Source: Acidimicrobiia bacterium (GTDB lineage Bacteria; Actinomycetota; Acidimicrobiia; Spongiisociales; UBA5794). Taken from it: a stretch of 60,889 nucleotides of DNA. How positions within the stretch are numbered: position 1 is the stretch's first letter; each line of letters begins with the position of its first letter. Location of the stretch: assembly GCA_026985095.1 (NCBI GenBank), contig JALSQW010000032.1, forward strand, positions 1 through 60,889, written 5' to 3'. The position numbers and the translations under genes are program-made. The notes beneath the pieces were generated by a model that saw only the letters and a program-made list of their open reading frames with translations, was not told where the DNA came from and searched no databases. Shown in pieces: positions 1 to 60,889 of the stretch.

Positions 1-69
1 GTGGTGGCCAGGATCCCCGAGGCGATGGCGGTCCGCCTCGACGACTTCATCGTGACCACCCACCCCTGA
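1..69 (+). CDS. C-terminal end of an unidentified protein (partial)
   Basis: An open frame runs from the left edge to a TGA at 67-69 and encodes 22 residues ending in DDFIVTTHP. The start lies outside the window and the fragment is too short to identify. It is supported only by being open and by sitting just before the repeat cluster, in the same arrangement as the coding region before the third repeat cluster. Confidence 0.35.
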   Translation: MVARIPEAMAVRLDDFIVTTHP

Positions 70-84
70 CCCCCCCTCCCACCG

Positions 85-212
85 AACCCAGGGTTCGCCA
101 ACCCCCAAAAGGGGTATCCCCAACCCAGGGTTCGCCAACCCCCAAAAGGGGTGTCCCCAACCCAGGGTTCGCCAACCCCCAAAAGGGGTGTCCCCAACCC
201 AGGGTTCGCCAC
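85..212. repeat. 37-bp tandem repeat cluster 1 (about 3.4 units)
   Basis: Units begin at 85, 122, 159 and 196 (last partial), exactly 37 bp apart. Each opens with the dyad AACCCAGGGTT, followed by CGCC, then a second dyad ACCCC-CAAAA-GGGGT, then a TCCCC run. It lies between the end of the plus-strand partial gene and the stop of the convergent MFS gene. Two related clusters occur at 34939 and 58296. There are no unique spacers, so it is not a CRISPR array. A terminator-like role is an inference. Confidence 0.9.
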
Positions 213-223
213 GGCGCGGGGGT

Positions 224-1555
224 TCACAGCAGGTCGAGGACCCCCTGGCCGGGCTCCTCCGCTCGCCGGGAGGGGCGCTCCTGCCAGCGATTCGCCTCGG
301 GGAGGAGCACCAGCGTGACGTAGACGACCTGGATGACGAGGGCCAGCACCCCGGCCGAGGCGAGCCCGAATCCCGTCGGCAGGATCGGCAGCACCGGGAC
401 GAGCGCCCCGACCACCCACGCCATCTGGAAGACGGTCTCGGTCAGGGTGAACGCGCGACCGCGAGCCCCCGGGAGGACCGTGGACTGCAGGAGACCGTCG
501 AAACCGAACTTGGCGGTGCCCCAGGCGAAGCCCGCCGCCCCGGCCAGCACCATCGCCGCCACGAGCACGGTGGTGGACGACAGGTCGAACACCTGCGCAG
601 CGATGAACGCCGCCCCGGCCTCGACGGCGAGCGCGGCGACGACCATCGGCTCCTCGGGAACGAAACCGCCGAGCAGCGGCGCGGACCAGGCCGCCAGGAA
701 GAACCCGACGCCGGCAGCTCCCAGGATGGCACCCAACGAGAGAACCCCCGCATCGACGTCCCGGAACGCGAAGGCCACGAGCAACACGAGGAAACCGTTG
801 AGGAACCGCACACCGGCCGTGGCGAAGAGGGCCAGACGCACACGACGCGGGATCGATGCCCGCCCACCGGCGGTCGGTCGGACCGTACGAGGGACCGACA
901 CACGAGGGAGCTGCACGGCCCCGAGGGCCGACGCGACGTAGGCGGCTGCGGCAGGCACCAGACCCCCGGCGGGACCGACGAGCGCGACGAGGAGCGCTCC
1001 GAGCGGCAACGTCGCCGCCGCCGACAGCACCCCGATCCTCGCCAGCCGGGCATTGGCGTGAACCAGCGCGGCGGGATCCCCAACGACGACCGGCAACACG
1101 CTGGACCGACTGATCCCGGCGAAACGGGACAGCACGAGCAGCGTGAACGCCAGCGGGAACAACAGCAGCGAGTCGACGAGGAAGAGCGTGGCGAGCGCGA
1201 TCAGTGCCCGACCCACGCCGCTCACGGCGAGCCCGGCTCGGTACGCGGCGGGCGCTCGTTCGAACAGACGGCCCAGGAGCGGGCCGACCACGGCGAACGG
1301 CGCCAAGGTCAACACCAGGTACAACGCGACGTTCTGACGGGCATCGGTCGACGGCACCGCGAAGAACAACGTCCCGGCGAGGGCGACCGCGAAGAGGCCA
1401 TCGCCGACGACCGACGCCGCGTGGGACTCGGCGAGCCGTCGATACGCCGTTCCCCATACGTCGAACATCCCCGAGAACGACCGAACGACCCACCGCGACG
1501 AGGCGACGATGCTGCGGCGGAGCGAGGAGGACGATGCGTCAGGTCGAGGCGTCAC
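224..1555 (-). CDS. MFS transporter
   Basis: The 443-residue protein is mostly hydrophobic, with about 10-12 membrane helices starting near residue 50 (ASVVGDGLFAVALAGTLFF), and has the general composition of a major facilitator superfamily permease. The substrate cannot be read from the sequence. The start is a GTG at 1553-1555. A TAGGTT box at 1562-1567 lies 6 nt before it and overlaps the stop codon of the upstream phoH-like gene, so the message may be leaderless. An internal Met near residue 30 is an alternative start. The gene runs convergently into the 37-bp repeat cluster. Confidence 0.75.
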   Translation of the reverse strand: MTPRPDASSSSLRRSIVASSRWVVRSFSGMFDVWGTAYRRLAESHAASVVGDGLFAVALAGTLFFAVPSTDARQNVALYLVLTLAPFAVVGPLLGRLFERAPAAYRAGLAVSGVGRALIALATLFLVDSLLLFPLAFTLLVLSRFAGISRSSVLPVVVGDPAALVHANARLARIGVLSAAATLPLGALLVALVGPAGGLVPAAAAYVASALGAVQLPRVSVPRTVRPTAGGRASIPRRVRLALFATAGVRFLNGFLVLLVAFAFRDVDAGVLSLGAILGAAGVGFFLAAWSAPLLGGFVPEEPMVVAALAVEAGAAFIAAQVFDLSSTTVLVAAMVLAGAAGFAWGTAKFGFDGLLQSTVLPGARGRAFTLTETVFQMAWVVGALVPVLPILPTGFGLASAGVLALVIQVVYVTLVLLPEANRWQERPSRRAEEPGQGVLDLL

Positions 1556-1564
1556 CCTCCGAAC

Positions 1565-2899
1565 CTACAACGTCGTCGCCGCCAGTTCGGCGAGGGGGCT
1601 CCGCACGGATCGTTCGAGGGTGATGTGCCCGAACAGCGCCGTGCCCTTCATCTTCTCGATCATGGCCGCCAGACCACCGAACGGCGAGATGTAGGGATTG
1701 TCGACCTGGGTCAGATCGCCGCAGAAGACCACCTTCGATCCCCGCGCCACCCGCGTCAGGATCACCTTCAAGGTGGGAAGCTCCAGGTTCTGTGCCTCGT
1801 CGACGATGACGAGCTCGTCGGTGATGGAGCGACCCCGCAGGTAGGTCACCGCCGCCATCTCGATGACGTCCCGCGCGAAGAGCTCCTCGACGGCGTCCCT
1901 GGGCGACGCAGCGTCGGCGAACAACGCGTAGAGGTTGTCATGGACGGCCGCCATCCACGGCTCCAGCTTCTGCCCGACGTCGCCGGGAAGGTAACCCAGT
2001 TCCTGGCGACCGACGGCCACCAGCGGTCGGTACACCGAGATCCGCCGGTACCGGCCCTGCTCGACGACCTGCTCGAGGCCGGCCGCCAAGGCGAGGTAGG
2101 TCTTCCCCGTGCCGGCCATGCCCATCAGGCTGACCGCGACGACATCGGGATCCAGGAGCAGGTCGAGAGCGAACGCCTGGCGGGTGTTCTTCGACTCCAT
2201 GCCGAAGGCGGCCCGAGAACCCGATACGCGCACGGCGACCACCGTGGATCCGGCTTCGACCACGCGCGCCAGGCCCGACTGGGAACCGGGACCGTGTAGG
2301 ACGACGAACTCGTTGACGAGCGCCGACTCCAACGGGAGCACGACCTTGCCGACGGCGAACAACTCGTCGATGAGCGCGCCAGCCACGTCGAGCTCGCGAA
2401 CGCCCGAGTACGACTCGGACACCTCGACGGTGTCGGCCCGATAGTCCTCCACGTCGACGCCGAGCTGTGCGCCCTTGATCCGCAGGGCTGCATCCTTGGT
2501 GACCAGGACCGTTCCGACCCCGGCGTCGACCAGGTTCAGGCAGGCGGCGAGGATCCGGTGATCCGGTGTCCGGGGGTCGAGGGCGTCGGGCATGCGGTCG
2601 GAACGCACCCCGTTGAGCTCGATCCGCAGCGTCCCGCCGCCGGGAAGCGGGCGGGCGGAGCGCAGCCCTCCGGGTTCGGCGCCGCCCATCGTCTCGATGA
2701 GCCGGATGGCGGCGCGGGCGTTGGCACCCACCTCGTCCATCCTCGTCTTCAGCTTGTCGAGCTCCTCGACGACGACGAGGGGCACGACGACATCGTGCTC
2801 GTCGAACCGGGTGAGGGCCTGCGGATCGGCGATGAGCACGCAGGTGTCGAGAACGTACGTCCGGGAGGCGGGGAGCCCGCGGCCTGGCCGGTCCCTCAT
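1565..2899 (-). CDS. phoH2: PIN-PhoH family ATPase (PhoH2-like)
   Basis: 444 residues with two domains. An N-terminal PIN nuclease-like domain (about 13-150) begins TYVLDTCVLIADP and carries acidic residues expected for metal binding. A C-terminal PhoH ATPase domain (about 230-440) contains the Walker A motif GMAGTGKT and the Walker B segment LVIVDEAQNL. In mycobacteria this architecture is linked to RNA helicase and RNase activity, so an RNA-processing role is likely here. The start at 2899 lacks a clear ribosome binding site; other starts shortly downstream are possible. It is divergent from gpsA. Confidence 0.85.
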   Translation of the reverse strand: MRDRPGRGLPASRTYVLDTCVLIADPQALTRFDEHDVVVPLVVVEELDKLKTRMDEVGANARAAIRLIETMGGAEPGGLRSARPLPGGGTLRIELNGVRSDRMPDALDPRTPDHRILAACLNLVDAGVGTVLVTKDAALRIKGAQLGVDVEDYRADTVEVSESYSGVRELDVAGALIDELFAVGKVVLPLESALVNEFVVLHGPGSQSGLARVVEAGSTVVAVRVSGSRAAFGMESKNTRQAFALDLLLDPDVVAVSLMGMAGTGKTYLALAAGLEQVVEQGRYRRISVYRPLVAVGRQELGYLPGDVGQKLEPWMAAVHDNLYALFADAASPRDAVEELFARDVIEMAAVTYLRGRSITDELVIVDEAQNLELPTLKVILTRVARGSKVVFCGDLTQVDNPYISPFGGLAAMIEKMKGTALFGHITLERSVRSPLAELAATTL

Positions 2900-3070
2900 C
2901 GTCGTCGAGACGACGGGCCGGTGCGGGAGGTGGGCCGAGGACGAGGCGTTCGGGACGGTGTCACGATGGGTGCAGGCTCCTTGTCGCTCGGACCCAGGTT
3001 CCTGCAGGCGGCCGGTGAATGCAAGGACCCCACGAGCCGGGAGGTTCTACGATGGGATCGAGGAGGTGCG

Positions 3071-4090
3071 ATGCAGATCGCCGTCGTCGGAGCCGGCTCG
3101 TGGGGAACGACGTTCGCGTCGTTGATCGCCGACCGCACCAAGACCGTCGTGTGGGCGCGACGACCCGAACTCGCGGACGCGATCGCTCACCGCCACGAGA
3201 ACCCCGACTATCTCGCCGGGTTCGATCTCCCCGTATCGTTGGACGCGTCGGCGGATCTCGAGCGGGTCGTCGGCGACGCCGACGTCGTCGTGATGGCGGT
3301 GCCGTCGCACGGGTACCGGGCGGTCCTGGAGCGGGCCGCCGCAGCGATCGACGACGACAGCCCGATCGTGTCCCTGACGAAGGGCATCGAGCGCGGGACG
3401 TTGATGCGGATGACCGAGGTGACCAGCGAGGTCCTCGCGTCGCATCGACCCGAGACGATCGGGGTGCTCAGCGGTCCCAATCTCGCCAAGGAGATCATGC
3501 AGGGCCAGCCCGCAGCCACGGTGCTGGCGATGCCCGACGAGTCCGTCGCTGCCGAGCTCCAGCTCGTGTTCATGGGCCCCACGTTCCGGGTCTACACGAA
3601 CCCCGACGTCGTGGGAGCCGAGACGGCCGGAGCGGTGAAGAACGTCATGGCGATCGCGGCGGGGATGGCCGACGGTCTCGGCTTCGGCCACAACACGCAA
3701 GCGACGTTGATCACCCGAGCGCTGGCCGAGATGACCCGCCTCGGTGTGGCCATGGGTGGCGAGCCGCTCACGTTCTCGGGACTCGCCGGGGTGGGTGACC
3801 TGATCGCGACGTGCAGCTCCGATCAGAGCCGGAACCATCGGGTCGGGTTCGGTCTCGGCACCGGCCGGAGCTTGGAGGAGATCACCACGGAGATGCGGAT
3901 GGTGGCCGAGGGCGTCAAGAGCACCGAGGGGGTGTTGGCGCTCGCCGATCGCCACGGTGTCGAGATGCCGATCGCACGGCAGGTGGGCAGGGTCCTGTAT
4001 GAGGGGGCGTCGGTGACCGAGTCGCTGGCTGCGCTGATGGGACGCCCTGCCCGTTCCGAGGTCGAGATGCTGGGATCGGGCCGGCTCTAG
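3071..4090 (+). CDS. gpsA: NAD(P)-dependent glycerol-3-phosphate dehydrogenase
   Basis: 339 residues, the usual length for GpsA. It reduces dihydroxyacetone phosphate to sn-glycerol 3-phosphate for phospholipid synthesis in the cytoplasm. The N-terminal Rossmann motif GAGSWGT is at residues 7-13. The conserved blocks SLTKGIE, LSGPNLAKEI and KNVMAIAAGMADGLGFG (with the catalytic Lys) follow in order. The start is fixed by AGGAGGTG at 3061-3068, three nt before the ATG. A TACGAT box near 3049 would give a short leader. The stop overlaps the convergent tag gene by 4 bp. Confidence 0.95.
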   Translation: MQIAVVGAGSWGTTFASLIADRTKTVVWARRPELADAIAHRHENPDYLAGFDLPVSLDASADLERVVGDADVVVMAVPSHGYRAVLERAAAAIDDDSPIVSLTKGIERGTLMRMTEVTSEVLASHRPETIGVLSGPNLAKEIMQGQPAATVLAMPDESVAAELQLVFMGPTFRVYTNPDVVGAETAGAVKNVMAIAAGMADGLGFGHNTQATLITRALAEMTRLGVAMGGEPLTFSGLAGVGDLIATCSSDQSRNHRVGFGLGTGRSLEEITTEMRMVAEGVKSTEGVLALADRHGVEMPIARQVGRVLYEGASVTESLAALMGRPARSEVEMLGSGRL

Positions 4091-4692
4091 GTGGAGCCCG
4101 TCGGGCGCACGAAGGCGTCGCGTCGGCGTTCGACGTCGGTACGGACGGAACATCCTTCGACATGGTCGTTGACGATCCCCATGGCCTGCATGAAGGCGTA
4201 GGCGGTCGTGGGTCCGACGAAGCGGAACCCGCGCCGCTTGAGCTCTCTCGACATGGCGGCCGATTCGGGGGTGGTCGACGCCGTGGTCGGGCCCGTCCGT
4301 CGTGGCTCGAAGGACCAGAAGAACGCCCCCAGCGACCCGAACTCGTCTCGCAGCTCGACGGCCCGCGCCGCGTTGGCGATCGCCGCCTCGATCTTGCCGC
4401 GATGGCGAACGATGGCGGCGTTGCCGACCAGCCGTTCCACGTCCGACCCATCGAAGGCGGCCACCCGCTCCGGATCGAAGCCGGCGAAGGCCTCCCGGAA
4501 GGCCTTCCGCTTGGTGAGGATCGTCAACCAGCTCAGACCGGCCTGGAACCCCTCGAGGACGAGCTTCTCGAACAACGCGACGTCGTCATCGACCGGACGA
4601 CCCCATTCCTCGTCGTGGTAGCGACGGTAGATGTCCGGGGCGGTGCCCCACGGGCAGCGGGGACGACCGTCGGGTCCCGCAACGGCGATCAT
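4087..4692 (-). CDS. tag: DNA-3-methyladenine glycosylase I
   Basis: 201 residues. Tag removes 3-methyladenine from alkylated DNA. The N-terminal signature RCPWGTAPDIYRRYHDEEWG supplies the zinc-binding Cys and His, and the C-terminal NDHVEGC supplies the other His/Cys pair typical of Tag. The central helix region with LEGFQAGLSWLTIL matches the family. Its ATG overlaps the stop of the DAHP-synthase-like/chorismate mutase gene (ATGA at 4689-4692), so it is translationally coupled and lies downstream of the aromatic attenuator. That pairing with amino-acid synthesis is probably just operon packing. Confidence 0.93.
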   Translation of the reverse strand: MIAVAGPDGRPRCPWGTAPDIYRRYHDEEWGRPVDDDVALFEKLVLEGFQAGLSWLTILTKRKAFREAFAGFDPERVAAFDGSDVERLVGNAAIVRHRGKIEAAIANAARAVELRDEFGSLGAFFWSFEPRRTGPTTASTTPESAAMSRELKRRGFRFVGPTTAYAFMQAMGIVNDHVEGCSVRTDVERRRDAFVRPTGST

Positions 4693-5780
4693 GCCGCCCC
4701 GTTCTCCTCCATGGCCGCGACGACGCGGCGCTGCTCGGCTCGTGAGTGCTCGAGGATCATCTCCATGAGACGGGCGGCGAACTCGGGGTCCACCGACAAG
4801 GCGGCGGCGTCCGCACGGACCTCGTCGAGCAGCTCCGCCTCCCGGTCGGGTGAGCGCAGCGCGATGTTGCGTTGGGCCTTGATCCGACCGATGTCGGTGG
4901 CGTGGCGGAGCCGAGCCGCGACGATCTTGAGGAGCTCCCGATCGAGCCGATCGATCTCGTCCCGCAGCGCCGGGATGCCGAGACCCTCCATGAGCGCCGC
5001 GAAGTCGGCGAGACCCAGTTGGTTGCCGTTGCCGATCCGGGCGTTCCGTGGGTCGGGGTGGACCCCGACCACGAGCCCGTCGGCACCGACGGCGCGCACG
5101 GCCAGCGCCAACGGCGGCATGATCGTCGCTGCGCCCGACTCGGGCGCCGGGTCGACGATGACCGGCAGGTGCGACAGGCGCTGAACGACCGGAACGGCAG
5201 AGATCTCGACGGTGTCGGTGGTCCGGGGGTCGAAACCCCGACTGCCCCGCTCGCAGAGGATCAACGCGTCGTTGTCCGCGGCGAGGATGTACTCGGCGGC
5301 CATGAGCCATTCGTCGACGGTGGCCGACGGTCCCCGATGGAGGATGACCGGTTTGCCGGCCTCCCCCACCGCCCGAAGGAGCGCGAAGTCCTGCATCTGG
5401 GCGGCGCCGATCTCGAGGATGTCGGCGTGCTCGGCGACGACCTCGACCAGTCCGGGCTCGACGACCTCGGTTGCGGTGGGAAGCCCCGCCCTGCGGCCGG
5501 CGCGCTCGAGGATCCACAGGGCTTCCTCACCGAGACCCTTGAACCCGTAGGGCGACGAGGAGCCGAGGAACGTGCCGGCTCGCAGCACCGCGGCACCGGC
5601 ATCCGCGACGGCGTCGGCGACGGCGGCCATCTGCGCTTCGGATTCGACCGCGGTCGGACCGGCGATGACCGGGTAGGAGCCGTCACCGAACCGGACCGCT
5701 CCGACGGTGACGACGGTGGTCTCCACATCGGGCCGGCGATGGCTCTTCAGGGTCGGTTCTACGGGGCGGTCGTTGGGCAT
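4689..5780 (-). CDS. DAHP-synthase-like domain fused to chorismate mutase; DAHPS site degenerate
   Basis: 363 residues. Residues 30-255 resemble a class I-beta DAHP synthase and residues 262-350 are an AroQ chorismate mutase. The mutase keeps its catalytic set: Arg of LRDEID, Arg of AAR, Lys of GRIK, the DREAEL block and Gln of SRAEQ. The DAHPS part has lost all four expected metal ligands: GPC is GPT (Thr43), the DPSH His is Pro213, the acidic residue before VHP is Gly239, and the next Asp is Gly250. Phosphoenolpyruvate contacts KPR and LKRG are changed to LGS and LHRG. It probably works as a chorismate mutase with a non-catalytic, perhaps regulatory, DAHPS fold. GAGGAG lies 7 nt before the ATG. 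An intact DAHP synthase is encoded at 24210-25247. Confidence 0.88.
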   Translation of the reverse strand: MPNDRPVEPTLKSHRRPDVETTVVTVGAVRFGDGSYPVIAGPTAVESEAQMAAVADAVADAGAAVLRAGTFLGSSSPYGFKGLGEEALWILERAGRRAGLPTATEVVEPGLVEVVAEHADILEIGAAQMQDFALLRAVGEAGKPVILHRGPSATVDEWLMAAEYILAADNDALILCERGSRGFDPRTTDTVEISAVPVVQRLSHLPVIVDPAPESGAATIMPPLALAVRAVGADGLVVGVHPDPRNARIGNGNQLGLADFAALMEGLGIPALRDEIDRLDRELLKIVAARLRHATDIGRIKAQRNIALRSPDREAELLDEVRADAAALSVDPEFAARLMEMILEHSRAEQRRVVAAMEENGAA

Positions 5781-5819
5781 GGTCGGGCTCCTCGTCGGTT
5801 CGGCCGGCCCGGGAACATG

Positions 5820-5853
5820 AAAGGACCCGGGGCGGTGGCTCCGGGTCCTTTCG
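5820..5853 (-). terminator. Attenuator-type hairpin in the aromatic leader
   Basis: On the minus strand AAAGGACCCGG pairs with CCGGGTCCTTT (11 bp, about 10-nt loop), followed by a short T run and the 40-nt lead into the chorismate mutase gene. It lies between an aromatic-rich leader peptide and the structural gene, the position expected for a transcription attenuator. An antiterminator was not worked out. Confidence 0.75.
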
Positions 5854-5886
5854 GTGGTGTGGTGTCTGCGGTTGGTTCCCTACGCG

Positions 5887-5946
5887 TCACCTCGACCCGG
5901 GTCGTGGCCCGGTAAAGGAATAGACGTACGGGAACCGGCAGGTCAT
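5887..5946 (-). CDS. Aromatic-rich leader peptide (candidate attenuation peptide)
   Basis: A 19-residue frame, MTCRFPYVYSFTGPRPGSR, has Phe5, Tyr7, Tyr9 and Phe11 clustered in the first half. It ends about 34 nt before the attenuator-type hairpin and about 107 nt before the DAHPS-like/chorismate mutase gene. A good promoter ends 6 nt before the ATG, so the peptide would be read from a leaderless message. Scarcity of charged tRNA-Phe or tRNA-Tyr would stall ribosomes at codons 5-11. This explanation fits the downstream enzyme, but there is no experimental evidence in the sequence. Confidence 0.7.
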   Translation of the reverse strand: MTCRFPYVYSFTGPRPGSR

Positions 5947-5952
5947 GGGAGC

Positions 5953-5981
5953 AATGTACCCGGTGCCGGGCTGCAGCGCAA
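5953..5981 (-). promoter_or_regulatory. Promoter of the aromatic leader/chorismate mutase unit
   Basis: On the minus strand TTGCGC (5976-5981) and TACATT (5953-5958) are separated by exactly 17 bp. The ATG of the leader peptide starts 6 nt after the -10 box, so transcription should begin at or next to the start codon. Confidence 0.7.
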
Positions 5982-5984
5982 CCG

Positions 5985-7025
5985 TCACGACAGCACCGCG
6001 AGCGCTGCGTCCGCGAGGATGGGCGCCAACGGCTCGAACCGGGCGAACCGTTCGTCGGCGGTCTGCCCGCGGACGTAGCGCGCGTAGATCTGTTCGATGA
6101 TGACCGCGATGCGGTAGTAGGCGAGCCCCTCGTAGTAGCGGATGCTGGACAGGTCGAATCCGGTGGCGTCCCGGTATCGGGCCTTCACCTCGTCGCGGTT
6201 CATGTACGGGGCGAGCGCGACGGCGCGCTCGCCGAAGATCGGGTAGGTGGGGGCCTCCGGGTCCGCCCAGTACGCCAGCAGGGTGCCGACGTCCACGAGT
6301 GGATCTCCGCGGGTGGCCATGTCCCAATCGAAGACCGCGACGAGCTCCCCGTCGCCCGAGAACATCGTGTTGTCGAGCTTGAAGTCGTTGTGGAGGATGA
6401 CGGTCGCCTGCGGCTCGGGAAGACCGGATTCGAGGAGGGCAGCGGCCCGGGTCATGGCAGGCACGTCGCGGGTCTTGGCGGCTTCCCACCGTCCCAGCCA
6501 TCCACGGACCTGGCGACCGACGAACCCTTCGGGACGGCCGAGCGTGTCCAGATCGACGTCGATCGGGTCGACGGAGTGCAGCTCCGCGAGGGTGTCGACC
6601 AGCTCCCCGGCGACCTTGCGCCGGAGTTGCGTCGAGCTGCCGACTTCGTCCGGCCACCGTTCCCGGATGACGGAGCCGTGACGGCGTTCCATCACGAAGA
6701 AGGGTTTGCCCATCACGTCGGCGTCGGCACAGTAGTGATACGCCCGGGGCGCCTTCGGGAATCGTCTCCAGAGCCGGGAGAGGACCCGGTACTCCCGTTC
6801 CATGTCGTGACCACCCTTGGCGAGTTCGCCATGCGGGGCGCGGCGGAGCACGATCTCGGTGTCGCCAGCCTTGGCCAGGTACGTGAGGTTCGCCGCCCCG
6901 CCGGGGAACTGGGCGAACTCGATCGGAGCGTCGCCAACGAGCTCGGGAAGATGCTCGTGCAGGTAGGCCGCGACCCGGTTCTCGTCGAACCGTTCGTCGG
7001 GCCTGATCGGTGCGGTGTCGTCCAT
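5985..7025 (-). CDS. APH/choline-kinase-like phosphotransferase
   Basis: 346 residues with the aminoglycoside phosphotransferase (APH) kinase fold seen in ACAD10/11-like proteins. The N-lobe has FPGGAANLTY and EIVLRR, and the catalytic loop is VILHNDFKLDNTMF followed by the metal-binding VFDWDMATRGDP. The substrate is unknown; relatives act on small hydroxyl compounds or hydroxyacyl-CoA. I chose the ATG at 7025 because a TACCCT box (7032-7037) lies 6 nt upstream, the leaderless pattern seen elsewhere. An in-frame ATG at 7040 would add MYPRS and would sit inside that box. The gene ends 4 bp before the promoter of the aromatic leader. Confidence 0.8.
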   Translation of the reverse strand: MDDTAPIRPDERFDENRVAAYLHEHLPELVGDAPIEFAQFPGGAANLTYLAKAGDTEIVLRRAPHGELAKGGHDMEREYRVLSRLWRRFPKAPRAYHYCADADVMGKPFFVMERRHGSVIRERWPDEVGSSTQLRRKVAGELVDTLAELHSVDPIDVDLDTLGRPEGFVGRQVRGWLGRWEAAKTRDVPAMTRAAALLESGLPEPQATVILHNDFKLDNTMFSGDGELVAVFDWDMATRGDPLVDVGTLLAYWADPEAPTYPIFGERAVALAPYMNRDEVKARYRDATGFDLSSIRYYEGLAYYRIAVIIEQIYARYVRGQTADERFARFEPLAPILADAALAVLS

Positions 7026-7062
7026 GGAGCGAGGGTACATCGCCTCCGATCGGCGCTGGGCG

Positions 7063-7254
7063 TCAGTTCGCCGACACGATCGACCGCCACGCGAACCCGA
7101 CGAGGACGATGAGCCCCACCAACGGAAGCAGCACCTCGACCAGGTCCCGGAACCGGCCGACGATGCGGCGGTCCATCATCCGCAGATCGACGGCCGCGGC
7201 CGCCGTGGCGGCGACCAGGGTGATGACGGCGGCGATCCAGAACAGGACGATCAT
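7063..7254 (-). CDS. Small membrane protein downstream of ctaB
   Basis: 63 residues with two hydrophobic helices (about 1-22 and 40-58) joined by a basic stretch DLRMMDRRIVGRFRD. It starts 10 bp after the ctaB stop and is probably cotranscribed with ctaA-ctaB. I do not recognise the family. Its position suggests a link to haem A or terminal oxidase assembly, but that is only context. Confidence 0.6.
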   Translation of the reverse strand: MIVLFWIAAVITLVAATAAAAVDLRMMDRRIVGRFRDLVEVLLPLVGLIVLVGFAWRSIVSAN

Positions 7255-7264
7255 CGCGGTCTGC

Positions 7265-8170
7265 TCACGTCACGATCCGGTCGACCGCGACCGCGACGAA
7301 CAGCCCCGCGAGGTACAGGTTGGTGAACACGAAGTAGGTCATCGCACGCTCCGGGGCACGGCGGGTTCCGAGCGCGCCCGCCACGAGGAGAACCCCGAGG
7401 CTCACCGCCGCCGCCGAGTAGATCCAGCCCATCGGGACGACGGGGATCAGGAGGAGGGATACCCCGACGACCACGATGCTGTAGAGGACGATCTGGTCGA
7501 GCGTACGACGCCGTCCCACCACGACCGGGAGCATCGGGATCCCCGCCGAGCGGTAGTCGCCTTCGTACTTGAGCGCGAGCGCCCAGAAATGCGGCGGTGT
7601 CCAGAAGAACACGACGGCGAACATGATCCACGCCGGCAACGCCAGGTCCCCGGTCACGGCCGCCCATCCGACGAGGGTGGGGACGGCTCCTGCGGCGCCG
7701 CCGATGACGATGTTCTGCGTCGTCGATCGCTTCAGGTACATCGAGTAGACCACGACGTAGAACGCCAGCGCGACGGTCGACAGCGTGGCCGCCAGGAGGT
7801 TGACGGTGCTCCACAGCCAGAGGAACCCCGACAGGCCGAGAGCGATCCCGAACCACAGCGCCCGCGGCGCGGTGACGCGCCCCGACGGGATAGGGCGCCC
7901 CCGGGTCCGACGCATGACGGCGTCGATGTCCCGGTCGATGACCTGGTTGATCGTGTTAGCACCGCCGCTCGACAGCATGCCGCCGATGAGCGTGGCGACG
8001 ACCAGTCCGGTGTCGGGCCATCCTCCCGCCGCGAGGACCATCGCCGGAACCGTGGTGATCAACAGCAGCTCGATGATCCTGGGTTTGGTCAGTTCGACGT
8101 AGGCCCGGATCTTGGCTGCGGGCCCGTCTGCACGGGACGGGTCGACGATCCTGACCTTCGGGGTGCTCAC
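7265..8170 (-). CDS. ctaB: Protohaem IX farnesyltransferase (haem O synthase)
   Basis: 301 residues and about nine membrane helices. CtaB farnesylates haem B to haem O in the membrane, the step before CtaA. The UbiA-family aspartate motif NQVIDRDIDAVMRRTRGRP and the second block YEGDYRSAGIPMLPVV are both present. The GTG at 8170 overlaps the ctaA stop (GTGA, 8167-8170), so the pair is translationally coupled in the order of the pathway reversed. I chose this GTG because it precedes the conserved ELTKPRI region by about 25 residues, as in homologues. Confidence 0.95.
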   Translation of the reverse strand: MSTPKVRIVDPSRADGPAAKIRAYVELTKPRIIELLLITTVPAMVLAAGGWPDTGLVVATLIGGMLSSGGANTINQVIDRDIDAVMRRTRGRPIPSGRVTAPRALWFGIALGLSGFLWLWSTVNLLAATLSTVALAFYVVVYSMYLKRSTTQNIVIGGAAGAVPTLVGWAAVTGDLALPAWIMFAVVFFWTPPHFWALALKYEGDYRSAGIPMLPVVVGRRRTLDQIVLYSIVVVGVSLLLIPVVPMGWIYSAAAVSLGVLLVAGALGTRRAPERAMTYFVFTNLYLAGLFVAVAVDRIVT

Positions 8171-9123
8171 GTGGCGGCCTCGACGAGTCGGTCCGCAGCG
8201 GCTCCCGATCCGACCAGGGAGGCGGCCAGGAGCACGTAGAAGATCCAGATCGCATCGGCGATGGCCAGGTGGAGCACCTGGATCTCGAGCGGCGTGAGCA
8301 AGACGATGTTCGTCATCCCGACGAACATCTGGGTCAGGAGGAGTCCACCGATCCACAGGACCATCCGCCGCGTTCGGGCATCGGGATGCGACGCGAATCC
8401 GAACACGATCCACGCCACCACGACGCCGCCCACGATGGCGATGAGCGGGTGGGCGATCCGCACGTCGACGAGGAAGCGGGCGGTGCCGGTCAGCTCCGCC
8501 TTCGCGGACGCGGTCAACGAGTCCGCCGGCACCACGGTGTCGGCGAGGGCGTTCAGCGCGCCGGCGGCGCCGATGACGACGATCGTGAGGGCACCCGATG
8601 CCAGCCTTCCTCGGCCGGGCGCTCGCTCCGACCCGGGCGGTGGACGTCCCGAGCCCCACCACGCCGTGACGGCCAACGCTGCGAGCAGGAGGAACGTGTT
8701 GGTCAGATGGAGCGGCACGACGATCAACCGACCGATCGAGATGTCCTGGTCGACCCACCCGAAGAGCACGAGCGACGCACCGAGAAGCGACTCGACGACG
8801 AAGAAGACCCCGGCGGACACGGCGGCTCTTCGGACCACATGACCCTTCGGCCACAGGACGAACGCGAGGACGACGAGCGCCGCGACGCCGACGACGGCGG
8901 CCGCCGTCATGACCCGGTGGGTGAACTCGACGACGGTCTCGACGCCGGGACTCGGCGGGAACAACGCACCTCGACATCGGGGCCATGAGGCGCCACACCC
9001 GTCTCCGGAACCGGTCGCTCGGACGACCGCGCCGCCGAGGACCACCAGGACGGTGAAGACCAGGACCGCGTAGCCGAGCGTTCCGTAGCCTCGGAGGGCC
9101 TTGCTCCGCCAGGTATCGGGCAT
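8167..9123 (-). CDS. ctaA: Haem A synthase
   Basis: 318 residues with eight hydrophobic segments in two four-helix halves. CtaA oxidises the haem O methyl group to give haem A for cytochrome aa3. The EFTHR motif, VPLHLTNTF in the first half, and AHPLIA and VLHLAIAD in the second half supply the expected haem-ligand histidines. A Cys pair lies in the first outer loop (GCGASWPRC). The ATG at 9123 follows a TACCCT box (minus strand, 9131-9136) by 7 nt, suggesting a leaderless start. Confidence 0.93.
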   Translation of the reverse strand: MPDTWRSKALRGYGTLGYAVLVFTVLVVLGGAVVRATGSGDGCGASWPRCRGALFPPSPGVETVVEFTHRVMTAAAVVGVAALVVLAFVLWPKGHVVRRAAVSAGVFFVVESLLGASLVLFGWVDQDISIGRLIVVPLHLTNTFLLLAALAVTAWWGSGRPPPGSERAPGRGRLASGALTIVVIGAAGALNALADTVVPADSLTASAKAELTGTARFLVDVRIAHPLIAIVGGVVVAWIVFGFASHPDARTRRMVLWIGGLLLTQMFVGMTNIVLLTPLEIQVLHLAIADAIWIFYVLLAASLVGSGAAADRLVEAAT

Positions 9124-9130
9124 GGCTGGG

Positions 9131-9190
9131 AGGGTACCGCGTCCACCCGACCTCGGCACGTCCGGGATTCACCCCGATCGAAGGTAGCCT
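9131..9190. promoter_or_regulatory. Divergent promoter region, ctaA / small membrane peptide
   Basis: Two -10-like boxes face away from each other: TACCCT on the minus strand (9131-9136) 7 nt before the ctaA ATG, and TAGCCT on the plus strand (9185-9190) 7 nt before the ATG at 9198. No strong -35 elements are visible. Confidence 0.5.
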
Positions 9191-9197
9191 CGGTTCC

Positions 9198-9290
9198 ATG
9201 AAGAAGCTGCTCGTCCTCGTCGTCGTGGCCGCGCTGGCCGCGCTCGCGTACAGGGCGCTCACCGTCGAGGTCCCCGTCGATCGTCCCTGA
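9198..9290 (+). CDS. Small single-pass membrane peptide (30 aa)
   Basis: The frame MKKLLVLVVVAALAALAYRA continues to VPVDRP and stops at TGA 9288-9290. It is one hydrophobic helix with a positively charged start, reminiscent of the small DLW-39-type actinobacterial peptides. A TAGCCT box lies 7 nt upstream, so it would be the first product of a leaderless transcript that continues into the MenH-like hydrolase 19 nt later. No function is known to me. Confidence 0.5.
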   Translation: MKKLLVLVVVAALAALAYRALTVEVPVDRP

Positions 9291-9309
9291 CCGCCGAGGA
9301 TCGCTCGCC

Positions 9310-10089
9310 GTGCGGGAGCTCGGCACCGGGCCACCGATCCTCGCCCTCCACGGGTTCTCGTCCACCGGAGCCCAGTGGGCGGACCTCGGGACCCGCCTCG
9401 GGACGTCGATCCTGGCCCCCGACCTCCCCGGCCACGGTCGATCGACCGTCGCGGTCGATGGCGTCGACGACGTGGTCGACGCCATCGTCGACATCCTCGA
9501 ACGGTGCGACGCACCGCTCCCCATCATCGGCTACTCCCAAGGCGGCCGGATGGCCATCCTGACGGCACTTCGACGACCCGATCTGGTGTCCTCACTGATC
9601 GCGATCTCGGCCTCGCCGGGGATCGCCGACCCTGAGGCTCGGCGCCGGCGACGCGAGTCCGACGCCGCGCTGGCCGCCCAGATCGAGACGCTCGGGATCG
9701 ACCGGTTCCTCGACCTCTGGCTGACCCGACCCGTCACGTCCACCGAGCATCTCGACCCGGCCCTCCGCGCCGCCGATCGGGCAGTCCGTTCGGACAACAC
9801 GGCCGAAGGCCTCGCCGACGCTCTCCGCCGCTACGGCCAGGGAGCGCAGCCCTACGTGGGCGATCGACTCGCCGACCTCCCGATGTCGACGTGGTTCGTG
9901 GCGGGTCGAGCCGATCTTCGCTACGCCGGCCTGGCCGTCGAGATGGCGGTCGCCGCTCCCCACGGTCGCGCCGCGATCGTTCCCGGCGGCCACAACGTGG
10001 TCCTGGATGCTCCCACCGAGCTGGCAGCCGTCATCGATCGGGCGTTGGGTCAGTCACGAACCGGGCCGCGACCCGTCAGCAGCCAGTAG
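9310..10089 (+). CDS. menH: Alpha/beta hydrolase, probable MenH-type
   Basis: 259 residues of the alpha/beta hydrolase fold. The oxyanion region is LHGFSSTGAQW, the nucleophile Ser lies in IGYSQGGRM, the acid in FVAGRADLRY and the His in PGGHNVVLD. The segments YGQGAQPYVGDRLADL and VAGRADLRYAG resemble MenH (SHCHC synthase of menaquinone biosynthesis). No other men genes are in the window, so the substrate is inferred. The GTG at 9310 is the only reasonable start. The 3' end overlaps the convergent PsiE-like pseudogene by 40 bp. Confidence 0.7.
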   Translation: MRELGTGPPILALHGFSSTGAQWADLGTRLGTSILAPDLPGHGRSTVAVDGVDDVVDAIVDILERCDAPLPIIGYSQGGRMAILTALRRPDLVSSLIAISASPGIADPEARRRRRESDAALAAQIETLGIDRFLDLWLTRPVTSTEHLDPALRAADRAVRSDNTAEGLADALRRYGQGAQPYVGDRLADLPMSTWFVAGRADLRYAGLAVEMAVAAPHGRAAIVPGGHNVVLDAPTELAAVIDRALGQSRTGPRPVSSQ

Positions 10090-10504
10090 ACGAGGCCGAG
10101 GGCGACCAACGTTCCCGCCAGGGCAGCCATGAACGCCGGTCCCTCCACCTCCAGGACGATGAACGTCCGGCGACGGCCGGGATCGCCACCGACACCACCG
10201 TTCGTACCTGAACGATGTGGTCCGTCCGTGTGGCGAGCGGAACGATCGAATGTCGGAACTCCATCGCGATGAGGACGGTGAGGATGGCGCCGAACACGAG
10301 TCGGAATCCCGCCGGGTCCATCGGGTCGAGGGCGCCGCGGATCACCAGCTCGGCGACCTCCCGGACGAGCTGGATCAGGGTGACGACGATGACCACGCCG
10401 ATCAGCCAGGAGAGGATCATCGCCACGATCTGCTCGAACCGGTCGCACCAGGTCATGACCGCCCACTCGGAGCGGAGTGTCACCGGCGTCCCGTCACCGG
10501 CCAT
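10050..10504 (-). pseudogene. PsiE-like membrane protein with a frameshift
   Basis: The reading frame begins with ATG at 10504, overlapping the hbd stop (ATGA), and encodes a PsiE-like protein: helix MILSWLIGVVIVVTLIQLV, then FGAILTVLIAMEFRHSIVP and HIVQVRTVVSVAIPAVAG. Near 10163-10170 the family sequence leaves this frame and continues in another as TFIVLEVEGPAFMAALAGTL and VALGLVYWLL. Adding one base at that point restores a normal protein of about 151 residues. The total length of 455 nt also fits a single-base loss. It is either a real decay or a sequencing error; I see no slippery site for programmed frameshifting. Confidence 0.75.
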
Positions 10505-11337
10505 CAGGTCTCCCAGTCGTAGAAACCCCTGCCGGTCTTCTTCCCCAACCGGCCCTGGGCGACCATGTCGCGCAGCAACTGGGGTGGCTCGAAACGTTCG
10601 CCGTAGACGGTGGCCAGATGCTCGGCGATGGCCAGACGCACGTCGAGCCCGACCAGGTCCCCCGTGCGCAGGGGGCCCATGGGGAAGCGGTACCCGAGTT
10701 CCATCGCCCGATCGATGTCGGCGGGCTGGGCGACCCCTTCCTCCACCATGCGGATCGCCTCGAGCCCGAGGAGCACGCCCAGACGCGTCGAGGCGAAGCC
10801 CGGCGAGTCGTTGACGACCGCGGCCTGCATCCCGAGGAACTCGACGATCTCGAGGGTCTTGGTCACCGACTCGTCCGACGTCGCCGAACCCCTGATGACC
10901 TCGACGAGGTCCATCGCCCACACCGGATTGAAGAAATGCATGCCGATGAACCGATCCGGCCGCTCCAGCGGCTCGGCCAACGAATCGATCGAGATGCTCG
11001 ACGTGTTCGACGCCAGCACCTCGGGGCGCCTGGCCTCGGCGGCCACGAGCACGGCTCGCTTGGCATCGACGTCCTCGATGATCGCCTCGACGATCACGGC
11101 CAGCTCCTCGGGGAGTTCGTCGACCGATCCAGCGGGAACCAGCCGCGCCTTGGCGGCCCGCGGGTCGGCGAGCTTGCCCCGTCGGGCCGCTTCGTCGAGC
11201 GTCGCCCTGACCCGATCCACCGACGCGACGGCATGGTCCATGTCGATGTCGACCACCATCACCTCGGCACCGCGAGCGGCGAACCGGTGGGCGATGCCCA
11301 CCCCCATGACGCCCCCTCCGACGATCCCTACGCGCAT
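10504..11337 (-). CDS. 3-hydroxyacyl-CoA (3-hydroxybutyryl-CoA) dehydrogenase
   Basis: 277 residues, the normal size for single-domain Hbd/FadB-type NAD enzymes. The Rossmann motif GIVGGGVMGVGIA is at the N-terminus. SNTSSISI, then GMHFFNPVWAMDLVEVI with the catalytic His, and NDSPGFASTRL follow. It oxidises 3-hydroxyacyl-CoA in the cytoplasm. I chose ATG at 11337 because GAGGTG lies 6 nt upstream; a GTG at 11346 would overlap that site. It follows the acyl-CoA dehydrogenase by 10 bp and belongs to the same operon. Confidence 0.9.
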   Translation of the reverse strand: MRVGIVGGGVMGVGIAHRFAARGAEVMVVDIDMDHAVASVDRVRATLDEAARRGKLADPRAAKARLVPAGSVDELPEELAVIVEAIIEDVDAKRAVLVAAEARRPEVLASNTSSISIDSLAEPLERPDRFIGMHFFNPVWAMDLVEVIRGSATSDESVTKTLEIVEFLGMQAAVVNDSPGFASTRLGVLLGLEAIRMVEEGVAQPADIDRAMELGYRFPMGPLRTGDLVGLDVRLAIAEHLATVYGERFEPPQLLRDMVAQGRLGKKTGRGFYDWET

Positions 11338-11347
11338 CGCACTCACC

Positions 11348-12496
11348 TCACTTGAACGCCGCGATCCCGGTCAGATGCCGACCGATGATCAGCTTCTGGA
11401 TCTCACTGGTTCCCTCGTACAACGTCATCACCCGGGCATCACGAAGGTACTTCCCCACCGGGAACTCGTCGATGTACCCGTAGCCGCCGTGGATCTGGAC
11501 GCCCCGGTCGGCGACCCGGACCGCGGCCTCCGAGGCGTGGAACTTGGCGATGGTCGACTCGATCGTGACCGTCTCGCCCCGGTCGAACATGTCGGCGACC
11601 CGCAGGGTCAACAACCGCGAGGTCTCCACGTCGACGGCCATCTCGGCAAGATGCTCTTGGACGAGTTGGAAGGACGCGATCGGGCGACCGAACTGCTCGC
11701 GCTCACCGGCGTACGCGAGGGATGCTTCCAAGGCACCTCGGGCGATCCCGACACAGCCAGCCGCCACCGACATCCGTCCCCGGTTCAGCGCCGACAACGC
11801 CACGGCCAGGCCCTGACCCACCTCACCGAGGCGGGCGTCGTCGCCGACCCGGACGTCCTGCAGGGACAGCTCGGCGGTGTCCTGGGCTCGCAGACCCAGC
11901 TTCCCGGTGATCTTGTGTCGGGTGAGCCCCTCCGTGTCGGTGGGGACCGCGAAGGCCGTCAGGCCCCGGGGACCCTCACCGGTCCTAGCGAACACCAACG
12001 CCACCGCGGCCTTGATGCCGTTGGTGATGAAGATCTTCGAACCGTTCAACACCCACCCGTCGCCGTCGCGTCGGGCCGTCGTGCGCAGGCTCGCCGGATC
12101 CGAACCCGACGATGGCTCCGTCAGCGCGAAGCACCCGATCGCCGTGCCGTCGCAGAGGCCGGGGAGGAACCGGCGCTTCTGGGCCTCGGTGCCCCACCCG
12201 ACGATGGTCTTGCCCACCAGACCGACGTTGACCGAGATCACACCCCGGATCGACGAGTCCGCCACCCCGAGCTCCTCGAGGACGAGGCAGTAGCCGACGT
12301 TGTCGCACGGTGTGCCGCCGTACTCGGCAGGAAGGGTCAGCCCGAGGAACCCGACCTCGGCGAGCGCGTGCAGGACCGCCGGATCGTACTCCTCCGCCCG
12401 GTCCCACTCCCGCACGTGGGGGACGATCTCGGCTGCAGCGAACGCCGCCGCGGTCTCCCGGAACAGACGATGCTCGTCGGTCAGCTCGAAGTTCAC
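11348..12496 (-). CDS. Acyl-CoA dehydrogenase
   Basis: 382 residues, the standard length. FAD-binding segments GCFALTEPSSGSDPAS and KIFITNG, and the C-terminal MTLYEGTSEIQKLIIGRHLTG with the catalytic Glu, are all present. It introduces the alpha-beta double bond in acyl-CoA substrates; chain specificity cannot be read. The GTG at 12496 overlaps the upstream isomerase stop (GTGA). With the neighbouring hbd and crotonase genes it gives three successive steps of beta-oxidation-like chemistry. Confidence 0.93.
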   Translation of the reverse strand: MNFELTDEHRLFRETAAAFAAAEIVPHVREWDRAEEYDPAVLHALAEVGFLGLTLPAEYGGTPCDNVGYCLVLEELGVADSSIRGVISVNVGLVGKTIVGWGTEAQKRRFLPGLCDGTAIGCFALTEPSSGSDPASLRTTARRDGDGWVLNGSKIFITNGIKAAVALVFARTGEGPRGLTAFAVPTDTEGLTRHKITGKLGLRAQDTAELSLQDVRVGDDARLGEVGQGLAVALSALNRGRMSVAAGCVGIARGALEASLAYAGEREQFGRPIASFQLVQEHLAEMAVDVETSRLLTLRVADMFDRGETVTIESTIAKFHASEAAVRVADRGVQIHGGYGYIDEFPVGKYLRDARVMTLYEGTSEIQKLIIGRHLTGIAAFK

Positions 12497-13134
12497 GTCA
12501 TCTCCGTCAGGTCGTTGGGCCCGAATGTAGCCAGCCGCTCGGCGACGGCCATCGCCACGGTACCGAGGGCCGCAGCAGGGACCACCTCCCATACCAGACC
12601 CCATGCCTTCGCCGTGGCGGCGTCGATCGCCGATCCCAGCAAGGCGGCGGCGAGCGCCCGCGCCCGGCCGGCGGCGTGTGGCAGCAGCCAGGTCCCGCCG
12701 CCGTCGGGCATGAGACCGACGCGAGAGAAGGCCTCGACGAACCGCGCGTCGGTCGCCGCGATGACGACGTCGGCGGCCATCGCCAGACTCGCTCCGGCGC
12801 CGGCCGCGACCCCCTGAACGGCGCTCACGACGGGTTTCGGACCGTACCGGATGCTCCGCACGAGCGGGTTGTACGCCTCCTCGAGGCTGGCGCCGAGATC
12901 CAACGGCGACGCGCCGGGCGGTACGTACCGCAAGGAGAGGTCCTGTCCCGCACAGAAGGCCCGACCCTCCGCGTCGAGGACGATGGCCCCGACGTGTGGA
13001 TCCTGCATGGCCGCGTCCACCATCCGCCGCAAGCCGACGACCATCTCCGCGTCGAGGGCGTTGAGCTTGTCGGGTCGGGCCAGCGTCAGCGCGACGACCC
13101 GGCCCGTGCTCCGACGACGGATCGGATCGGTCAC
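12493..13134 (-). CDS. Short enoyl-CoA hydratase/isomerase (PaaG-like)
   Basis: 213 residues. Crotonase motifs are clear: RAFCAGQDLS, then GVAAGAGASLAMAADVVIA, then EAFSRVGLMPDGGGTWLLP. The last segment, with Asp where hydratases carry a catalytic Glu, resembles PaaG-type isomerases. Homologues are usually about 255-265 residues, so roughly the last 45 residues (the C-terminal helices that complete the trimer) are missing. The protein stops at FGPNDLTEMT where its stop overlaps the next gene. The GTG start at 13134 overlaps the upstream hydrolase stop. The enzyme may be altered or impaired. Confidence 0.82.
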   Translation of the reverse strand: MTDPIRRRSTGRVVALTLARPDKLNALDAEMVVGLRRMVDAAMQDPHVGAIVLDAEGRAFCAGQDLSLRYVPPGASPLDLGASLEEAYNPLVRSIRYGPKPVVSAVQGVAAGAGASLAMAADVVIAATDARFVEAFSRVGLMPDGGGTWLLPHAAGRARALAAALLGSAIDAATAKAWGLVWEVVPAAALGTVAMAVAERLATFGPNDLTEMT

Positions 13135-14057
13135 GGCCCCACGCCGACGAACGCCTCGATGGCGTCGACGAACTCGTCCGCCCTGGACAGGATCGCCTCG
13201 TGGCCCGACCCGAACATCTCGTGGACCCTCGCCTCGGGCAGGTACGACGCGAGCTGGTACTGGGTACGGGCCGGCACCACCTTGTCGTCGGACAGGATGA
13301 TCACCATGATCGGAACATCGAGGGTCCCCACCCACGGCCGCGAGTCGAACCGCAACACCGCGGCGCCCGACTCGTAGTAGAGGGTCGGGTCGCGGTTCAT
13401 CAGGTTCTCCCACAGCCAGCGGCCGTGTTCGGCAGCGACGATGCCCTGCCCGACGAGGAGACGGTACGTGACCATCGCCGACTCCTTCTTCGAGAGGCGG
13501 GCGGCGGCTCGCCCGAGCCAGAAGGCGACCCGGACCGCTCCCCGGTGACGGTCGATCGGGTGGGCGGCGGTGGCAGCCAGGACGAGCGACCGGACCCGGC
13601 CCGGGTACCGGCGGGCGAACGCCTGAGCCACCATCCCTCCCATCGAATAGCCGACGATCGACACGGCATCCTCGACGCCGATCGCGTCGAGGATGCCGGC
13701 CAACTCGTCGGCCAGGTCCTCGATGTCGAAGTGATCTCGGATCCGATCGGACTTCCCGTGGTTGCGATGGTCCGGCACGATGAGCCGGTAGTGCGGTGAC
13801 AAGCGGGGAAGGATCCGGGAGAACGTCATCAACGAGTCGAAGCTCCAGCCGTGGACGAGCACGAGCGGAGGCGCGGTCGGGTCGCCGAGTTCCCTGACGA
13901 AGAACTCGTGTTCCCCGACCACGACGGTGCGGCCCGTCACTCGGCTCGGGCGACGCTGGATCCCATGGAACCGGGGCGGGATCTCGGGTCCCAGGAGTCG
14001 CCATGCCACCCACGCCACGACGCCGTACCAGAGGGCCCGAGCGATCCGCCGGATCAT
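13131..14057 (-). CDS. Alpha/beta hydrolase
   Basis: 308 residues with an N-terminal hydrophobic segment (about 5-25) that may anchor it to the membrane. The fold is clear: [19 protein letters not shown], nucleophile in [12 protein letters not shown], acid in LSDDKVVP and His in GSGHEAI. The substrate is unknown; the acyl-CoA operon context suggests a lipid or thioester. The ATG overlaps the ferredoxin stop (ATGA at 14054-14057). Confidence 0.85.
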
Positions 14058-14491
14058 CGCTCCCCTCCGAGGTCGTCGACGGCGAAGACGTACTCGGCCA
14101 CCGGTACGCCGCCGACGAGATGCTCGACGATGATCCGCTCCATCACCGCGGGGGTCACCGAGTGGTACCAGGTCCCATCGGGGTACACGAGCACGATCGG
14201 GCCCCGCTCACAGATCCGGAAACAGTCGACCTTCGAGCGGAGCACCGTTCCGCCGCCGTCGGTCGGCGGCGGTGGGGCGTCCAGGTCGTTCCCGCGCCAC
14301 GGGGCCGGAGCCGAAGCGAGGTCGAGTTCCTTGAGACGCCGCTTCAGGTACCGCCACAGCTCGGCAGATTCCTCGGCGGTCGAACACCGCGGCGTGGACT
14401 GCTGGGCGCAGACGAAGATGTGGCGGCGGAGCGTCCCGATCCCGAGCGACGTGGCGATCGCCTGCAGCCGATCCCTACCGACGTCCTCCAT
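14054..14491 (-). CDS. Thioredoxin-like [2Fe-2S] ferredoxin
   Basis: 145 residues. The sequence [20 protein letters not shown], then [26 protein letters not shown], places four cysteines as in thioredoxin-fold (2Fe-2S) ferredoxins. It is probably a cytoplasmic electron carrier. It leads the operon that runs through the hydrolase to the acyl-CoA genes and is divergent from selD, with 76 bp between the starts. GGGGAG about 9 nt before the ATG is a plausible ribosome binding site. Confidence 0.85.
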
Positions 14492-14567
14492 CGCGACAGT
14501 CTCCCCGACGCCGCCGGCCTATGGCAAGTCGCCGTCGGCGGTCCACGGGGCCGATACGCTGGGGCCC
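14492..14567. promoter_or_regulatory. Divergent intergenic region, ferredoxin / selD
   Basis: TACGCT at 14555-14560 lies 7 nt before the selD ATG and is a -10 candidate for a leaderless selD message. No strong -35 is visible, and the promoter for the minus-strand ferredoxin gene is not obvious. Confidence 0.45.
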
Positions 14568-15626
14568 ATGGAACCCATCCGCCTGACGGCTTTCTCGCAC
14601 GGCGCCGGCTGAGCGTGCAAGCTCGGCCCTGACGAGCTGGCGCAGGTCCTGCGCCGTCTGCACGCCACTGCACCGATCGAGCACCCGGATCTCCTCGTCG
14701 GGATCCCGGGCGGGGACGACGCGGCCGTTTTCCGTTTCCGGGACGATCTGGCGATCGTCCAGACGGTCGACTTCTTCACGCCGATCGTCGACGAAGCCGC
14801 CGACTGGGGCCGGATCGCGGCGGCCAACGCCCTCTCCGACGTCTACGCCATGGGTGGACGCCCACTGATGGCGCTCCAGCTCGTCGGATGGCCCAGGGAC
14901 CGCCTGTCGCTCGATCTTCTCGGCGACGTCATCGAAGGCGGAGCAGAGGTGCTCGCCGAGGCCGGTTGCTTGCTCGTCGGCGGCCACACCATCGACGACG
15001 CCGAACCGAAGTACGGGTTCGCGGTGACCGGACTCGTCCACCCCGACGATCTGATCACCAACGCGAACGCCGAACCGGGCGACATGTTGGTGCTGACCAA
15101 GCCGATCGGCACCGGCATCGTCGCCACGGCCATCAAGCGGGGCGAGGCCGACCCGGCGGTCAGGGACGCGGCGGTGGCGGCGATGCGCCGGCTCAACGAC
15201 GCGGCCGCGCGCGCGGCCACTCGGGTCAGGGTGAGAGCCGGGACCGACGTCACCGGCTTCGGCTTGCTCGGCCACCTCGGTGAGATCGTGCGAGCCTCCG
15301 GCGTCTCCGCCGAACTCCACGTCGAGGCCGTCCCGGTGCTTCCGGGGGTACCGGAGCTGATCGCCGCCGGCATGGTGCCGGGCGGGACCGTACGGAACCT
15401 GGAATCGGTGGCTCGGATGGTCGACTTCGGTGCGTTGGAGCGGCGATCACAGATCCTCCTCGCCGACGCGCAGACGAGCGGCGGGCTCCTCCTGGCCGTC
15501 CCGGCACCATTGCACGGGGCGCTGCTCGAAGCGCTCTCGGAGGAAGGCGTCGAGGCTGCCTCGATCGGGCGGATCGTCGCTCGCGGGTTCGCCGACGGAC
15601 CGACCGGACGGATCACCGTCCACTGA
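14568..15626 (+). CDS. selD: Selenide, water dikinase with selenocysteine (in-frame UGA)
   Basis: The gene reads MEPIRLTAFSHGAG-UGA-ACKLGPDELAQ and continues in the same frame to 15626, giving 352 residues when the UGA at 14610-14612 is read as selenocysteine. E. coli SelD is 347 residues with GAGCGCK at this position; here the first Cys is Sec15 and the second is Cys17. The downstream body is typical: GGDDAAVF, VDFFTPIVDEAADWGRIAAAN, SDVYAMGGRPLMAL, VGGHTI, TGFGLLGHLGE and AQTSGGLLLAVP. The enzyme makes selenophosphate from selenide and ATP. A start downstream of the UGA would lose the essential N-terminus. selA, selB and selC are not in the window. Confidence 0.93.
14610..14643 (+). promoter_or_regulatory. 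Candidate bacterial SECIS element
   Basis: Directly after the UGA, GTGC (14615-14618) pairs with GCGC (14640-14643), an A-G mismatch follows, and AGCTCG (14620-14625) pairs perfectly with CGAGCT (14633-14638) around a 7-nt loop GCCCTGA. A coding-region hairpin at this distance is what bacterial SelB recognises. Confidence 0.7.
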
Positions 15627-15647
15627 CCGCCCGGGCGATTCTCCGAC

Positions 15648-15675
15648 TTGCCGTCGGCTTCCACGGTCCTACCAT
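15648..15675 (+). promoter_or_regulatory. Possible promoter of the mgtE leader
   Basis: TTGCCG (15648-15653) and TACCAT (15670-15675) are spaced 16 bp, after the selD stop. A transcript starting near 15682 would run straight into three hairpins before mgtE. Confidence 0.4.
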
Positions 15676-15686
15676 CGATGCATGCT

Positions 15687-15780
15687 CGGGTCGCTCCGCG
15701 ACCCGACGGCAGGCCCCCTCGTCCCCCCTGGGGGGCCTGCCTTTCTTCACGGAGCCGGCGTCCCCCGCGGCGCCGGCTCC
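15687..15780 (+). other. Three consecutive hairpins upstream of mgtE
   Basis: Hairpin 1 is CGGGTCGC-TCC-GCGACCCG (15687-15705). Hairpin 2 is the GGCAGGCCCCC/GGGGGCCTGCC stem at 15708-15741 followed by TTTCTTC, a good intrinsic terminator. Hairpin 3 is GGAGCCGGCG/CGCCGGCTCC at 15751-15780. The block could simply terminate selD transcription, or act as a leader controlling mgtE. Confidence 0.7.
15708..15747 (+). terminator. Intrinsic terminator between selD and mgtE
   Basis: An 11-bp GC-rich stem (GGCAGGCCCCC with GGGGGCCTGCC) is followed by TTTCTT. It lies 82 bp after the selD stop. Confidence 0.75.
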
Positions 15781-15805
15781 GTCGTTCCCGATAGGCTGAC
15801 GCTCC

Positions 15806-17233
15806 ATGAGGTTCCGGTTCCCCCAACCCCGCCGCGTCACCCACGCCCTGCGTGAGCTGGCACGCCGCCAGCCCGACGAGGCCGAGGAGTACCTCGAAGA
15901 GCACCACGAGGAGTGGGAACAGCTCGCCGAGACCGTCCCGGAGGACGCCGCCGACATCCTCGAAGCCATCGACGAGGAGGGGGCCGCCGAGCTGTTGACG
16001 GGGCTGCCTCCCGACGACGCCGGCGAGGTCCTCGACGAGATGAAGCCCGAGGCCGCCGCCGACATCCTCGAGGAGCTCGATCCGGCCACGGCGGCGGACC
16101 TCATCGAGGAGATGGAGCCCGACCAGGCCGCCGACGTGATCGGCGCCCTGGAAGAGGACGAACGGACCGCGGTGCTCGCCCACCTCGAACCGGAGAAGGC
16201 CCGCGAGATCGAACGGCTCCTCGTCTACGAGGCGGACACGGCCGGCGGCATGATGACCACCGACGTCGCTGCCCTGCCGATCGGGATGACCGCAGGCGAG
16301 GCCGTCGAAGCCCTGCGGCGACTCCACGACGAGCTCGGCTCCAACCTCACGTACGTCTACACCGTCGATCCGCGAGGTCGCCTCGTCGGGGTCGTGCCGT
16401 TCCGGGAGCTCGTCTTCGCCCGACCGGGCCAGGGCCTCGACGAGCTGGCCATCCGCGACCCGGTGTCGGTGACGCCCGACACCGACCGGGAACACGTCGC
16501 CGAGCTCATCCACCGGTACCACCTCCAGGCCATCCCGGTGGTCGACCACGACGGCCGCCTGCTCGGCATGGTCAAGTTCGGCGAGGCCATGGAGGCGATC
16601 CAAGCCGAAGCCGGCGAGGACCTCGCGGTCATGTTCGGTGCCGGTGAAGAGGAGTCGGTGTTCACGCCGGTCCGCGAGTCGGTGAGGCGCCGGTTGCCCT
16701 GGAACCTCTTCAACCTCCTGGCCGGGTTCGTGACGGTCTTCGTCGTGGCGCAGTTCGAGGACACCCTCGCCCGCTATGCCCTCCTGGCCGCCTACATGCC
16801 GTTGGTCGCCGGGCTGTCGGGCAACAGCGGCGCCCAAGCGATCGCGGTGACGATCCGATCGATCGCCGTCGGTGAGCTGCCCCGCGGCAAGGAGCTGCGG
16901 GCGGTCCGCCGAGAACTGGCCATCGGTCTGGTCCGCGGCGTGATCATCGCGTCGGTCGGTGCGGTCCTGGTGGCGGCCACGGTGGCGCTGCTGTCGCGGG
17001 GAGGCCCCGCCGATCCCGGCCAGATCCCGGTGGCGCCGGTGCAGATGGCGTGGATCATCTGGATCTCGATGATGATCGGGTTCACCGTCGCCGCCTTCGC
17101 AGGGTCGTCGATCCCGTTGATCCTTCGCCGCCTCGGCCTCGACCCGGCGCTGGCGTCGAACATCTTCCTGACCATGACCACCGACGCGGTCGGGTTCGGG
17201 ACGTTCCTGCTGACCGCGACGCTGCTCCTGTAG
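15806..17233 (+). CDS. mgtE: Magnesium transporter MgtE
   Basis: 475 residues with the full MgtE architecture: an N-terminal acidic superhelical domain of repeated ADILEELDP-type units (about 20-140), paired CBS domains (about 145-265) and five membrane helices (about 300-475). The pore region contains PLVAGLSGNSGAQA and FVLTM-like FLTMTTDAVGFGTF. It conducts Mg2+ into the cytoplasm, gated by Mg2+ binding to the N and CBS domains. TAGGCT (15792-15797) lies 8 nt before the ATG. The hairpin-rich leader upstream may add transcriptional control. Confidence 0.95.
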   Translation: MRFRFPQPRRVTHALRELARRQPDEAEEYLEEHHEEWEQLAETVPEDAADILEAIDEEGAAELLTGLPPDDAGEVLDEMKPEAAADILEELDPATAADLIEEMEPDQAADVIGALEEDERTAVLAHLEPEKAREIERLLVYEADTAGGMMTTDVAALPIGMTAGEAVEALRRLHDELGSNLTYVYTVDPRGRLVGVVPFRELVFARPGQGLDELAIRDPVSVTPDTDREHVAELIHRYHLQAIPVVDHDGRLLGMVKFGEAMEAIQAEAGEDLAVMFGAGEEESVFTPVRESVRRRLPWNLFNLLAGFVTVFVVAQFEDTLARYALLAAYMPLVAGLSGNSGAQAIAVTIRSIAVGELPRGKELRAVRRELAIGLVRGVIIASVGAVLVAATVALLSRGGPADPGQIPVAPVQMAWIIWISMMIGFTVAAFAGSSIPLILRRLGLDPALASNIFLTMTTDAVGFGTFLLTATLLL

Positions 17234-17249
17234 CTCCTCCGGGGAGCTC

Positions 17250-17753
17250 CTACGAGCCGATCACGGCGGTCCCGACGTCGCCGAAGGGACCTTCGTAGAC
17301 GATCCGGAACCCCTCGACGAGCCGAGCGAGGAAGTGCTCCGACAAGATCGCCTGCTCCTCGTCGGAGGGTTCGTCGGCCATGACGATGTCGACGGCGGCC
17401 GGATCGTCGACCACGTAGACCTCGTAGATCGGCGGGAACGTCTCGACCACGTCGGTGATGACGTCGTAGAGGTCGATGTCGGTGAGGCTCTGGCTGTCGC
17501 CTTCGACGAGCACGACGACGGCATCGCCGAGGTCCGAGACGGGGATCCTCCGGACGATCCGGTACTCGACGCCTTGGGCTCCGATGAGCGGCGGCAACGT
17601 CGTGGTGGTCGTGGTGGTGGTCTCCGACGGCGCGGTGGTCGTGATCAGCGGCCGGGTCGTCACGGTCGTTTCGGCGGAACCCGAACGGTTGCACGCCGAG
17701 GCGACGACCCCGACGGCGACCACGGTCACGACCACGCTGCGAGCGATCCTCAC
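17250..17753 (-). CDS. Thr-rich lipoprotein, unknown function
   Basis: 167 residues. A signal peptide ends in a lipobox VASAC with Cys21, followed by a Thr-rich linker (about 28-52) and a globular domain of about 110 residues. I do not recognise the domain. It is probably anchored to the outer face of the membrane. The start is a GTG with TAGAGT (minus strand, 17760-17765) 6 nt upstream, suggesting a leaderless message. It is convergent with mgtE. Confidence 0.75.
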   Translation of the reverse strand: MRIARSVVVTVVAVGVVASACNRSGSAETTVTTRPLITTTAPSETTTTTTTTLPPLIGAQGVEYRIVRRIPVSDLGDAVVVLVEGDSQSLTDIDLYDVITDVVETFPPIYEVYVVDDPAAVDIVMADEPSDEEQAILSEHFLARLVEGFRIVYEGPFGDVGTAVIGS

Positions 17754-17786
17754 CCGGCCACTCTACCGGCGTGTCGGCGTACGGGC

Positions 17787-17808
17787 CCGGACGCCCCGTG
17801 GCGTCCGG
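17787..17808 (-). terminator. Hairpin after the nadE operon
   Basis: CCGGACGCC pairs with GGCGTCCGG (9 bp, loop CCGT), just past the stop of the last minus-strand gene at 17818. There is no T run, so the call rests on position and stem strength. Confidence 0.5.
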
Positions 17809-17817
17809 TGCCGGTGT

Positions 17818-18231
17818 TCACCGCGACGCCATCCACTCGGTGTAGTCGACGCCGTCCATCCACGGGGTGTGGTGGACCAGCCGGAAGCGACGCTGCACGT
17901 CCTCGAAACGGTCCGGATCGGGAGCGTCCTCCAACTCCACCATGGCCAGATCCAACGTCGGCCGCCACGCCGGCGGTCCCACGGCGGCGTCGACCTTCGA
18001 CTCCCACGGACCGTCGTCGGGGTCGGCATGCATCCAGAAATCCCGTAGCTTGACGGCCATCCGGACCGCCCGCCGAAGCGACCTGGCCCGTGGCCGGTCG
18101 ATCCGGTGGCCGTCGGCTGCCAGGGTTTCCAACCATTCGGCGAACGCCCCGTCCGAGCGCCATGCCGTCGGGTCCTCGATGACCGCGCGGTACAACCGGT
18201 CCACCGCATCCACCAGCGGAGCCGCGCTCAT
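17818..18231 (-). CDS. Hypothetical protein, last gene of the nadE operon
   Basis: 137 residues, soluble, rich in Trp, Asp and Arg, with no motif I recognise (AVDRLYRAVIEDPTAW, then VKLRDFWMHADPDDG). Its ATG overlaps the aminotransferase stop (ATGA, 18228-18231), which makes it a real, coupled gene. Function unknown. Confidence 0.7.
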   Translation of the reverse strand: MSAAPLVDAVDRLYRAVIEDPTAWRSDGAFAEWLETLAADGHRIDRPRARSLRRAVRMAVKLRDFWMHADPDDGPWESKVDAAVGPPAWRPTLDLAMVELEDAPDPDRFEDVQRRFRLVHHTPWMDGVDYTEWMASR

Positions 18232-19067
18232 CGCCCGATCTCTGCGGCGACGAGCTTCCGGAACGCCGTCGCCAACCGAGCCGTCCGCGTACCCGGATCG
18301 AAGCGATGGGCGTCGACGGCGCCAACGGGAAGCACCTCTTTGACGGTCGACATGGCGAAGACCTCGGAGGCGGCGAGGACCTCGTCGAGCGTGTACCGAC
18401 CCTCTTCGACCGCGAGACCGGCCGCGGCGGCCAGGTCGAGCACGGCCGATCGGGTGATCGACGCCAGGATCCCCAGCTCGAGGGATGGGGTCCGCAGGGT
18501 GTCGCCGTGGAACCAAGCCACCGAGAAGGTGGGGCCTTCGAGGACGTCGCCGTCGCGGCCGATCAACAACGCGTCGTCGAAGCCGTCGCGTCTGGCGGCG
18601 AGGGTGGCGGCGAGGTTGAACCCGTACGACAGGATCTTGGCGCCGGTGAGCTCCGATCGGGCCCCGTCGGGATGCCAGGGAGCGGGGCGAGACCCGATAC
18701 GGAGCACCCGAGGGCTCGGCGGCGGATGTTCGGCATAGACGACGATCGTGGACCCGGTGCCGGGATGCCCGGGATCCACACCGCCGGAGACGAAGAGCCG
18801 CACGACGGCGTCCCCGGCACGGTTCGCCACGGTCGTGCACCAGCGGATCAACGAGGTCCGGTCCGGGAGTGGCAGGTGGAGGGCGGACGCGGAGTGGGCG
18901 AGCCGATCGAGGTGGGCCTCGAGGCGGAAGATCGTCCCGCCGTAGGCCCGCATCGCCTCGAAACATCCGAAGCCCCGCTGGAAACCGATGTCGAGGACGC
19001 TGACACAGGCGTCCTCCGCCGGGACGGCCTCCCCGTCGACCAGTACCTCGCCGACGACCTCGATCAT
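18228..19067 (-). CDS. Class IV PLP aminotransferase / aminodeoxychorismate lyase-like
   Basis: 279 residues of fold-type IV. The cofactor Lys lies in TGAKILSYGFNLAA, and the family segments DIGFQRGFGCFEAMRAY, then ALLIGRDGDVLEGPTFSVAW, and STVKEVLPV near the C-terminus, are clear. Members include PabC, D-amino acid and branched-chain aminotransferases, and the exact reaction cannot be chosen from sequence alone. It overlaps the nadE stop by 4 bp (ATGA). Confidence 0.85.
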   Translation of the reverse strand: MIEVVGEVLVDGEAVPAEDACVSVLDIGFQRGFGCFEAMRAYGGTIFRLEAHLDRLAHSASALHLPLPDRTSLIRWCTTVANRAGDAVVRLFVSGGVDPGHPGTGSTIVVYAEHPPPSPRVLRIGSRPAPWHPDGARSELTGAKILSYGFNLAATLAARRDGFDDALLIGRDGDVLEGPTFSVAWFHGDTLRTPSLELGILASITRSAVLDLAAAAGLAVEEGRYTLDEVLAASEVFAMSTVKEVLPVGAVDAHRFDPGTRTARLATAFRKLVAAEIGR

Positions 19068-20782
19068 CGCGATGGCACCTCACGGAAGTGGTTGGTGATC
19101 GGAAGACGGCGGTCCCGCCCGAAGGCCTTGCGGGTGATCTTGACCCCAGGCGCGGCTTGGCGGCGCTTGTACTCGTTGCGGTCGACCATGGCCGCGACCC
19201 GACACACCAACTCCTCGTCGAACCCGTCGGCGACGATGTCGGCGATGGAGCGATCCATCTCGACGTACCGCAGCAAGATGGCGTCCAGGATCTCGTAGGG
19301 AGGGAGGGTGTCGGTGTCCTTTTGACCGGGGCGCAGCTCCGCCGAAGGGGCCTTGTCGATCACCGGCCGGGGGATCACCTCGCCGGTTCGGTTCCGCCAC
19401 TCGGCCAGCCGGTAGACCATGGTCTTGTAGACGTCCTTGAGGACCGCGTACCCCCCGACCATGTCGCCGTACAAGGTGGCGTACCCGACCGCCATCTCCG
19501 ACTTGTTGCCCGTGGCCACCACCATCCCCCCGAACTTGTTGGACAGCCCCATGAGGATCGCTCCCCGGATCCTTGCCTGCAGGTTCTCCTCGGCCACGTT
19601 CGGTTCGGTACCGGCGAACGCCGGAGCGAGGGTGTCGAGGTACGCCGAGAAGACCGGCTCGATGGGGATCTCGTCGAACCGGATCCCGAGCCGGCGAGCC
19701 AGGTCGCGGGAATCCGACACCGAGCCCTCCGAACTGTATCGGGTCGGCATCGTGACCCCCCACACCGCGTCGGCGCCGAGGGCGTCAACGGCGATGGTGG
19801 CCGTCAGGGACGAATCGATCCCGCCGGACAGGCCGACGACGACCTCGGGGAAGCCGTTCTTCCTGACGTAGTCACGCAATCCGGTCACCAACGCCTCGTA
19901 GATCTCGGCCTCCGGTTCGAGCCGCGCCACGATGGGGGGAGCGACCGGGGTGCCACGGCGGACCGGAGGGCCGGGAGTGACCGCAACCGGCGGGCCGGCG
20001 GTGGGCCGCGCCGGCGGCAACGGCACGTCGACGACGAACCGTTCCTCCACGAACTGGGGGGCACGGTAGATCTCTGCGCCCCCGGCGGCGAACACCATCG
20101 ATTCACCGTCGAAGACCAGCTCATCCTGGCCACCGACCGTGTTGACGTACACCACCGCCGCGCCGGATCGTTCCGCCTCGGCAGACAGCAGCGCCGCCCG
20201 TTCGCCTCCCTTCCCGACGTGGTACGGCGAACCGTTGATGTTGAGGAGCACCCGCGCCCCGGCCGCGGCCTGCAGGGACGGCGGACCGTCGGGAGCCCAG
20301 ATGTCCTCACAGATCGACACGCCGACGGTGACGCCGCGGATCGAGAACAGGACCGCCGGCTCGGCACCCTCGGCGAAGACCCGCGCCTCGTCGAAGACGC
20401 CGTAGTTGGGCAGCAGGACCTTGTGGTAGATGCCCGTGATCTTCCCGTCGGCGAGCACCGCGGCCGCGTTCGCGACCCGCCGCGGCACCGAATCGTCGTC
20501 GAGGCGGTCCGGCACTCGATCGACGAAACCCACCACCACCGCAACGTCCCCAGAGGCCTCCGCGAGACGGTCGACGACCGTCAGGTTCGCGTCGACGAAC
20601 GAGTCGCGCAGGACCAGGTCTTCGGGCGGGTATCCGGTGACCGCCAGCTCGGGCAGGACCAGCACGTCGGCGCCGACCGCCTCCGCCCAAGCCATCGCGT
20701 CGAGGATCGTCCGTTCGTTGCCCGCGAGATCGCCGACGACGAAGTCGAACTGGCCCCCGGCGACCCGAAGATGCCCGGTCAT
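19064..20782 (-). CDS. nadE: Glutamine-dependent NAD+ synthetase
   Basis: 572 residues with two domains. The N-terminal nitrilase-type glutaminase (about 1-260) has the catalytic triad in LPELAVTGYPPED (Glu), HKVLLPNYGVF (Lys) and SICEDIW (Cys). The C-terminal synthetase has the pyrophosphate loop VVGLSGGIDSS, then GNKSEMAVGY and KAPSAELRPGQKDTD. It converts nicotinate adenine dinucleotide to NAD+ using glutamine nitrogen. The ATG at 20782 overlaps the upstream ligase stop (ATGA). Confidence 0.95.
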   Translation of the reverse strand: MTGHLRVAGGQFDFVVGDLAGNERTILDAMAWAEAVGADVLVLPELAVTGYPPEDLVLRDSFVDANLTVVDRLAEASGDVAVVVGFVDRVPDRLDDDSVPRRVANAAAVLADGKITGIYHKVLLPNYGVFDEARVFAEGAEPAVLFSIRGVTVGVSICEDIWAPDGPPSLQAAAGARVLLNINGSPYHVGKGGERAALLSAEAERSGAAVVYVNTVGGQDELVFDGESMVFAAGGAEIYRAPQFVEERFVVDVPLPPARPTAGPPVAVTPGPPVRRGTPVAPPIVARLEPEAEIYEALVTGLRDYVRKNGFPEVVVGLSGGIDSSLTATIAVDALGADAVWGVTMPTRYSSEGSVSDSRDLARRLGIRFDEIPIEPVFSAYLDTLAPAFAGTEPNVAEENLQARIRGAILMGLSNKFGGMVVATGNKSEMAVGYATLYGDMVGGYAVLKDVYKTMVYRLAEWRNRTGEVIPRPVIDKAPSAELRPGQKDTDTLPPYEILDAILLRYVEMDRSIADIVADGFDEELVCRVAAMVDRNEYKRRQAAPGVKITRKAFGRDRRLPITNHFREVPSR

Positions 20783-21915
20783 ATCCCCGCGACGGTCTCG
20801 GCGATGAGGAAGTCGACGACCGCCTGGAGCGCCTCCCGTTCCTCCGCGCCGTGCGCGATCGCCTCGTTGAAGACGAGGAGCTGCTGGTCGGCGCTGGTGC
20901 CGCGACGCAGGATCTCCCTGGCGTGCTCCACCTCCTCGACACACCCCAGGATCTCGGCATCTTCGTGCACCAGATCGATGATCTCGTCGACGAGTTGAGG
21001 CAGGCCGACCAACTCGCCGCGACCGAAGTCGATGAGGGACTCCGAGATCCCGTAGCGTTGCGCCCGCCACACGTTCTCCGAGATCAGCATCCGGCTGTAG
21101 GTCCGCCACCGTTGGTTCTCGAGTCGACGCCGGTAGAGCATGGCCAGCAGCGACTGGTACAGCGCCGCCAGCGTCACTCCGTCGTCGAGGCGGGTGCAGA
21201 TGTCGGTGCTGCGCATCTCCAGGGTCGGATATCGGGCACTGGGACGGATGTCCCACCACAGCCGGGTGCCGTCCTCGATGACGCCGGCGTCGACGAGGAC
21301 GTCGATGTGACGGTGATAGTCGCTCCATCCGGCGAACTCCTCGGGTAACCCGGTCCGCGGCAGCGACCGGAACACCGACGTCCGGTACGACCGCAGTCCG
21401 GTGTCGGTGCCCTGCCAGAACGGCGACGACGTGGACAACGCCAGGAGGTGCGGCAGGAAGTAGGTGACCTGGTTCATGAGGTCGATCCTGAGGTCCTCGT
21501 CCTCGATGCACACGTGGACGTGCATGCCGCAGATCAACAGCCGCCGGACCACCCCCTGGAGCGCCTGCGCCAGCAGGTTGTAGCGTTCCTTGTCGGTGTG
21601 GCGTTGACGCCCCCAGACGGCGAAGGGATGCGTCGACGCGGAGATGATCGCCATCCCGTAGTCGTTCGCCACGTCCGCGATCGCACGCCGCAGCGCCGCC
21701 ACGTGGCCGCGCACTTCCTTGACGTCGGCGGCGACGGGTGTCCCGATCTCGACCTGGGAGCGGATGAACTCGGGGCTCACCTGCCCCTCGATGATCTCCT
21801 CGCATCGATGCAGGAGACTGTCGGGAAGGTCGGGAACCAGGTCCCGAGTCTCCCGATCGACGAGGAAGTACTCCTCCTCGATCCCGATGGTGAAACTCGG
21901 CCGGTCCAGTCGCAC
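20779..21915 (-). CDS. Carboxylate-amine ligase, YbdK/GCS2 family
   Basis: 378 residues. The N-terminal signature FTIGIEEEYFLVD, the segment GMHVHVCIED and RPSARYPTLEMRSTD are typical of the glutamate-cysteine ligase type 2 family, which has weak or unknown activity in many bacteria. It is ATP-dependent and cytoplasmic. I chose the GTG at 21915 because AGGGGAG lies 4 nt upstream, even though the frame extends another 23 codons. TACGCT on the minus strand (21941-21946) is a candidate promoter. Confidence 0.85.
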   Translation of the reverse strand: MRLDRPSFTIGIEEEYFLVDRETRDLVPDLPDSLLHRCEEIIEGQVSPEFIRSQVEIGTPVAADVKEVRGHVAALRRAIADVANDYGMAIISASTHPFAVWGRQRHTDKERYNLLAQALQGVVRRLLICGMHVHVCIEDEDLRIDLMNQVTYFLPHLLALSTSSPFWQGTDTGLRSYRTSVFRSLPRTGLPEEFAGWSDYHRHIDVLVDAGVIEDGTRLWWDIRPSARYPTLEMRSTDICTRLDDGVTLAALYQSLLAMLYRRRLENQRWRTYSRMLISENVWRAQRYGISESLIDFGRGELVGLPQLVDEIIDLVHEDAEILGCVEEVEHAREILRRGTSADQQLLVFNEAIAHGAEEREALQAVVDFLIAETVAGI

Positions 21916-21940
21916 GTGGCTCCCCTTGGTCTTCCCCGGC

Positions 21941-22010
21941 AGCGTAGCGGGCCGAGGCGACGGTCCAACGGCGGTATCTCGCACCCGGCCAGGCGCTCGA
22001 GCCGTAGAAT
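21941..22010. promoter_or_regulatory. Divergent promoter region, YbdK operon / M20 amidohydrolase
   Basis: TACGCT on the minus strand (21941-21946) would give a short leader with a ribosome binding site for the ligase gene. TAGAAT on the plus strand (22005-22010) lies 9 nt before the ATG at 22020. Confidence 0.5.
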
Positions 22011-22019
22011 CACGCCCCC

Positions 22020-23192
22020 ATGCCGGATTTCGACACCGTCGCCGCTTCCGCCGCCCAGGTCGCTCCAGGCGCGATCGAGCTGCGTCGGGATCTGCATCGC
22101 CATCCGGAGGTCGGGTGGACCGAACGGCGGACCACCTACGAGATCGCCCGCCATCTCAAGGCGCTCGGGGTCGTCCCCCGGGTCCGCCCGGACGGCACCG
22201 GGCTCGTCGCCGAGATCGGCGAGGGCGAGCCGATCGTCGGCTTCCGCGCCGACATCGATGCGTTGCCGCTCCACGAGGCCAACGATGTGCCGTATCGCTC
22301 CCAGAACGAAGGCGTCATGCACGCGTGCGGACACGATGTGCACACGGCGATCGGGGTGGGCATCGCCTCGGTCCTCTCGACGATGGACGACCTCGGCGGC
22401 ACCGTGCGGTTCATCTTCCAGCCCGCCGAAGAGCTCCTCCCCGGCGGGGCCGTCACCCTCGCCGACGAGGGCGTTCACCGAGACCTGTCCGCCATCGTCG
22501 CCTACCACGTCGACCCGTCCCTCGAACCCGGCCGACTGGGGCTCCGGGTCGGAGCGATCACGAGTGCATCGGACAGGATGGTCGTCCGTCTCCATGGACC
22601 CGGAGGTCACACGTCCCGTCCCCATCAGACGGTCGATCTCGTTCACGTCGCGGCCCGGGTCGTGATCGACCTCCCTGCGCGGCTGCGAGCGGCGATCGAT
22701 CCGCGCCATGCCGTGGTGCCCGTGTTCGGGAGCATCGCCGGGGGCCGGGCCGCCAACGTCATCCCCACCGACGTCGAACTGGTGGGCACGATCCGCTCCC
22801 TCGACACGGACCTGTGGCGCCGGCTCCCGAAGCTGACCGAGCGCCTCTGCGCCGACATCGTCACTCCGCTGGGCGCCACCTTCGAGCTCGACTATCAGCA
22901 AGGGTCACCCCCGGTCGTCAACGATGCCGATGTCGTCGCGGCGATCGGCGACGTCGCGACTGGACTCCTGGGATCCGATGCGGTCCACGAGACCCACCAG
23001 TCCCTCGGATCGGAGGACTTCTCGTGGTACCTGGAGTCCGTTCCGGGGGCGATGATCCGGCTCGGGGTCGCCCGCGCGGACCGCACCGTGGATCTCCATT
23101 CGGCGTCGTTCGACATCGACGAATCGGCGATCGAGACCGGGATCGCCGTCGGCGCGGCGGCGCTGCTCAGGTTGCTCGATCGTCCTCGGTGA
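22020..23192 (+). CDS. M20 family amidohydrolase
   Basis: 390 residues. Metal-binding motifs of the M20D aminoacylase/hippurate hydrolase group are present: LHRHPEVGWTE, MHACGHDVHTA with the conserved Cys/His cluster, FQPAEE, and the C-terminal SLGSEDFSWYLE. It probably removes acyl groups from N-acyl amino acids in the cytoplasm; the substrate is unknown. The 3' end overlaps the convergent tyrA gene by 26 bp. Confidence 0.9.
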   Translation: MPDFDTVAASAAQVAPGAIELRRDLHRHPEVGWTERRTTYEIARHLKALGVVPRVRPDGTGLVAEIGEGEPIVGFRADIDALPLHEANDVPYRSQNEGVMHACGHDVHTAIGVGIASVLSTMDDLGGTVRFIFQPAEELLPGGAVTLADEGVHRDLSAIVAYHVDPSLEPGRLGLRVGAITSASDRMVVRLHGPGGHTSRPHQTVDLVHVAARVVIDLPARLRAAIDPRHAVVPVFGSIAGGRAANVIPTDVELVGTIRSLDTDLWRRLPKLTERLCADIVTPLGATFELDYQQGSPPVVNDADVVAAIGDVATGLLGSDAVHETHQSLGSEDFSWYLESVPGAMIRLGVARADRTVDLHSASFDIDESAIETGIAVGAAALLRLLDRPR

Positions 23193-24204
23193 GCATCAGG
23201 CCTTCACCGACGAGGGCCTGGACGAGCGTTCCGGCTTCGCCGGGCCGGACCGAGATCGTCAAGATGCCACCGCCGCCGTAGGTGGCGTGACGGAGCTGGA
23301 GGTCACGCACGTCCACGCCGCTGGCGGCGAGGGCCCGGCCGACCTTGGCCAGCTCACCGGGACGGTCCGCGATCGCGATCCGAACCGGGACCACCGGCGG
23401 CGCCATCGCCTGGCGGATCCGGCGCGCCTCGACGAGTCGATCCTCGAGACCCTCGAGTCGCCCCGATCCCAGAGCGACGCGGGTCTCGTCGAGCAGATCC
23501 ATCAACCGGTCGACGGCCGCGCCGAGCTCACGCCGGTTGGCGGCGAGGAGCTCGAGCCAGGCGTGCGGGTCGGAGGCGGCCACCCGGGTCAGGTCCCGGA
23601 AACTCCCCGCGGCGAGATCGAGCGCGGTGTCGTCCTCGGCGGCGAGGGTCACCAAGCTGGCGGCGAGGATCTGCGGCAGTTGGCTGATCCTGGCGACGGC
23701 GGCGTCGTGATCGGCGGCCCGCATCGGGACCGGCGTCGCGCCGAGGTCGCCGATGAGGTCGGCGACGACCGCTCGATCTTCGGCGGATCCCACGTCCTCG
23801 ACGACGATCCACGCCGCGCCGCTGAAGAGCGCCCCGGAGGCGGCCTCGGGTCCGGTCGTCTCTCGGCCCGCCATCGGGTGGGTGGCGACGAACCGGCTGA
23901 GCCGGCGACCGGCGGCGACGACGGGTCCCTTCACCCCGGTGACGTCGACGATCAGCCCCTCGTGGTCGATGGTCGCCAACAGATCGACGGTGGCGGCGAA
24001 CGGGGCGGCGACGAACAGGACCTGGGGCGAGGATCCGACGAGCTCGCCGAGGTCGCCGCTCGCTTCGTCGAGGGCACCCTCGTCGACGGCGCGTTCGAGG
24101 ACGGACCGGTCCGGATCCCACCCGGTGACGTGGTGGCCCGCTCGTCGGAGCCCCAGGCCGATGGATGCCCCGATGAGGCCCGTTCCGACGATGCCGACAC
24201 GCAT
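23167..24204 (-). CDS. tyrA: Prephenate dehydrogenase with C-terminal ACT domain
   Basis: 345 residues. A Rossmann domain starts GIVGTGLIGASIGLGLRRAG, followed by THPMAGRETTGPEAAS (with the catalytic His) and the alpha-helical dimerisation region with FRDLTRVAASDP. A C-terminal ACT domain (about 275-340) begins RIAIADRPGELAKVGRALA and probably binds tyrosine for feedback control. It converts prephenate to 4-hydroxyphenylpyruvate. The start is 5 nt after the aroF stop, so the two form an aromatic operon. Confidence 0.93.
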   Translation of the reverse strand: MRVGIVGTGLIGASIGLGLRRAGHHVTGWDPDRSVLERAVDEGALDEASGDLGELVGSSPQVLFVAAPFAATVDLLATIDHEGLIVDVTGVKGPVVAAGRRLSRFVATHPMAGRETTGPEAASGALFSGAAWIVVEDVGSAEDRAVVADLIGDLGATPVPMRAADHDAAVARISQLPQILAASLVTLAAEDDTALDLAAGSFRDLTRVAASDPHAWLELLAANRRELGAAVDRLMDLLDETRVALGSGRLEGLEDRLVEARRIRQAMAPPVVPVRIAIADRPGELAKVGRALAASGVDVRDLQLRHATYGGGGILTISVRPGEAGTLVQALVGEGLMLTEDDRAT

Positions 24205-24209
24205 GGGGT

Positions 24210-25247
24210 TCAGAGGGTGAGGCCCATGGCGTCGGCCAGGGCCGAGATCTGCGTCATGAGGTCGGCGAACTCGTTGGGGAGGATGGCCTGGGCGCCGTCG
24301 ACGAGCGCGGATTCGGGAGACGGATGCACGTCGATCATGACCCCGTCGGCGGGAGCGGCGACGGCGACCCGCGCCAACGGAGCGACCAGTTCACGTTTCC
24401 CTCCCGAGTGGGACGGATCGACGATCACGGGCAGGTGCGAGAGGCCCTTGAGGACCGGTACCGCCGAGATGTCGAGGGTGTTCCTCGTCGCGGTCTCGAA
24501 CGTGCGGATCCCCCGCTCACAGAGGATCACCTCGTGGTTGCCTTCCTTGTACACGTACTCGGCGGCGTTGAGCCATTCCTCGATGGTGGCGGTGAACCCT
24601 CGCTTCAGCATCACCGGTTTCGGCTGGCGCCCGAGCTCGGACAGGAGCGTGAAGTTCGCCATGTTCCGCGTCCCGACACGGATCAGATCCGCGTAGGAGG
24701 TCACGAGCTCCACGTCGCGGGGGTCGACGACCTCGGCGACGAACGGCATCTCGAACTCCTCCCGAGCCTCGGCGAGGAGTTCGAGACCCTTCTCCCCGAG
24801 GCCTTGGAACGAGTAGGGAGACGTCCTCGGCTTGAACGCGTCCCCGCGCAGGATGGTCGCCCCGGCCGCCTTGACGGCTTCGGCCGATCGGAAGAGCTGG
24901 TCGCGCGACTCCACGGCGCATGGTCCGGCGATCACCGCGAAGTGCCCTCCGCCGACCGGGATCCCGCCGACGTCCACGATCGAATCCTCGGACTGGAAGT
25001 CGCGACTGACGAACTTGAACGGCTTGAGCACGGGAACGGCTCGTTCGACGCCGGGGAACGCCTCCCAGGGGAGCTGCTGGATCCGGACCCGGTCACCGAC
25101 GGCGCCGATGACGGTTCGTTGGGCTCCTTCGGACACGTGGGCCTCGGCCCCGGCCTCTTCGAGTCGATCCAGGACGTGCCGGATCTCCTCGGGGCTGGCG
25201 CCCGCTCGCATCACGATGATCAAGGACTCGTCTCCGTTCGCTGCCAT
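24210..25247 (-). CDS. aroF: 3-deoxy-7-phosphoheptulonate (DAHP) synthase, class I-beta
   Basis: 345 residues. An N-terminal ferredoxin-like regulatory domain (1-70) precedes the barrel. The catalytic motifs are intact: IAGPCAVES (Cys110), RGDAFKPRTSPYSFQGLG, LKRGFTATIEEW, CERGIRTF, DPSHSGGKR and IDVHPSPESALVDGAQ. It condenses phosphoenolpyruvate and erythrose 4-phosphate at the first step of the shikimate pathway. It is the intact counterpart of the degenerate DAHPS domain at 4689-5780. TATCCT (minus strand, 25257-25262) lies 9 nt before the ATG. Confidence 0.95.
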   Translation of the reverse strand: MAANGDESLIIVMRAGASPEEIRHVLDRLEEAGAEAHVSEGAQRTVIGAVGDRVRIQQLPWEAFPGVERAVPVLKPFKFVSRDFQSEDSIVDVGGIPVGGGHFAVIAGPCAVESRDQLFRSAEAVKAAGATILRGDAFKPRTSPYSFQGLGEKGLELLAEAREEFEMPFVAEVVDPRDVELVTSYADLIRVGTRNMANFTLLSELGRQPKPVMLKRGFTATIEEWLNAAEYVYKEGNHEVILCERGIRTFETATRNTLDISAVPVLKGLSHLPVIVDPSHSGGKRELVAPLARVAVAAPADGVMIDVHPSPESALVDGAQAILPNEFADLMTQISALADAMGLTL

Positions 25248-25256
25248 GGACCCGCC

Positions 25257-25341
25257 AGGATAGGTGTCCGGCGGGCGGCCCGGCGCTCGGGCGTGTTGGG
25301 CCTCGGGTGAGGGAACACGCGCCCTTCCCGGGCCCTAGCCT
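25257..25341. promoter_or_regulatory. Divergent promoter region, aroF-tyrA / epimerase
   Basis: TATCCT on the minus strand (25257-25262) serves aroF. TAGCCT on the plus strand (25336-25341) lies 7 nt before the epimerase ATG. No leader peptide like that of the chorismate mutase unit is visible here. Confidence 0.5.
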
Positions 25342-25348
25342 GCTCTCG

Positions 25349-26293
25349 ATGCGGAGGATCCTCGTCACCGGCGCTTCGACGTGGGTGGGTACGCGGCTGG
25401 TGCGCGCCCTCGAGCGGCGCGCCGGGGTCATGGTCTTCGCCGTCGACGAGGTGCCCCCGACGGAGAGGTTCACCTGCGAGTTCCGCACGATGAGTCTCGA
25501 CCGTCTCGAGTTCGCTCGCCATCTCCTCGGCGTCAGACCCCACGCCGTCGTCCATCTCCAGACCATCGACCGTTCGGCCGAACTCGGGGCGGACCGCGTC
25601 CACGAGGAGGCCGTGGTGGGCTCCCAGGCATTGTTCGGCGCGATCGGTCGATGCACGACCGTCAGCCAGATCATCGTCCGCTCCGACTCGGCGGTGTACG
25701 GAGCGGGTCCCAGGAACCCGTCGGTGCTCGGCGAAGCGACCGTGGCGCACGGTCGTCGGCATCGCCACCAACGCGATCTGGAGGACATGGAGCGTCACGT
25801 CCTGGCGATGGCGGCGATCCACGAGCACGTCCACTACACGATCCTGCGTCCGGCGCCGCTGTTCGGTCCCGACAACCCGAGCGCCCTGGCCCGGTACCTG
25901 AAGATGGCGACGGTACCGACCCGCATGGGCTTCGATCCTCGTCTCCAGCTCCTCCACGAGGACGACGCCGTCGACGTCTACCTGCATCTCTTGGACCATC
26001 CCACCGAAGGCGTGTTCAACCTCGCTGCCCCTGGGCAGCTCTACCTGAGCCGGATCCTGCGTCTGGGTCGACGGCTGGCCCAGCCCCTGCCGCGCCCCGC
26101 CTTCCGCCGTGCTCAGCGCGGCTTGGCACGGGCCGGCCGAGGGCTGCCGGCCTCCGACCTCGACCTACTCCAGCACGGTCGGGTGATGGACACCACGCGG
26201 ATGCGCCGTGATCTGGGGTTCGTCCCCCGGTACACGTGCCGCCAGACGGTGCTGTCGGGCTACGGGAGGCATCCGGGAGACGGGGGCCCATGA
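25349..26293 (+). CDS. NAD-dependent epimerase/dehydratase family protein (SDR)
   Basis: 314 residues of the extended short-chain dehydrogenase fold. The N-terminal motif is ILVTGASTWVGTRLVRAL, and YTILRPAPLFGP is recognisable. The usual catalytic YxxxK is not obvious; near that place the sequence reads RHQRDLEDMERHVLAM, so activity may differ from a sugar epimerase. I chose the ATG at 25349, with TAGCCT 7 nt upstream. It is coupled by ATGA to the acyltransferase that follows. Confidence 0.8.
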   Translation: MRRILVTGASTWVGTRLVRALERRAGVMVFAVDEVPPTERFTCEFRTMSLDRLEFARHLLGVRPHAVVHLQTIDRSAELGADRVHEEAVVGSQALFGAIGRCTTVSQIIVRSDSAVYGAGPRNPSVLGEATVAHGRRHRHQRDLEDMERHVLAMAAIHEHVHYTILRPAPLFGPDNPSALARYLKMATVPTRMGFDPRLQLLHEDDAVDVYLHLLDHPTEGVFNLAAPGQLYLSRILRLGRRLAQPLPRPAFRRAQRGLARAGRGLPASDLDLLQHGRVMDTTRMRRDLGFVPRYTCRQTVLSGYGRHPGDGGP

Positions 26294-27459
26294 GCCGGTT
26301 CGACGACCTCACCAAGCGAGAGCTCCTGGCGCGTGCGGCCGAGGCGGGGATCCGGGGTCGTTCGCGGATGCGCAAGGCGGAGCTGATCGCAGCCTTGGAA
26401 GCCGCCGGCGAGCCGCCTCCGGCGACGTCCGACGAGGTCCCACCCGCGGCGTTGGCATCGGCCCACGTCCGGAGGGAGGCGCTGGCGGACCGCCTCCGGG
26501 GGTTCGTCGATCCGACGAGACGATGCCGGTGGAGGACCGTCGAGGGACATGTGTGCGGGTTGCCCGTCGTCGTCGGCGACGTCCGGTGCGCCCTGCACGG
26601 GGGGATCGATCTGTACGACGTGGCCGTGCCGGTGACCGGCGAGCTCGGGATCCACACGTGGCCGACGCTGGCACGGCATCTCCTGCTGGCGACCTACGAC
26701 ATCGACCCCATCGGCCTGGACCCGCTGGTCACCGAGATGGTCTGGCATGTGCTCAACACGTTGTACTTCGAGTACTTCCGGGTCGAGGTGGAGGGCATCG
26801 AACACGTGCCCATGGACGGTCCGGCGCTGCTGGTCGCGAACCACGGCGGGGCAGCACTTCCCTATGACGGGATGATGCTGGCGTTGTCGGTGTTCAACGA
26901 AGCCGCGCGGCCACGCCGGGTCCGGGTCGTCGGAACCGAGATCTTCGGCATGCTCCCATTCGTCTCGCATCTGTACCGGAAGGCCGGGGGTGCGTACGCC
27001 GCCCGGGCGGATGCCGAGTACCTGCTGGGCAAGGGGGCGCTGGTCGGGGTCTTCCCCGAGGGCGAGCGCGGGTTCATGAAGCCGATCTGGCAGGCCTACG
27101 AGGTGCAACGTTTCGGGAGGGGCGGGTTCGTCGACCTGGCCGAGCGAACGGGTTCACCCATCGTTCCGGTGGCGATCGTCGGGTCCGAGGAGGTGCATCC
27201 GGCCATCACCGTCTCCGAGCGTCTCGCCCAGCTCGTTCGGTTGCTCTTCCCGGACCAACGGGTCGAGGCCATCGCGGTGTTCCTCAACCCCATCCCTCTA
27301 CCGGTCAAGTGGCACATCCGGTTCCTGCCTGCCGTGGCGGCTTCGCATCCGGGGACGCGCCCCGATCCCCTCGCCACCCTGGAGCGGACCGAGGCCATCC
27401 GCTCGACGATCCAGGGCGCCTTGAACGACATCCTGGAGCACCGTCGGACGGCGTTCTGA
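26290..27459 (+). CDS. Acyltransferase (MGAT/PlsC-like) with N-terminal SAP-like segment
   Basis: 389 residues. Residues 5-40 (TKRELLARAAEAGIRGRSRM) look like a SAP/Rho-N-type helical segment that is unusual on a lipid enzyme. The acyltransferase domain (about 160-370) has VANHGGAALPYDG, then VGVFPEGERG and PIVPVAIVGSEE. The His-to-Asp spacing is longer than the classic HX4D and is closer to MGAT-like members. It probably acylates a glycerolipid or related alcohol at the membrane. It is coupled to the preceding epimerase-like gene. Confidence 0.8.
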   Translation: MSRFDDLTKRELLARAAEAGIRGRSRMRKAELIAALEAAGEPPPATSDEVPPAALASAHVRREALADRLRGFVDPTRRCRWRTVEGHVCGLPVVVGDVRCALHGGIDLYDVAVPVTGELGIHTWPTLARHLLLATYDIDPIGLDPLVTEMVWHVLNTLYFEYFRVEVEGIEHVPMDGPALLVANHGGAALPYDGMMLALSVFNEAARPRRVRVVGTEIFGMLPFVSHLYRKAGGAYAARADAEYLLGKGALVGVFPEGERGFMKPIWQAYEVQRFGRGGFVDLAERTGSPIVPVAIVGSEEVHPAITVSERLAQLVRLLFPDQRVEAIAVFLNPIPLPVKWHIRFLPAVAASHPGTRPDPLATLERTEAIRSTIQGALNDILEHRRTAF

Positions 27460-27477
27460 GGCCGAGCACGACAGGTG

Positions 27478-27513
27478 CTTGCATTTGCAAGCGTTTTGCG
27501 ATATACTTGCAAG
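27478..27513 (+). promoter_or_regulatory. Near-consensus promoter with embedded palindromic operators (XRE gene)
   Basis: TTGCAT (27479-27484) and TATACT (27502-27507) are spaced 17 bp. The -35 box lies inside the palindrome CTTGCA-TT-TGCAAG (27478-27491), and the -10 box is followed by CTTGCAAG (27506-27513). The same CTTGCA/TGCAAG element at both boxes suggests autorepression by the XRE protein. The ATG at 27518 is 10 nt after the -10 box. Confidence 0.8.
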
Positions 27514-27517
27514 CAGT

Positions 27518-27868
27518 ATGAAGACGCACCTGACCGACGTGGGCACGTTCATCCGGGAACAGCGCGAGAAGAGCGCCATGTCCCTGCGCAAGCTGGCCGA
27601 CCAGGCAGGGATCTCGAACCCCTATCTGTCGCAGATCGAACGAGGACTCCGTCGCCCATCGGCCGACATCCTCAAGTCGATCGCCCGCGCCCTGTCCATC
27701 AGCGTCGAGACGCTGTACGAGAGAGCCGGGTTGCTCGACGGGATCCCGCGATCAGGGGTGATCTCGGCGATCGCATCCGACCCGGCACTCACGACGAGTC
27801 AGAAACAGGCCCTGACGGAGATCTACCAGAGCTTCGTCAACGACACCCAGAAGGAGGAGTCATCATGA
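27518..27868 (+). CDS. XRE-family transcriptional regulator
   Basis: 116 residues with an N-terminal helix-turn-helix (about 6-62): GTFIREQREKSAMSLRKLAD, then QAGISNPYLSQIERG. The C-terminal tail is helical with no ligand domain visible. It is followed by ATGA overlap with the HbhA-like gene. In mycobacteria an XRE gene also precedes hbhA, so the pairing looks conserved. The palindromes in its own promoter indicate autoregulation. Confidence 0.9.
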   Translation: MKTHLTDVGTFIREQREKSAMSLRKLADQAGISNPYLSQIERGLRRPSADILKSIARALSISVETLYERAGLLDGIPRSGVISAIASDPALTTSQKQALTEIYQSFVNDTQKEESS

Positions 27869-28422
27869 CACCCACCATCCAGATCCCCAAAGAGCAGGTC
27901 ACGAAGGCCTTCTACGCGCTCCTGGGCGCGCCGGTCCTCACCACCGCCAAGCTGCGTGAGCTGAGCAAGGAAGTCGGCCGGGACCTCTCCAAGGAGCTGT
28001 CCGGCCTCGGCGTCGACGAGTTCGCTGCCGAGGGCGAGAAGCTGGCCGGCCGCCTCCAGGACCGAAAGGTCGTCGAGCAGGTCCAACACAGGGTCGAGGA
28101 CGTTCAGGCCAAGGTCGACGTGGAGCAGCTCCAGGTCCAGGTCGAGAAGCTCCGCGACCAGCTCGAGAGCGTCCTGGCCAACTGGCGAGAGACCTTCGCT
28201 CCCGTCGAGAAGCGCTCGACGGTGAACCGCGTGCCGGTGGAAGCCGAAGAGCCGGTCCCCGACAAGACCGCCCCCAAGAAGACCGCCGCTCGCAAGACGA
28301 CAGCCAAGAAGCCGGCAGCCAAGAAGACGACGGCCAAGAAGTCGACGGCCAAGAAGACCGCCGCTCGCAAGACGACGGGCAGCAAGTCGGCCAAGACGGC
28401 CACCACGGCTCCCAAGGCCTGA
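27865..28422 (+). CDS. HbhA-like protein with Lys/Ala-rich tail
   Basis: 185 residues. The N-terminal two-thirds is predicted coiled coil (KLRELSKEVGRDLSKELSG and repeated VEQVQHRVEDVQ). The last 60 residues are repeats of KKTA, RKTT and AKKP like those of HbhA or histone-H1-like proteins, which bind heparan sulfate, lipid droplets or DNA. The actual partner here is unknown. AAGGAGGAG at 27851-27859 fixes the start. It is coupled to the XRE gene and ends before a strong terminator. Confidence 0.8.
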   Translation: MTPTIQIPKEQVTKAFYALLGAPVLTTAKLRELSKEVGRDLSKELSGLGVDEFAAEGEKLAGRLQDRKVVEQVQHRVEDVQAKVDVEQLQVQVEKLRDQLESVLANWRETFAPVEKRSTVNRVPVEAEEPVPDKTAPKKTAARKTTAKKPAAKKTTAKKSTAKKTAARKTTGSKSAKTATTAPKA

Positions 28423-28443
28423 ATCCCGCGCAGCCGGGAACCC

Positions 28444-28468
28444 GAAGGCCCCCTCGACGGGGGCCTTC
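28444..28468. terminator. Bidirectional hairpin terminator
   Basis: GAAGGCCCCC pairs perfectly with GGGGGCCTTC (10 bp, loop TCGAC). It lies between the convergent HbhA-like and DUF4332 genes. Confidence 0.75.
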
Positions 28469-28490
28469 GCCGCGTCGCCGGCGCCGGGCG

Positions 28491-28892
28491 TCAGATGACG
28501 AGGGGATCGATCTCCTTGGCCGCCGACACCCACTTCGTGACCATGCCGATCGTGGGCAACCGCCGGACATGGCGGTTCAACACGTTGGCATCGGCCATAG
28601 CGTCGAGGAGCCGTTGGGGATTCCGCCGTCGAAGGTCCTTGATGGTCTCCACACCGGCCACCTCCAGCAAGGTCACGTACTCGGTCCCGATGCCCTTGAT
28701 CCGCATCAGGTCGGCCCTGTGGACCCACCGGAGGAGGTCCTTCTCACCCAGCCCGGTCGCCTTGGCGAGGAGTCGGCGACCCTTCTGATCGGCACCGGTA
28801 CGGAGCAACGCCTGGGTCGTTCGGATGCGAGCCTTGCGTAGCTTGGTGGCGCTCTTGTGATCCAAGCCGCCGATCGCGTCGATCGATGCCAT
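28491..28892 (-). CDS. DUF4332-type helix-hairpin-helix protein
   Basis: 133 residues. IGGLDHKSATKLRKARIRTT and IKGIGTEYVTLLEVAGVETI are two helix-hairpin-helix-like units of the kind found in DUF4332 proteins, which resemble non-catalytic DNA-binding repeats. No catalytic residues are apparent. The ATG at 28892 with a purine-rich GGGACGGAG just upstream is preferred over a longer frame whose extra N-terminus is low in complexity. Confidence 0.75.
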   Translation of the reverse strand: MASIDAIGGLDHKSATKLRKARIRTTQALLRTGADQKGRRLLAKATGLGEKDLLRWVHRADLMRIKGIGTEYVTLLEVAGVETIKDLRRRNPQRLLDAMADANVLNRHVRRLPTIGMVTKWVSAAKEIDPLVI

Positions 28893-28994
28893 CTCCGTCC
28901 CTTCCGATCGCTGCACTGGCCGGGATCGGCCCCCTCCGACAAGCGGCAAGCCTACCGAACGCCATCGGGCCCCGCCATGCGGCTCCGGCGGGTC

Positions 28995-29615
28995 CTACCG
29001 TCGCCGAAGCGGCAGATCGTCGATCGTCCGCACCCGTCGCGGAGCCGCCCGATCGACATGCACGAGCTCGAGCCCCGCGTGGCTGGCCAGCAGCGCCGGG
29101 AGATCCACCTCCCCCTCCACACCGAGCAGATCCGGGAGGAGCTCCCTGCCCACGACGACCGGCCATCCGGCGGCATAGCGGTACCGAGGGGCAACACCGG
29201 ACCGAGGAACCGAACGCCACCGCTCGACGAGCGCGGCCACGACCGATGCCGGAACGTCGAGGACGTCCCCAGGCAGGACCACCACCGCCGGCGCCGTCGA
29301 CTCCCGCCACACCGTGTCCATCCCGGCCCGCAGCGGAGACGCCGAGCCTTCCTCCCATCCTTCGTCCACCACCACGATCGCATCGGTCACGTCGACCCGC
29401 TCGAGGATCTCCTCGGCGTCGGGACCGACCACGACGACGATCTCGTCCACCGGCCACGAGCGAACCGACTCGAGAACCCGCCCCAGCAGCGGCGAACCCC
29501 CGACATCGGCCACGTATCGGGAACCGGAGAACCCCGAGGCCGCATCGGGCTCGTCGGCGGCCAGCACGAGCGCGACGGCAGCCGGACGGCCCGCCGAGGT
29601 CGCCTCCTCGGTCAC
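28995..29615 (-). CDS. MobA/CoxI-like nucleotidyltransferase, motif degenerate
   Basis: 206 residues of the Rossmann-type nucleotidyltransferase fold: VALVLAAD at the start, VGGSPLLGRVLESVRS, DEIVVVVGPDAEEI and VVVLPGDVLDVPASVVAAL. The glycine-rich nucleotide loop (normally LAAGxGxRxG) reads LAADEPDAASGFSGSR, so the usual nucleotide contacts are changed. It may be a divergent molybdenum-cofactor cytidylyl- or guanylyltransferase, or inactive. It overlaps the eRF1-like gene by 4 bp (ATGA). Confidence 0.65.
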   Translation of the reverse strand: MTEEATSAGRPAAVALVLAADEPDAASGFSGSRYVADVGGSPLLGRVLESVRSWPVDEIVVVVGPDAEEILERVDVTDAIVVVDEGWEEGSASPLRAGMDTVWRESTAPAVVVLPGDVLDVPASVVAALVERWRSVPRSGVAPRYRYAAGWPVVVGRELLPDLLGVEGEVDLPALLASHAGLELVHVDRAAPRRVRTIDDLPLRRR

Positions 29616-30766
29616 TGGGCCAGCTCGGCAGGGATCTTGAAACGGAGGAACGCCCCGACCTCGTAGGGAACCAGTTCGGTCTCGGTCGTCACGTAGTGCA
29701 CCTCACCACCGCCTTCGCGGACCGCTTCGGCGACGGCATCGAGGATATCGGGGACCTCCTCCATCGAGGCCCCGCACACCGGGCACGTCGCCTCACCGTT
29801 GATGGACAGGAACCCGCATGCCGGACATCGAGAGCCCGGCCTGGTCGTCTGGCCCTGCACCAACAGCACGTCGACGGCTCGCTCGTTGACCCTCGGCACC
29901 ACCTCGCCGAGACCCAAGACCGCGTCGCCGCCGGAGCGAGCGACATCCACCAGCTTGGCCACCTCCTCGCTCTGGGTTCGGCGTTCCCAGTCGTCGACGA
30001 CCTCCGCGGCCGCCGCCAGGACCTTGGCCGGAGTCATCGTCCCCGGATCGATGGTGAACGTTCCCGCCACCAACGGCGCCAGGTCGGGATGCAGGCTCTC
30101 GACGAGCCCCTCGGTGTGCTCGCGATGGCCCCCCACGATGAGAAGATCGAACCCGCGCTCGTCGCGCCACAGCTGGTAGAGGCGGGCGCCGATCCCGCGG
30201 TAGTGCCGTTGCAGCACCTCGTCGGCACGGTTCCTGACCCGATGCTCCTCCAAGCCGTACCAGCCACCGAAGTTGTCCTTCCGGATCTCCTCCTCGGCCA
30301 TCTCCTCCCACGTCTGCAGCTCGCCTTGGTAGAAGCGGAAGATGTGCGCGTAGCGACGGTCGACGACGACCACGGCGAAACGCTTGAAGTAGTCGAGCAT
30401 CGCGTCCAACGGCCCCATGTACGGGGTGGCGTCGACCACGGCCCGGTCGCGCACGGGCGCCGGAAGACTGAGGTACTCCTCGATCCCGGCCGCCTCCGAG
30501 CGGATGATCGCGACCCCGCGACCGAGGTCCTCGGCGATCCTGCCCGTCATCGACAAGATCGCCTCGATGTCCGCCTTCACCGACATCTTGTCCCCACGGT
30601 CCATGGCCTCGGCGCGTTCGGCGATCGGATCGAGCAGGTCCTTGAGACGGGGAGAGATCGCCCGCAGCGTCCCCACACCGGGACGCAGCCCGATGTACAC
30701 CGATACGACGGGAGCGCCGTCGGCGTCCAGTCCACGAAGCCGTTCGATCGTCTCGGAGTCGAGCAC
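29612..30766 (-). CDS. Bacterial eRF1-like (baeRF) protein with zinc ribbon
   Basis: 384 residues. The middle part (VVVVDRRYAHIFRFYQGELQ, then FDLLIVGGHREHTEGLVESL) matches the eRF1 domain 2/3-like fold of bacterial and archaeal release-factor relatives. A C-terminal zinc ribbon has CPACG and CPVCG. These proteins are thought to act in ribosome rescue or stress responses. The GTG start has GGAGGTG about 4 nt upstream. Confidence 0.8.
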   Translation of the reverse strand: MLDSETIERLRGLDADGAPVVSVYIGLRPGVGTLRAISPRLKDLLDPIAERAEAMDRGDKMSVKADIEAILSMTGRIAEDLGRGVAIIRSEAAGIEEYLSLPAPVRDRAVVDATPYMGPLDAMLDYFKRFAVVVVDRRYAHIFRFYQGELQTWEEMAEEEIRKDNFGGWYGLEEHRVRNRADEVLQRHYRGIGARLYQLWRDERGFDLLIVGGHREHTEGLVESLHPDLAPLVAGTFTIDPGTMTPAKVLAAAAEVVDDWERRTQSEEVAKLVDVARSGGDAVLGLGEVVPRVNERAVDVLLVQGQTTRPGSRCPACGFLSINGEATCPVCGASMEEVPDILDAVAEAVREGGGEVHYVTTETELVPYEVGAFLRFKIPAELAQ

Positions 30767-30915
30767 CCGTCACCTCCAGTCGAGCGGGCAGTACATCCAT
30801 GAGGCTACCGGTGGCCGCGTCCCACCGGGAGAGGCCAACGTCCCTCCGCACCGGGACCGGAGAGCCGCGAGTCTCTAGGCTGGTCCGAACCCCGAGTGAC
30901 GATGGAGGTGACGAG

Positions 30916-32028
30916 GTGATCGTCGGCGTACCGACCGAGATCAAGACGGAGGAGTACCGGGTGGCGATCACCCCCGTCGGCGTCCGGGAGTTGACCGGCC
31001 ACGGGCACGAGGTCGTGGTGCAGGCCGGAGCAGGCGAAGGCTCCTCGATCCCGGACGACGACTATCGCGCCGTAGGCGCCCAGATCGTCTCCACCGCCGG
31101 CGAGATCTTCGGTCGTGCCGACATGATCATGAAGGTCAAGGAACCCCAACCGTCGGAGATCGCCATGCTCCGACCCGGCCAGATCCTGTTGACCTACCTC
31201 CATCTCGCCGCGTACCCCGCCGAGGCGAAGGGACTCGTGGACTCGGGCGCCATCGCCATCGCCTACGAGACGGTCCAGCTGCCCTCCGGCGAGCTGCCGT
31301 TGCTGGCACCCATGAGCGAGATCGCCGGGCGCATGGCCACGCAAGCAGGCGCTCACCATCTCGAGAAGCCCGCCGGCGGGAGGGGGCTCCTCATCGGCGG
31401 GGTCGCGGGTGTGCCCCCGGCCCGGGTGCTCGTCCTGGGTGCGGGCAACGCCGGACGCAACGCCGCCGCCATCAGCTCCGGGATGGGGGCCGAGGTCCTG
31501 GTCCTCGACCTCAACGTCGATCGCCTTCGCCACATCGATGAGGTCTTCCACGGCCGCATCATCACCGTCAAGTCGTCCATGCACGCCATCGACGAGCTCG
31601 TCCCGACCGCCGACCTCATCGTCGGCGCGGTCCTCGTCGCCGGGGCCAGGGCACCGGTGATCGTGTCCGACGAACACGTTGCGTCGATGCGGCCCGGCAG
31701 CGTCATCGTCGACATCTCGATCGATCAGGGGGGATGTATCGCCACCTCCCGGGAGACCTCCCATCAGGAACCCACCTACGTCGAGCACGGGGTCGTGCAC
31801 TATGCGGTCGGCAACATCCCCGGGGCCGTTCCGAACACCTCCACCTATGCGTTGACCAACGCCACGATGCCCTACGCGGTCGCCATCGCCGATGGGCTCG
31901 GCCAGGCTCTCGAGCGGTATCCCGAACTCCTCCCTGGCCTCAACGTCGCCCGCGGAGCGGTCACCCATCCGGCGGTCGCCGAGTTCCTCGGCACCGACTA
32001 CGTGCCGCCCACCGAGGCGCTCACCTGA
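30916..32028 (+). CDS. ald: Alanine dehydrogenase
   Basis: 370 residues, the standard length. It interconverts alanine and pyruvate with NAD and ammonium. The N-terminal MIVGVPTEIKTEEYRVAITP type signature is here VIVGVPTEIKTEEYRVAITP, followed by MKVKEPQ, the NAD-binding VLVLGAGNAGRNAA and VDISIDQGGCIATSRETSHQ. The GTG start is supported by GGAGGTGA at 30904-30911. TAGGCT (30876-30881) is a candidate -10 box. Mycobacterial ald is induced under nutrient or oxygen limitation, but no such site is visible here. Confidence 0.95.
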   Translation: MIVGVPTEIKTEEYRVAITPVGVRELTGHGHEVVVQAGAGEGSSIPDDDYRAVGAQIVSTAGEIFGRADMIMKVKEPQPSEIAMLRPGQILLTYLHLAAYPAEAKGLVDSGAIAIAYETVQLPSGELPLLAPMSEIAGRMATQAGAHHLEKPAGGRGLLIGGVAGVPPARVLVLGAGNAGRNAAAISSGMGAEVLVLDLNVDRLRHIDEVFHGRIITVKSSMHAIDELVPTADLIVGAVLVAGARAPVIVSDEHVASMRPGSVIVDISIDQGGCIATSRETSHQEPTYVEHGVVHYAVGNIPGAVPNTSTYALTNATMPYAVAIADGLGQALERYPELLPGLNVARGAVTHPAVAEFLGTDYVPPTEALT

Positions 32029-32044
32029 CGTCCCGAGCGGCGGG

Positions 32045-32527
32045 TCAGTCGGTCACCTCGACGACGTCGGCAGCCAGCACCGAACGGGCCCGCAGCCTCG
32101 CCCACCACAGGTAGAGCGCGGTCGCTGCGTACACGATCGCGGCGGAGGCTTGGAACCACAGGTCGCCGATCCCCTCCCCGGCCTGCCATGAGAACACCAA
32201 CGCGGCCGCGGCGAAGGTCATCTGCAGCGAACCGACGGTCACGAAATAGGCCCGCCCGTATGGCCGCGCCATCACCAGCAACCCCGACACGCCCCAGGCC
32301 ACGAGAATCGCACCGACCCAGCGCAACCCGGCGAAGTCGCGAGCCACGATGCTCGGCACACCGATGGTCTCGAAGAACCCCACCGGGACGAGCAGGATCG
32401 GCACCCCCACCAGCAGGTTCACGAACACGTACGTGACGAGCGCCATCCGAAGGGTGTCGGCTGGATCCCTCCGCCGAACGGACGGTTCCGGTCTCGCGTC
32501 TTCGGTATGGCCGTCGTCGTGTTCCAC
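32045..32527 (-). CDS. Four-helix membrane protein, unknown
   Basis: 160 residues with an acidic N-terminus and four hydrophobic helices (about 28-48, 70-85, 93-112, 120-140). I do not recognise the family. It starts 1 nt after the DUF2017 stop, so it is the last gene of the HTH-clpS-DUF2017 operon. It is convergent with ald. Confidence 0.7.
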   Translation of the reverse strand: MEHDDGHTEDARPEPSVRRRDPADTLRMALVTYVFVNLLVGVPILLVPVGFFETIGVPSIVARDFAGLRWVGAILVAWGVSGLLVMARPYGRAYFVTVGSLQMTFAAAALVFSWQAGEGIGDLWFQASAAIVYAATALYLWWARLRARSVLAADVVEVTD

Positions 32528-32528
32528 G

Positions 32529-32993
32529 CTATCGCTCCTCCATCATGGTGGTGACCAACAGCTCCTGGATCGCACCCAGCCAGGCGACCATGCCCAGCTC
32601 CGGTCGATCCTCGACGGCACGCTCCCAGTGGTCGTCGTCGCCGACCGTGATCCCACAACGGGCCGCCAGGACGAGTCGGGCGTCCCCGATCACCCGGAGC
32701 CACGCCTCGGCGTCGGCCTCCGACAGGGTCTCGGCGGTCCGTACCGTCGCCTCGAACCGGTCCCGGTCGGCGGAGCGCGCGGCGTCGAGGTCCGCTCCGG
32801 TGAGGCGCCGGAACTCGAGATCGGCCACGGGATCGTCGAGGACCCCAGGCGGCGACAGCCGCCGGGCGGCGGGGTCGCCCGCGTCCCGTCCCACGGTCGC
32901 CAACCACGACGGGAGGGTCGCCAGTACCGTACGCGCGGCCGGCTCCAAGCCCACCTCGATGATCCCTCCCCGGCGCCGGAACGCGACGGTCAT
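32529..32993 (-). CDS. DUF2017 family protein
   Basis: 154 residues. It has the features of actinobacterial DUF2017: AFRRRGGIIEVGLEPAA at the start, DPVADLEFRRLTG, and LGAIQELLVTTMMEER at the end. Members commonly sit next to clpS; function is unknown. Its ATG overlaps the clpS stop (ATGA). Confidence 0.85.
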   Translation of the reverse strand: MTVAFRRRGGIIEVGLEPAARTVLATLPSWLATVGRDAGDPAARRLSPPGVLDDPVADLEFRRLTGADLDAARSADRDRFEATVRTAETLSEADAEAWLRVIGDARLVLAARCGITVGDDDHWERAVEDRPELGMVAWLGAIQELLVTTMMEER

Positions 32994-33280
32994 GCCCGTT
33001 CCATCGTCGCCCACAGGCCGTGGTGATGGAGTCGATGCACATGGACCTCGGCCTGCTCACGCGGGGCGGTCGCCACGACGGCACGACCCGAGCGGTGCAC
33101 GGTCAACATCAGCTCCGTGGCCCGTCCCTTCGGGTACCCGAACACCTTGCGGAACACCCACACGACGTACGACATGAGGTTCACCGGATCGTTCCAGACG
33201 ACGATGTTCCAGCCCCGATCGTGCTGCCGTCGATCGGATGGCGCCACCTCCCGGGTGGGCGCCGCCGGCGCCGCGGTCAT
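32990..33280 (-). CDS. clpS: ATP-dependent Clp protease adaptor ClpS
   Basis: 96 residues. The core NIVVWNDPVNLMSYVVWVFR, then TELMLTVHRSGRAVV and HRLHHHGLWATME, contains the residues that bind N-degron side chains. ClpS delivers such substrates to ClpA/ClpC. The start is ATG at 33280, overlapping the upstream HTH gene stop (ATGA). Confidence 0.93.
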   Translation of the reverse strand: MTAAPAAPTREVAPSDRRQHDRGWNIVVWNDPVNLMSYVVWVFRKVFGYPKGRATELMLTVHRSGRAVVATAPREQAEVHVHRLHHHGLWATMERA

Positions 33281-33501
33281 CCTGACCCCTCGACCTGCCT
33301 GACCCGCGCCTGAGCCCGCTGCTCGTTGATCCAGTCCTCGAAGTCCCGGCGGGCGACCCGCCATTCGCGACCGAACTTGACCGCCGGGAGCGTCCCCGAT
33401 CGGAGCTGGCTGGTCACCACGAACGTCGACACGCCCATGTACTCGCAGATGTCCGCGACCGTGAGCCATTCCTTCGGCAGGTCCACCGTGATCCGCTCCA
33501 T
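33277..33501 (-). CDS. Small excisionase/BldC-like HTH protein
   Basis: 74 residues consisting of one winged helix-turn-helix of the MerR/excisionase type: LPKEWLTVADICEYMGVSTF, then SQLRSGTLPAVKFGREWRV and FEDWINEQR. Such proteins bind DNA as small regulators. I chose the ATG at 33501, which gives the usual N-terminus. It leads the clpS operon. Confidence 0.85.
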   Translation of the reverse strand: MERITVDLPKEWLTVADICEYMGVSTFVVTSQLRSGTLPAVKFGREWRVARRDFEDWINEQRAQARVRQVEGSG

Positions 33502-33683
33502 ACCCACAGTTCTACCCGTTCCCGCCCGCCCAGTCCAGATGACCGGGGCCCACCGCGACGCTTGCGTTCCCCCCCGGGCACCACCTATCGTGGTGCTTCG
33601 CAGTCTCTCTGTGACCAACCCGGTCGCGCTGTTTGGGTCGTAGGGGCCGATACGGAGCGGAGCGTCCCGGGAAGGTTGAAGCG

Positions 33684-34829
33684 ATGAGGATCAAGGCGAC
33701 GACGCTCGAAGCGCACCGCTTCGGCGTCACCCGACGCGGCTACGACCCCGCCGAGGTCGATGCCGTCATCGAACGACTCGTCGACACGTTGCGCGGGTAC
33801 GAGGAGCGCACGGCCCGCCTCGAGGCGCGCATCGCCGAAGCCGACGAGTCCGCGATCGCGATGCGACGGATGCTCGTCGCCGCCCAACACACCCACGACG
33901 AGCTCGTCGCCGAGGGGCACGAGGAGGCCGACCGGCTCGTCGCCGAGGCCACGGCCGCCGCCGAGGAGCGACTCATGGCGGCGACCGCCCGCGCCGAGGA
34001 GCTGGTTGCCGACGCCGAGGAAGAGACCGCCCGGATCCTGGCCAAGACCCAAGCCGAGGCCGCCGAACGTCTCCTGGAGGCCCACCGGAAGGCCGACGAG
34101 ATCGAACGCGACGCCGTGGCGCTCCTCACCGGCGCCCATCGGACCATCGAGGAGCGCCTCACCGAGGTCGACCGGAAGGCCCTGGACGACCTCCAGGTGG
34201 CCGAGGACACGAGAGCCGACGCCGAGACGTGGGCGCTGGAACATCGCGAACGTGCCGAGATCGAAGCCACGGCGATCCTCGAGGGAGCTCGCAGTGAAGC
34301 GGCCGGCATCGTCGAGGACGCCTCGCGAGAAGCCACCGCGATCCTCGACGAGGCTCGGGCCGCCTCCGCCGCGATGCTCGCCGCGGCGAAGGAGGAGAAG
34401 GCGCTCCTCGAGAACCGACTCGCCCAGCTCCGCACCGCGGTGGCGACCGCGGAACGGGAACTGGAGGCGCTCGCTGCCGTCGCGCTCGAACGTGCCCGAA
34501 CGGTCGGCGAGCTCATCGACCTGGAGGTCGACGGCGTGGCGGCGCTCGATCCCCCGTCGAGTGCCCGGGCGAGCACGACGGCCAGCTCAGGGACCGAAGC
34601 GTCGGCACGGATCGTCTCGACGTCGGTGCCCGACGAAGGCGTCGCCCGTCCCGGTCTGCGCCTGGCGGTCGCCCGCGACGCGGTGATCGCCGATCCGGAC
34701 GGATCGGGCCTCCCGCCGAGCGACCGCAAGGTCGTCGCTCCCGAAGATGCCGAGCCCGAGGGTGGCAAGACGATCTACCAACGTCGCGCCGCCGGGCTCA
34801 AGCGACGGCTCGCCGCCGCCGAGGACTGA
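33684..34829 (+). CDS. DivIVA-domain coiled-coil protein
   Basis: 381 residues. The N-terminal 45 residues (HRFGVTRRGYDPAEVDAVIE) are the DivIVA/GpsB membrane-binding domain. A long Ala/Glu-rich coiled coil follows (about 45-280), with a low-complexity linker and a basic C-terminus (YQRRAAGLKRRLAAAED). It is probably peripheral to the membrane at poles or septa, as in other actinobacterial DivIVA-like scaffolds. A TTGCGT/TATCGT pair near 33562-33591 could be its promoter. Confidence 0.85.
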   Translation: MRIKATTLEAHRFGVTRRGYDPAEVDAVIERLVDTLRGYEERTARLEARIAEADESAIAMRRMLVAAQHTHDELVAEGHEEADRLVAEATAAAEERLMAATARAEELVADAEEETARILAKTQAEAAERLLEAHRKADEIERDAVALLTGAHRTIEERLTEVDRKALDDLQVAEDTRADAETWALEHRERAEIEATAILEGARSEAAGIVEDASREATAILDEARAASAAMLAAAKEEKALLENRLAQLRTAVATAERELEALAAVALERARTVGELIDLEVDGVAALDPPSSARASTTASSGTEASARIVSTSVPDEGVARPGLRLAVARDAVIADPDGSGLPPSDRKVVAPEDAEPEGGKTIYQRRAAGLKRRLAAAED

Positions 34830-34872
34830 TCCACACCACAGGTCGGAAGGGGCGGAGTTCGGGGCCCCTCGA

Positions 34873-34906
34873 CGTCGACGGGTCACCTCCGGGTGGCCCG
34901 TCGACG
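34873..34906 (+). terminator. Hairpin after the DivIVA-like gene
   Basis: CGTCGACGGGTCACC pairs with GGTGGCCCGTCGACG (15 bp with one G-T wobble, loop TCCG), 44 bp after the stop. There is no T run; the 37-bp repeats start 33 bp further on. Confidence 0.65.
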
Positions 34907-34938
34907 CGCCCGACCCCGCCTGGCGCTTCGTCTCGACG

Positions 34939-35027
34939 AACCCAGGGTTCACCACACCCCTGAAGGGGGCTCCCCAACCCAGGGTTCACCACACCCCTCC
35001 AGGGGGGTCACCAACCCAGGGTTCGCG
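34939..35027. repeat. 37-bp tandem repeat cluster 2 (about 2.4 units)
   Basis: Units begin at 34939, 34976 and 35013 (partial). Each has the dyad AACCCAGGGTT, then CACCA and a CCCC/GGGG stem with loops TGAA or TCCA, then TCCCC or TCACC. It lies between the DivIVA-like gene and the downstream crotonase gene, whose TACGCT box begins 9 bp after the last unit. Confidence 0.9.
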
Positions 35028-35047
35028 AGAGCCTCTACGCTGGCGTC

Positions 35048-35848
35048 ATGGACGACCTCACCTGCCTGCGGGTCTCGATCGACGGGGCGATCGCTCTCGT
35101 CGAGCTCGACCGCCCCGAACGGCTCAACGCCTTGAACCCGACGTTGATGCACGAGCTGATCGCCGTCGCTCGACGCCTCGACGCCGATCCCACGATCCGC
35201 GCCGCAATAGTGACCGGCCGAGGGCGGGCCTTCTGCGCAGGCTTCGACCTCGACGTCTTCACCGGATCCGACCTCCTCGACGGCTCATGGGCCGATCGCT
35301 ACGACGCCGTCCAGCTCGGCGCCGTCATGGCCGACACCCTCGAAGCGATCCGACCGGTCACCGTCGCTGCGCTCCACGGCCACGTCGTCGGCGGCGGTGT
35401 CGTGCTCGCCGCCGCATGCGACCTGCGGATCGCAACCGACGACACCGTCTTGTCGATCCCCGAGGTCGACATCGGCATCCCCCTCGCCTGGGGCGGCATC
35501 CCTCGCCTCGTCCGCGAGCTGGGCCCTGCGCTCACCAAGGAGCTGGTGATGACGTGCCGGCCGTTCTCGCCGACGGAAGCCGCCAACGCCGGGTTCCTCA
35601 ACCGGGTGGTCTCCCCCGGCGCGCACGTCGCAGCCGCCCGCCAGCTCGCCGCCGCCGTGGCCTCCCGACCGGCGGTCCCGGTCACGATCACCAAACGCCA
35701 CGTCAACGCCGTCGTCCGGCAATCGTCGATGGCCGACTTCGCGTTCACCGACGGAGCCGCCCTGATGGCCGCGCTGGCCGATCCCGAAGCGGCCGAATGG
35801 CGGCGCCGCTACCTCACGGGCCACCGGACCGAAGACCCGAAGGCCTGA
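35048..35848 (+). CDS. Enoyl-CoA hydratase/isomerase family protein
   Basis: 266 residues, full length for a crotonase. Motifs are LVELDRPERLNALN, RAFCAGFDLD, GHVVGGGVVLAAACDLRIA and IPEVDIGIPLAWGGIPRL. The first catalytic Glu of hydratases (GGGxEL) is replaced by Val, while the second (PE) is kept, so the reaction may differ from simple hydration. TACGCT (35036-35041) lies 6 nt before the ATG. It ends 33 nt before the next acyltransferase. Confidence 0.85.
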   Translation: MDDLTCLRVSIDGAIALVELDRPERLNALNPTLMHELIAVARRLDADPTIRAAIVTGRGRAFCAGFDLDVFTGSDLLDGSWADRYDAVQLGAVMADTLEAIRPVTVAALHGHVVGGGVVLAAACDLRIATDDTVLSIPEVDIGIPLAWGGIPRLVRELGPALTKELVMTCRPFSPTEAANAGFLNRVVSPGAHVAAARQLAAAVASRPAVPVTITKRHVNAVVRQSSMADFAFTDGAALMAALADPEAAEWRRRYLTGHRTEDPKA

Positions 35849-35874
35849 ACCCCCACCAGCCCGCACGGTACGAT
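35845..35874 (+). promoter_or_regulatory. Candidate leaderless promoter of the second acyltransferase
   Basis: CTGAAC (35845-35850) and TACGAT (35869-35874) are spaced 18 bp, with an ATG 7 nt after the -10 box at 35882. Confidence 0.5.
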
Positions 35875-35881
35875 GCCTCCC

Positions 35882-37228
35882 ATGGCGCATCGACCCCCCG
35901 AGACGGCCTCGCCCCGGCGCCCATCCCGACTCAAACGACTCGTCGACCTCGTCGTTCGCATGCTCTACCGCTCCGTCGAGGTCTACGTGCCCCCCGACAC
36001 CTCCATCCAGGGTCCCACCATCGTGATCGCCAACCACTTCGGCGGCTTCGCCGACGCCCTCCTCGTCGTCTACGCGTTGGACGACGTCCCCCGGATCCTG
36101 GCCAGGGACAAGATCTGGAAGATCCCCCTCGTGCGGGGCCTCATGCGGGCGATCCGGGCGATCCCCGTCCACAAGCCCGAAGATCGCACCGAGCCCACCT
36201 CCAACCGCGACATGTTCGGAGCCACCTACGACGCCCTCGCCCACAACGACACGATCCTCATCTTCCCCGAAGGGATCACCGTCGACGACCCATCGATGGC
36301 GCGACTCAAGACCGGCGCTGCCCGCATCGCCCTCGGGGCCCGGGCCCACGGCGTCGAGGGGATCACGATCGTTCCCATCGGCATCCACTACGAGGACAAG
36401 GCCGCGCTCCGCAGCCGGGTGTCGGTCATCGTCGGCGACGCCATGGACCTCGACGACCCACCGACGGCCACCGGATCGCCCGAGGAGGGAATGACCCCGG
36501 AGAACCGGAGACTCGTCCGAACCCTCACGGCCCGGATGGAGGAGCGGCTCCGCAACGTGGCACCGAACTTCGCGGATTGGAAGGAGGCCAACGACCTCAC
36601 CTTCGCCGCCGAGGCGACGATCCGCGCCGAACATGCCGACCCGCTCGCGCCGGTGTCGACCGCAGAACGGGACCGGCTGGCCGGCAAGCTGGCCGTCGCC
36701 GAGGCGGGCGCCCGCCGACGGGTGATCGAGGCGGTGGAGCGGTACCGGCGGGACCTCGAGGCGGTCGGCCTCACCGACCGGCAGGCCCACCATCGCACCA
36801 GCACCGTCGAGTTCGCCCTGCATGTCGCCGCGACCGTGCTTGTCGGCGCGATCCTGATCCCCTTCGCCCTGATCGGGATCGCCACCAGCGCCGTTCCCTT
36901 GTTCGTCGTCCTCGGGATCGGGCTGCTTCCCGTGTCCCCGGCGGTCAAAGCCACCCTCAAGCCGGTCGCCGCGATCGTCCTGTTCCCCCTCGCCTGGGGG
37001 ATCGCCGCATGGCGCATCGTCTTCGACAACCTGGGGCCGGTCTGGACCTTCGTCACCGTCGCGTTGATCCCCCTCTACCTCGTCGCCGGGATCGTGATCA
37101 CCGAGCGACTCGTGCTGCTGTGGCGCGCCTTCGAGGCATGGCACGGCCGCAAGGGTCTGTCCACCGCGACGGCCCGGATCTCGTACGAACGCGCCCGCGT
37201 CGTCGAGGCGGTGCGCGCCGCCACCTGA
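35882..37228 (+). CDS. PlsC-like acyltransferase with C-terminal membrane helices
   Basis: 448 residues. The acyltransferase domain (about 35-230) has IVIANHFGGFADALL, then ILIFPEGIT and ITIVPIGIHYE. A helical linker (about 255-300) and three to four hydrophobic segments (about 315-420) follow. It probably makes phosphatidic acid or a related lipid at the membrane. A TACGAT box lies 7 nt before the ATG at 35882; another in-frame ATG at 35873 overlaps that box. Confidence 0.85.
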   Translation: MAHRPPETASPRRPSRLKRLVDLVVRMLYRSVEVYVPPDTSIQGPTIVIANHFGGFADALLVVYALDDVPRILARDKIWKIPLVRGLMRAIRAIPVHKPEDRTEPTSNRDMFGATYDALAHNDTILIFPEGITVDDPSMARLKTGAARIALGARAHGVEGITIVPIGIHYEDKAALRSRVSVIVGDAMDLDDPPTATGSPEEGMTPENRRLVRTLTARMEERLRNVAPNFADWKEANDLTFAAEATIRAEHADPLAPVSTAERDRLAGKLAVAEAGARRRVIEAVERYRRDLEAVGLTDRQAHHRTSTVEFALHVAATVLVGAILIPFALIGIATSAVPLFVVLGIGLLPVSPAVKATLKPVAAIVLFPLAWGIAAWRIVFDNLGPVWTFVTVALIPLYLVAGIVITERLVLLWRAFEAWHGRKGLSTATARISYERARVVEAVRAAT

Positions 37229-37275
37229 GACCCATAGCGGTCAAGCCGGCGTCGATCGGATCCGATGTACATCCC

Positions 37276-38808
37276 ATGCGGATACGGCGTTCGATCGGCA
37301 CGGCGCGGAGCGCCGAGCTCCGGTTCCACAACATCTGGTTCAGGGTCGGGACGATCCTCGTGTTCGCCGCGACCCTCGCCGCCATCCGCTGGGCCAAGGC
37401 CCTCATCTGGCCGCTCCAAGGCCGCCCCCCGGAGAACCTGTGGGACGAGCTGCTGGTGTTCGGCTCGGTCACCTGGGCGATGATCGTTCCCTGGGCACTG
37501 GCCGATCTCTCCGGCTGGAGCATCTACCGCCGCCGGACGCCGGCGACGCACCTGGATCCGGGGCGACCGCTCGACCGGCCGGTGTGCTTCCGGGTCGTGG
37601 CCCGTGGCGATCAGCCCGAGGTCGTGATCGCCACGACCGCCAACATCATGGACACGATGGCCCGTCGGCCGCTGTTCCCGTACACGGTCGAGGTGGTCAC
37701 CGACCTGCCGGTGCCGGGGCTTCCCGCCGACGACCGGGTCACCAACCTCGTCGTCCCCCCCGGCTACGCGACGTCCCAAGGCGCCACCCACAAGGCCCGG
37801 GCCCTCCAGTACGCGACCGACACGTCGCCGATCGACGACCGCACGTGGATCGTGCACCTCGACGAGGAGTCCCACATCACCGAATCCGTGGTCTCGGGCA
37901 TCCGCGACCACATCGCCGCCGAGGACCACGCCCCGCGGCCACGGATCGGCCAAGGCCTGATCCTCTACCACCGAGGTCTCGAGGACAACACGATCCTCAC
38001 CCTCGCCGACTCGGTCCGGGTCGCCGACGACATGGGCCGATTCCACTTCCAGTACCGGCTCCATCGGATGCTCTTCGGGATGCACGGTTCGTTCGTGGTC
38101 GCCCGCAACGACGTGGAGCGCCGGATCGGATGGGACATGCCGCCCGAGGCGTGCATCACCGAAGACACCACCTGGGCACTCCTGCAGATGGAGGCCGGTA
38201 CCCGGTTCACGTGGATCGACGGCTACATCGTCGAGCAGTCCCCCCAGACCGTCCCCGACTTCCTGCGTCAGCGTCGACGCTGGTTCGTCGGGCTGTGGTG
38301 GGGCGCGCTGCACGCCCCCGTCCGGCTCCGGTACCGGATCTCCCTCGGCGTGTCGACGACGATCTGGAGCGTCGGCTGGATGGCGCTGCTGTACAGCGTC
38401 ATCCGCATCTTCTCCGGGGTGATCGTCCCGCAACCCATCGCCTGGTTGGGCGACGTCGTGTTCGCGACCTACGTCACCAACTACACGCTCGGGGCTTGGG
38501 TGAGCCTGGCCGACAAGGGCGTGGCGGGCCTGGCCCGGGCCCGGTACCTCACGTTGCAGATCGTCCTGGTTCCCGTCTTCACGTTCCTCGAGGCCGCCGC
38601 GGTGGTCTACGCTCTGGTCCGGCCCGAGACCGGCTTCCACGTCGTCCGCAAGACCGCGCCCGAGCGGCGACTCCGGCCGGTTCCCGCCGCGGTGCCGACC
38701 GCGGCGCAACGGGCCGCGGCCGGGCTGCTACGCACCCGACGCCCAGACATCGAACCCGCCGAGGAGCCCGCCGCCGAGGAACGCCCTGCCATCGACGAGG
38801 CAGGGTGA
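37276..38808 (+). CDS. Membrane-bound family 2 glycosyltransferase
   Basis: 510 residues. Two N-terminal helices precede a GT-A domain (about 95-330) with TWIVHLDEESHITE, CITEDTTWAL and the processive-type FLRQRRRWFVGLWWG (QxxRW). Three or more helices follow (about 350-460). The pattern resembles egghead/beta-1,4-mannosyltransferase-like or synthase-type GT2 enzymes. The product is unknown. The C-terminus (EEPAAEERPAIDEAG) is charged and disordered. Confidence 0.85.
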   Translation: MRIRRSIGTARSAELRFHNIWFRVGTILVFAATLAAIRWAKALIWPLQGRPPENLWDELLVFGSVTWAMIVPWALADLSGWSIYRRRTPATHLDPGRPLDRPVCFRVVARGDQPEVVIATTANIMDTMARRPLFPYTVEVVTDLPVPGLPADDRVTNLVVPPGYATSQGATHKARALQYATDTSPIDDRTWIVHLDEESHITESVVSGIRDHIAAEDHAPRPRIGQGLILYHRGLEDNTILTLADSVRVADDMGRFHFQYRLHRMLFGMHGSFVVARNDVERRIGWDMPPEACITEDTTWALLQMEAGTRFTWIDGYIVEQSPQTVPDFLRQRRRWFVGLWWGALHAPVRLRYRISLGVSTTIWSVGWMALLYSVIRIFSGVIVPQPIAWLGDVVFATYVTNYTLGAWVSLADKGVAGLARARYLTLQIVLVPVFTFLEAAAVVYALVRPETGFHVVRKTAPERRLRPVPAAVPTAAQRAAAGLLRTRRPDIEPAEEPAAEERPAIDEAG

Positions 38809-38848
38809 CCGGCGAGCTCTCGGGGGAGCACGCGATACCCTGGACGAC

Positions 38849-40186
38849 GTGAAACGGACGATCATCCTCGTCGTTGTGGCGACGGTCGCCGCGGCATGCA
38901 CGGGCACCACCCCCGCCCCCACCTCGACCGTCCCCGCAACGACCTCCACGCCATCGACGGTCACCGTGCCGCCGTCGACCCGACCATCGACCACCTCCAC
39001 GACCGGGCCCGCGGCCGGCATCGGAGACGTCCTCCCCGCCCGGGTCGGCACCATCGCCCTGGCAACGCCCGACACCTACGAGCTGCTCGGCTGGGCCGAC
39101 GGGTGGGCGGGGCGCTTCGCCCACGCGGACCGCCTCGCCGGAGCTGCGTTCCCGGTCGGCGGCGCCGTCGTCTACCAGCGAGCGGACGGGGAGGTCCGTC
39201 TCGGTCCCGCCGGGCCCGGCGGCATCGACGAGACGTTGATGGAGACCGACGCCGTCCTCCAGGACGTGGCCACCTCCCAAGGAGGTCCCGTGCTCGTCCT
39301 CCTCGGTGACCGCGAGGTCCTGATCCGCGCCCCCGACGGGACCACGGCCCGCCTGCCGATCGACATCGACCAGGACATCACCGAGGTCGCCTACGGGGGA
39401 GGCCGCTACGTCATGGTCGTCGCGCCGGAGGGCGCCGATGCCTCCATCGAACTGCGCGACGCCGGCGGCGACCCTCTGCCTTCACCCTCCTTCGCCCTCC
39501 CCGTCGCCGCCGCGGCGATGGCGCCCGACGGTGCCAGCGTCGCCGTCGTCCTCGCCGGGAAGGACGCCTCGGCACTCGTCGTCCACGACCTCGTCGAAGG
39601 GCTGGTCCTCCGCTGGAACGACCTCCCCGCCCTCGACGACGTCGACTTCGACGGCCGTACCGTCCTCGCCTCCGGCCCGGACGGACGTGTCGTGGTCGGC
39701 GACCTCGACACCGGCACGGTGGAGACGGCGATCTCGACCCCCGGGGTGCGGCTCCGCTGGGACCGCATCGACCGTCCGTTCCTGGCCGCCGTCGCCGATA
39801 CGGCCCTCGACGATGGACGGGTGTTCGCCCGGATCCTCACCGTCCGTCCCACCGCCGAGGGATGGGACGCCGTGATCGACCCCGCCGAGTGGCTCACCGG
39901 CGAAGCGCCCGCCGAGGCGGCCGGGGAGGACGGAACCGACGCACCCGATGACTTCTCCATCAGGAACCGTGACACCGACCTGTTCACCGTGCCGATCGCT
40001 CCCGCGGCGACCCTCACGCTCATCGGACTGGTCGATGGCGACCCCGAGCCGGTGACCTCCGACATCGAGGACCTGGCCGAGGAGCTGTCGGGGACCGCAC
40101 CGAACCGCTGGTACGCAACCGGCTTCTACTGGCTCGACATCGTCGACGGCGAGGTCGTCGCCATCGAACAGCAGTACGTCCCCTGA
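38849..40186 (+). CDS. Secreted lipoprotein with beta-propeller-like body
   Basis: 445 residues. The signal peptide ends in lipobox VAAAC (Cys17), followed by a Thr/Ser/Pro stalk (about 18-55) and a body of repeated beta-strand units such as GTIALATPDTYELLGWADG, LVLLGDREVLIRAPDG and VVHDLVEGLVLRWND. I do not recognise a specific family. The start is GTG at 38849 with TACCCT (38836-38841) 7 nt upstream. Confidence 0.75.
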   Translation: MKRTIILVVVATVAAACTGTTPAPTSTVPATTSTPSTVTVPPSTRPSTTSTTGPAAGIGDVLPARVGTIALATPDTYELLGWADGWAGRFAHADRLAGAAFPVGGAVVYQRADGEVRLGPAGPGGIDETLMETDAVLQDVATSQGGPVLVLLGDREVLIRAPDGTTARLPIDIDQDITEVAYGGGRYVMVVAPEGADASIELRDAGGDPLPSPSFALPVAAAAMAPDGASVAVVLAGKDASALVVHDLVEGLVLRWNDLPALDDVDFDGRTVLASGPDGRVVVGDLDTGTVETAISTPGVRLRWDRIDRPFLAAVADTALDDGRVFARILTVRPTAEGWDAVIDPAEWLTGEAPAEAAGEDGTDAPDDFSIRNRDTDLFTVPIAPAATLTLIGLVDGDPEPVTSDIEDLAEELSGTAPNRWYATGFYWLDIVDGEVVAIEQQYVP

Positions 40187-40209
40187 ATGCGCGGAACCCG
40201 GTGCTGCGC

Positions 40210-41019
40210 CTATCGAGCCCGCGTCACCTCGAGCCACCCGGCGGTCGCCTCCGCTCGGGTCGACAGGTCGAGCCACAGGGAGGCCGAGCCGGGGAACTCG
40301 ACGGCTCTGCGGCGCCAGCGGGCCCCGGCGATCCGGTAGAGGAGCGTCAGGTCGTCGCGGTGGCGGTCGATCAGCTCCCCGGACAACCCCCGGGGAGCAT
40401 CGGCGTCACCGGTCAACGACGCGATCGTGGCCCGGAACAGCACCGTTCCCGACCACACCGAATCGAGCCACCGCCCCGGCAACGCCGGGATCTCGACGGG
40501 ACCGTAGGCATCCTCCCCCGGCGGGTACACGCCCTCGGTGCCCGTCAGCCGCGGTGCGGCGCGATGCTCCTCGCCCAACGCCAACAATTCGTCCCGGGCG
40601 CGGTGGGTGACCATGCGGGCCTCAGGATGGCAGCGACCAGCGGCGTCGAGCCACGGCACCGCCCAGTGCAGGATCCGGTCGGCGAGGAGGAACCGCCGCG
40701 CCTCGTAGGCGCGCAGCGCCACGTCGGGCGCATCGTCGCGCCAGGCGTCGGCCTCGGTGGCGGCGAGGCCGGCAGCGAACCGCGCCAGGGCGGCCAGATC
40801 TCCGGCGCCCACGTCGAAACCCCACTCGTCGCCGCGGCGGCGTAGATCCTCGGCCGGGTCGTGGAAACCGACGACGGCCGACTCGACGGGAGGTCGATCC
40901 TCGGCGATCGCATGGAGACGCAGCGGGGAACACGCCTCGGCGACCTGCATCCACCGCCGCGCCTCGGAGGCGGCGGCCGCCGCCGCCTCCGGCTCAGGAC
41001 CCGCCGTAGAGATAGGCAT
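40210..41019 (-). CDS. TorD/DmsD-like molybdoenzyme chaperone
   Basis: 269 residues, all helical. RGDEWGFDVGAGDLAALARF, then RRFLLADRILHWAVPWLDAA and RDELLALGEEHR resemble TorD-family chaperones that hold molybdopterin apoenzymes during cofactor loading. It overlaps the 3' end of the molybdopterin oxidoreductase gene by 26 nt and is the last gene of that operon, which supports the call. Confidence 0.75.
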   Translation of the reverse strand: MPISTAGPEPEAAAAAASEARRWMQVAEACSPLRLHAIAEDRPPVESAVVGFHDPAEDLRRRGDEWGFDVGAGDLAALARFAAGLAATEADAWRDDAPDVALRAYEARRFLLADRILHWAVPWLDAAGRCHPEARMVTHRARDELLALGEEHRAAPRLTGTEGVYPPGEDAYGPVEIPALPGRWLDSVWSGTVLFRATIASLTGDADAPRGLSGELIDRHRDDLTLLYRIAGARWRRRAVEFPGSASLWLDLSTRAEATAGWLEVTRAR

Positions 41020-43765
41020 CGGGCGTCGGCTTCACCGGCCGGGCCAACCACATGGGGCGGCGGGTCCCGTCCGGACCGGGCCCGGGCTTCGTCATCGCCA
41101 GCCACCGGCGGTACACCTCGGTCGACTTGTTCGTGTCGACCACGACGTCCCCGTACCGGTCACCGGGTCGTGCCAGCTCCAGACGCACCCGCTGATGCCA
41201 GCAGTGCATCCCGGAGACCGGGTCGGGATGCACCGGGAAGGCCAGGTTCTGGTTGACCCCCGGGTCCTGCCACCAGATCCGCTGCGAGTCGGGATCGTCG
41301 GAGGCGAACGGCTCGATACCCTTGCGCTGGCGGAGCCGCCACTGCCCGTCACCGAGCCGCTCGATGTCGACCAGGGCCGACGACCACCGCTCGTTGCCGG
41401 CGTCGTCGGCCAGTCGCCACCGGCCGAGATGGTGCGACGCGGCCACCACCCCGGGGCGGATCCCCTCGGTGCGCCAGGCCCGCATCACGAACCAGCCGAT
41501 GTCGGTGGTGACCCGCACCATCTGGCCGGTTTCGAAACCCAAGGCATCGGCATCGGCCGGGTTGACCCACAACGGATGCCCGTGACTGATCTCGTAGAGG
41601 TACTTGGCGTTCCCCGACCGGGTGTGGATCAGGGTCGGCAGCCGGAAGATCGGCAACAGGATCCGCTCGTTCCCGGCCATGTCCATGTCCCGCCAGTAGA
41701 CGTGCGTCTTCAGGTAGGTGGGGATCGCCTCGTCATGCCAGCCCCAGTCGTCCATGGTCTTCGAGTACCACTCCAGCTTCCGGCTGGGCGACCCGAAACC
41801 GGTCTTCGGTTCCCCGTCCACCGCCACCCCGACCACCGCGCCGTCCTTCAACGCCAGACCGGCGGCGTCGATCTCGTCGGCATCGACCGTCCGTTCGTGG
41901 ACCTCGTAGACGTCCCTGGCGACCTCCACGACCCCGTACTTGCGCATGTACTCCAGCGGGGTGATGCCCTCGGCGGCGGCCTTCTCGGGCAGACCGGGCA
42001 CCGAGTTGTCGAACATCCACCCGTAGTACTCGTCGACCGACACCGGCCGGGACGGATCGTTCGGGGAGGCGAACCACCGTTTGATCCCCAACGACCCGTC
42101 GGGATCCACCCGCCACGACAGGTCGATCCAGAACTCGGTCTCCTCCCACACCTCACCGGGGTTCGTCTCGTAGGTGCGCTCCACCGTCCGGCCGTCGCGT
42201 TCGGCGGCGACCCTCAGCACGGGCTGGCGCAACCCCAGCCACTGGCCGGCGTGGGTCTCGTAGGAGTGGGTGTCGTGCCGTTCGGCAGAAACCCCCATCG
42301 GCAGGACGTAGTCGGCGTACCAGGCGGTCTCCGACCATGTCGGCGTGAGCGCAACATGCAGACCGACGAGGTCCTCGTCGGTGAGGGCCTCCAGCCAGGA
42401 GAAACCGTCGGGATTCGTCCAGATGGGGTTGTAGACCCGAGAGAAGTAGACCTCGAGACGACCCCTGCCCTCCTTGAGGAAATGGGGCAGCAGGATGCTC
42501 ATCTCGTGGTGGGCCAGCGGATACTCGATGGGCCACAGCAGCTCGTTCCAGCGACCGTGCGGAGGCGGCATGTTCCAGTGCGCCGGCTTGAACTTGTCCC
42601 AGGCGCTCGGGGAGCAGCCGCCGACGGTCCCGACCGAGCCGGTGAGCACGTGGAGGAACCACAGGCTCCGCGCCCCCTGCCAACCGCCGAGATTGCCCGA
42701 GCCGACCGAACGCCAGGTATGCGACGAGAACCGATGGCCCGCATCCGCGATCTCGCGGGCGATCGCCTCGATCTGTGCCGCCTCCACTCCGCATTCCTCG
42801 GCCGCCCACTCGATCGTGTACCGAGCGTAGGTCTCCTTCAACGCGTCGACGAACGCCTCGTAGGTGCGGGGACGGTCCGGGAACCGATGCTCCATCGCCT
42901 CCTCCCAGTTCACCCACCGACGCATGAAGTCGTGATCGACGGCGTCCCATTCCAAGAGACGGCGGGCGATGGCGAGCAGCATCGCCACCTCGGTCCCCGG
43001 CCAGGTCGACAGCCAGTAGTCCGACATCGACGCCGTGTTCGACAGGCGCGGATCGACCGTCGCGATCTTGGCGCCGGCCCGCTTGGCCTCCATGATGCGT
43101 TGCGCGTGCGGGTTGAAGTAGTGGCCGGTCTCGAGATGCGCCGACAGCAGCAGGATGAACCGGGCGTTGGCGAAGTCCGACGACGGCCGGTCGTGGCCCA
43201 TCCACATCGCGAACCCGACCCGGGCGCCCGACGAGCAGATGTTGGTGTGAGAGTTGTGCCCGTCGACGCCCCAGGCCTTCAAGGTCCGGTCCATGAACCC
43301 GTCCTCGCCAGGACGGCCGACGTGGTACATGATCTCATCGTGGCGGCCCTCGGTGATGGCGGTGCGCATCCGCCCGGCGATGTCCCCCAGCGCCTCCTCC
43401 CAGGTGACCCGCTCCCACTCGCCCGAGCCGCGCGGGCCCGTGCGGCGCAGCGGATGCAGGATCCGCTCGGGGTCGTAGACCTGGTTCAAGGTGGCCGGGC
43501 CCTTGGCGCAGTTGCGGCCCCGCGAGCCGGGATGGGCCGGGTTGCCCTCGAAGCGCCGGATCTCGCCGGTCGTCTTGTCGATGTAGGCGAGCAGGCCACA
43601 GGCGGACTCGCAGTTGAAGCAGGTCGTCGGGACCAACCGGACCTCGTGCTTGACCCGATCCGGCCAGGCTTTGGCGTCCCATTCCTCCCAGTCGTCCCAC
43701 CGGTCCGGCGGCGGGTAGTTGGTCAGGCCGCTTCCGGGGATCAGCCTCGGGATGTCCGTGGTCAT
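40994..43765 (-). CDS. Molybdopterin oxidoreductase, SoeA/PsrA-like
   Basis: 923 residues. The [4Fe-4S] motif is Cys49-x2-Cys52-x3-Cys56-x29-Cys86. The molybdenum ligand is most likely Cys177 in NICSSGAR. Cofactor-binding regions such as HTRSGNAKYLYEISHGHPLWVNPADA follow. There is no twin-arginine signal, so the enzyme should be cytoplasmic, as is the sulfite dehydrogenase SoeA; PsrA and PhsA are exported. With TusA, DsrE2 and persulfide dioxygenase genes nearby, sulfite or sulfane-sulfur oxidation is the best inference. The substrate is not proven by sequence. Confidence 0.85.
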   Translation of the reverse strand: MTTDIPRLIPGSGLTNYPPPDRWDDWEEWDAKAWPDRVKHEVRLVPTTCFNCESACGLLAYIDKTTGEIRRFEGNPAHPGSRGRNCAKGPATLNQVYDPERILHPLRRTGPRGSGEWERVTWEEALGDIAGRMRTAITEGRHDEIMYHVGRPGEDGFMDRTLKAWGVDGHNSHTNICSSGARVGFAMWMGHDRPSSDFANARFILLLSAHLETGHYFNPHAQRIMEAKRAGAKIATVDPRLSNTASMSDYWLSTWPGTEVAMLLAIARRLLEWDAVDHDFMRRWVNWEEAMEHRFPDRPRTYEAFVDALKETYARYTIEWAAEECGVEAAQIEAIAREIADAGHRFSSHTWRSVGSGNLGGWQGARSLWFLHVLTGSVGTVGGCSPSAWDKFKPAHWNMPPPHGRWNELLWPIEYPLAHHEMSILLPHFLKEGRGRLEVYFSRVYNPIWTNPDGFSWLEALTDEDLVGLHVALTPTWSETAWYADYVLPMGVSAERHDTHSYETHAGQWLGLRQPVLRVAAERDGRTVERTYETNPGEVWEETEFWIDLSWRVDPDGSLGIKRWFASPNDPSRPVSVDEYYGWMFDNSVPGLPEKAAAEGITPLEYMRKYGVVEVARDVYEVHERTVDADEIDAAGLALKDGAVVGVAVDGEPKTGFGSPSRKLEWYSKTMDDWGWHDEAIPTYLKTHVYWRDMDMAGNERILLPIFRLPTLIHTRSGNAKYLYEISHGHPLWVNPADADALGFETGQMVRVTTDIGWFVMRAWRTEGIRPGVVAASHHLGRWRLADDAGNERWSSALVDIERLGDGQWRLRQRKGIEPFASDDPDSQRIWWQDPGVNQNLAFPVHPDPVSGMHCWHQRVRLELARPGDRYGDVVVDTNKSTEVYRRWLAMTKPGPGPDGTRRPMWLARPVKPTPDAYLYGGS

Positions 43766-43774
43766 GGTGTCACC

Positions 43775-45412
43775 TCAGCTCAGGGGAACGCTCTGGCCGG
43801 CTCGCACGAACGCGTCGTCGACGAGCCAGATACCGATGGATGCCGACACGCCGCCGAGGGCGCCGATGGCCGTCGCCCCGCCGGAGAGGACGGCCACACC
43901 GGTCACGAGCGGCACGGCGACGGACAGCACGAGCCCGAGCCAGTACTCGCCGGCGTAGCGGCCCTTGGTCATGTGATGCATCGCGGCCGCGATGTTGGCG
44001 GTCGGATGCCGCGAGGCGATCTCGCCGGCCGCCAGGAGGCCGAGGGCGGCGGCCCCGGCGACCATCGTCCAGGCGAAGGCGGTCACCCCGATGGCGCCCG
44101 GAGGCGTCGTTGACAGCGTCGCGGCAGGTCGCAGCGGCGGACCGACGTCCGAGACCAGTGCCGCCACCAACGAGACACCGCCGCCGACGGTGAACGCACC
44201 GGCGAGCATGTGCCACAGCAACATGGGGCTCTGCCACAGGTCCCGACCTTCGGCCTGGCCGAAGAGGAACGCCGTGTAGCCGGCGAGCCCGAGCGCCAGG
44301 ACCGCCGAGACCCAGATGAGGACCGGAACGATGGTGGCCATCCGGAGGATGCCGGCGAGGAACCAGAGGCCGTCGACGACGGCGAAGGCGGACAGGATCC
44401 ATGCCCCCTTGACCAGCCACGACGACGGGTTGCCCTTCGTCAGCAGGTAGTAGAAGCGGTCGGGTCGTTTGAGGTCCCACACCAGCAGGACGCCGGTCGA
44501 CGCCAGGAACAGCCCGGACACCAGTGGCGCCGCCCACGACATCCAGGCCGAGTCGACGCCGGCGCCGAACAGGAGCGCCACGGCCGCCGCCATGGCGATG
44601 CCCGCCGCGATGCCCTTGGTGAGGAAGTAGCTCGACACCCGCCATCCCCACGGCATGGGATGGTCGGTGTTGTACACGACCCGAGGCGGGGTGCCTCGCC
44701 TGCCGTGCTCGACCCGGGGTGGCGGGCTGGGGCGCGCCTCCACCTCGCCGAGGTTGCCGACGGGCCCGGCCGGGGCGGCAGACGCCGCACTGAGGTCGAC
44801 CGACAGCCAGGACTGGAGGTCCGGCGGGTCACGCCAGATCCCACCGTCGGCGAGCTCACCGGACCGGAGCGGTTCCAGGTTCGAGGACTCGGCACCCGTG
44901 TAGAAGACGTTGGGTCCCGTGCCCTGCTCGGGAGCGCGGACCATGGTCTGTTCGGTCGCCACGATCTCGGCGATCCGGGAGGTCGGGTCGTCGAGGTCAC
45001 CGGCGATGATCGCCTGCTCGGGACACACGACCACGCACGCCGGTTCCAGGCCCACGTCGACACGGTGGGCGCAGTAGTTGCACTTCTGTGCGGTGTGCTC
45101 GTCCGGGTCGATGTACAGCGCGTCGTAGGGGCACGCCTGCATACACGACTTGCACCCGATGCACCGGCTCGTGTCGAAGTCGACGATCCCGTCGTCGCGC
45201 TTGTACAGGGCCGTCGTCGGGCAGATCGTCACGCACGGGGCGTCGGTGCAGTGGTTGCACCGCAGCACCGAGAAGAAGCGGCGGGTATCAGGCCATTCGC
45301 CCTTCTCGACGTACTTGACCCATGTTCGGTACACGCCGAGCGCGACCGAGTGCTCGGTCTTGCAGGCCACCGTGCAGGCGTGACATCCGATGCACGCCTT
45401 CTGGTCGATCAC
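43775..45412 (-). CDS. Fused four-cluster FeS subunit and NrfD-type membrane anchor (SoeB-SoeC-like)
   Basis: 545 residues. Residues 1-190 are a DmsB-type ferredoxin with four Cys groups, starting Cys7, Cys10, Cys13 and Cys17. After a proline-rich linker, residues about 255-545 have eight hydrophobic helices of the NrfD/DmsC type. It would carry electrons between the molybdenum subunit and the quinone pool. The listed start is a GTG, but homologues usually have a few more residues (RYGFVIDQ). A CTG at 45427, 8 nt after AGGAG, would supply them. Confidence 0.88.
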   Translation of the reverse strand: MIDQKACIGCHACTVACKTEHSVALGVYRTWVKYVEKGEWPDTRRFFSVLRCNHCTDAPCVTICPTTALYKRDDGIVDFDTSRCIGCKSCMQACPYDALYIDPDEHTAQKCNYCAHRVDVGLEPACVVVCPEQAIIAGDLDDPTSRIAEIVATEQTMVRAPEQGTGPNVFYTGAESSNLEPLRSGELADGGIWRDPPDLQSWLSVDLSAASAAPAGPVGNLGEVEARPSPPPRVEHGRRGTPPRVVYNTDHPMPWGWRVSSYFLTKGIAAGIAMAAAVALLFGAGVDSAWMSWAAPLVSGLFLASTGVLLVWDLKRPDRFYYLLTKGNPSSWLVKGAWILSAFAVVDGLWFLAGILRMATIVPVLIWVSAVLALGLAGYTAFLFGQAEGRDLWQSPMLLWHMLAGAFTVGGGVSLVAALVSDVGPPLRPAATLSTTPPGAIGVTAFAWTMVAGAAALGLLAAGEIASRHPTANIAAAMHHMTKGRYAGEYWLGLVLSVAVPLVTGVAVLSGGATAIGALGGVSASIGIWLVDDAFVRAGQSVPLS

Positions 45413-45476
45413 GAATCCGTAGCGCAGGTTCCCCGCTCCTCTCCCACTCGAGGTGTCGTCGATCCGACCCGCGCTA

Positions 45477-45698
45477 CTACTTCTCGATGATGAAGTGGTA
45501 CTCGCCGTCGGATTCGAACTGCTCCTTGATGGAGTGTCCCATATCCGCGGCCCACGCTGGGATGTCGGACAGGGAGCCCCGATCGGAGGCGACGAGCTCG
45601 ACGGTCTGGCCGGCCGTCGCCTTGTTCATCGCCTGGCTGATCTTGAGTACGGGCATGGGGCACTGCAGCCCTCGAGCATCGACGGTGATATCTGCCAT
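45477..45698 (-). CDS. tusA: TusA-like sulfur carrier protein
   Basis: 73 residues, the normal TusA size. The signature DARGLQCPMPVLKISQAM contains the persulfide-carrying Cys13. It passes sulfane sulfur between proteins in the cytoplasm. AGGAGGT lies 7 nt before the ATG. It sits between DsrE2 and the FeS/NrfD gene and probably carries sulfur toward the oxidoreductase. Confidence 0.9.
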   Translation of the reverse strand: MADITVDARGLQCPMPVLKISQAMNKATAGQTVELVASDRGSLSDIPAWAADMGHSIKEQFESDGEYHFIIEK

Positions 45699-45748
45699 GG
45701 TCGGTACCTCCTGTGGGTGGTGGGTCGGGTCGCGGTTCGCGGACGATC

Positions 45749-46273
45749 TCAGATGAACAGACTGATCGAGGCTTCCTTCATCAGGCTGATCGCCGAACCG
45801 GCTCCTGCCGACTCGGCGAGACCATCGATCATGTCGTCGCGGCTCAAGCCCATGAGGTCCATCGTCATCTGGCACGGCATCAGCGTCACCCCCATGTCCT
45901 TGGCCAGCTCGAGGAGCTCCTGGACCGAGGCGACGTTCTGGTCCTCGGCGAGGCCCTTCATCATCCACGGGCCCATGCCGGCGAAGTTCAGCGTCGACAG
46001 CTTGAGATGATCGGAGCTTCCCTTGGCGAAGACGCTCAGCATCTTCTGCCGCCAGTCCTCGCCGCTGATGCCGGCGTCGGGACGCTTGAGGATGGTGAGA
46101 CCCCAGAAGGTGAAGAAGACGGTCACGTCGAGGCCGTAGGCGGCCCCGGTGGTCGCCAGGATGAGCACCGGCCAGGCCTTGTCGAGGTCGCCCGAGGCGG
46201 CGATGATGACCATCTTCTCTTGCTGCGGCGTCACCTCCGCGACGGCTTCCTCACTCCGTACCTCGGTGGTCAT
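45749..46273 (-). CDS. DsrE2-type sulfurtransferase
   Basis: 174 residues of the DsrE/F family, peroxiredoxin-like group. MVIIAASGDLDKAWPVLILA, then VTVFFTFWGLTIL and MPCQMTMDLMGL are typical; Cys134 in the last motif is the likely persulfide site. It is the first gene of the sulfur operon. GGGGAG about 7 nt before the ATG is a good ribosome binding site. It is divergent from the arsR-like gene, with operator-like palindromes between them. Confidence 0.88.
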   Translation of the reverse strand: MTTEVRSEEAVAEVTPQQEKMVIIAASGDLDKAWPVLILATTGAAYGLDVTVFFTFWGLTILKRPDAGISGEDWRQKMLSVFAKGSSDHLKLSTLNFAGMGPWMMKGLAEDQNVASVQELLELAKDMGVTLMPCQMTMDLMGLSRDDMIDGLAESAGAGSAISLMKEASISLFI

Positions 46274-46315
46274 GGCGCATCTCCCCGTTCGTCGTCACCG
46301 TTCCAGCGAGTGCAC

Positions 46316-46336
46316 ATGCGGCATTCCGCATATGCG
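46316..46336. promoter_or_regulatory. Operator-like palindromes between dsrE2 and arsR
   Basis: ATGCGG-CATT-CCGCAT (46316-46331) overlaps the perfect palindrome CGCATATGCG (46327-46336). The CGCATATG core recurs in the promoter of the rhodanese/persulfide dioxygenase gene, which suggests one regulator for both. Confidence 0.65.
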
Positions 46337-46415
46337 TGGCTGCGCATCATACGCGTCGCCGCGTCGGCGCGCCACTGGTTTCCCAACGAGGGGATCTTGT
46401 GCCATAGTCCACCCC

Positions 46416-46724
46416 ATGGCGGACCTCGGGGGGGAGCTCCTCAAGCTCCACGCAAGCTTCTGTAAGGGCCTGGCGGACCCGAAGCGGCTCCAGATCATCA
46501 ACGCGCTCCGGCACGGGCCTCGATCGGTCTCCGAGATCTGCGACCTGCTCGATCTCCCGCAAGCCAATGCCTCACAGCATCTCGCCATCCTCCGGACCCG
46601 TGGCCTCGCCCGCAGCCACCGCGAAGGGCAACGGATCTACTACGAGCTCACCTCGCCGAAGATCACCCAAGCCCTCGACCTCCTCGTCGAGGTGATGAAC
46701 CAAGAAGCGATCGTTCCGGGCTGA
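46416..46724 (+). CDS. ArsR-family repressor, candidate sulfur-responsive
   Basis: 102 residues with the ArsR winged helix: GLADPKRLQIINALRHGPRS, then EICDLLDLPQANASQHLAIL and REGQRIYYELTSPKI. Two cysteines, Cys16 and Cys42, could form a thiol switch; Cys42 lies near the position of one of the sensing cysteines of SqrR/BigR-type regulators, but the second is not C-terminal as in SqrR. A CATAGT box lies 7 nt before the ATG. The flanking operators and sulfur genes support persulfide or sulfide sensing, an inference. Confidence 0.85.
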   Translation: MADLGGELLKLHASFCKGLADPKRLQIINALRHGPRSVSEICDLLDLPQANASQHLAILRTRGLARSHREGQRIYYELTSPKITQALDLLVEVMNQEAIVPG

Positions 46725-46743
46725 CACGGCACCGTGAAAGCGC

Positions 46744-46795
46744 TTGCCGAGGTCTCGTTCCAGCCGCTAGGTTCATATGCGATGTCCCGCATATG
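46744..46795 (+). promoter_or_regulatory. Promoter and operator of the rhodanese-persulfide dioxygenase gene
   Basis: TTGCCG (46744-46749) and TAGGTT (46768-46773) are spaced 18 bp. Directly after the -10 box comes the perfect inverted repeat CATATGCG-N6-CGCATATG (46774-46795), covering the expected start of transcription. This placement suits repression. Confidence 0.75.
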
Positions 46796-46810
46796 CTGGA
46801 GGATGCCCGG

Positions 46811-47938
46811 ATGAGCCGATCGATCACCACCGACGACCTCGCCCGACGGGTCGACGACCCCGAGGCCGTTCCCTTCATCCTGGACGTACGCGCCCCGAAC
46901 GAGTTCGAACGATGGAAGATCGAAGGGCGGGTGACGCCCGAGACGATGAACGTCCCGTACTGGACGGCCATCACCGACGAGGAGGACCTCAAGCAGGAGT
47001 TGCCCACCGACCGGGACATCGTCGTCGTCTGCGCCAAGGGCGACTCGTCGGATCTCGTCGCCGACGTCGTCGGGCTTCCCAACATGGCGAACCTCGCCGG
47101 CGGGATGGACGCGTGGGCGGCGACGCTGGTGCCGCACACCCTCTTCGACGACGGCTCACGGTTCATGATCCAGCTCGACCGCATCGCCAAGGCGTGCCTG
47201 TCGTACGCGGTCGGCGAACGAGGAGCGGAGATGGCGGTCGTCGACCCGTCGGGGGACATGGATCGCTACCTGACGATGTCCGAGGAGATGAACGCGCCCA
47301 TCACCCACGTGTTCGACACACATCTGCATGCCGATCACGTGTCGCTGGCGCGCCGGATCTGCCAAGCCACCGGCGCGACCTATCACATCTCCCCGGGCGA
47401 CGCCGAAGACGCCACCTTCGAGTTCTCGCCGCTGAGAGACGGCGAGGTCTTCGAGCTGGGCACGGTGCGGATGGTCGTGCGTTCCATCGCCACACCCGGC
47501 CACACCCCCGGCTCCACGTCGCTCGAGGTCGACGGGCGCTTCTTGATGACGGGGGACGCGGTGTTCGTCTCGGGCATCGGTCGACCCGACCTCGGCGGCC
47601 AGACCGACCCGTGGGCGAGGGACCTGTTCCACACCATCCACGAGAAGCTGGCCGTCCTCGATCACGCGCTCGAGGTCGCCCCGGCGCACTACACCAGCCG
47701 ATCCGAGGCCCAGCCCGACGGGACCATCCGGCGAAGCCTGGGCGACCTGCTGACCAACGATCCGGTGGTATCGATCCCCGACGAAGACGAGTTCGTCGAG
47801 TACGTCGTGAGCCACCTCGGCGAGGCGCCCGCGGTCTACCAGGACATCCGGAGGGTGAACCTGGGCTGGAAGGACGCCGACGACGAGGAGATCAAGGAAC
47901 TGGAAGTCGGTCGGAACGAGTGCGCCCTCAGCAAGTAG
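46811..47938 (+). CDS. Rhodanese-persulfide dioxygenase fusion
   Basis: 375 residues. Residues 1-110 are a rhodanese with active Cys74 (VVCAKGDSS). Residues 115-340 are a metallo-beta-lactamase domain with HLHADH at 171-176, then TPGHTPGSTS and LMTGDAVF, like the ETHE1 persulfide dioxygenases. The likely reaction is oxidation of glutathione or other low-molecular-weight persulfide to sulfite, which the adjacent molybdoenzyme could oxidise further. ATG 46811 is preferred because GGAGG lies 8-9 nt upstream; an earlier ATG at 46793 lies inside the operator. Confidence 0.88.
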   Translation: MSRSITTDDLARRVDDPEAVPFILDVRAPNEFERWKIEGRVTPETMNVPYWTAITDEEDLKQELPTDRDIVVVCAKGDSSDLVADVVGLPNMANLAGGMDAWAATLVPHTLFDDGSRFMIQLDRIAKACLSYAVGERGAEMAVVDPSGDMDRYLTMSEEMNAPITHVFDTHLHADHVSLARRICQATGATYHISPGDAEDATFEFSPLRDGEVFELGTVRMVVRSIATPGHTPGSTSLEVDGRFLMTGDAVFVSGIGRPDLGGQTDPWARDLFHTIHEKLAVLDHALEVAPAHYTSRSEAQPDGTIRRSLGDLLTNDPVVSIPDEDEFVEYVVSHLGEAPAVYQDIRRVNLGWKDADDEEIKELEVGRNECALSK

Positions 47939-47941
47939 CGG

Positions 47942-48910
47942 TCACGCCCGCGACAGGATCCCGGTCAGGCACCCAACGGCTCCTGCCGCCTTGATCAGCT
48001 CCGACACATCGACCGGTCGAACGGTGATCCCGGCCGTCTCGTAGACGCGACGGGTGACCGGGTTGCCGGCCGGCATCAGGACCTCCCCTGGACCCAACGT
48101 CACGATGTTGAGGGCGTGGCGAGTGACCGCCTCCCCGACGTCGGGAACGGTCAGGATCCGATAGCCGCGGCTCCGGAGCGCTTCGACGGCACGCCAAGCC
48201 AGTCGGTGGGGCCACACGACGGCCAGATCCGGAGAAACGATGCGCACCATGCCCATGAGATGCATCGTCCCGACCGGGAGGTCCACCCGCACCACATCGA
48301 CGCCTCCTTCGGCGAGGGTCGCCTGGACCTGGGCCGCCCCTTCCACGTTGGTGCGGAGCCCGACGCCGATGAGGACCGTCGACTCGTCGAGCCACATCGC
48401 ATCGGCGCCCTCGAAGGTGCCGGTGCCGGCGACGGTCCGGAGGATCGGTACGCCGAGGTCGGCGAGGCGGCGCGCGACCTGGCGTGGCTCGGGAGCCCGG
48501 ACGGTGGACGCCGGGCGGGCCACGATCGCGCCCGCGGGGGTCATGAACATCAGGTCGGCGACGAACATCTGGTTGGGCGTGGCCGGCGGGGGCGGATCGA
48601 CCAGATGCACCTCCACGCCGCGGTCACGGTACACCGCGGCGAGCGCGTCGTGCTGGGCGGTGGCGAGCGACACGTCGACCGCGGCGAGCTGATCGACCAT
48701 CCCCGGGTCGGCGACGGCGAGCTCGGGGCCGGGTCGGTGGAGCAGCACGGCCTCGAGCCGACTCCACTCCGTCCCCACCCGATACGGCGCCCACACGTTC
48801 CCGATCTCATCGCCGTGCGAAGTCCACCGCGGCGACCATCCCGGCCCGCCGTAGGCCGACGGCAGGCCGCTCGCCGGGAGGGGTTCGGGCACGGGGGTCG
48901 ATCCGGTCAC
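47942..48910 (-). CDS. Amidinotransferase / arginine deiminase-like protein
   Basis: 322 residues of the guanidine-modifying fold. NQMFVADLMFM, FEGADAMW (acid), GTMHLMGM (catalytic His) and VGCLTGIL (catalytic Cys near the end) match dimethylarginine dimethylaminohydrolase or arginine deiminase-type enzymes. The exact substrate is uncertain. The GTG at 48910 was chosen because the longer frame adds a low-complexity N-terminus. It is convergent with the dioxygenase gene, 3 bp apart. Confidence 0.82.
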   Translation of the reverse strand: MTGSTPVPEPLPASGLPSAYGGPGWSPRWTSHGDEIGNVWAPYRVGTEWSRLEAVLLHRPGPELAVADPGMVDQLAAVDVSLATAQHDALAAVYRDRGVEVHLVDPPPPATPNQMFVADLMFMTPAGAIVARPASTVRAPEPRQVARRLADLGVPILRTVAGTGTFEGADAMWLDESTVLIGVGLRTNVEGAAQVQATLAEGGVDVVRVDLPVGTMHLMGMVRIVSPDLAVVWPHRLAWRAVEALRSRGYRILTVPDVGEAVTRHALNIVTLGPGEVLMPAGNPVTRRVYETAGITVRPVDVSELIKAAGAVGCLTGILSRA

Positions 48911-48972
48911 GCCATCGCTCCTGGTCGCCGTTGGGTCGGTCGCCGCCGGAGGATACCGCGGACCGGCCGGGG

Positions 48973-49701
48973 TCAGCCGGCGTCCCGGACCGTCGGCAGG
49001 GTCTCGATGTCGATCACGAGCATCCGCGCCTCGTCCTCGAGACGCACCGCCTCGTCGGTGGTGACCACGAGCCCTCGCTGAACGAGGGACGCGATGGCGG
49101 CGGCCGCCGAGAACTCGAACATCTCGAGGCGTTCGGCGATCTCCTGGATCGACCGGGCCCCCTCGATCGCGGCGAGGACCTCCCAATCGGGAGGTTCGAC
49201 CGCAACGGGCTCGTCGATCGTGGGTCGAAGTCGGAAGCGCGTCGATCCCCCGGAGATCGAACGGTGGATCTGGCGCCAGCCTTCACGCCGTTCGTCCACG
49301 AATCGGGCCACCTCGTCGCGGTCGAAGCGCTCTTCGGGGTCGGTGCCGTAGGCGCGGGTGACGACTCCGTCGACGAACCAGAACCGCCCGGTACCTTGCC
49401 GTTCGAGTCGGAGGTAGACCTCGGCGATCTGCTGGAGGATCAGGTCGCGCATGGGGTACGGACCTCGCGTCGATCCCCGACGCCGCTCGTGGCCAGGCGC
49501 GGGCCGGATCTTCCGGAGTTCGGCGACCGACCCGTCGCCGTCGCGGGTCGTCGCGTAGGTGACGGCGCCGTCGACGAAGAAGATCCTTCCGGTGTGGGGT
49601 CCGGCTTCGACCCGCAACACACCGGTCTGACGGGCCTCCGAGATCATCCGGACGACCCGGTCGAGCGGGAAGGTCCTCAGGTCGCCGTGGAGCGCATCCA
49701 T
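48973..49701 (-). CDS. DUF4388 (PatA-N-like) protein
   Basis: 242 residues. The N-terminal third (MDALHGDLRTFPLDRVVRMI, then TGVLRVEAGPHTGRIFFVDG) is a DUF4388 unit, and a second similar unit with GRFWFVDG follows at about 105-112. The C-terminal part looks like a winged helix (EIAERLEMFEFSAAAAIASL). It may be a regulator; its partner is unknown. Confidence 0.78.
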   Translation of the reverse strand: MDALHGDLRTFPLDRVVRMISEARQTGVLRVEAGPHTGRIFFVDGAVTYATTRDGDGSVAELRKIRPAPGHERRRGSTRGPYPMRDLILQQIAEVYLRLERQGTGRFWFVDGVVTRAYGTDPEERFDRDEVARFVDERREGWRQIHRSISGGSTRFRLRPTIDEPVAVEPPDWEVLAAIEGARSIQEIAERLEMFEFSAAAAIASLVQRGLVVTTDEAVRLEDEARMLVIDIETLPTVRDAG

Positions 49702-49740
49702 GGGTCGTTCATCGGCACGCGGGACCGCCCGCTGGAGCCT

Positions 49741-50163
49741 CTACTGCTCGAGGGGGAGACCCTCGGCGTACCACGAGATGATGCCCCCGTCGATCTCGTG
49801 GACCTCCCTGAACCCGAGTTGCTCCATGATCGGCATCGTCTGCCCCGAGCGGTTGCCGCTGCGGCAGTACAGGACGTAGGGCACGTCCTTTTGGAGCCGG
49901 TCGAGTTGCTCGGCGAAGTCCGAGGCGTAGAAGTCCACGTTGACGGCGCCGGGGAGGTGGCCTTCGGCGAACTCCTGGGCGGTGCGGACATCGAGGACGA
50001 CCAGACCCTCCGGGGCGTCCTCGATGAGGGCGGCGGCTTTGGTCGGCGGGATCGTCTCGAAGGTCTGCCCGTCGCCCGCGGTGGCGTTCCCGCCGCCACA
50101 GGCGGCGAGGACGAGGACCAGGACGGCACCGAGGGCGGCGAAGCGCTGGAGGGTGGGCTTCAT
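49741..50163 (-). CDS. Rhodanese-like lipoprotein
   Basis: 140 residues. A signal peptide ends in lipobox VLAAC (Cys22). The single rhodanese domain has LDVRTAQEFAEGHLPGAVNV and the active loop LYCRSGNRSGQ. It is exported and probably accepts or transfers sulfane sulfur at the outer membrane face. It lies 33 bp from a perfect GATACCCCC/GGGGGTATC palindrome and downstream of the CstR-like gene, which probably controls it. Confidence 0.88.
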   Translation of the reverse strand: MKPTLQRFAALGAVLVLVLAACGGGNATAGDGQTFETIPPTKAAALIEDAPEGLVVLDVRTAQEFAEGHLPGAVNVDFYASDFAEQLDRLQKDVPYVLYCRSGNRSGQTMPIMEQLGFREVHEIDGGIISWYAEGLPLEQ

Positions 50164-50195
50164 CGGTTCACCTTTCGTCGCGTCGGGACCGCAAG

Positions 50196-50213
50196 GATAC
50201 CCCCGGGGGTATC
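50196..50213. promoter_or_regulatory. Palindromic operator before the rhodanese lipoprotein gene
   Basis: GATACCCCC-GGGGGTATC is a perfect 18-bp palindrome. It resembles CsoR/CstR operators (ATACCCC...GGGGTAT) and matches the second site upstream of the regulator gene. Confidence 0.8.
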
Positions 50214-50236
50214 ACTAGCGCAGCTTGCATCGAGCG

Positions 50237-50506
50237 TCACGCCAGGCGAAGGAACATCTTCTCGAGCTGTTCGACCGAGTAGCCCTCCGCCGCGGCCTTG
50301 TCGGGATCCATGGCGCATTCGGCCAGGGTCGCGGCGAAGTACTTGTACCCGGCCTGCTCGAGAGCGCGGATGGCGGCGGCGAACTGGGTGACGACATCGG
50401 AACATTCCCGTCCCTCGTCGAGCATCCGCTGGAGCCCTCGAACCTGCCCTTCGACACGACGGAGTCGGGCGGTGATGTCGGCGGTGCGATCGTCGTCGAG
50501 CTGCAT
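50237..50506 (-). CDS. CsoR-family repressor, CstR-like
   Basis: 89 residues with the CsoR four-helix fold (RLRRVEGQVRGLQRMLDEG). Cys35 and Cys64 are kept, but the copper-binding His of CsoR (four residues before the second Cys) is Thr60. This is the pattern of persulfide-sensing CstR rather than copper-sensing CsoR. An ATACCCC/GGGGTAT palindrome lies just before its start and another before the adjacent rhodanese gene. Confidence 0.85.
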   Translation of the reverse strand: MQLDDDRTADITARLRRVEGQVRGLQRMLDEGRECSDVVTQFAAAIRALEQAGYKYFAATLAECAMDPDKAAAEGYSVEQLEKMFLRLA

Positions 50507-50515
50507 CCAGGCCAG

Positions 50516-50533
50516 TATACCCCCTGGGGTATA
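50516..50533. promoter_or_regulatory. Palindromic operator before the CstR-like gene
   Basis: TATACCCC-CT-GGGGTATA has perfect 8-bp arms and lies 10 bp from the start codon of the regulator gene, consistent with autoregulation. Confidence 0.8.
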
Positions 50534-50577
50534 TGACGCGACGGGCGATCCCGATGCGGCCCCGTCGGAAATCAGGA

Positions 50578-50607
50578 ATTGATATGATGGCACTCAAGTT
50601 ATACAAT
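50578..50607 (+). promoter_or_regulatory. dnaK promoter with HAIR-like HspR site
   Basis: TTGATA (50579-50584) and TACAAT (50602-50607) are spaced 17 bp. The segment ATTGATA-N7-ACTCAAG (50578-50598) fits the HspR consensus CTTGAGT-N7-ACTCAAG in the right half and partly in the left. hspR itself is the last gene of this operon. Confidence 0.65.
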
Positions 50608-50666
50608 CAGAACTGACTCAACAGAGATCCGACCGGACCCCGGTCCACCACACAAGGAGCACAGCC

Positions 50667-52505
<1,839 letters not shown>

Positions 52506-52536
52506 GCCTCCTCATCCTCGACCCGAGGCAACGATC

Positions 52537-53235
52537 ATGGCCACATTCGACGCTCTCCCCGACCAGGTCCCTCCCACGCCCGACGAGGCAGCCGAACAGC
52601 TCCTCGAGGCTCCGGAGCGCGACGTGAAGGTCCCCGTCCAACCCGATCGACACGACCAGCCAGAGGAGCACACGATGGAACCGGCCGCCCCCGATGCGAC
52701 GGCCCCGCCGCAGGTGACGCCCGAGGATCTCGGTCTCGAGCTCCCCGCCGACCCTGCCGAGGCCGAGCAGCTCCTGCTCCGCGAGCTCGCCGAGGCGCGC
52801 CGGGAAGCCGACGAGTACCTCGACAACCTGAAACGGCTCGCTGCGGAGTTCGACAACTACCGCAAGCGGGTCGAACGCGACCAGATCGAGAACGTGAAAC
52901 GGGCCTCCGAACGGGTCGTCGCCGGGATCCTGCCGACCCTCGACTCGTTCGACGCCGCCCTGGCGTTCGAACCGCAATCGCCGGGAGAGGAGAAGCTCCT
53001 CGAAGGGATGCGGTCGACCTACGCCCAGCTCATGGAAGCGCTTGCCAGGGAAGGCCTCGAGGTCATCGCCGCCGAGGGCGAGGTGTTCGATCCCGCCGTC
53101 CACGAGGCGGTGGCAGCACCGCCCGGCGGAGGAGAGGACCTCGTGGTGACCGACGAACTCCGACGCGGCTACACCTTGCACGGGAAGGTGATCCGACCCG
53201 CGCTCGTCCGGGTGGACCATGCAGACGATGCGTAA
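52537..53235 (+). CDS. grpE: Nucleotide exchange factor GrpE
   Basis: 232 residues. A disordered N-terminus precedes the long helix ([20 protein letters not shown]) and the beta-domain with [29 protein letters not shown] and [14 protein letters not shown]. It releases ADP from DnaK. A later ATG at 52675 is an alternative start. It overlaps dnaJ by 17 nt. Confidence 0.94.
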
Positions 53236-54157
53236 GGAATGGCTCGAGAAGGACTACTACGCCACCCTGGGCGTGTCCAAGGAGGCGACCGACAAGGACA
53301 TCAAGAAGGCGTATCGGAAGCTCGCGCGGCAGTACCACCCCGACTCGAACCCCGACAACCCGACCGCAGAGGCGAAGTTCAAGGAGATCAACGAGGCGTA
53401 CGAGGTCCTGTCGGATCCCGAGACCCGCAAGGAGTACGACCACGCCCGTGAGATGGGCTACTTCGTCGGAGGACCCGGCGGGGCCAGCCAGTACGTCCGC
53501 GTCGAGGATCTCTTCGGCGGCGGCTCCGGCGGGGCGACCTCCATCGAGGATCTCCTGGGCGGTTTCGGGGACCTGTTCGGCACCTCGGGACGCACGACAC
53601 GCCGGAGGCAGCCGCGGCCCGCCAAGGGCGCCGACGTCCAGGCGGACCTCAGCCTCACGTTCCACGAGGCGCTGGCCGGAGCGACCAAGGAGATCAACGT
53701 CGGTGGGCGCAGGGTGAAGGTCAAGGTGCCCAAGGGCGTCGCCGACGGCACGAAGATCCGCCTCCGCGGCAAGGGATCGCCCGGACGCAACGGTGGACCC
53801 GCCGGCGACCTGTACGTCCGCGTCCACGTGGCCGAACACCCGATCTTCAAGCGCAAGGGCAGACGCGACCTCGCGATCACGGTCCCGATCACGTTCTCCG
53901 AAGCTGCCCTCGGCGCGGTGATCGAGGTCCCGACCTTGGAAGGAACGACCAAGATCAGGATCCCTCCGGGCACCCCGTCGGGCAAGACCTTCCGGGTGCG
54001 CGGCAAGGGTGTCGAAACGACCAAAGGGCAGGGCGACCTGCTCGTGACCGTCGACATCGACGTCCCCAAGGACCTCACCGAAGAGGAGAAACAGCTCCTC
54101 GAACGCTTCGCCGAGCTCACCGAGGACCGGAACCCTCGAGCCCATCTGGGAGTGTGA
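53219..54157 (+). CDS. dnaJ: DnaJ/CbpA-type Hsp40, no zinc finger
   Basis: 312 residues. The J domain (about 10-75) has the HPD motif in [14 protein letters not shown] Gly-rich stretch (about 80-120) runs straight into the C-terminal beta-sandwich domains ([20 protein letters not shown], then [10 protein letters not shown]-like [14 protein letters not shown]). The four CxxCxGxG repeats of classical DnaJ are missing, so it is a type II protein. The frame overlaps grpE; a second ATG at 53228 is possible. Confidence 0.93.
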
Positions 54158-54158
54158 C

Positions 54159-54560
54159 ATGAGCACACGCGAGGAAGCCGTCTACATCATCTCGGTCGCC
54201 GCCGAGCTGGCCGGTGTCCACCCGCAGACCCTGCGGATCTACGAGCGCAAGGGGTTGATCCAGCCGTACCGAACACCGGGCGGGACCCGACGGTACTCCC
54301 CCGCCGACCTCGAACGGCTCCGCATCATCCAGGAGCTGACGGGCGCCGGGGTCAACCTGGAGGGAGTCCGCCGGATCCTCGCCCTCGAAGACGAGAACCG
54401 GCGGCTCCGATCCCAGGTCGACCGCCTTCGCCGGCTCCTCGAAGACGCCGAGCAGCGCATGTCGGGCCGCCCCGGCAGCGTCATCGAGATGGGCCGCCGC
54501 ATCAAACGACACCTCCCCGCGATCCGCCGTGACAGCCTCTGGAAGGATCCCCGATCCTGA
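54159..54560 (+). CDS. hspR: Heat-shock repressor HspR (MerR family)
   Basis: 133 residues. The MerR winged helix has AELAGVHPQTLRIYERKGLI, then RTPGGTRRYSPADLERLRII. A short coiled coil follows (NRRLRSQVDRLRRLLEDAEQ). HspR represses dnaK operons and uses DnaK as co-repressor in Streptomyces. It starts 1 bp after the dnaJ stop and closes the operon. Confidence 0.93.
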   Translation: MSTREEAVYIISVAAELAGVHPQTLRIYERKGLIQPYRTPGGTRRYSPADLERLRIIQELTGAGVNLEGVRRILALEDENRRLRSQVDRLRRLLEDAEQRMSGRPGSVIEMGRRIKRHLPAIRRDSLWKDPRS

Positions 54561-54600
54561 CCGCAGGCGACCCCGGGAGGTTTATGCCTCCTTTGGGCCT

Positions 54601-54620
54601 CGCTTAACCCACGCTTAACC
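54601..54620. promoter_or_regulatory. Direct repeat CTTAAC x2 (11-bp period) upstream of the envelope cluster
   Basis: CTTAAC at 54603-54608 and 54614-54619 are 11 bp apart. The 13-bp segment CGCTTAACCCACG (54601-54613) recurs exactly at 60515-60527 near the two-component genes. OmpR/PhoB-type response regulators usually bind such direct repeats. The rest of the 160 bp between hspR and the next gene holds only a weak GGAGG/CCTCC hairpin (54576-54591). Confidence 0.65.
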
Positions 54621-54722
54621 GAGGCCCCCGCACACTGGCCCTCGACCGGATGCGAACGCGACGGGAGGAACTCGTCGTCGGAGCCGACAGGCGTGCCGGT
54701 CACGGAGCCAGGAGTCATCAGC

Positions 54723-55274
54723 ATGGCCGGACCCAAGAACTCCCTCGGAAACCGTTTCCCGTGGTCGTTGATCGCCGGTGTGTTGCTGGTGCCGGTGTCG
54801 GCGCTGGCCGCGGTCGCCCTCGCCGGGGGGACCGACACCTCCGCCGAGGACACCACGACCACCACCGTGGTCGCCGCGGTCAGCACCACCGTCGCCGAGA
54901 CCACCACCACGACCACGGTGGCGATCCCGGCCCTGTCCACCGCCGACGACCTCGCCGCCGCCTGCGGACCCGAAGGCCTCCAGCTCGTCGACAAGGAGGC
55001 CGCCGAGGCGATCACCCCCCTCGAACAGGCTGCCCTCGATGCCCTCCGGGCGATCTGCGAGTCCGAAGGGATGCCGCTGCCGGGTCCGCCCGCCCCGCCG
55101 CCGGTCGTCAAGACCGTCACCAAGTCCGTTCCACCGGCGACGACCACCACCGTCACCGACACCACCACCGCCAACGGCGACGACGCCGGACGCTCGTACG
55201 ACGACGATGACGACGACGAGCGGGAGCACGAGCGGGAGGACGACGACCACGACGACGACCACGACGACGACTGA
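54723..55274 (+). CDS. Membrane-anchored Thr-rich protein with acidic tail (copy 1)
   Basis: 183 residues. An N-terminal helix (SLIAGVLLVPVSALAAVALA) is followed by a Thr-rich stretch, a small domain with two cysteines (LAAACGPEGLQLVD, then ALRAICESEGMPLPG) and a Pro/Thr linker. The last 30 residues are acidic, mainly Asp with Arg, Glu and His, and could bind metal or charged partners. Positions 54764-55170 are identical to part of the next gene. AGGAG lies 8 nt before the ATG. Function unknown. Confidence 0.75.
   Translation: MAGPKNSLGNRFPWSLIAGVLLVPVSALAAVALAGGTDTSAEDTTTTTVVAAVSTTVAETTTTTTVAIPALSTADDLAAACGPEGLQLVDKEAAEAITPLEQAALDALRAICESEGMPLPGPPAPPPVVKTVTKSVPPATTTTVTDTTTANGDDAGRSYDDDDDDEREHEREDDDHDDDHDDD
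54764..55170 (+). repeat. 407-bp direct repeat, copy 1
   Basis: Identical base by base to 55355-55761 as far as I compared. It covers the membrane helix, cysteine domain and linker of the first tandem gene. Confidence 0.9.
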
Positions 55275-55319
55275 CGTCCGTCGAGCCCCAGAGCCGTCGA
55301 AGCTGCGAGGAGCACCCAC

Positions 55320-56015
55320 GTGCCGAGCCCATCCAAGGAGCGGAAGTTCCCGACGTCGTTGATCGCCGGTGTGTTGCTGGTGCCGGTGTCGGCGCTGGCC
55401 GCGGTCGCCCTCGCCGGGGGGACCGACACCTCCGCCGAGGACACCACGACCACCACCGTGGTCGCCGCGGTCAGCACCACCGTCGCCGAGACCACCACCA
55501 CGACCACGGTGGCGATCCCGGCCCTGTCCACCGCCGACGACCTCGCCGCCGCCTGCGGACCCGAAGGCCTCCAGCTCGTCGACAAGGAGGCCGCCGAGGC
55601 GATCACCCCCCTCGAACAGGCTGCCCTCGATGCCCTCCGGGCGATCTGCGAGTCCGAAGGGATGCCGCTGCCGGGTCCGCCCGCCCCGCCGCCGGTCGTC
55701 AAGACCGTCACCAAGTCCGTTCCACCGGCGACGACCACCACCGTCACCGACACCACCACCGTCGGGACCGGGTCGACCGCACCCACGACGTCCGAACCAC
55801 CGTCGTCGTACGTCGCAGCCCACGAGGCGACGGTGTCGGCGATCGCCGCCGCCGAAGCGGCAGGGGGCAAGCCCGACACGCTGGCCGAGGCCCGCAAGCT
55901 CCTGAGCAAGGCGGAGGCCATGGCTTCGGGAGGAGCGTTCGACAAAGCCGAAGAGACCCTGAGAGAGGCCAGGAAGAAGGCCGATGAGGCGATCAAGGAG
56001 GGTGGCGGTGACTGA
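55320..56015 (+). CDS. Membrane-anchored Thr-rich protein with helical tail (copy 2)
   Basis: 231 residues. Residues 13-147 repeat copy 1 exactly (LIAGVLLVPVSALAAVALAG onward). The C-terminus is different: a helical segment EPPSSYVAAHEATVSAIAAA, then LAEARKLLSKAEAMASGG and AEETLREARKKADEAIKEGG, which looks like a helical hairpin. GAGGAG lies 7 nt before the GTG. The cysteine domain is unknown to me. Confidence 0.75.
   Translation: MPSPSKERKFPTSLIAGVLLVPVSALAAVALAGGTDTSAEDTTTTTVVAAVSTTVAETTTTTTVAIPALSTADDLAAACGPEGLQLVDKEAAEAITPLEQAALDALRAICESEGMPLPGPPAPPPVVKTVTKSVPPATTTTVTDTTTVGTGSTAPTTSEPPSSYVAAHEATVSAIAAAEAAGGKPDTLAEARKLLSKAEAMASGGAFDKAEETLREARKKADEAIKEGGGD
55355..55761 (+). repeat. 407-bp direct repeat, copy 2
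   Basis: Second identical copy, offset 591 bp from copy 1. Sequence identity ends abruptly at both sides, at 55354 and 55762. Confidence 0.9.
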
Positions 56016-56400
56016 CCGGCGGCCAACGGCGTCGAAGGACACCGCGACCGGAGCGGCCTCGATCGTCGCGGCCATCGTCGTGACGCTGGCCGCCATCGTC
56101 CCGATGCTGCTGCTCCTCCCCGACGCCGAAGACCCCATCCCGGCACCAGTCGCCGAGCCCACATCGTCGACGACGACCACAGTCCCCGAACCGGTCGAGG
56201 TCGTCGTGCCGCCGACACCCATCGAGGTGGAGGGACTTCCCGAGTCGGTCACCCGGGTCCTGCAGGCCTCCGGATACGCCTCGGAGCTCGGACCCGACGG
56301 CGAGCAGGTCCTCCCCGACGCGGTCCTGCAGGTCCTGATCGACAACGACGTGGTCCTCACCGTCGTCGAAGACGCCGAGCCGACCGAGCAAGGAGGCTGA
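56008..56400 (+). CDS. Membrane-anchored protein of the envelope cluster
   Basis: 130 residues with one N-terminal helix (ASIVAAIVVTLAAIVPMLLL), a Pro/Thr stretch, and a small domain (GLPESVTRVLQASGYASELG) that I do not recognise. The start is GTG with AAGGAG 7 nt upstream; the frame overlaps the previous gene by 8 bp. It probably faces outward. Confidence 0.65.
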   Translation: MTDRRPTASKDTATGAASIVAAIVVTLAAIVPMLLLLPDAEDPIPAPVAEPTSSTTTTVPEPVEVVVPPTPIEVEGLPESVTRVLQASGYASELGPDGEQVLPDAVLQVLIDNDVVLTVVEDAEPTEQGG

Positions 56401-56403
56401 CGG

Positions 56404-56781
56404 ATGTTCATCAAGCGACTCTTCCCGAACCGATGGGCCCGGATCGCCGCATGGACCGGCGCCGCCGTGGCATGGGGAACGACCGCCCTGGCCGTCCAAG
56501 CCGCGACCCAGACGACCACCGACGCCGCAGAAGAACCCCCACCGCCGCCACCACCGACCACCGTCGCCGAGGTGACGACGACCACGATGGCGCCCGTGCC
56601 CGAACCGCCCGAGCGCGGCCTCGTCGTCGTCCGTTACACGCCGGTCCCACCTCCGCCCCCCGAGGTGATCGTCCGCACGGTGACGGTTCAGGCGCAGCCC
56701 ACGCCATCCTCCGGTGGTGGCGGCGGTGGGTCGACCGCTCCTCCCCCGCCGCCTCCCCCGACCAAGAGCAAGGGATCATGA
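56404..56781 (+). CDS. Pro-rich membrane-anchored protein
   Basis: 125 residues. A basic N-terminus (MFIKRLFPNRWARIAAW) is followed by one helix, then Pro/Thr-rich stretches and a Gly run near the C-terminus. No folded domain of known type is visible. It starts 3 bp after the previous gene and overlaps apbE by 4 bp, so it belongs to the same unit. Confidence 0.6.
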   Translation: MFIKRLFPNRWARIAAWTGAAVAWGTTALAVQAATQTTTDAAEEPPPPPPPTTVAEVTTTTMAPVPEPPERGLVVVRYTPVPPPPPEVIVRTVTVQAQPTPSSGGGGGGSTAPPPPPPPTKSKGS

Positions 56782-57629
56782 AGCTCCATACGTTCCGGGC
56801 CATGGGGACCGAGGTGTCGGTCGTCCTCGACGAGGGTCACTCGGCGGAACAGATCGAGCGGTTCTTCGCCTCTCGGGAACGGCGCTTCAGCCGATTCCGA
56901 CCCGACAGCGACCTCAGCCGGCTCAACGCCGACCCGCGGGAGACCGTCCCCGTTCCACCCGACATGGCCCGGATCCTCACCCTCGCCGAGCAGATGCGTA
57001 CCCGCACCGAGGGTCTGGTCGACCCCGCCGTGGGCGATGCGGTTCGCCGATGGGGATACGACGTCACCTTCGAGGAGATCGCCGGATCTCGAAGGGAGGC
57101 CCCCGCGACCCCGAGCCGAACCCCACGATGGCGTATCGACGACGGGACGTTGACCCGCCGTCCGGGAACGGCGCTCGACTTCGGCGGGATCGCCAAGGGC
57201 TACACGTGCGACCAAGCCGTCGAGATGGGCCTGGCGCTCGTCGCGTCGGCAGGGGGAGACGTTCGTTCGGCACATCCGGAGGCGACGGTCGAGATCCTCG
57301 ATCCGTGGGACGACCGGTCCCTGACCGTCAGCATCGGACGCGGGGCGTTGGCGACGAGCTCCCGCACCCGTCGCCGCTGGTCGACCGACGTCGGCGAAGC
57401 CCACCACATCATCGACCCGCGCACGGGCCGCCCGGCCGACACGCCGATCCTCAGCGCCAGTGCCTGGACGGCGACCGCCGTCGAAGCCGAGGCGGCCGCG
57501 AAGGCCATCCTCATCCGTGGGGCCGATGGGCTCGCCTGGGCCGAGCGCCAGCCGTGGATCCGATCGGCCCTGGCCGTCTGGCACGATGGCTCGGTGTACG
57601 CCACGGTGGGATGGGAGGTGGCAGCGTGA
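56778..57629 (+). CDS. apbE: FAD:protein FMN transferase (ApbE)
   Basis: 283 residues. The family motifs are present: RAMGTEVSV at the start, RFSRFRPDSDLSRLN, LDFGGIAKGYTCDQAV and HHIIDPRTGRPADTPI. ApbE covalently attaches FMN to a Ser/Thr of target proteins outside the membrane. No signal peptide is obvious, so its location is uncertain. No FMN_bind target (SGAT-like motif) was found in the window; the target may be elsewhere or in the truncated gene at the right edge. Confidence 0.9.
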   Translation: MKLHTFRAMGTEVSVVLDEGHSAEQIERFFASRERRFSRFRPDSDLSRLNADPRETVPVPPDMARILTLAEQMRTRTEGLVDPAVGDAVRRWGYDVTFEEIAGSRREAPATPSRTPRWRIDDGTLTRRPGTALDFGGIAKGYTCDQAVEMGLALVASAGGDVRSAHPEATVEILDPWDDRSLTVSIGRGALATSSRTRRRWSTDVGEAHHIIDPRTGRPADTPILSASAWTATAVEAEAAAKAILIRGADGLAWAERQPWIRSALAVWHDGSVYATVGWEVAA

Positions 57630-58279
57630 GCATCGAGTGGCTCGTGATCCGCGGCTCGGGACTCGCGGCGTTCGGCCTGTTGGCACTGGCGAGCGTATGG
57701 GGGCTGTTCCTGTCCACCGGCATCCTCGGACGCGCGGTGAAGGCGAAGTCGCTGAACTGGTTCCACGAGTCCCTGTCGATCGGGGCGCTGCTCGCGACGA
57801 TCATCCACATGGTGGCGCTCGCCAACCACGACTACGTCGAGTTCGGGCTGAAGGACCTCCTCGTCCCCGGTTCGTCGACGTTCGAACCGGTCGCGGTGGC
57901 TTGGGGGATCATGGCGTTCTATGCCTTGTTCATCATCACCGCCTCGTTCTACGTCAAGAAGTGGATCGGCCAGTCGACCTGGCGGGTCCTCCACTTCCTC
58001 GCCTTCGGGACGTTCCTGGCCGCGCTGTTGCACGGGATCGTCGCCGGCACCGACAGCGGGAACCCGTATGTCGTCGTCGGGTACGCGGTGACGGTCGTCC
58101 TGGTCGTGTTCCTCACGGTGGTCCGCTGGCTACAGGCGGCCGCACCGCCCGAGCGCAAGCGCGCCCCCCGACCCAAACCGGCGGCACGACCGTCGCCCGA
58201 ACCGGCCAAGGACGCCGCGGCAGCAGCCTCCGCCGAGACCTCGGCCGGCGCCCGCGGCGAAGACCAAGCCGTCGCCTGA
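57626..58279 (+). CDS. Ferric-reductase-like transmembrane haem protein
   Basis: 217 residues with five to six helices. Two His-x13-His pairs (FHESLSIGALLATIIH and LHFLAFGTFLAALLH) are spaced as in ferric reductase/NOX/YedZ proteins that bind two haems across the membrane. The C-terminal 50 residues are Ala/Pro/Lys-rich. It would pass electrons through the membrane. The GTG overlaps the apbE stop (GTGA), so the two are tightly coupled. Confidence 0.88.
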   Translation: MSIEWLVIRGSGLAAFGLLALASVWGLFLSTGILGRAVKAKSLNWFHESLSIGALLATIIHMVALANHDYVEFGLKDLLVPGSSTFEPVAVAWGIMAFYALFIITASFYVKKWIGQSTWRVLHFLAFGTFLAALLHGIVAGTDSGNPYVVVGYAVTVVLVVFLTVVRWLQAAAPPERKRAPRPKPAARPSPEPAKDAAAAASAETSAGARGEDQAVA

Positions 58280-58295
58280 CACCTGCGCTCCACCG

Positions 58296-58461
58296 AACCC
58301 AGGGTTCGCCACACCCCTAAAGGGGGCTCCCCAACCCAGGGTTCACCACACCCCTCCAGGGGGGTCCCCAACCCAGGGTTCACCACACCCCTCCAGGGGG
58401 GTCCCCAACCCAGGGTTCACCACACCCCTCCAGGGGGGTCCCCAACCCAGGGTTCGCCACA
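58296..58461. repeat. 37-bp tandem repeat cluster 3 (about 4.4 units)
   Basis: Units begin at 58296, 58333, 58370, 58407 and 58444 (partial). The loop between CCCC and GGGG is TAAA in the first unit and TCCA in the next three. It lies between the convergent ferric-reductase-like and histidine kinase genes, starting 17 bp after the stop of the former. Confidence 0.92.
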
Positions 58462-58479
58462 CCGGGTTGGGGTCGGCGA

Positions 58480-59754
58480 TCAGGCCAGTGGCAGCGTGAC
58501 GACCACCGACGCGGCCCCCCGCCCGGTGGTCGTCACCTCGAGCGATCCCCCGACCGACTCCGCGGTGCGACGCACGATGTCGAGACCGAGGCCGGTCGAT
58601 CCTCCGTCGCTCCGACCCCGCTCGATCAATGCCGGATCGAAACCCGGGCCTTCGTCCTCGACCACGAGACGGACCACTGAACCGTTGCGGGAAACGGCAA
58701 CGGAGAACCCCGCCCCTTCGGGCGTGTGAGCGAAGACGTTGCCCAGCAGGGCGTCGATCATCGCTGCCGCGTCGCCTTGTGGGATCCCGACCCGATGCGG
58801 ACCGGCGTCGATGATCGAACGAGCGTCCCGGCCCTGTTCGTCGGCCAACGCGCTCCAGAAGGCCACACGCTCGGCGGCGACCACCCCGATGTCGGCCGCT
58901 CCCTGGGTCTCGCGTCGCACCGGACGCCGGGCCTCGTCGATGACGAAATCGACGGTCCGCTGCAGCTCGTCGAGATCCGCCAGGATCTGCTCCTTGTCGT
59001 GGCCGTCGGGCAGGACCTCGACGTCGAGTCGCAAGGCGGTCAGCGGCGTCCGCAACCGGTGGGAGAGATCCGCCGCCGACTCCCGCTCGACCTGCAGGAG
59101 GCGAACGATGCGCGACGCCAGCTCGTTCAGCTCGGCCCCCACCTCGGCGATCTCCTCCGGGCCGGATGGTTCCACCCGCGCTCCGAGATCCCCCTCACCG
59201 AGGCGCCGCGCCGCCGTCGACAGCTCGCGCACCGGCTCGACCATCGATCGTCCCAACCGATCGGAGACGAAGACCGCCAAGCCCACGAGCACGAGCCCGA
59301 GAAGCGTCAACGTCACCCAGGAACGGGTCACGCCCTCGGTCAGCACCTCGTCGGGAACGAACACCCGCACGACGATCACTCCGTCCTCGAGCACCACCGG
59401 CGTGTAGATCACCTGCCCGCCGTCGACCCCTGCTCGGAACGCCTTGCCGGAGAGGGCCAGCTCGAGGTCCTCACCTTGCGCGATCGGAGCGCCGTAGACG
59501 GTTCCGTCGACATCGATCACCGACACGTCGAATTGGGTGACCTCGTCGAGCCCGAGGAACCCCACGGCTCCCGCGACACCGCGATCGGGAGCGAACACGC
59601 CGAGGAACCGGGCGACGTCCTGCGCCTCGCGTTCGGCGGCGACCAGGGCTCGATCCTGGGCCAGGTCCCGGACGAGGATCCCGAGGGGAACGACGAAGGC
59701 GATGACGACCATCGCCGTGATGGCCATCGAGACGACCACCAACCTGCGTCTCAT
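58480..59754 (-). CDS. Sensor histidine kinase
   Basis: 424 residues. Two membrane helices (about 5-25 and 165-185) flank an extracytoplasmic sensor domain of about 140 residues. HAMP-like linker (ELSTAARRLGEGDLGARV), H box (SADLSHRLRTPLTALRLDVE, given as DLSHRLRTPL), N box (LLGNVFAHTPEG) and G box (VEDEGPGFDP) are present. The signal is unknown. The ATG overlaps the response regulator stop (ATGA). Confidence 0.93.
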   Translation of the reverse strand: MRRRLVVVSMAITAMVVIAFVVPLGILVRDLAQDRALVAAEREAQDVARFLGVFAPDRGVAGAVGFLGLDEVTQFDVSVIDVDGTVYGAPIAQGEDLELALSGKAFRAGVDGGQVIYTPVVLEDGVIVVRVFVPDEVLTEGVTRSWVTLTLLGLVLVGLAVFVSDRLGRSMVEPVRELSTAARRLGEGDLGARVEPSGPEEIAEVGAELNELASRIVRLLQVERESAADLSHRLRTPLTALRLDVEVLPDGHDKEQILADLDELQRTVDFVIDEARRPVRRETQGAADIGVVAAERVAFWSALADEQGRDARSIIDAGPHRVGIPQGDAAAMIDALLGNVFAHTPEGAGFSVAVSRNGSVVRLVVEDEGPGFDPALIERGRSDGGSTGLGLDIVRRTAESVGGSLEVTTTGRGAASVVVTLPLA

Positions 59755-60434
59755 GGGCCCGGATCGACGAGCTTGACGCCGACCCCGCGCCTGGTGTGCA
59801 GGTAGCGGGGTTGGGAGGCGGTTTCGCCGAGCTTCTTGCGCAACCACGACAGATGCACGTCGATGGTCTTGTCGGCACCACCGTACGGCTGCTTCCACAC
59901 CGCAGCGAGCAGCTCCCGCTTGGACACCATCGTTCCCGGTCGCTCCGCGAGGTAGGCGAGGAGCTCGAACTCCTTCGACGACAGGTCCAGCTGGCGGTCA
60001 CCGAGCCGCGCTTCGTGGGCATCGAGGTCGACGCTCAAATCCCCCACCGTGATCGTGCGGGACCCGCCATCGCCGCCGCTGCGACGCAGCACCGCCCGCA
60101 GCCTCGCCTCGAGATGGGCCGCCGAGTAGGGCTTGACGACATAGTCGTCGGCTCCTGCATCGAAGATCGCGACGATCCCGTCTTCGTCGTCGCGAGCCGT
60201 GGCCACGATGATCGGCACGGCGCTGACCGCCCTGATCATCCGAAGCGCCTCGCTCCCGTCCATGTCCGGGAGGCCGAGATCGAGCACGACCACGTCGAAG
60301 GATCCTTCGACGGCCTTGGTGACCCCTTCGAGAGCCTTGCCGACCGAGTCGACGTGATGCCCGCGTTCCGCCAAGCGGGTCGCCAGGGCCTGCCTGATCC
60401 GCTGATCGTCTTCGATGAGAAGCACCGCAGCCAT
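59751..60434 (-). CDS. OmpR/PhoB-family response regulator
   Basis: 227 residues. The receiver (1-115) has LLIEDDQRIR, the phospho-acceptor Asp in VVLDLGLPDMDG and Lys in DDYVVKPYSA. The C-terminal winged helix (about 130-225) has SSKEFELLAYLAERPGTMVS and HLSWLRKKLGE. TACATT (minus strand, 60442-60447) lies 7 nt before the ATG. Direct repeats at 60506-60522, about 60 bp upstream of its start, are candidate binding sites. Confidence 0.93.
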   Translation of the reverse strand: MAAVLLIEDDQRIRQALATRLAERGHHVDSVGKALEGVTKAVEGSFDVVVLDLGLPDMDGSEALRMIRAVSAVPIIVATARDDEDGIVAIFDAGADDYVVKPYSAAHLEARLRAVLRRSGGDGGSRTITVGDLSVDLDAHEARLGDRQLDLSSKEFELLAYLAERPGTMVSKRELLAAVWKQPYGGADKTIDVHLSWLRKKLGETASQPRYLHTRRGVGVKLVDPGP

Positions 60435-60505
60435 AGTTGCCAATGTACCCACCGCAGGCCTCGAAGGGGCACCCATCGGCCGGCGACGCCGAAACTTCAC
60501 CATGC

Positions 60506-60527
60506 CTTAGCGTTCGCTTAACCCACG
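60506..60527. promoter_or_regulatory. Direct repeat CTTAGC/CTTAAC (11-bp period) upstream of the stalk protein gene
   Basis: CTTAGC (60506-60511) and CTTAAC (60517-60522) are 11 bp apart and share CGCTTAACCCACG with the site at 54601. The downstream box lies where a -35 element would be, about 34 bp before the ATG at 60556. Confidence 0.65.
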
Positions 60528-60555
60528 AGGGCAACGGATGCGCCATCATGTGGGC

Positions 60556-60889
60556 ATGAAGCGAGGATTCGGGATCGCCGCCGCCTGGGTGGCGGCCACA
60601 CTCATCTCGGTGCTGATCGCCACCGCCGCGGTGGGGAGTGTCCGCGACCGCGTCACCGACGAACCGACCGCCGTGGCCACGACCAGTCCCGGGCCGTCGC
60701 CGACCGGCACCACCGTGCCGCCGACCACGACCACGCCGCCGACCACGACATCGGTTCCCCCCGCCACGACCACCACCACGCCGACCACGACCACGCCGCC
60801 GACCACGACATCGGTTCCCCCCGCCACGACCACCACGACCGTGCCGCCGACCACGACCACGCCGCCGGAGTCTCGGCGCTACGACCTCA
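60556..60889 (+). CDS. Membrane-anchored Thr/Pro stalk protein (partial, runs off right edge)
   Basis: The visible 111 residues have an N-terminal helix (IAAAWVAATLISVLIATAAV) and a long Thr/Pro stalk (TTVPPTTTTPPTTTSVPPAT, repeated). No folded domain is reached before the window ends. A CATCAT box lies 6 nt before the ATG. It is the first gene after the two-component system and faces away from it. Confidence 0.8.
   Translation, partial: MKRGFGIAAAWVAATLISVLIATAAVGSVRDRVTDEPTAVATTSPGPSPTGTTVPPTTTTPPTTTSVPPATTTTTPTTTTPPTTTSVPPATTTTTVPPTTTTPPESRRYDL
60721..60840 (+). repeat. 60-bp tandem repeat in the stalk coding region
   Basis: Two copies of 60 bp (60721-60780 and 60781-60840), nearly identical, encode a repeating Thr/Pro unit. 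A partial third copy follows. Confidence 0.85.

Follow-up and report, generated by a model that had tools for sequence, protein, structure and literature searches.

The window, a 60,889-nucleotide stretch of DNA from an Acidimicrobiia bacterium, contains a short leader upstream of a gene for aromatic amino acid synthesis. This leader is highly likely to attenuate transcription in a ribosome-mediated manner, with charged Phe- and Tyr-tRNA as the signals sensed. The reading draws on the leader codons, their conservation, mutually exclusive and covarying RNA pairings, a switch point found in silico and codons that depend on the target gene; from these observations we infer the transcription start site, the termination event and the amino acid response. 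Through this leader, a shortage of Phe or Tyr very probably turns on transcription of the aromatic synthesis gene. The mechanism is that of classical attenuation; what is new is its class-wide occurrence in Acidimicrobiia and an additional RNA segment, segment 5, in the copies that precede the biosynthetic gene (aro copies).

All elements of the window copy lie on the minus strand. The controlled gene (4689..5780), placed after the hairpin as a chorismate mutase gene by an earlier note on this DNA, encodes a DAHP synthase (Pfam PF00793) with a C-terminal chorismate mutase domain (PF01817) and is preceded by a Shine-Dalgarno sequence, GAGGAG (5788..5793). Further upstream, the leader open reading frame (5887..5946; MTCRFPYVYSFTGPRPGSR) carries the candidate sensing codons Phe5, Tyr7, Tyr9 and Phe11, exactly as that note had listed them. 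The promoter-like pair that it had described is likewise present: a -35-like hexamer, TTGCGC (5976..5981), and a -10-like hexamer, TACATT (5953..5958), are spaced by 17 nt, and the latter is separated by 6 nt from the leader ATG (5946-5944). The terminator hairpin (5819..5852) is built from arms at 5852-5841 (GAAAGGACCCGG) and 5830-5819 (CCGGGTCCTTTC) around a loop of 10; its stem measures 12 bp, and the 11 bp claimed earlier stands corrected. Five segments can be delineated in this RNA. Segment 1 (ACCGGG, 5908..5913) adjoins the last Phe codon and forms the 5′ side of an anti-antiterminator hairpin; segment 2 (CCGGGTC, 5894..5900) has segments 1 and 3 as its alternative partners; segment 3 (GACCCGG, 5841..5847) is both the antiterminator partner of segment 2 and the core of the terminator 5′ arm, which pairs with segment 4 in the terminator; and segment 5 (CCCGGGCC, 5806..5813) is complementary to the terminator 3′ arm. 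The window leader folds at -74.2 kcal/mol against -58.2 kcal/mol in shuffled sequences (z -3.9; 0/200 shuffles as low). The copy has its weak points, namely a weak -35 hexamer and a poor U tract after the stem, and a mechanical consensus scan of the window leader called neither a promoter nor a terminator; the case therefore rests on comparison with relatives. Elsewhere in the window, at 24237-24995 on the minus strand, lies another type I DAHP synthase gene; it is without the mutase domain, and no leader is visible upstream of it.

Orthologues of the controlled gene were taken from the family and the order, and 69 distinct upstream regions were compared. In 60 of them the leader occurs together with two hairpins, one with the conserved TTT-ACC-GGG and one resembling a terminator, so that both the aromatic codons and the stem, whose retention in relatives had been proposed as the check, are indeed kept. 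The 60 leaders hold on average 4.67 Phe and Tyr codons, and never fewer than 3, in a mean of 10.4 codons before the hairpin; Trp occurs as a single codon across the whole set, and TTT is the codon directly before segment 1 in 51 of the 60. A short reading frame rich in codons for the end products thus stands upstream of the gene for those products at 60/69 loci, and between the two lies a conserved, covarying hairpin with a U-rich tail that is clear in most relatives. The remaining regions comprise four orthologues of one genus (g8) without a leader and five of one family (f5) in which it is missing or degenerate. Segment borders were set by motif, because automatic hairpin detection at times picked segments 4:5 rather than 3:4. 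A covariance model found one significant locus in the genome of origin, the window locus itself (E 7e-18), and matches in 57 of the 296 genomes of the class. Retained in 60 of 69 upstream regions, the arrangement is conserved far beyond chance. Separately, in six loci of one genus (L019, L021-L023, L025 and L030) a small CCTCC...GGAGG hairpin upstream of the aro gene could mask the Shine-Dalgarno sequence of the DAHP synthase.

The same comparison bears on how the leader is translated. Across all 60 relatives, the leader start codon is closely preceded by a -10-like box, and a signal resembling TTG stands at about -37 to -35. Shine-Dalgarno matches before their leader reading frames score no higher than those in shuffles; the downstream gene, unlike the leader frame, does have a Shine-Dalgarno sequence in the relatives. 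The -10-like box directly next to the start codon and the lack of Shine-Dalgarno enrichment agree with a leaderless message, and the earlier suggestion that the leader peptide is read from one is consistent with these data.

Attenuation further calls for a mutually exclusive antiterminator that shares a strand with the terminator. The earlier note had merely proposed looking for one; it exists, as a pairing of segment 2 with the terminator 5′ arm, and it covaries. In the relatives' leaders, segment 2 consists of the loop plus CCCGGG, and segments 3 and 4 form the terminator arms. We compared cognate segment duplexes with duplexes of segments exchanged between species, using 29 non-redundant loci and 20000 permutations. 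The pairings 1:2 (z -8.8), 2:3 (z -7.9) and 3:4 (z -6.9) were each matched by 0/20000 permutations, and the control pairings 2:4, 1:3, 3:5 and 2:5 stayed at |z|<0.8; these covariation tests take no account of the tree, a point that the control pairings answer in part. Column covariation scores point the same way: 0.211 against 0.146 in shuffles for segments 1:2 plus terminator, with six pairs showing double changes, and 0.199 against 0.097 for the antiterminator (0/500 in both cases). Since MAFFT sets the leader loop of a few rows one column off, alignment counts understate the pairing there; the swap test does not depend on that alignment.

To these pairings corresponds a mechanism of the familiar kind. 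Transcription would begin with the A of the leader ATG or a neighbouring nucleotide, and translation would set in directly on the leaderless mRNA. With Phe and Tyr plentiful, the translating ribosome would move past TTT-ACC-GGG onto segment 2, leaving segment 3 free to form the 3:4 terminator, and transcription would stop before the gene. With either amino acid short, the ribosome would stall on codons 5-11 and cover segment 1, segments 2 and 3 would pair, the terminator would be prevented, and transcription would continue into the DAHP synthase-chorismate mutase gene. If the leader were not translated at all, segments 1 and 2 would pair and termination would again be permitted.

Folding with a ribosome footprint of assumed size masked in silico places the switch where this mechanism predicts it. 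Across the relatives, the antiterminator pairing has a mean probability, P(2:3), of 0.82-0.92 as long as the A site lies 1-8 codons upstream of segment 1; this drops to 0.20 one codon past the segment 1 start and to 0.04 two codons past it. In the window copy P(2:3) reaches 1.00 with the A site at Tyr9 or Phe11 but about 0.5 at Phe5 or Tyr7, with 0.33 at Thr12 and 0.00 from Gly13 on; given the intermediate values at Phe5 and Tyr7, Tyr9 and Phe11 may be the codons that do the sensing. A simulated ribosome stalled at the sensing codons thus frees the antiterminator, and one beyond them does not. With no ribosome, P(2:3) in the window copy is 0.00 and 1:2 forms instead. Some relatives and most of the copies linked to pheS (below) are predicted to pair 2:3 even then. 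Placing the ribosome at the stop codon gives mixed predictions.

Second covariance-model matches in genomes of the same family lie upstream of a gene that we take, from its translated product, to be pheS (phenylalanyl-tRNA synthetase alpha). These copies, found in related genera (L187-L197, L207-L220 and L242-L250), have Phe-only leaders such as VTQAPHSFRFVFTG and MRDLHRRRFSFTG: 24 of them hold 49 Phe and 2 Tyr codons, leaders within a genus not being independent, and Tyr is present in 2/24 pheS leaders against 59/60 aro leaders. The in silico ribosome switch was reproduced in ten pheS copies, although in many of them the antiterminator needs no ribosome to form. The pheS gene of the genome of origin (L237) has no leader. 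Codon identity therefore follows the target gene, and since the codons match what each target makes or uses, this argues for sensing by codons. The earlier proposal of attenuation by Phe- and Tyr-tRNA levels accordingly gains support from the conserved codons, the covarying antiterminator and the Phe-only codons of the pheS copies. A phylum-level covariance search additionally recovered four genomes outside the class (L259, L262, L269 and L273) in which a DAHP synthase gene is preceded by a terminator and by a leader containing Phe, Trp and Tyr codons (e.g., MERTYRYWFAYFGPGPA); most other out-of-class matches look like chance hits or unrelated terminators. Two further loci were noted in passing. 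At L202 (G229:C55:1077-1216), a gene that looks like a cysteine synthase follows a terminator and a cysteine-rich leader beginning MSPSTVCVCCCCRRF, an arrangement similar to the polycysteine uORFs of mycobacteria, and at L204/L258 (G140:C4:114417-114554) a leader-like reading frame, MKVNWIKYYQYAGYGAATVPAH, is accompanied by a strong terminator.

In aro leaders, the segment between the terminator and the Shine-Dalgarno sequence pairs with the terminator 3′ arm (swap test z -5.7), a pairing that is weak in the window's own copy (z -1.15); this segment 5 is absent from the pheS copies. Its mean pairing is 0.79 when segments 1-3 are engaged and 0.15 otherwise. We tentatively entertain the idea, which we regard as possible though doubtful, that the aro version works as a switch of five segments: once transcription has read through, segment 5 might capture the terminator 3′ arm and thereby lock the antiterminated state or tune translation or stability of the message. 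If so, one leader would provide two layers of control. The position of segment 5, between the hairpin and the Shine-Dalgarno sequence and pairing with the hairpin 3′ arm, also lends something to a rival explanation, translational attenuation, in which the alternative structures would gate the start of the DAHP synthase and the hairpin would not terminate transcription; the poor U tract in the window points in the same direction. Against this stand the clear U-rich tails of most relatives, the lack of segment 5 in pheS copies and the predicted access of the ribosome binding site, which differs little between states (0.47 versus 0.56). We consider translational attenuation improbable and retain transcription attenuation as the preferred reading.

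Less probable still, and by some distance, is a ligand-binding riboswitch or a protein-bound RNA element beside which the leader reading frame would be incidental. The strong conservation of the RNA motif TTTACCGGG with its hairpin would suit such an element; yet the invariant columns fall nearly all within the pairing segments, the feature that varies with the target is codon identity (Phe-only before pheS), and no Rfam match came near any gathering score. A T-box or another known RNA family was likewise rejected, Rfam having given only sub-threshold chance matches. That the small reading frame and hairpin form a constitutive leader with no regulatory role is scarcely credible given the conservation and covariation in 60 loci, the swap tests and the second target gene.

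Taken together, a probable attenuator responding to Phe- and Tyr-tRNA recurs across a poorly studied class, and is thus a new and widespread example of a classical kind of switch. For the Acidimicrobiia, which are mostly uncultured, it offers an amino acid switch that is directly testable. One RNA design appears to be reused with its codons fitted to the target, Phe only before pheS and Phe plus Tyr before the DAHP synthase-chorismate mutase gene. As a 2005 survey of Actinobacteria found no conserved RNA element at Phe or Tyr operons (PMC1262725), and Rfam offers no match, the element could be given an RNA family of its own.

Several known systems invite comparison. Attenuators at pheL and pheST of Escherichia coli are cited in PMC11802643. 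The element described here shares with E. coli pheL-pheA and pheM-pheST its Phe codons, its targets (a chorismate-mutase enzyme and Phe-tRNA synthetase) and its switching between terminator and antiterminator. Those two E. coli systems have a leader translated from a Shine-Dalgarno sequence, Phe codons only and a different fusion partner. Leader peptides on leaderless messages are on record within the Actinomycetota, at ilvBNC of Corynebacterium glutamicum (Morbach 2000, cited in PMC4046766; PMC11857589), for which a structure model with anti-antiterminator, antiterminator and terminator is given (PMC11857589), and in the mycobacterial polycysteine uORFs (Canestrari 2020, cited in PMC13236596). 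Like these, the present leader is an actinomycetotal reading frame that is probably read without a ribosome binding site; unlike it, they sense other amino acids and control other genes. The earlier note had found control of this kind at a chorismate-mutase fusion unfamiliar. Our search of open-licence papers returned no such element for Acidimicrobiia; the mechanism is less unfamiliar than supposed, since C. glutamicum has a similar attenuator at aroR-aroF. There, a leader peptide with Phe-Tyr-Phe lies upstream of a DAHP synthase gene and is reported to respond to Phe limitation (Neshat et al. 2014, cited in PMC11802643), and the attenuator was predicted in PMC4046766. With leader and RNA likened by description, aroR-aroF is the closest described system: in the same phylum, a Phe/Tyr leader (here F-P-Y-V-Y-S-F) precedes a PF00793 gene, the present element differing in that it belongs to another class of the phylum and controls a DAHP synthase-chorismate mutase fusion, the aroF product being described as a DAHP synthase.
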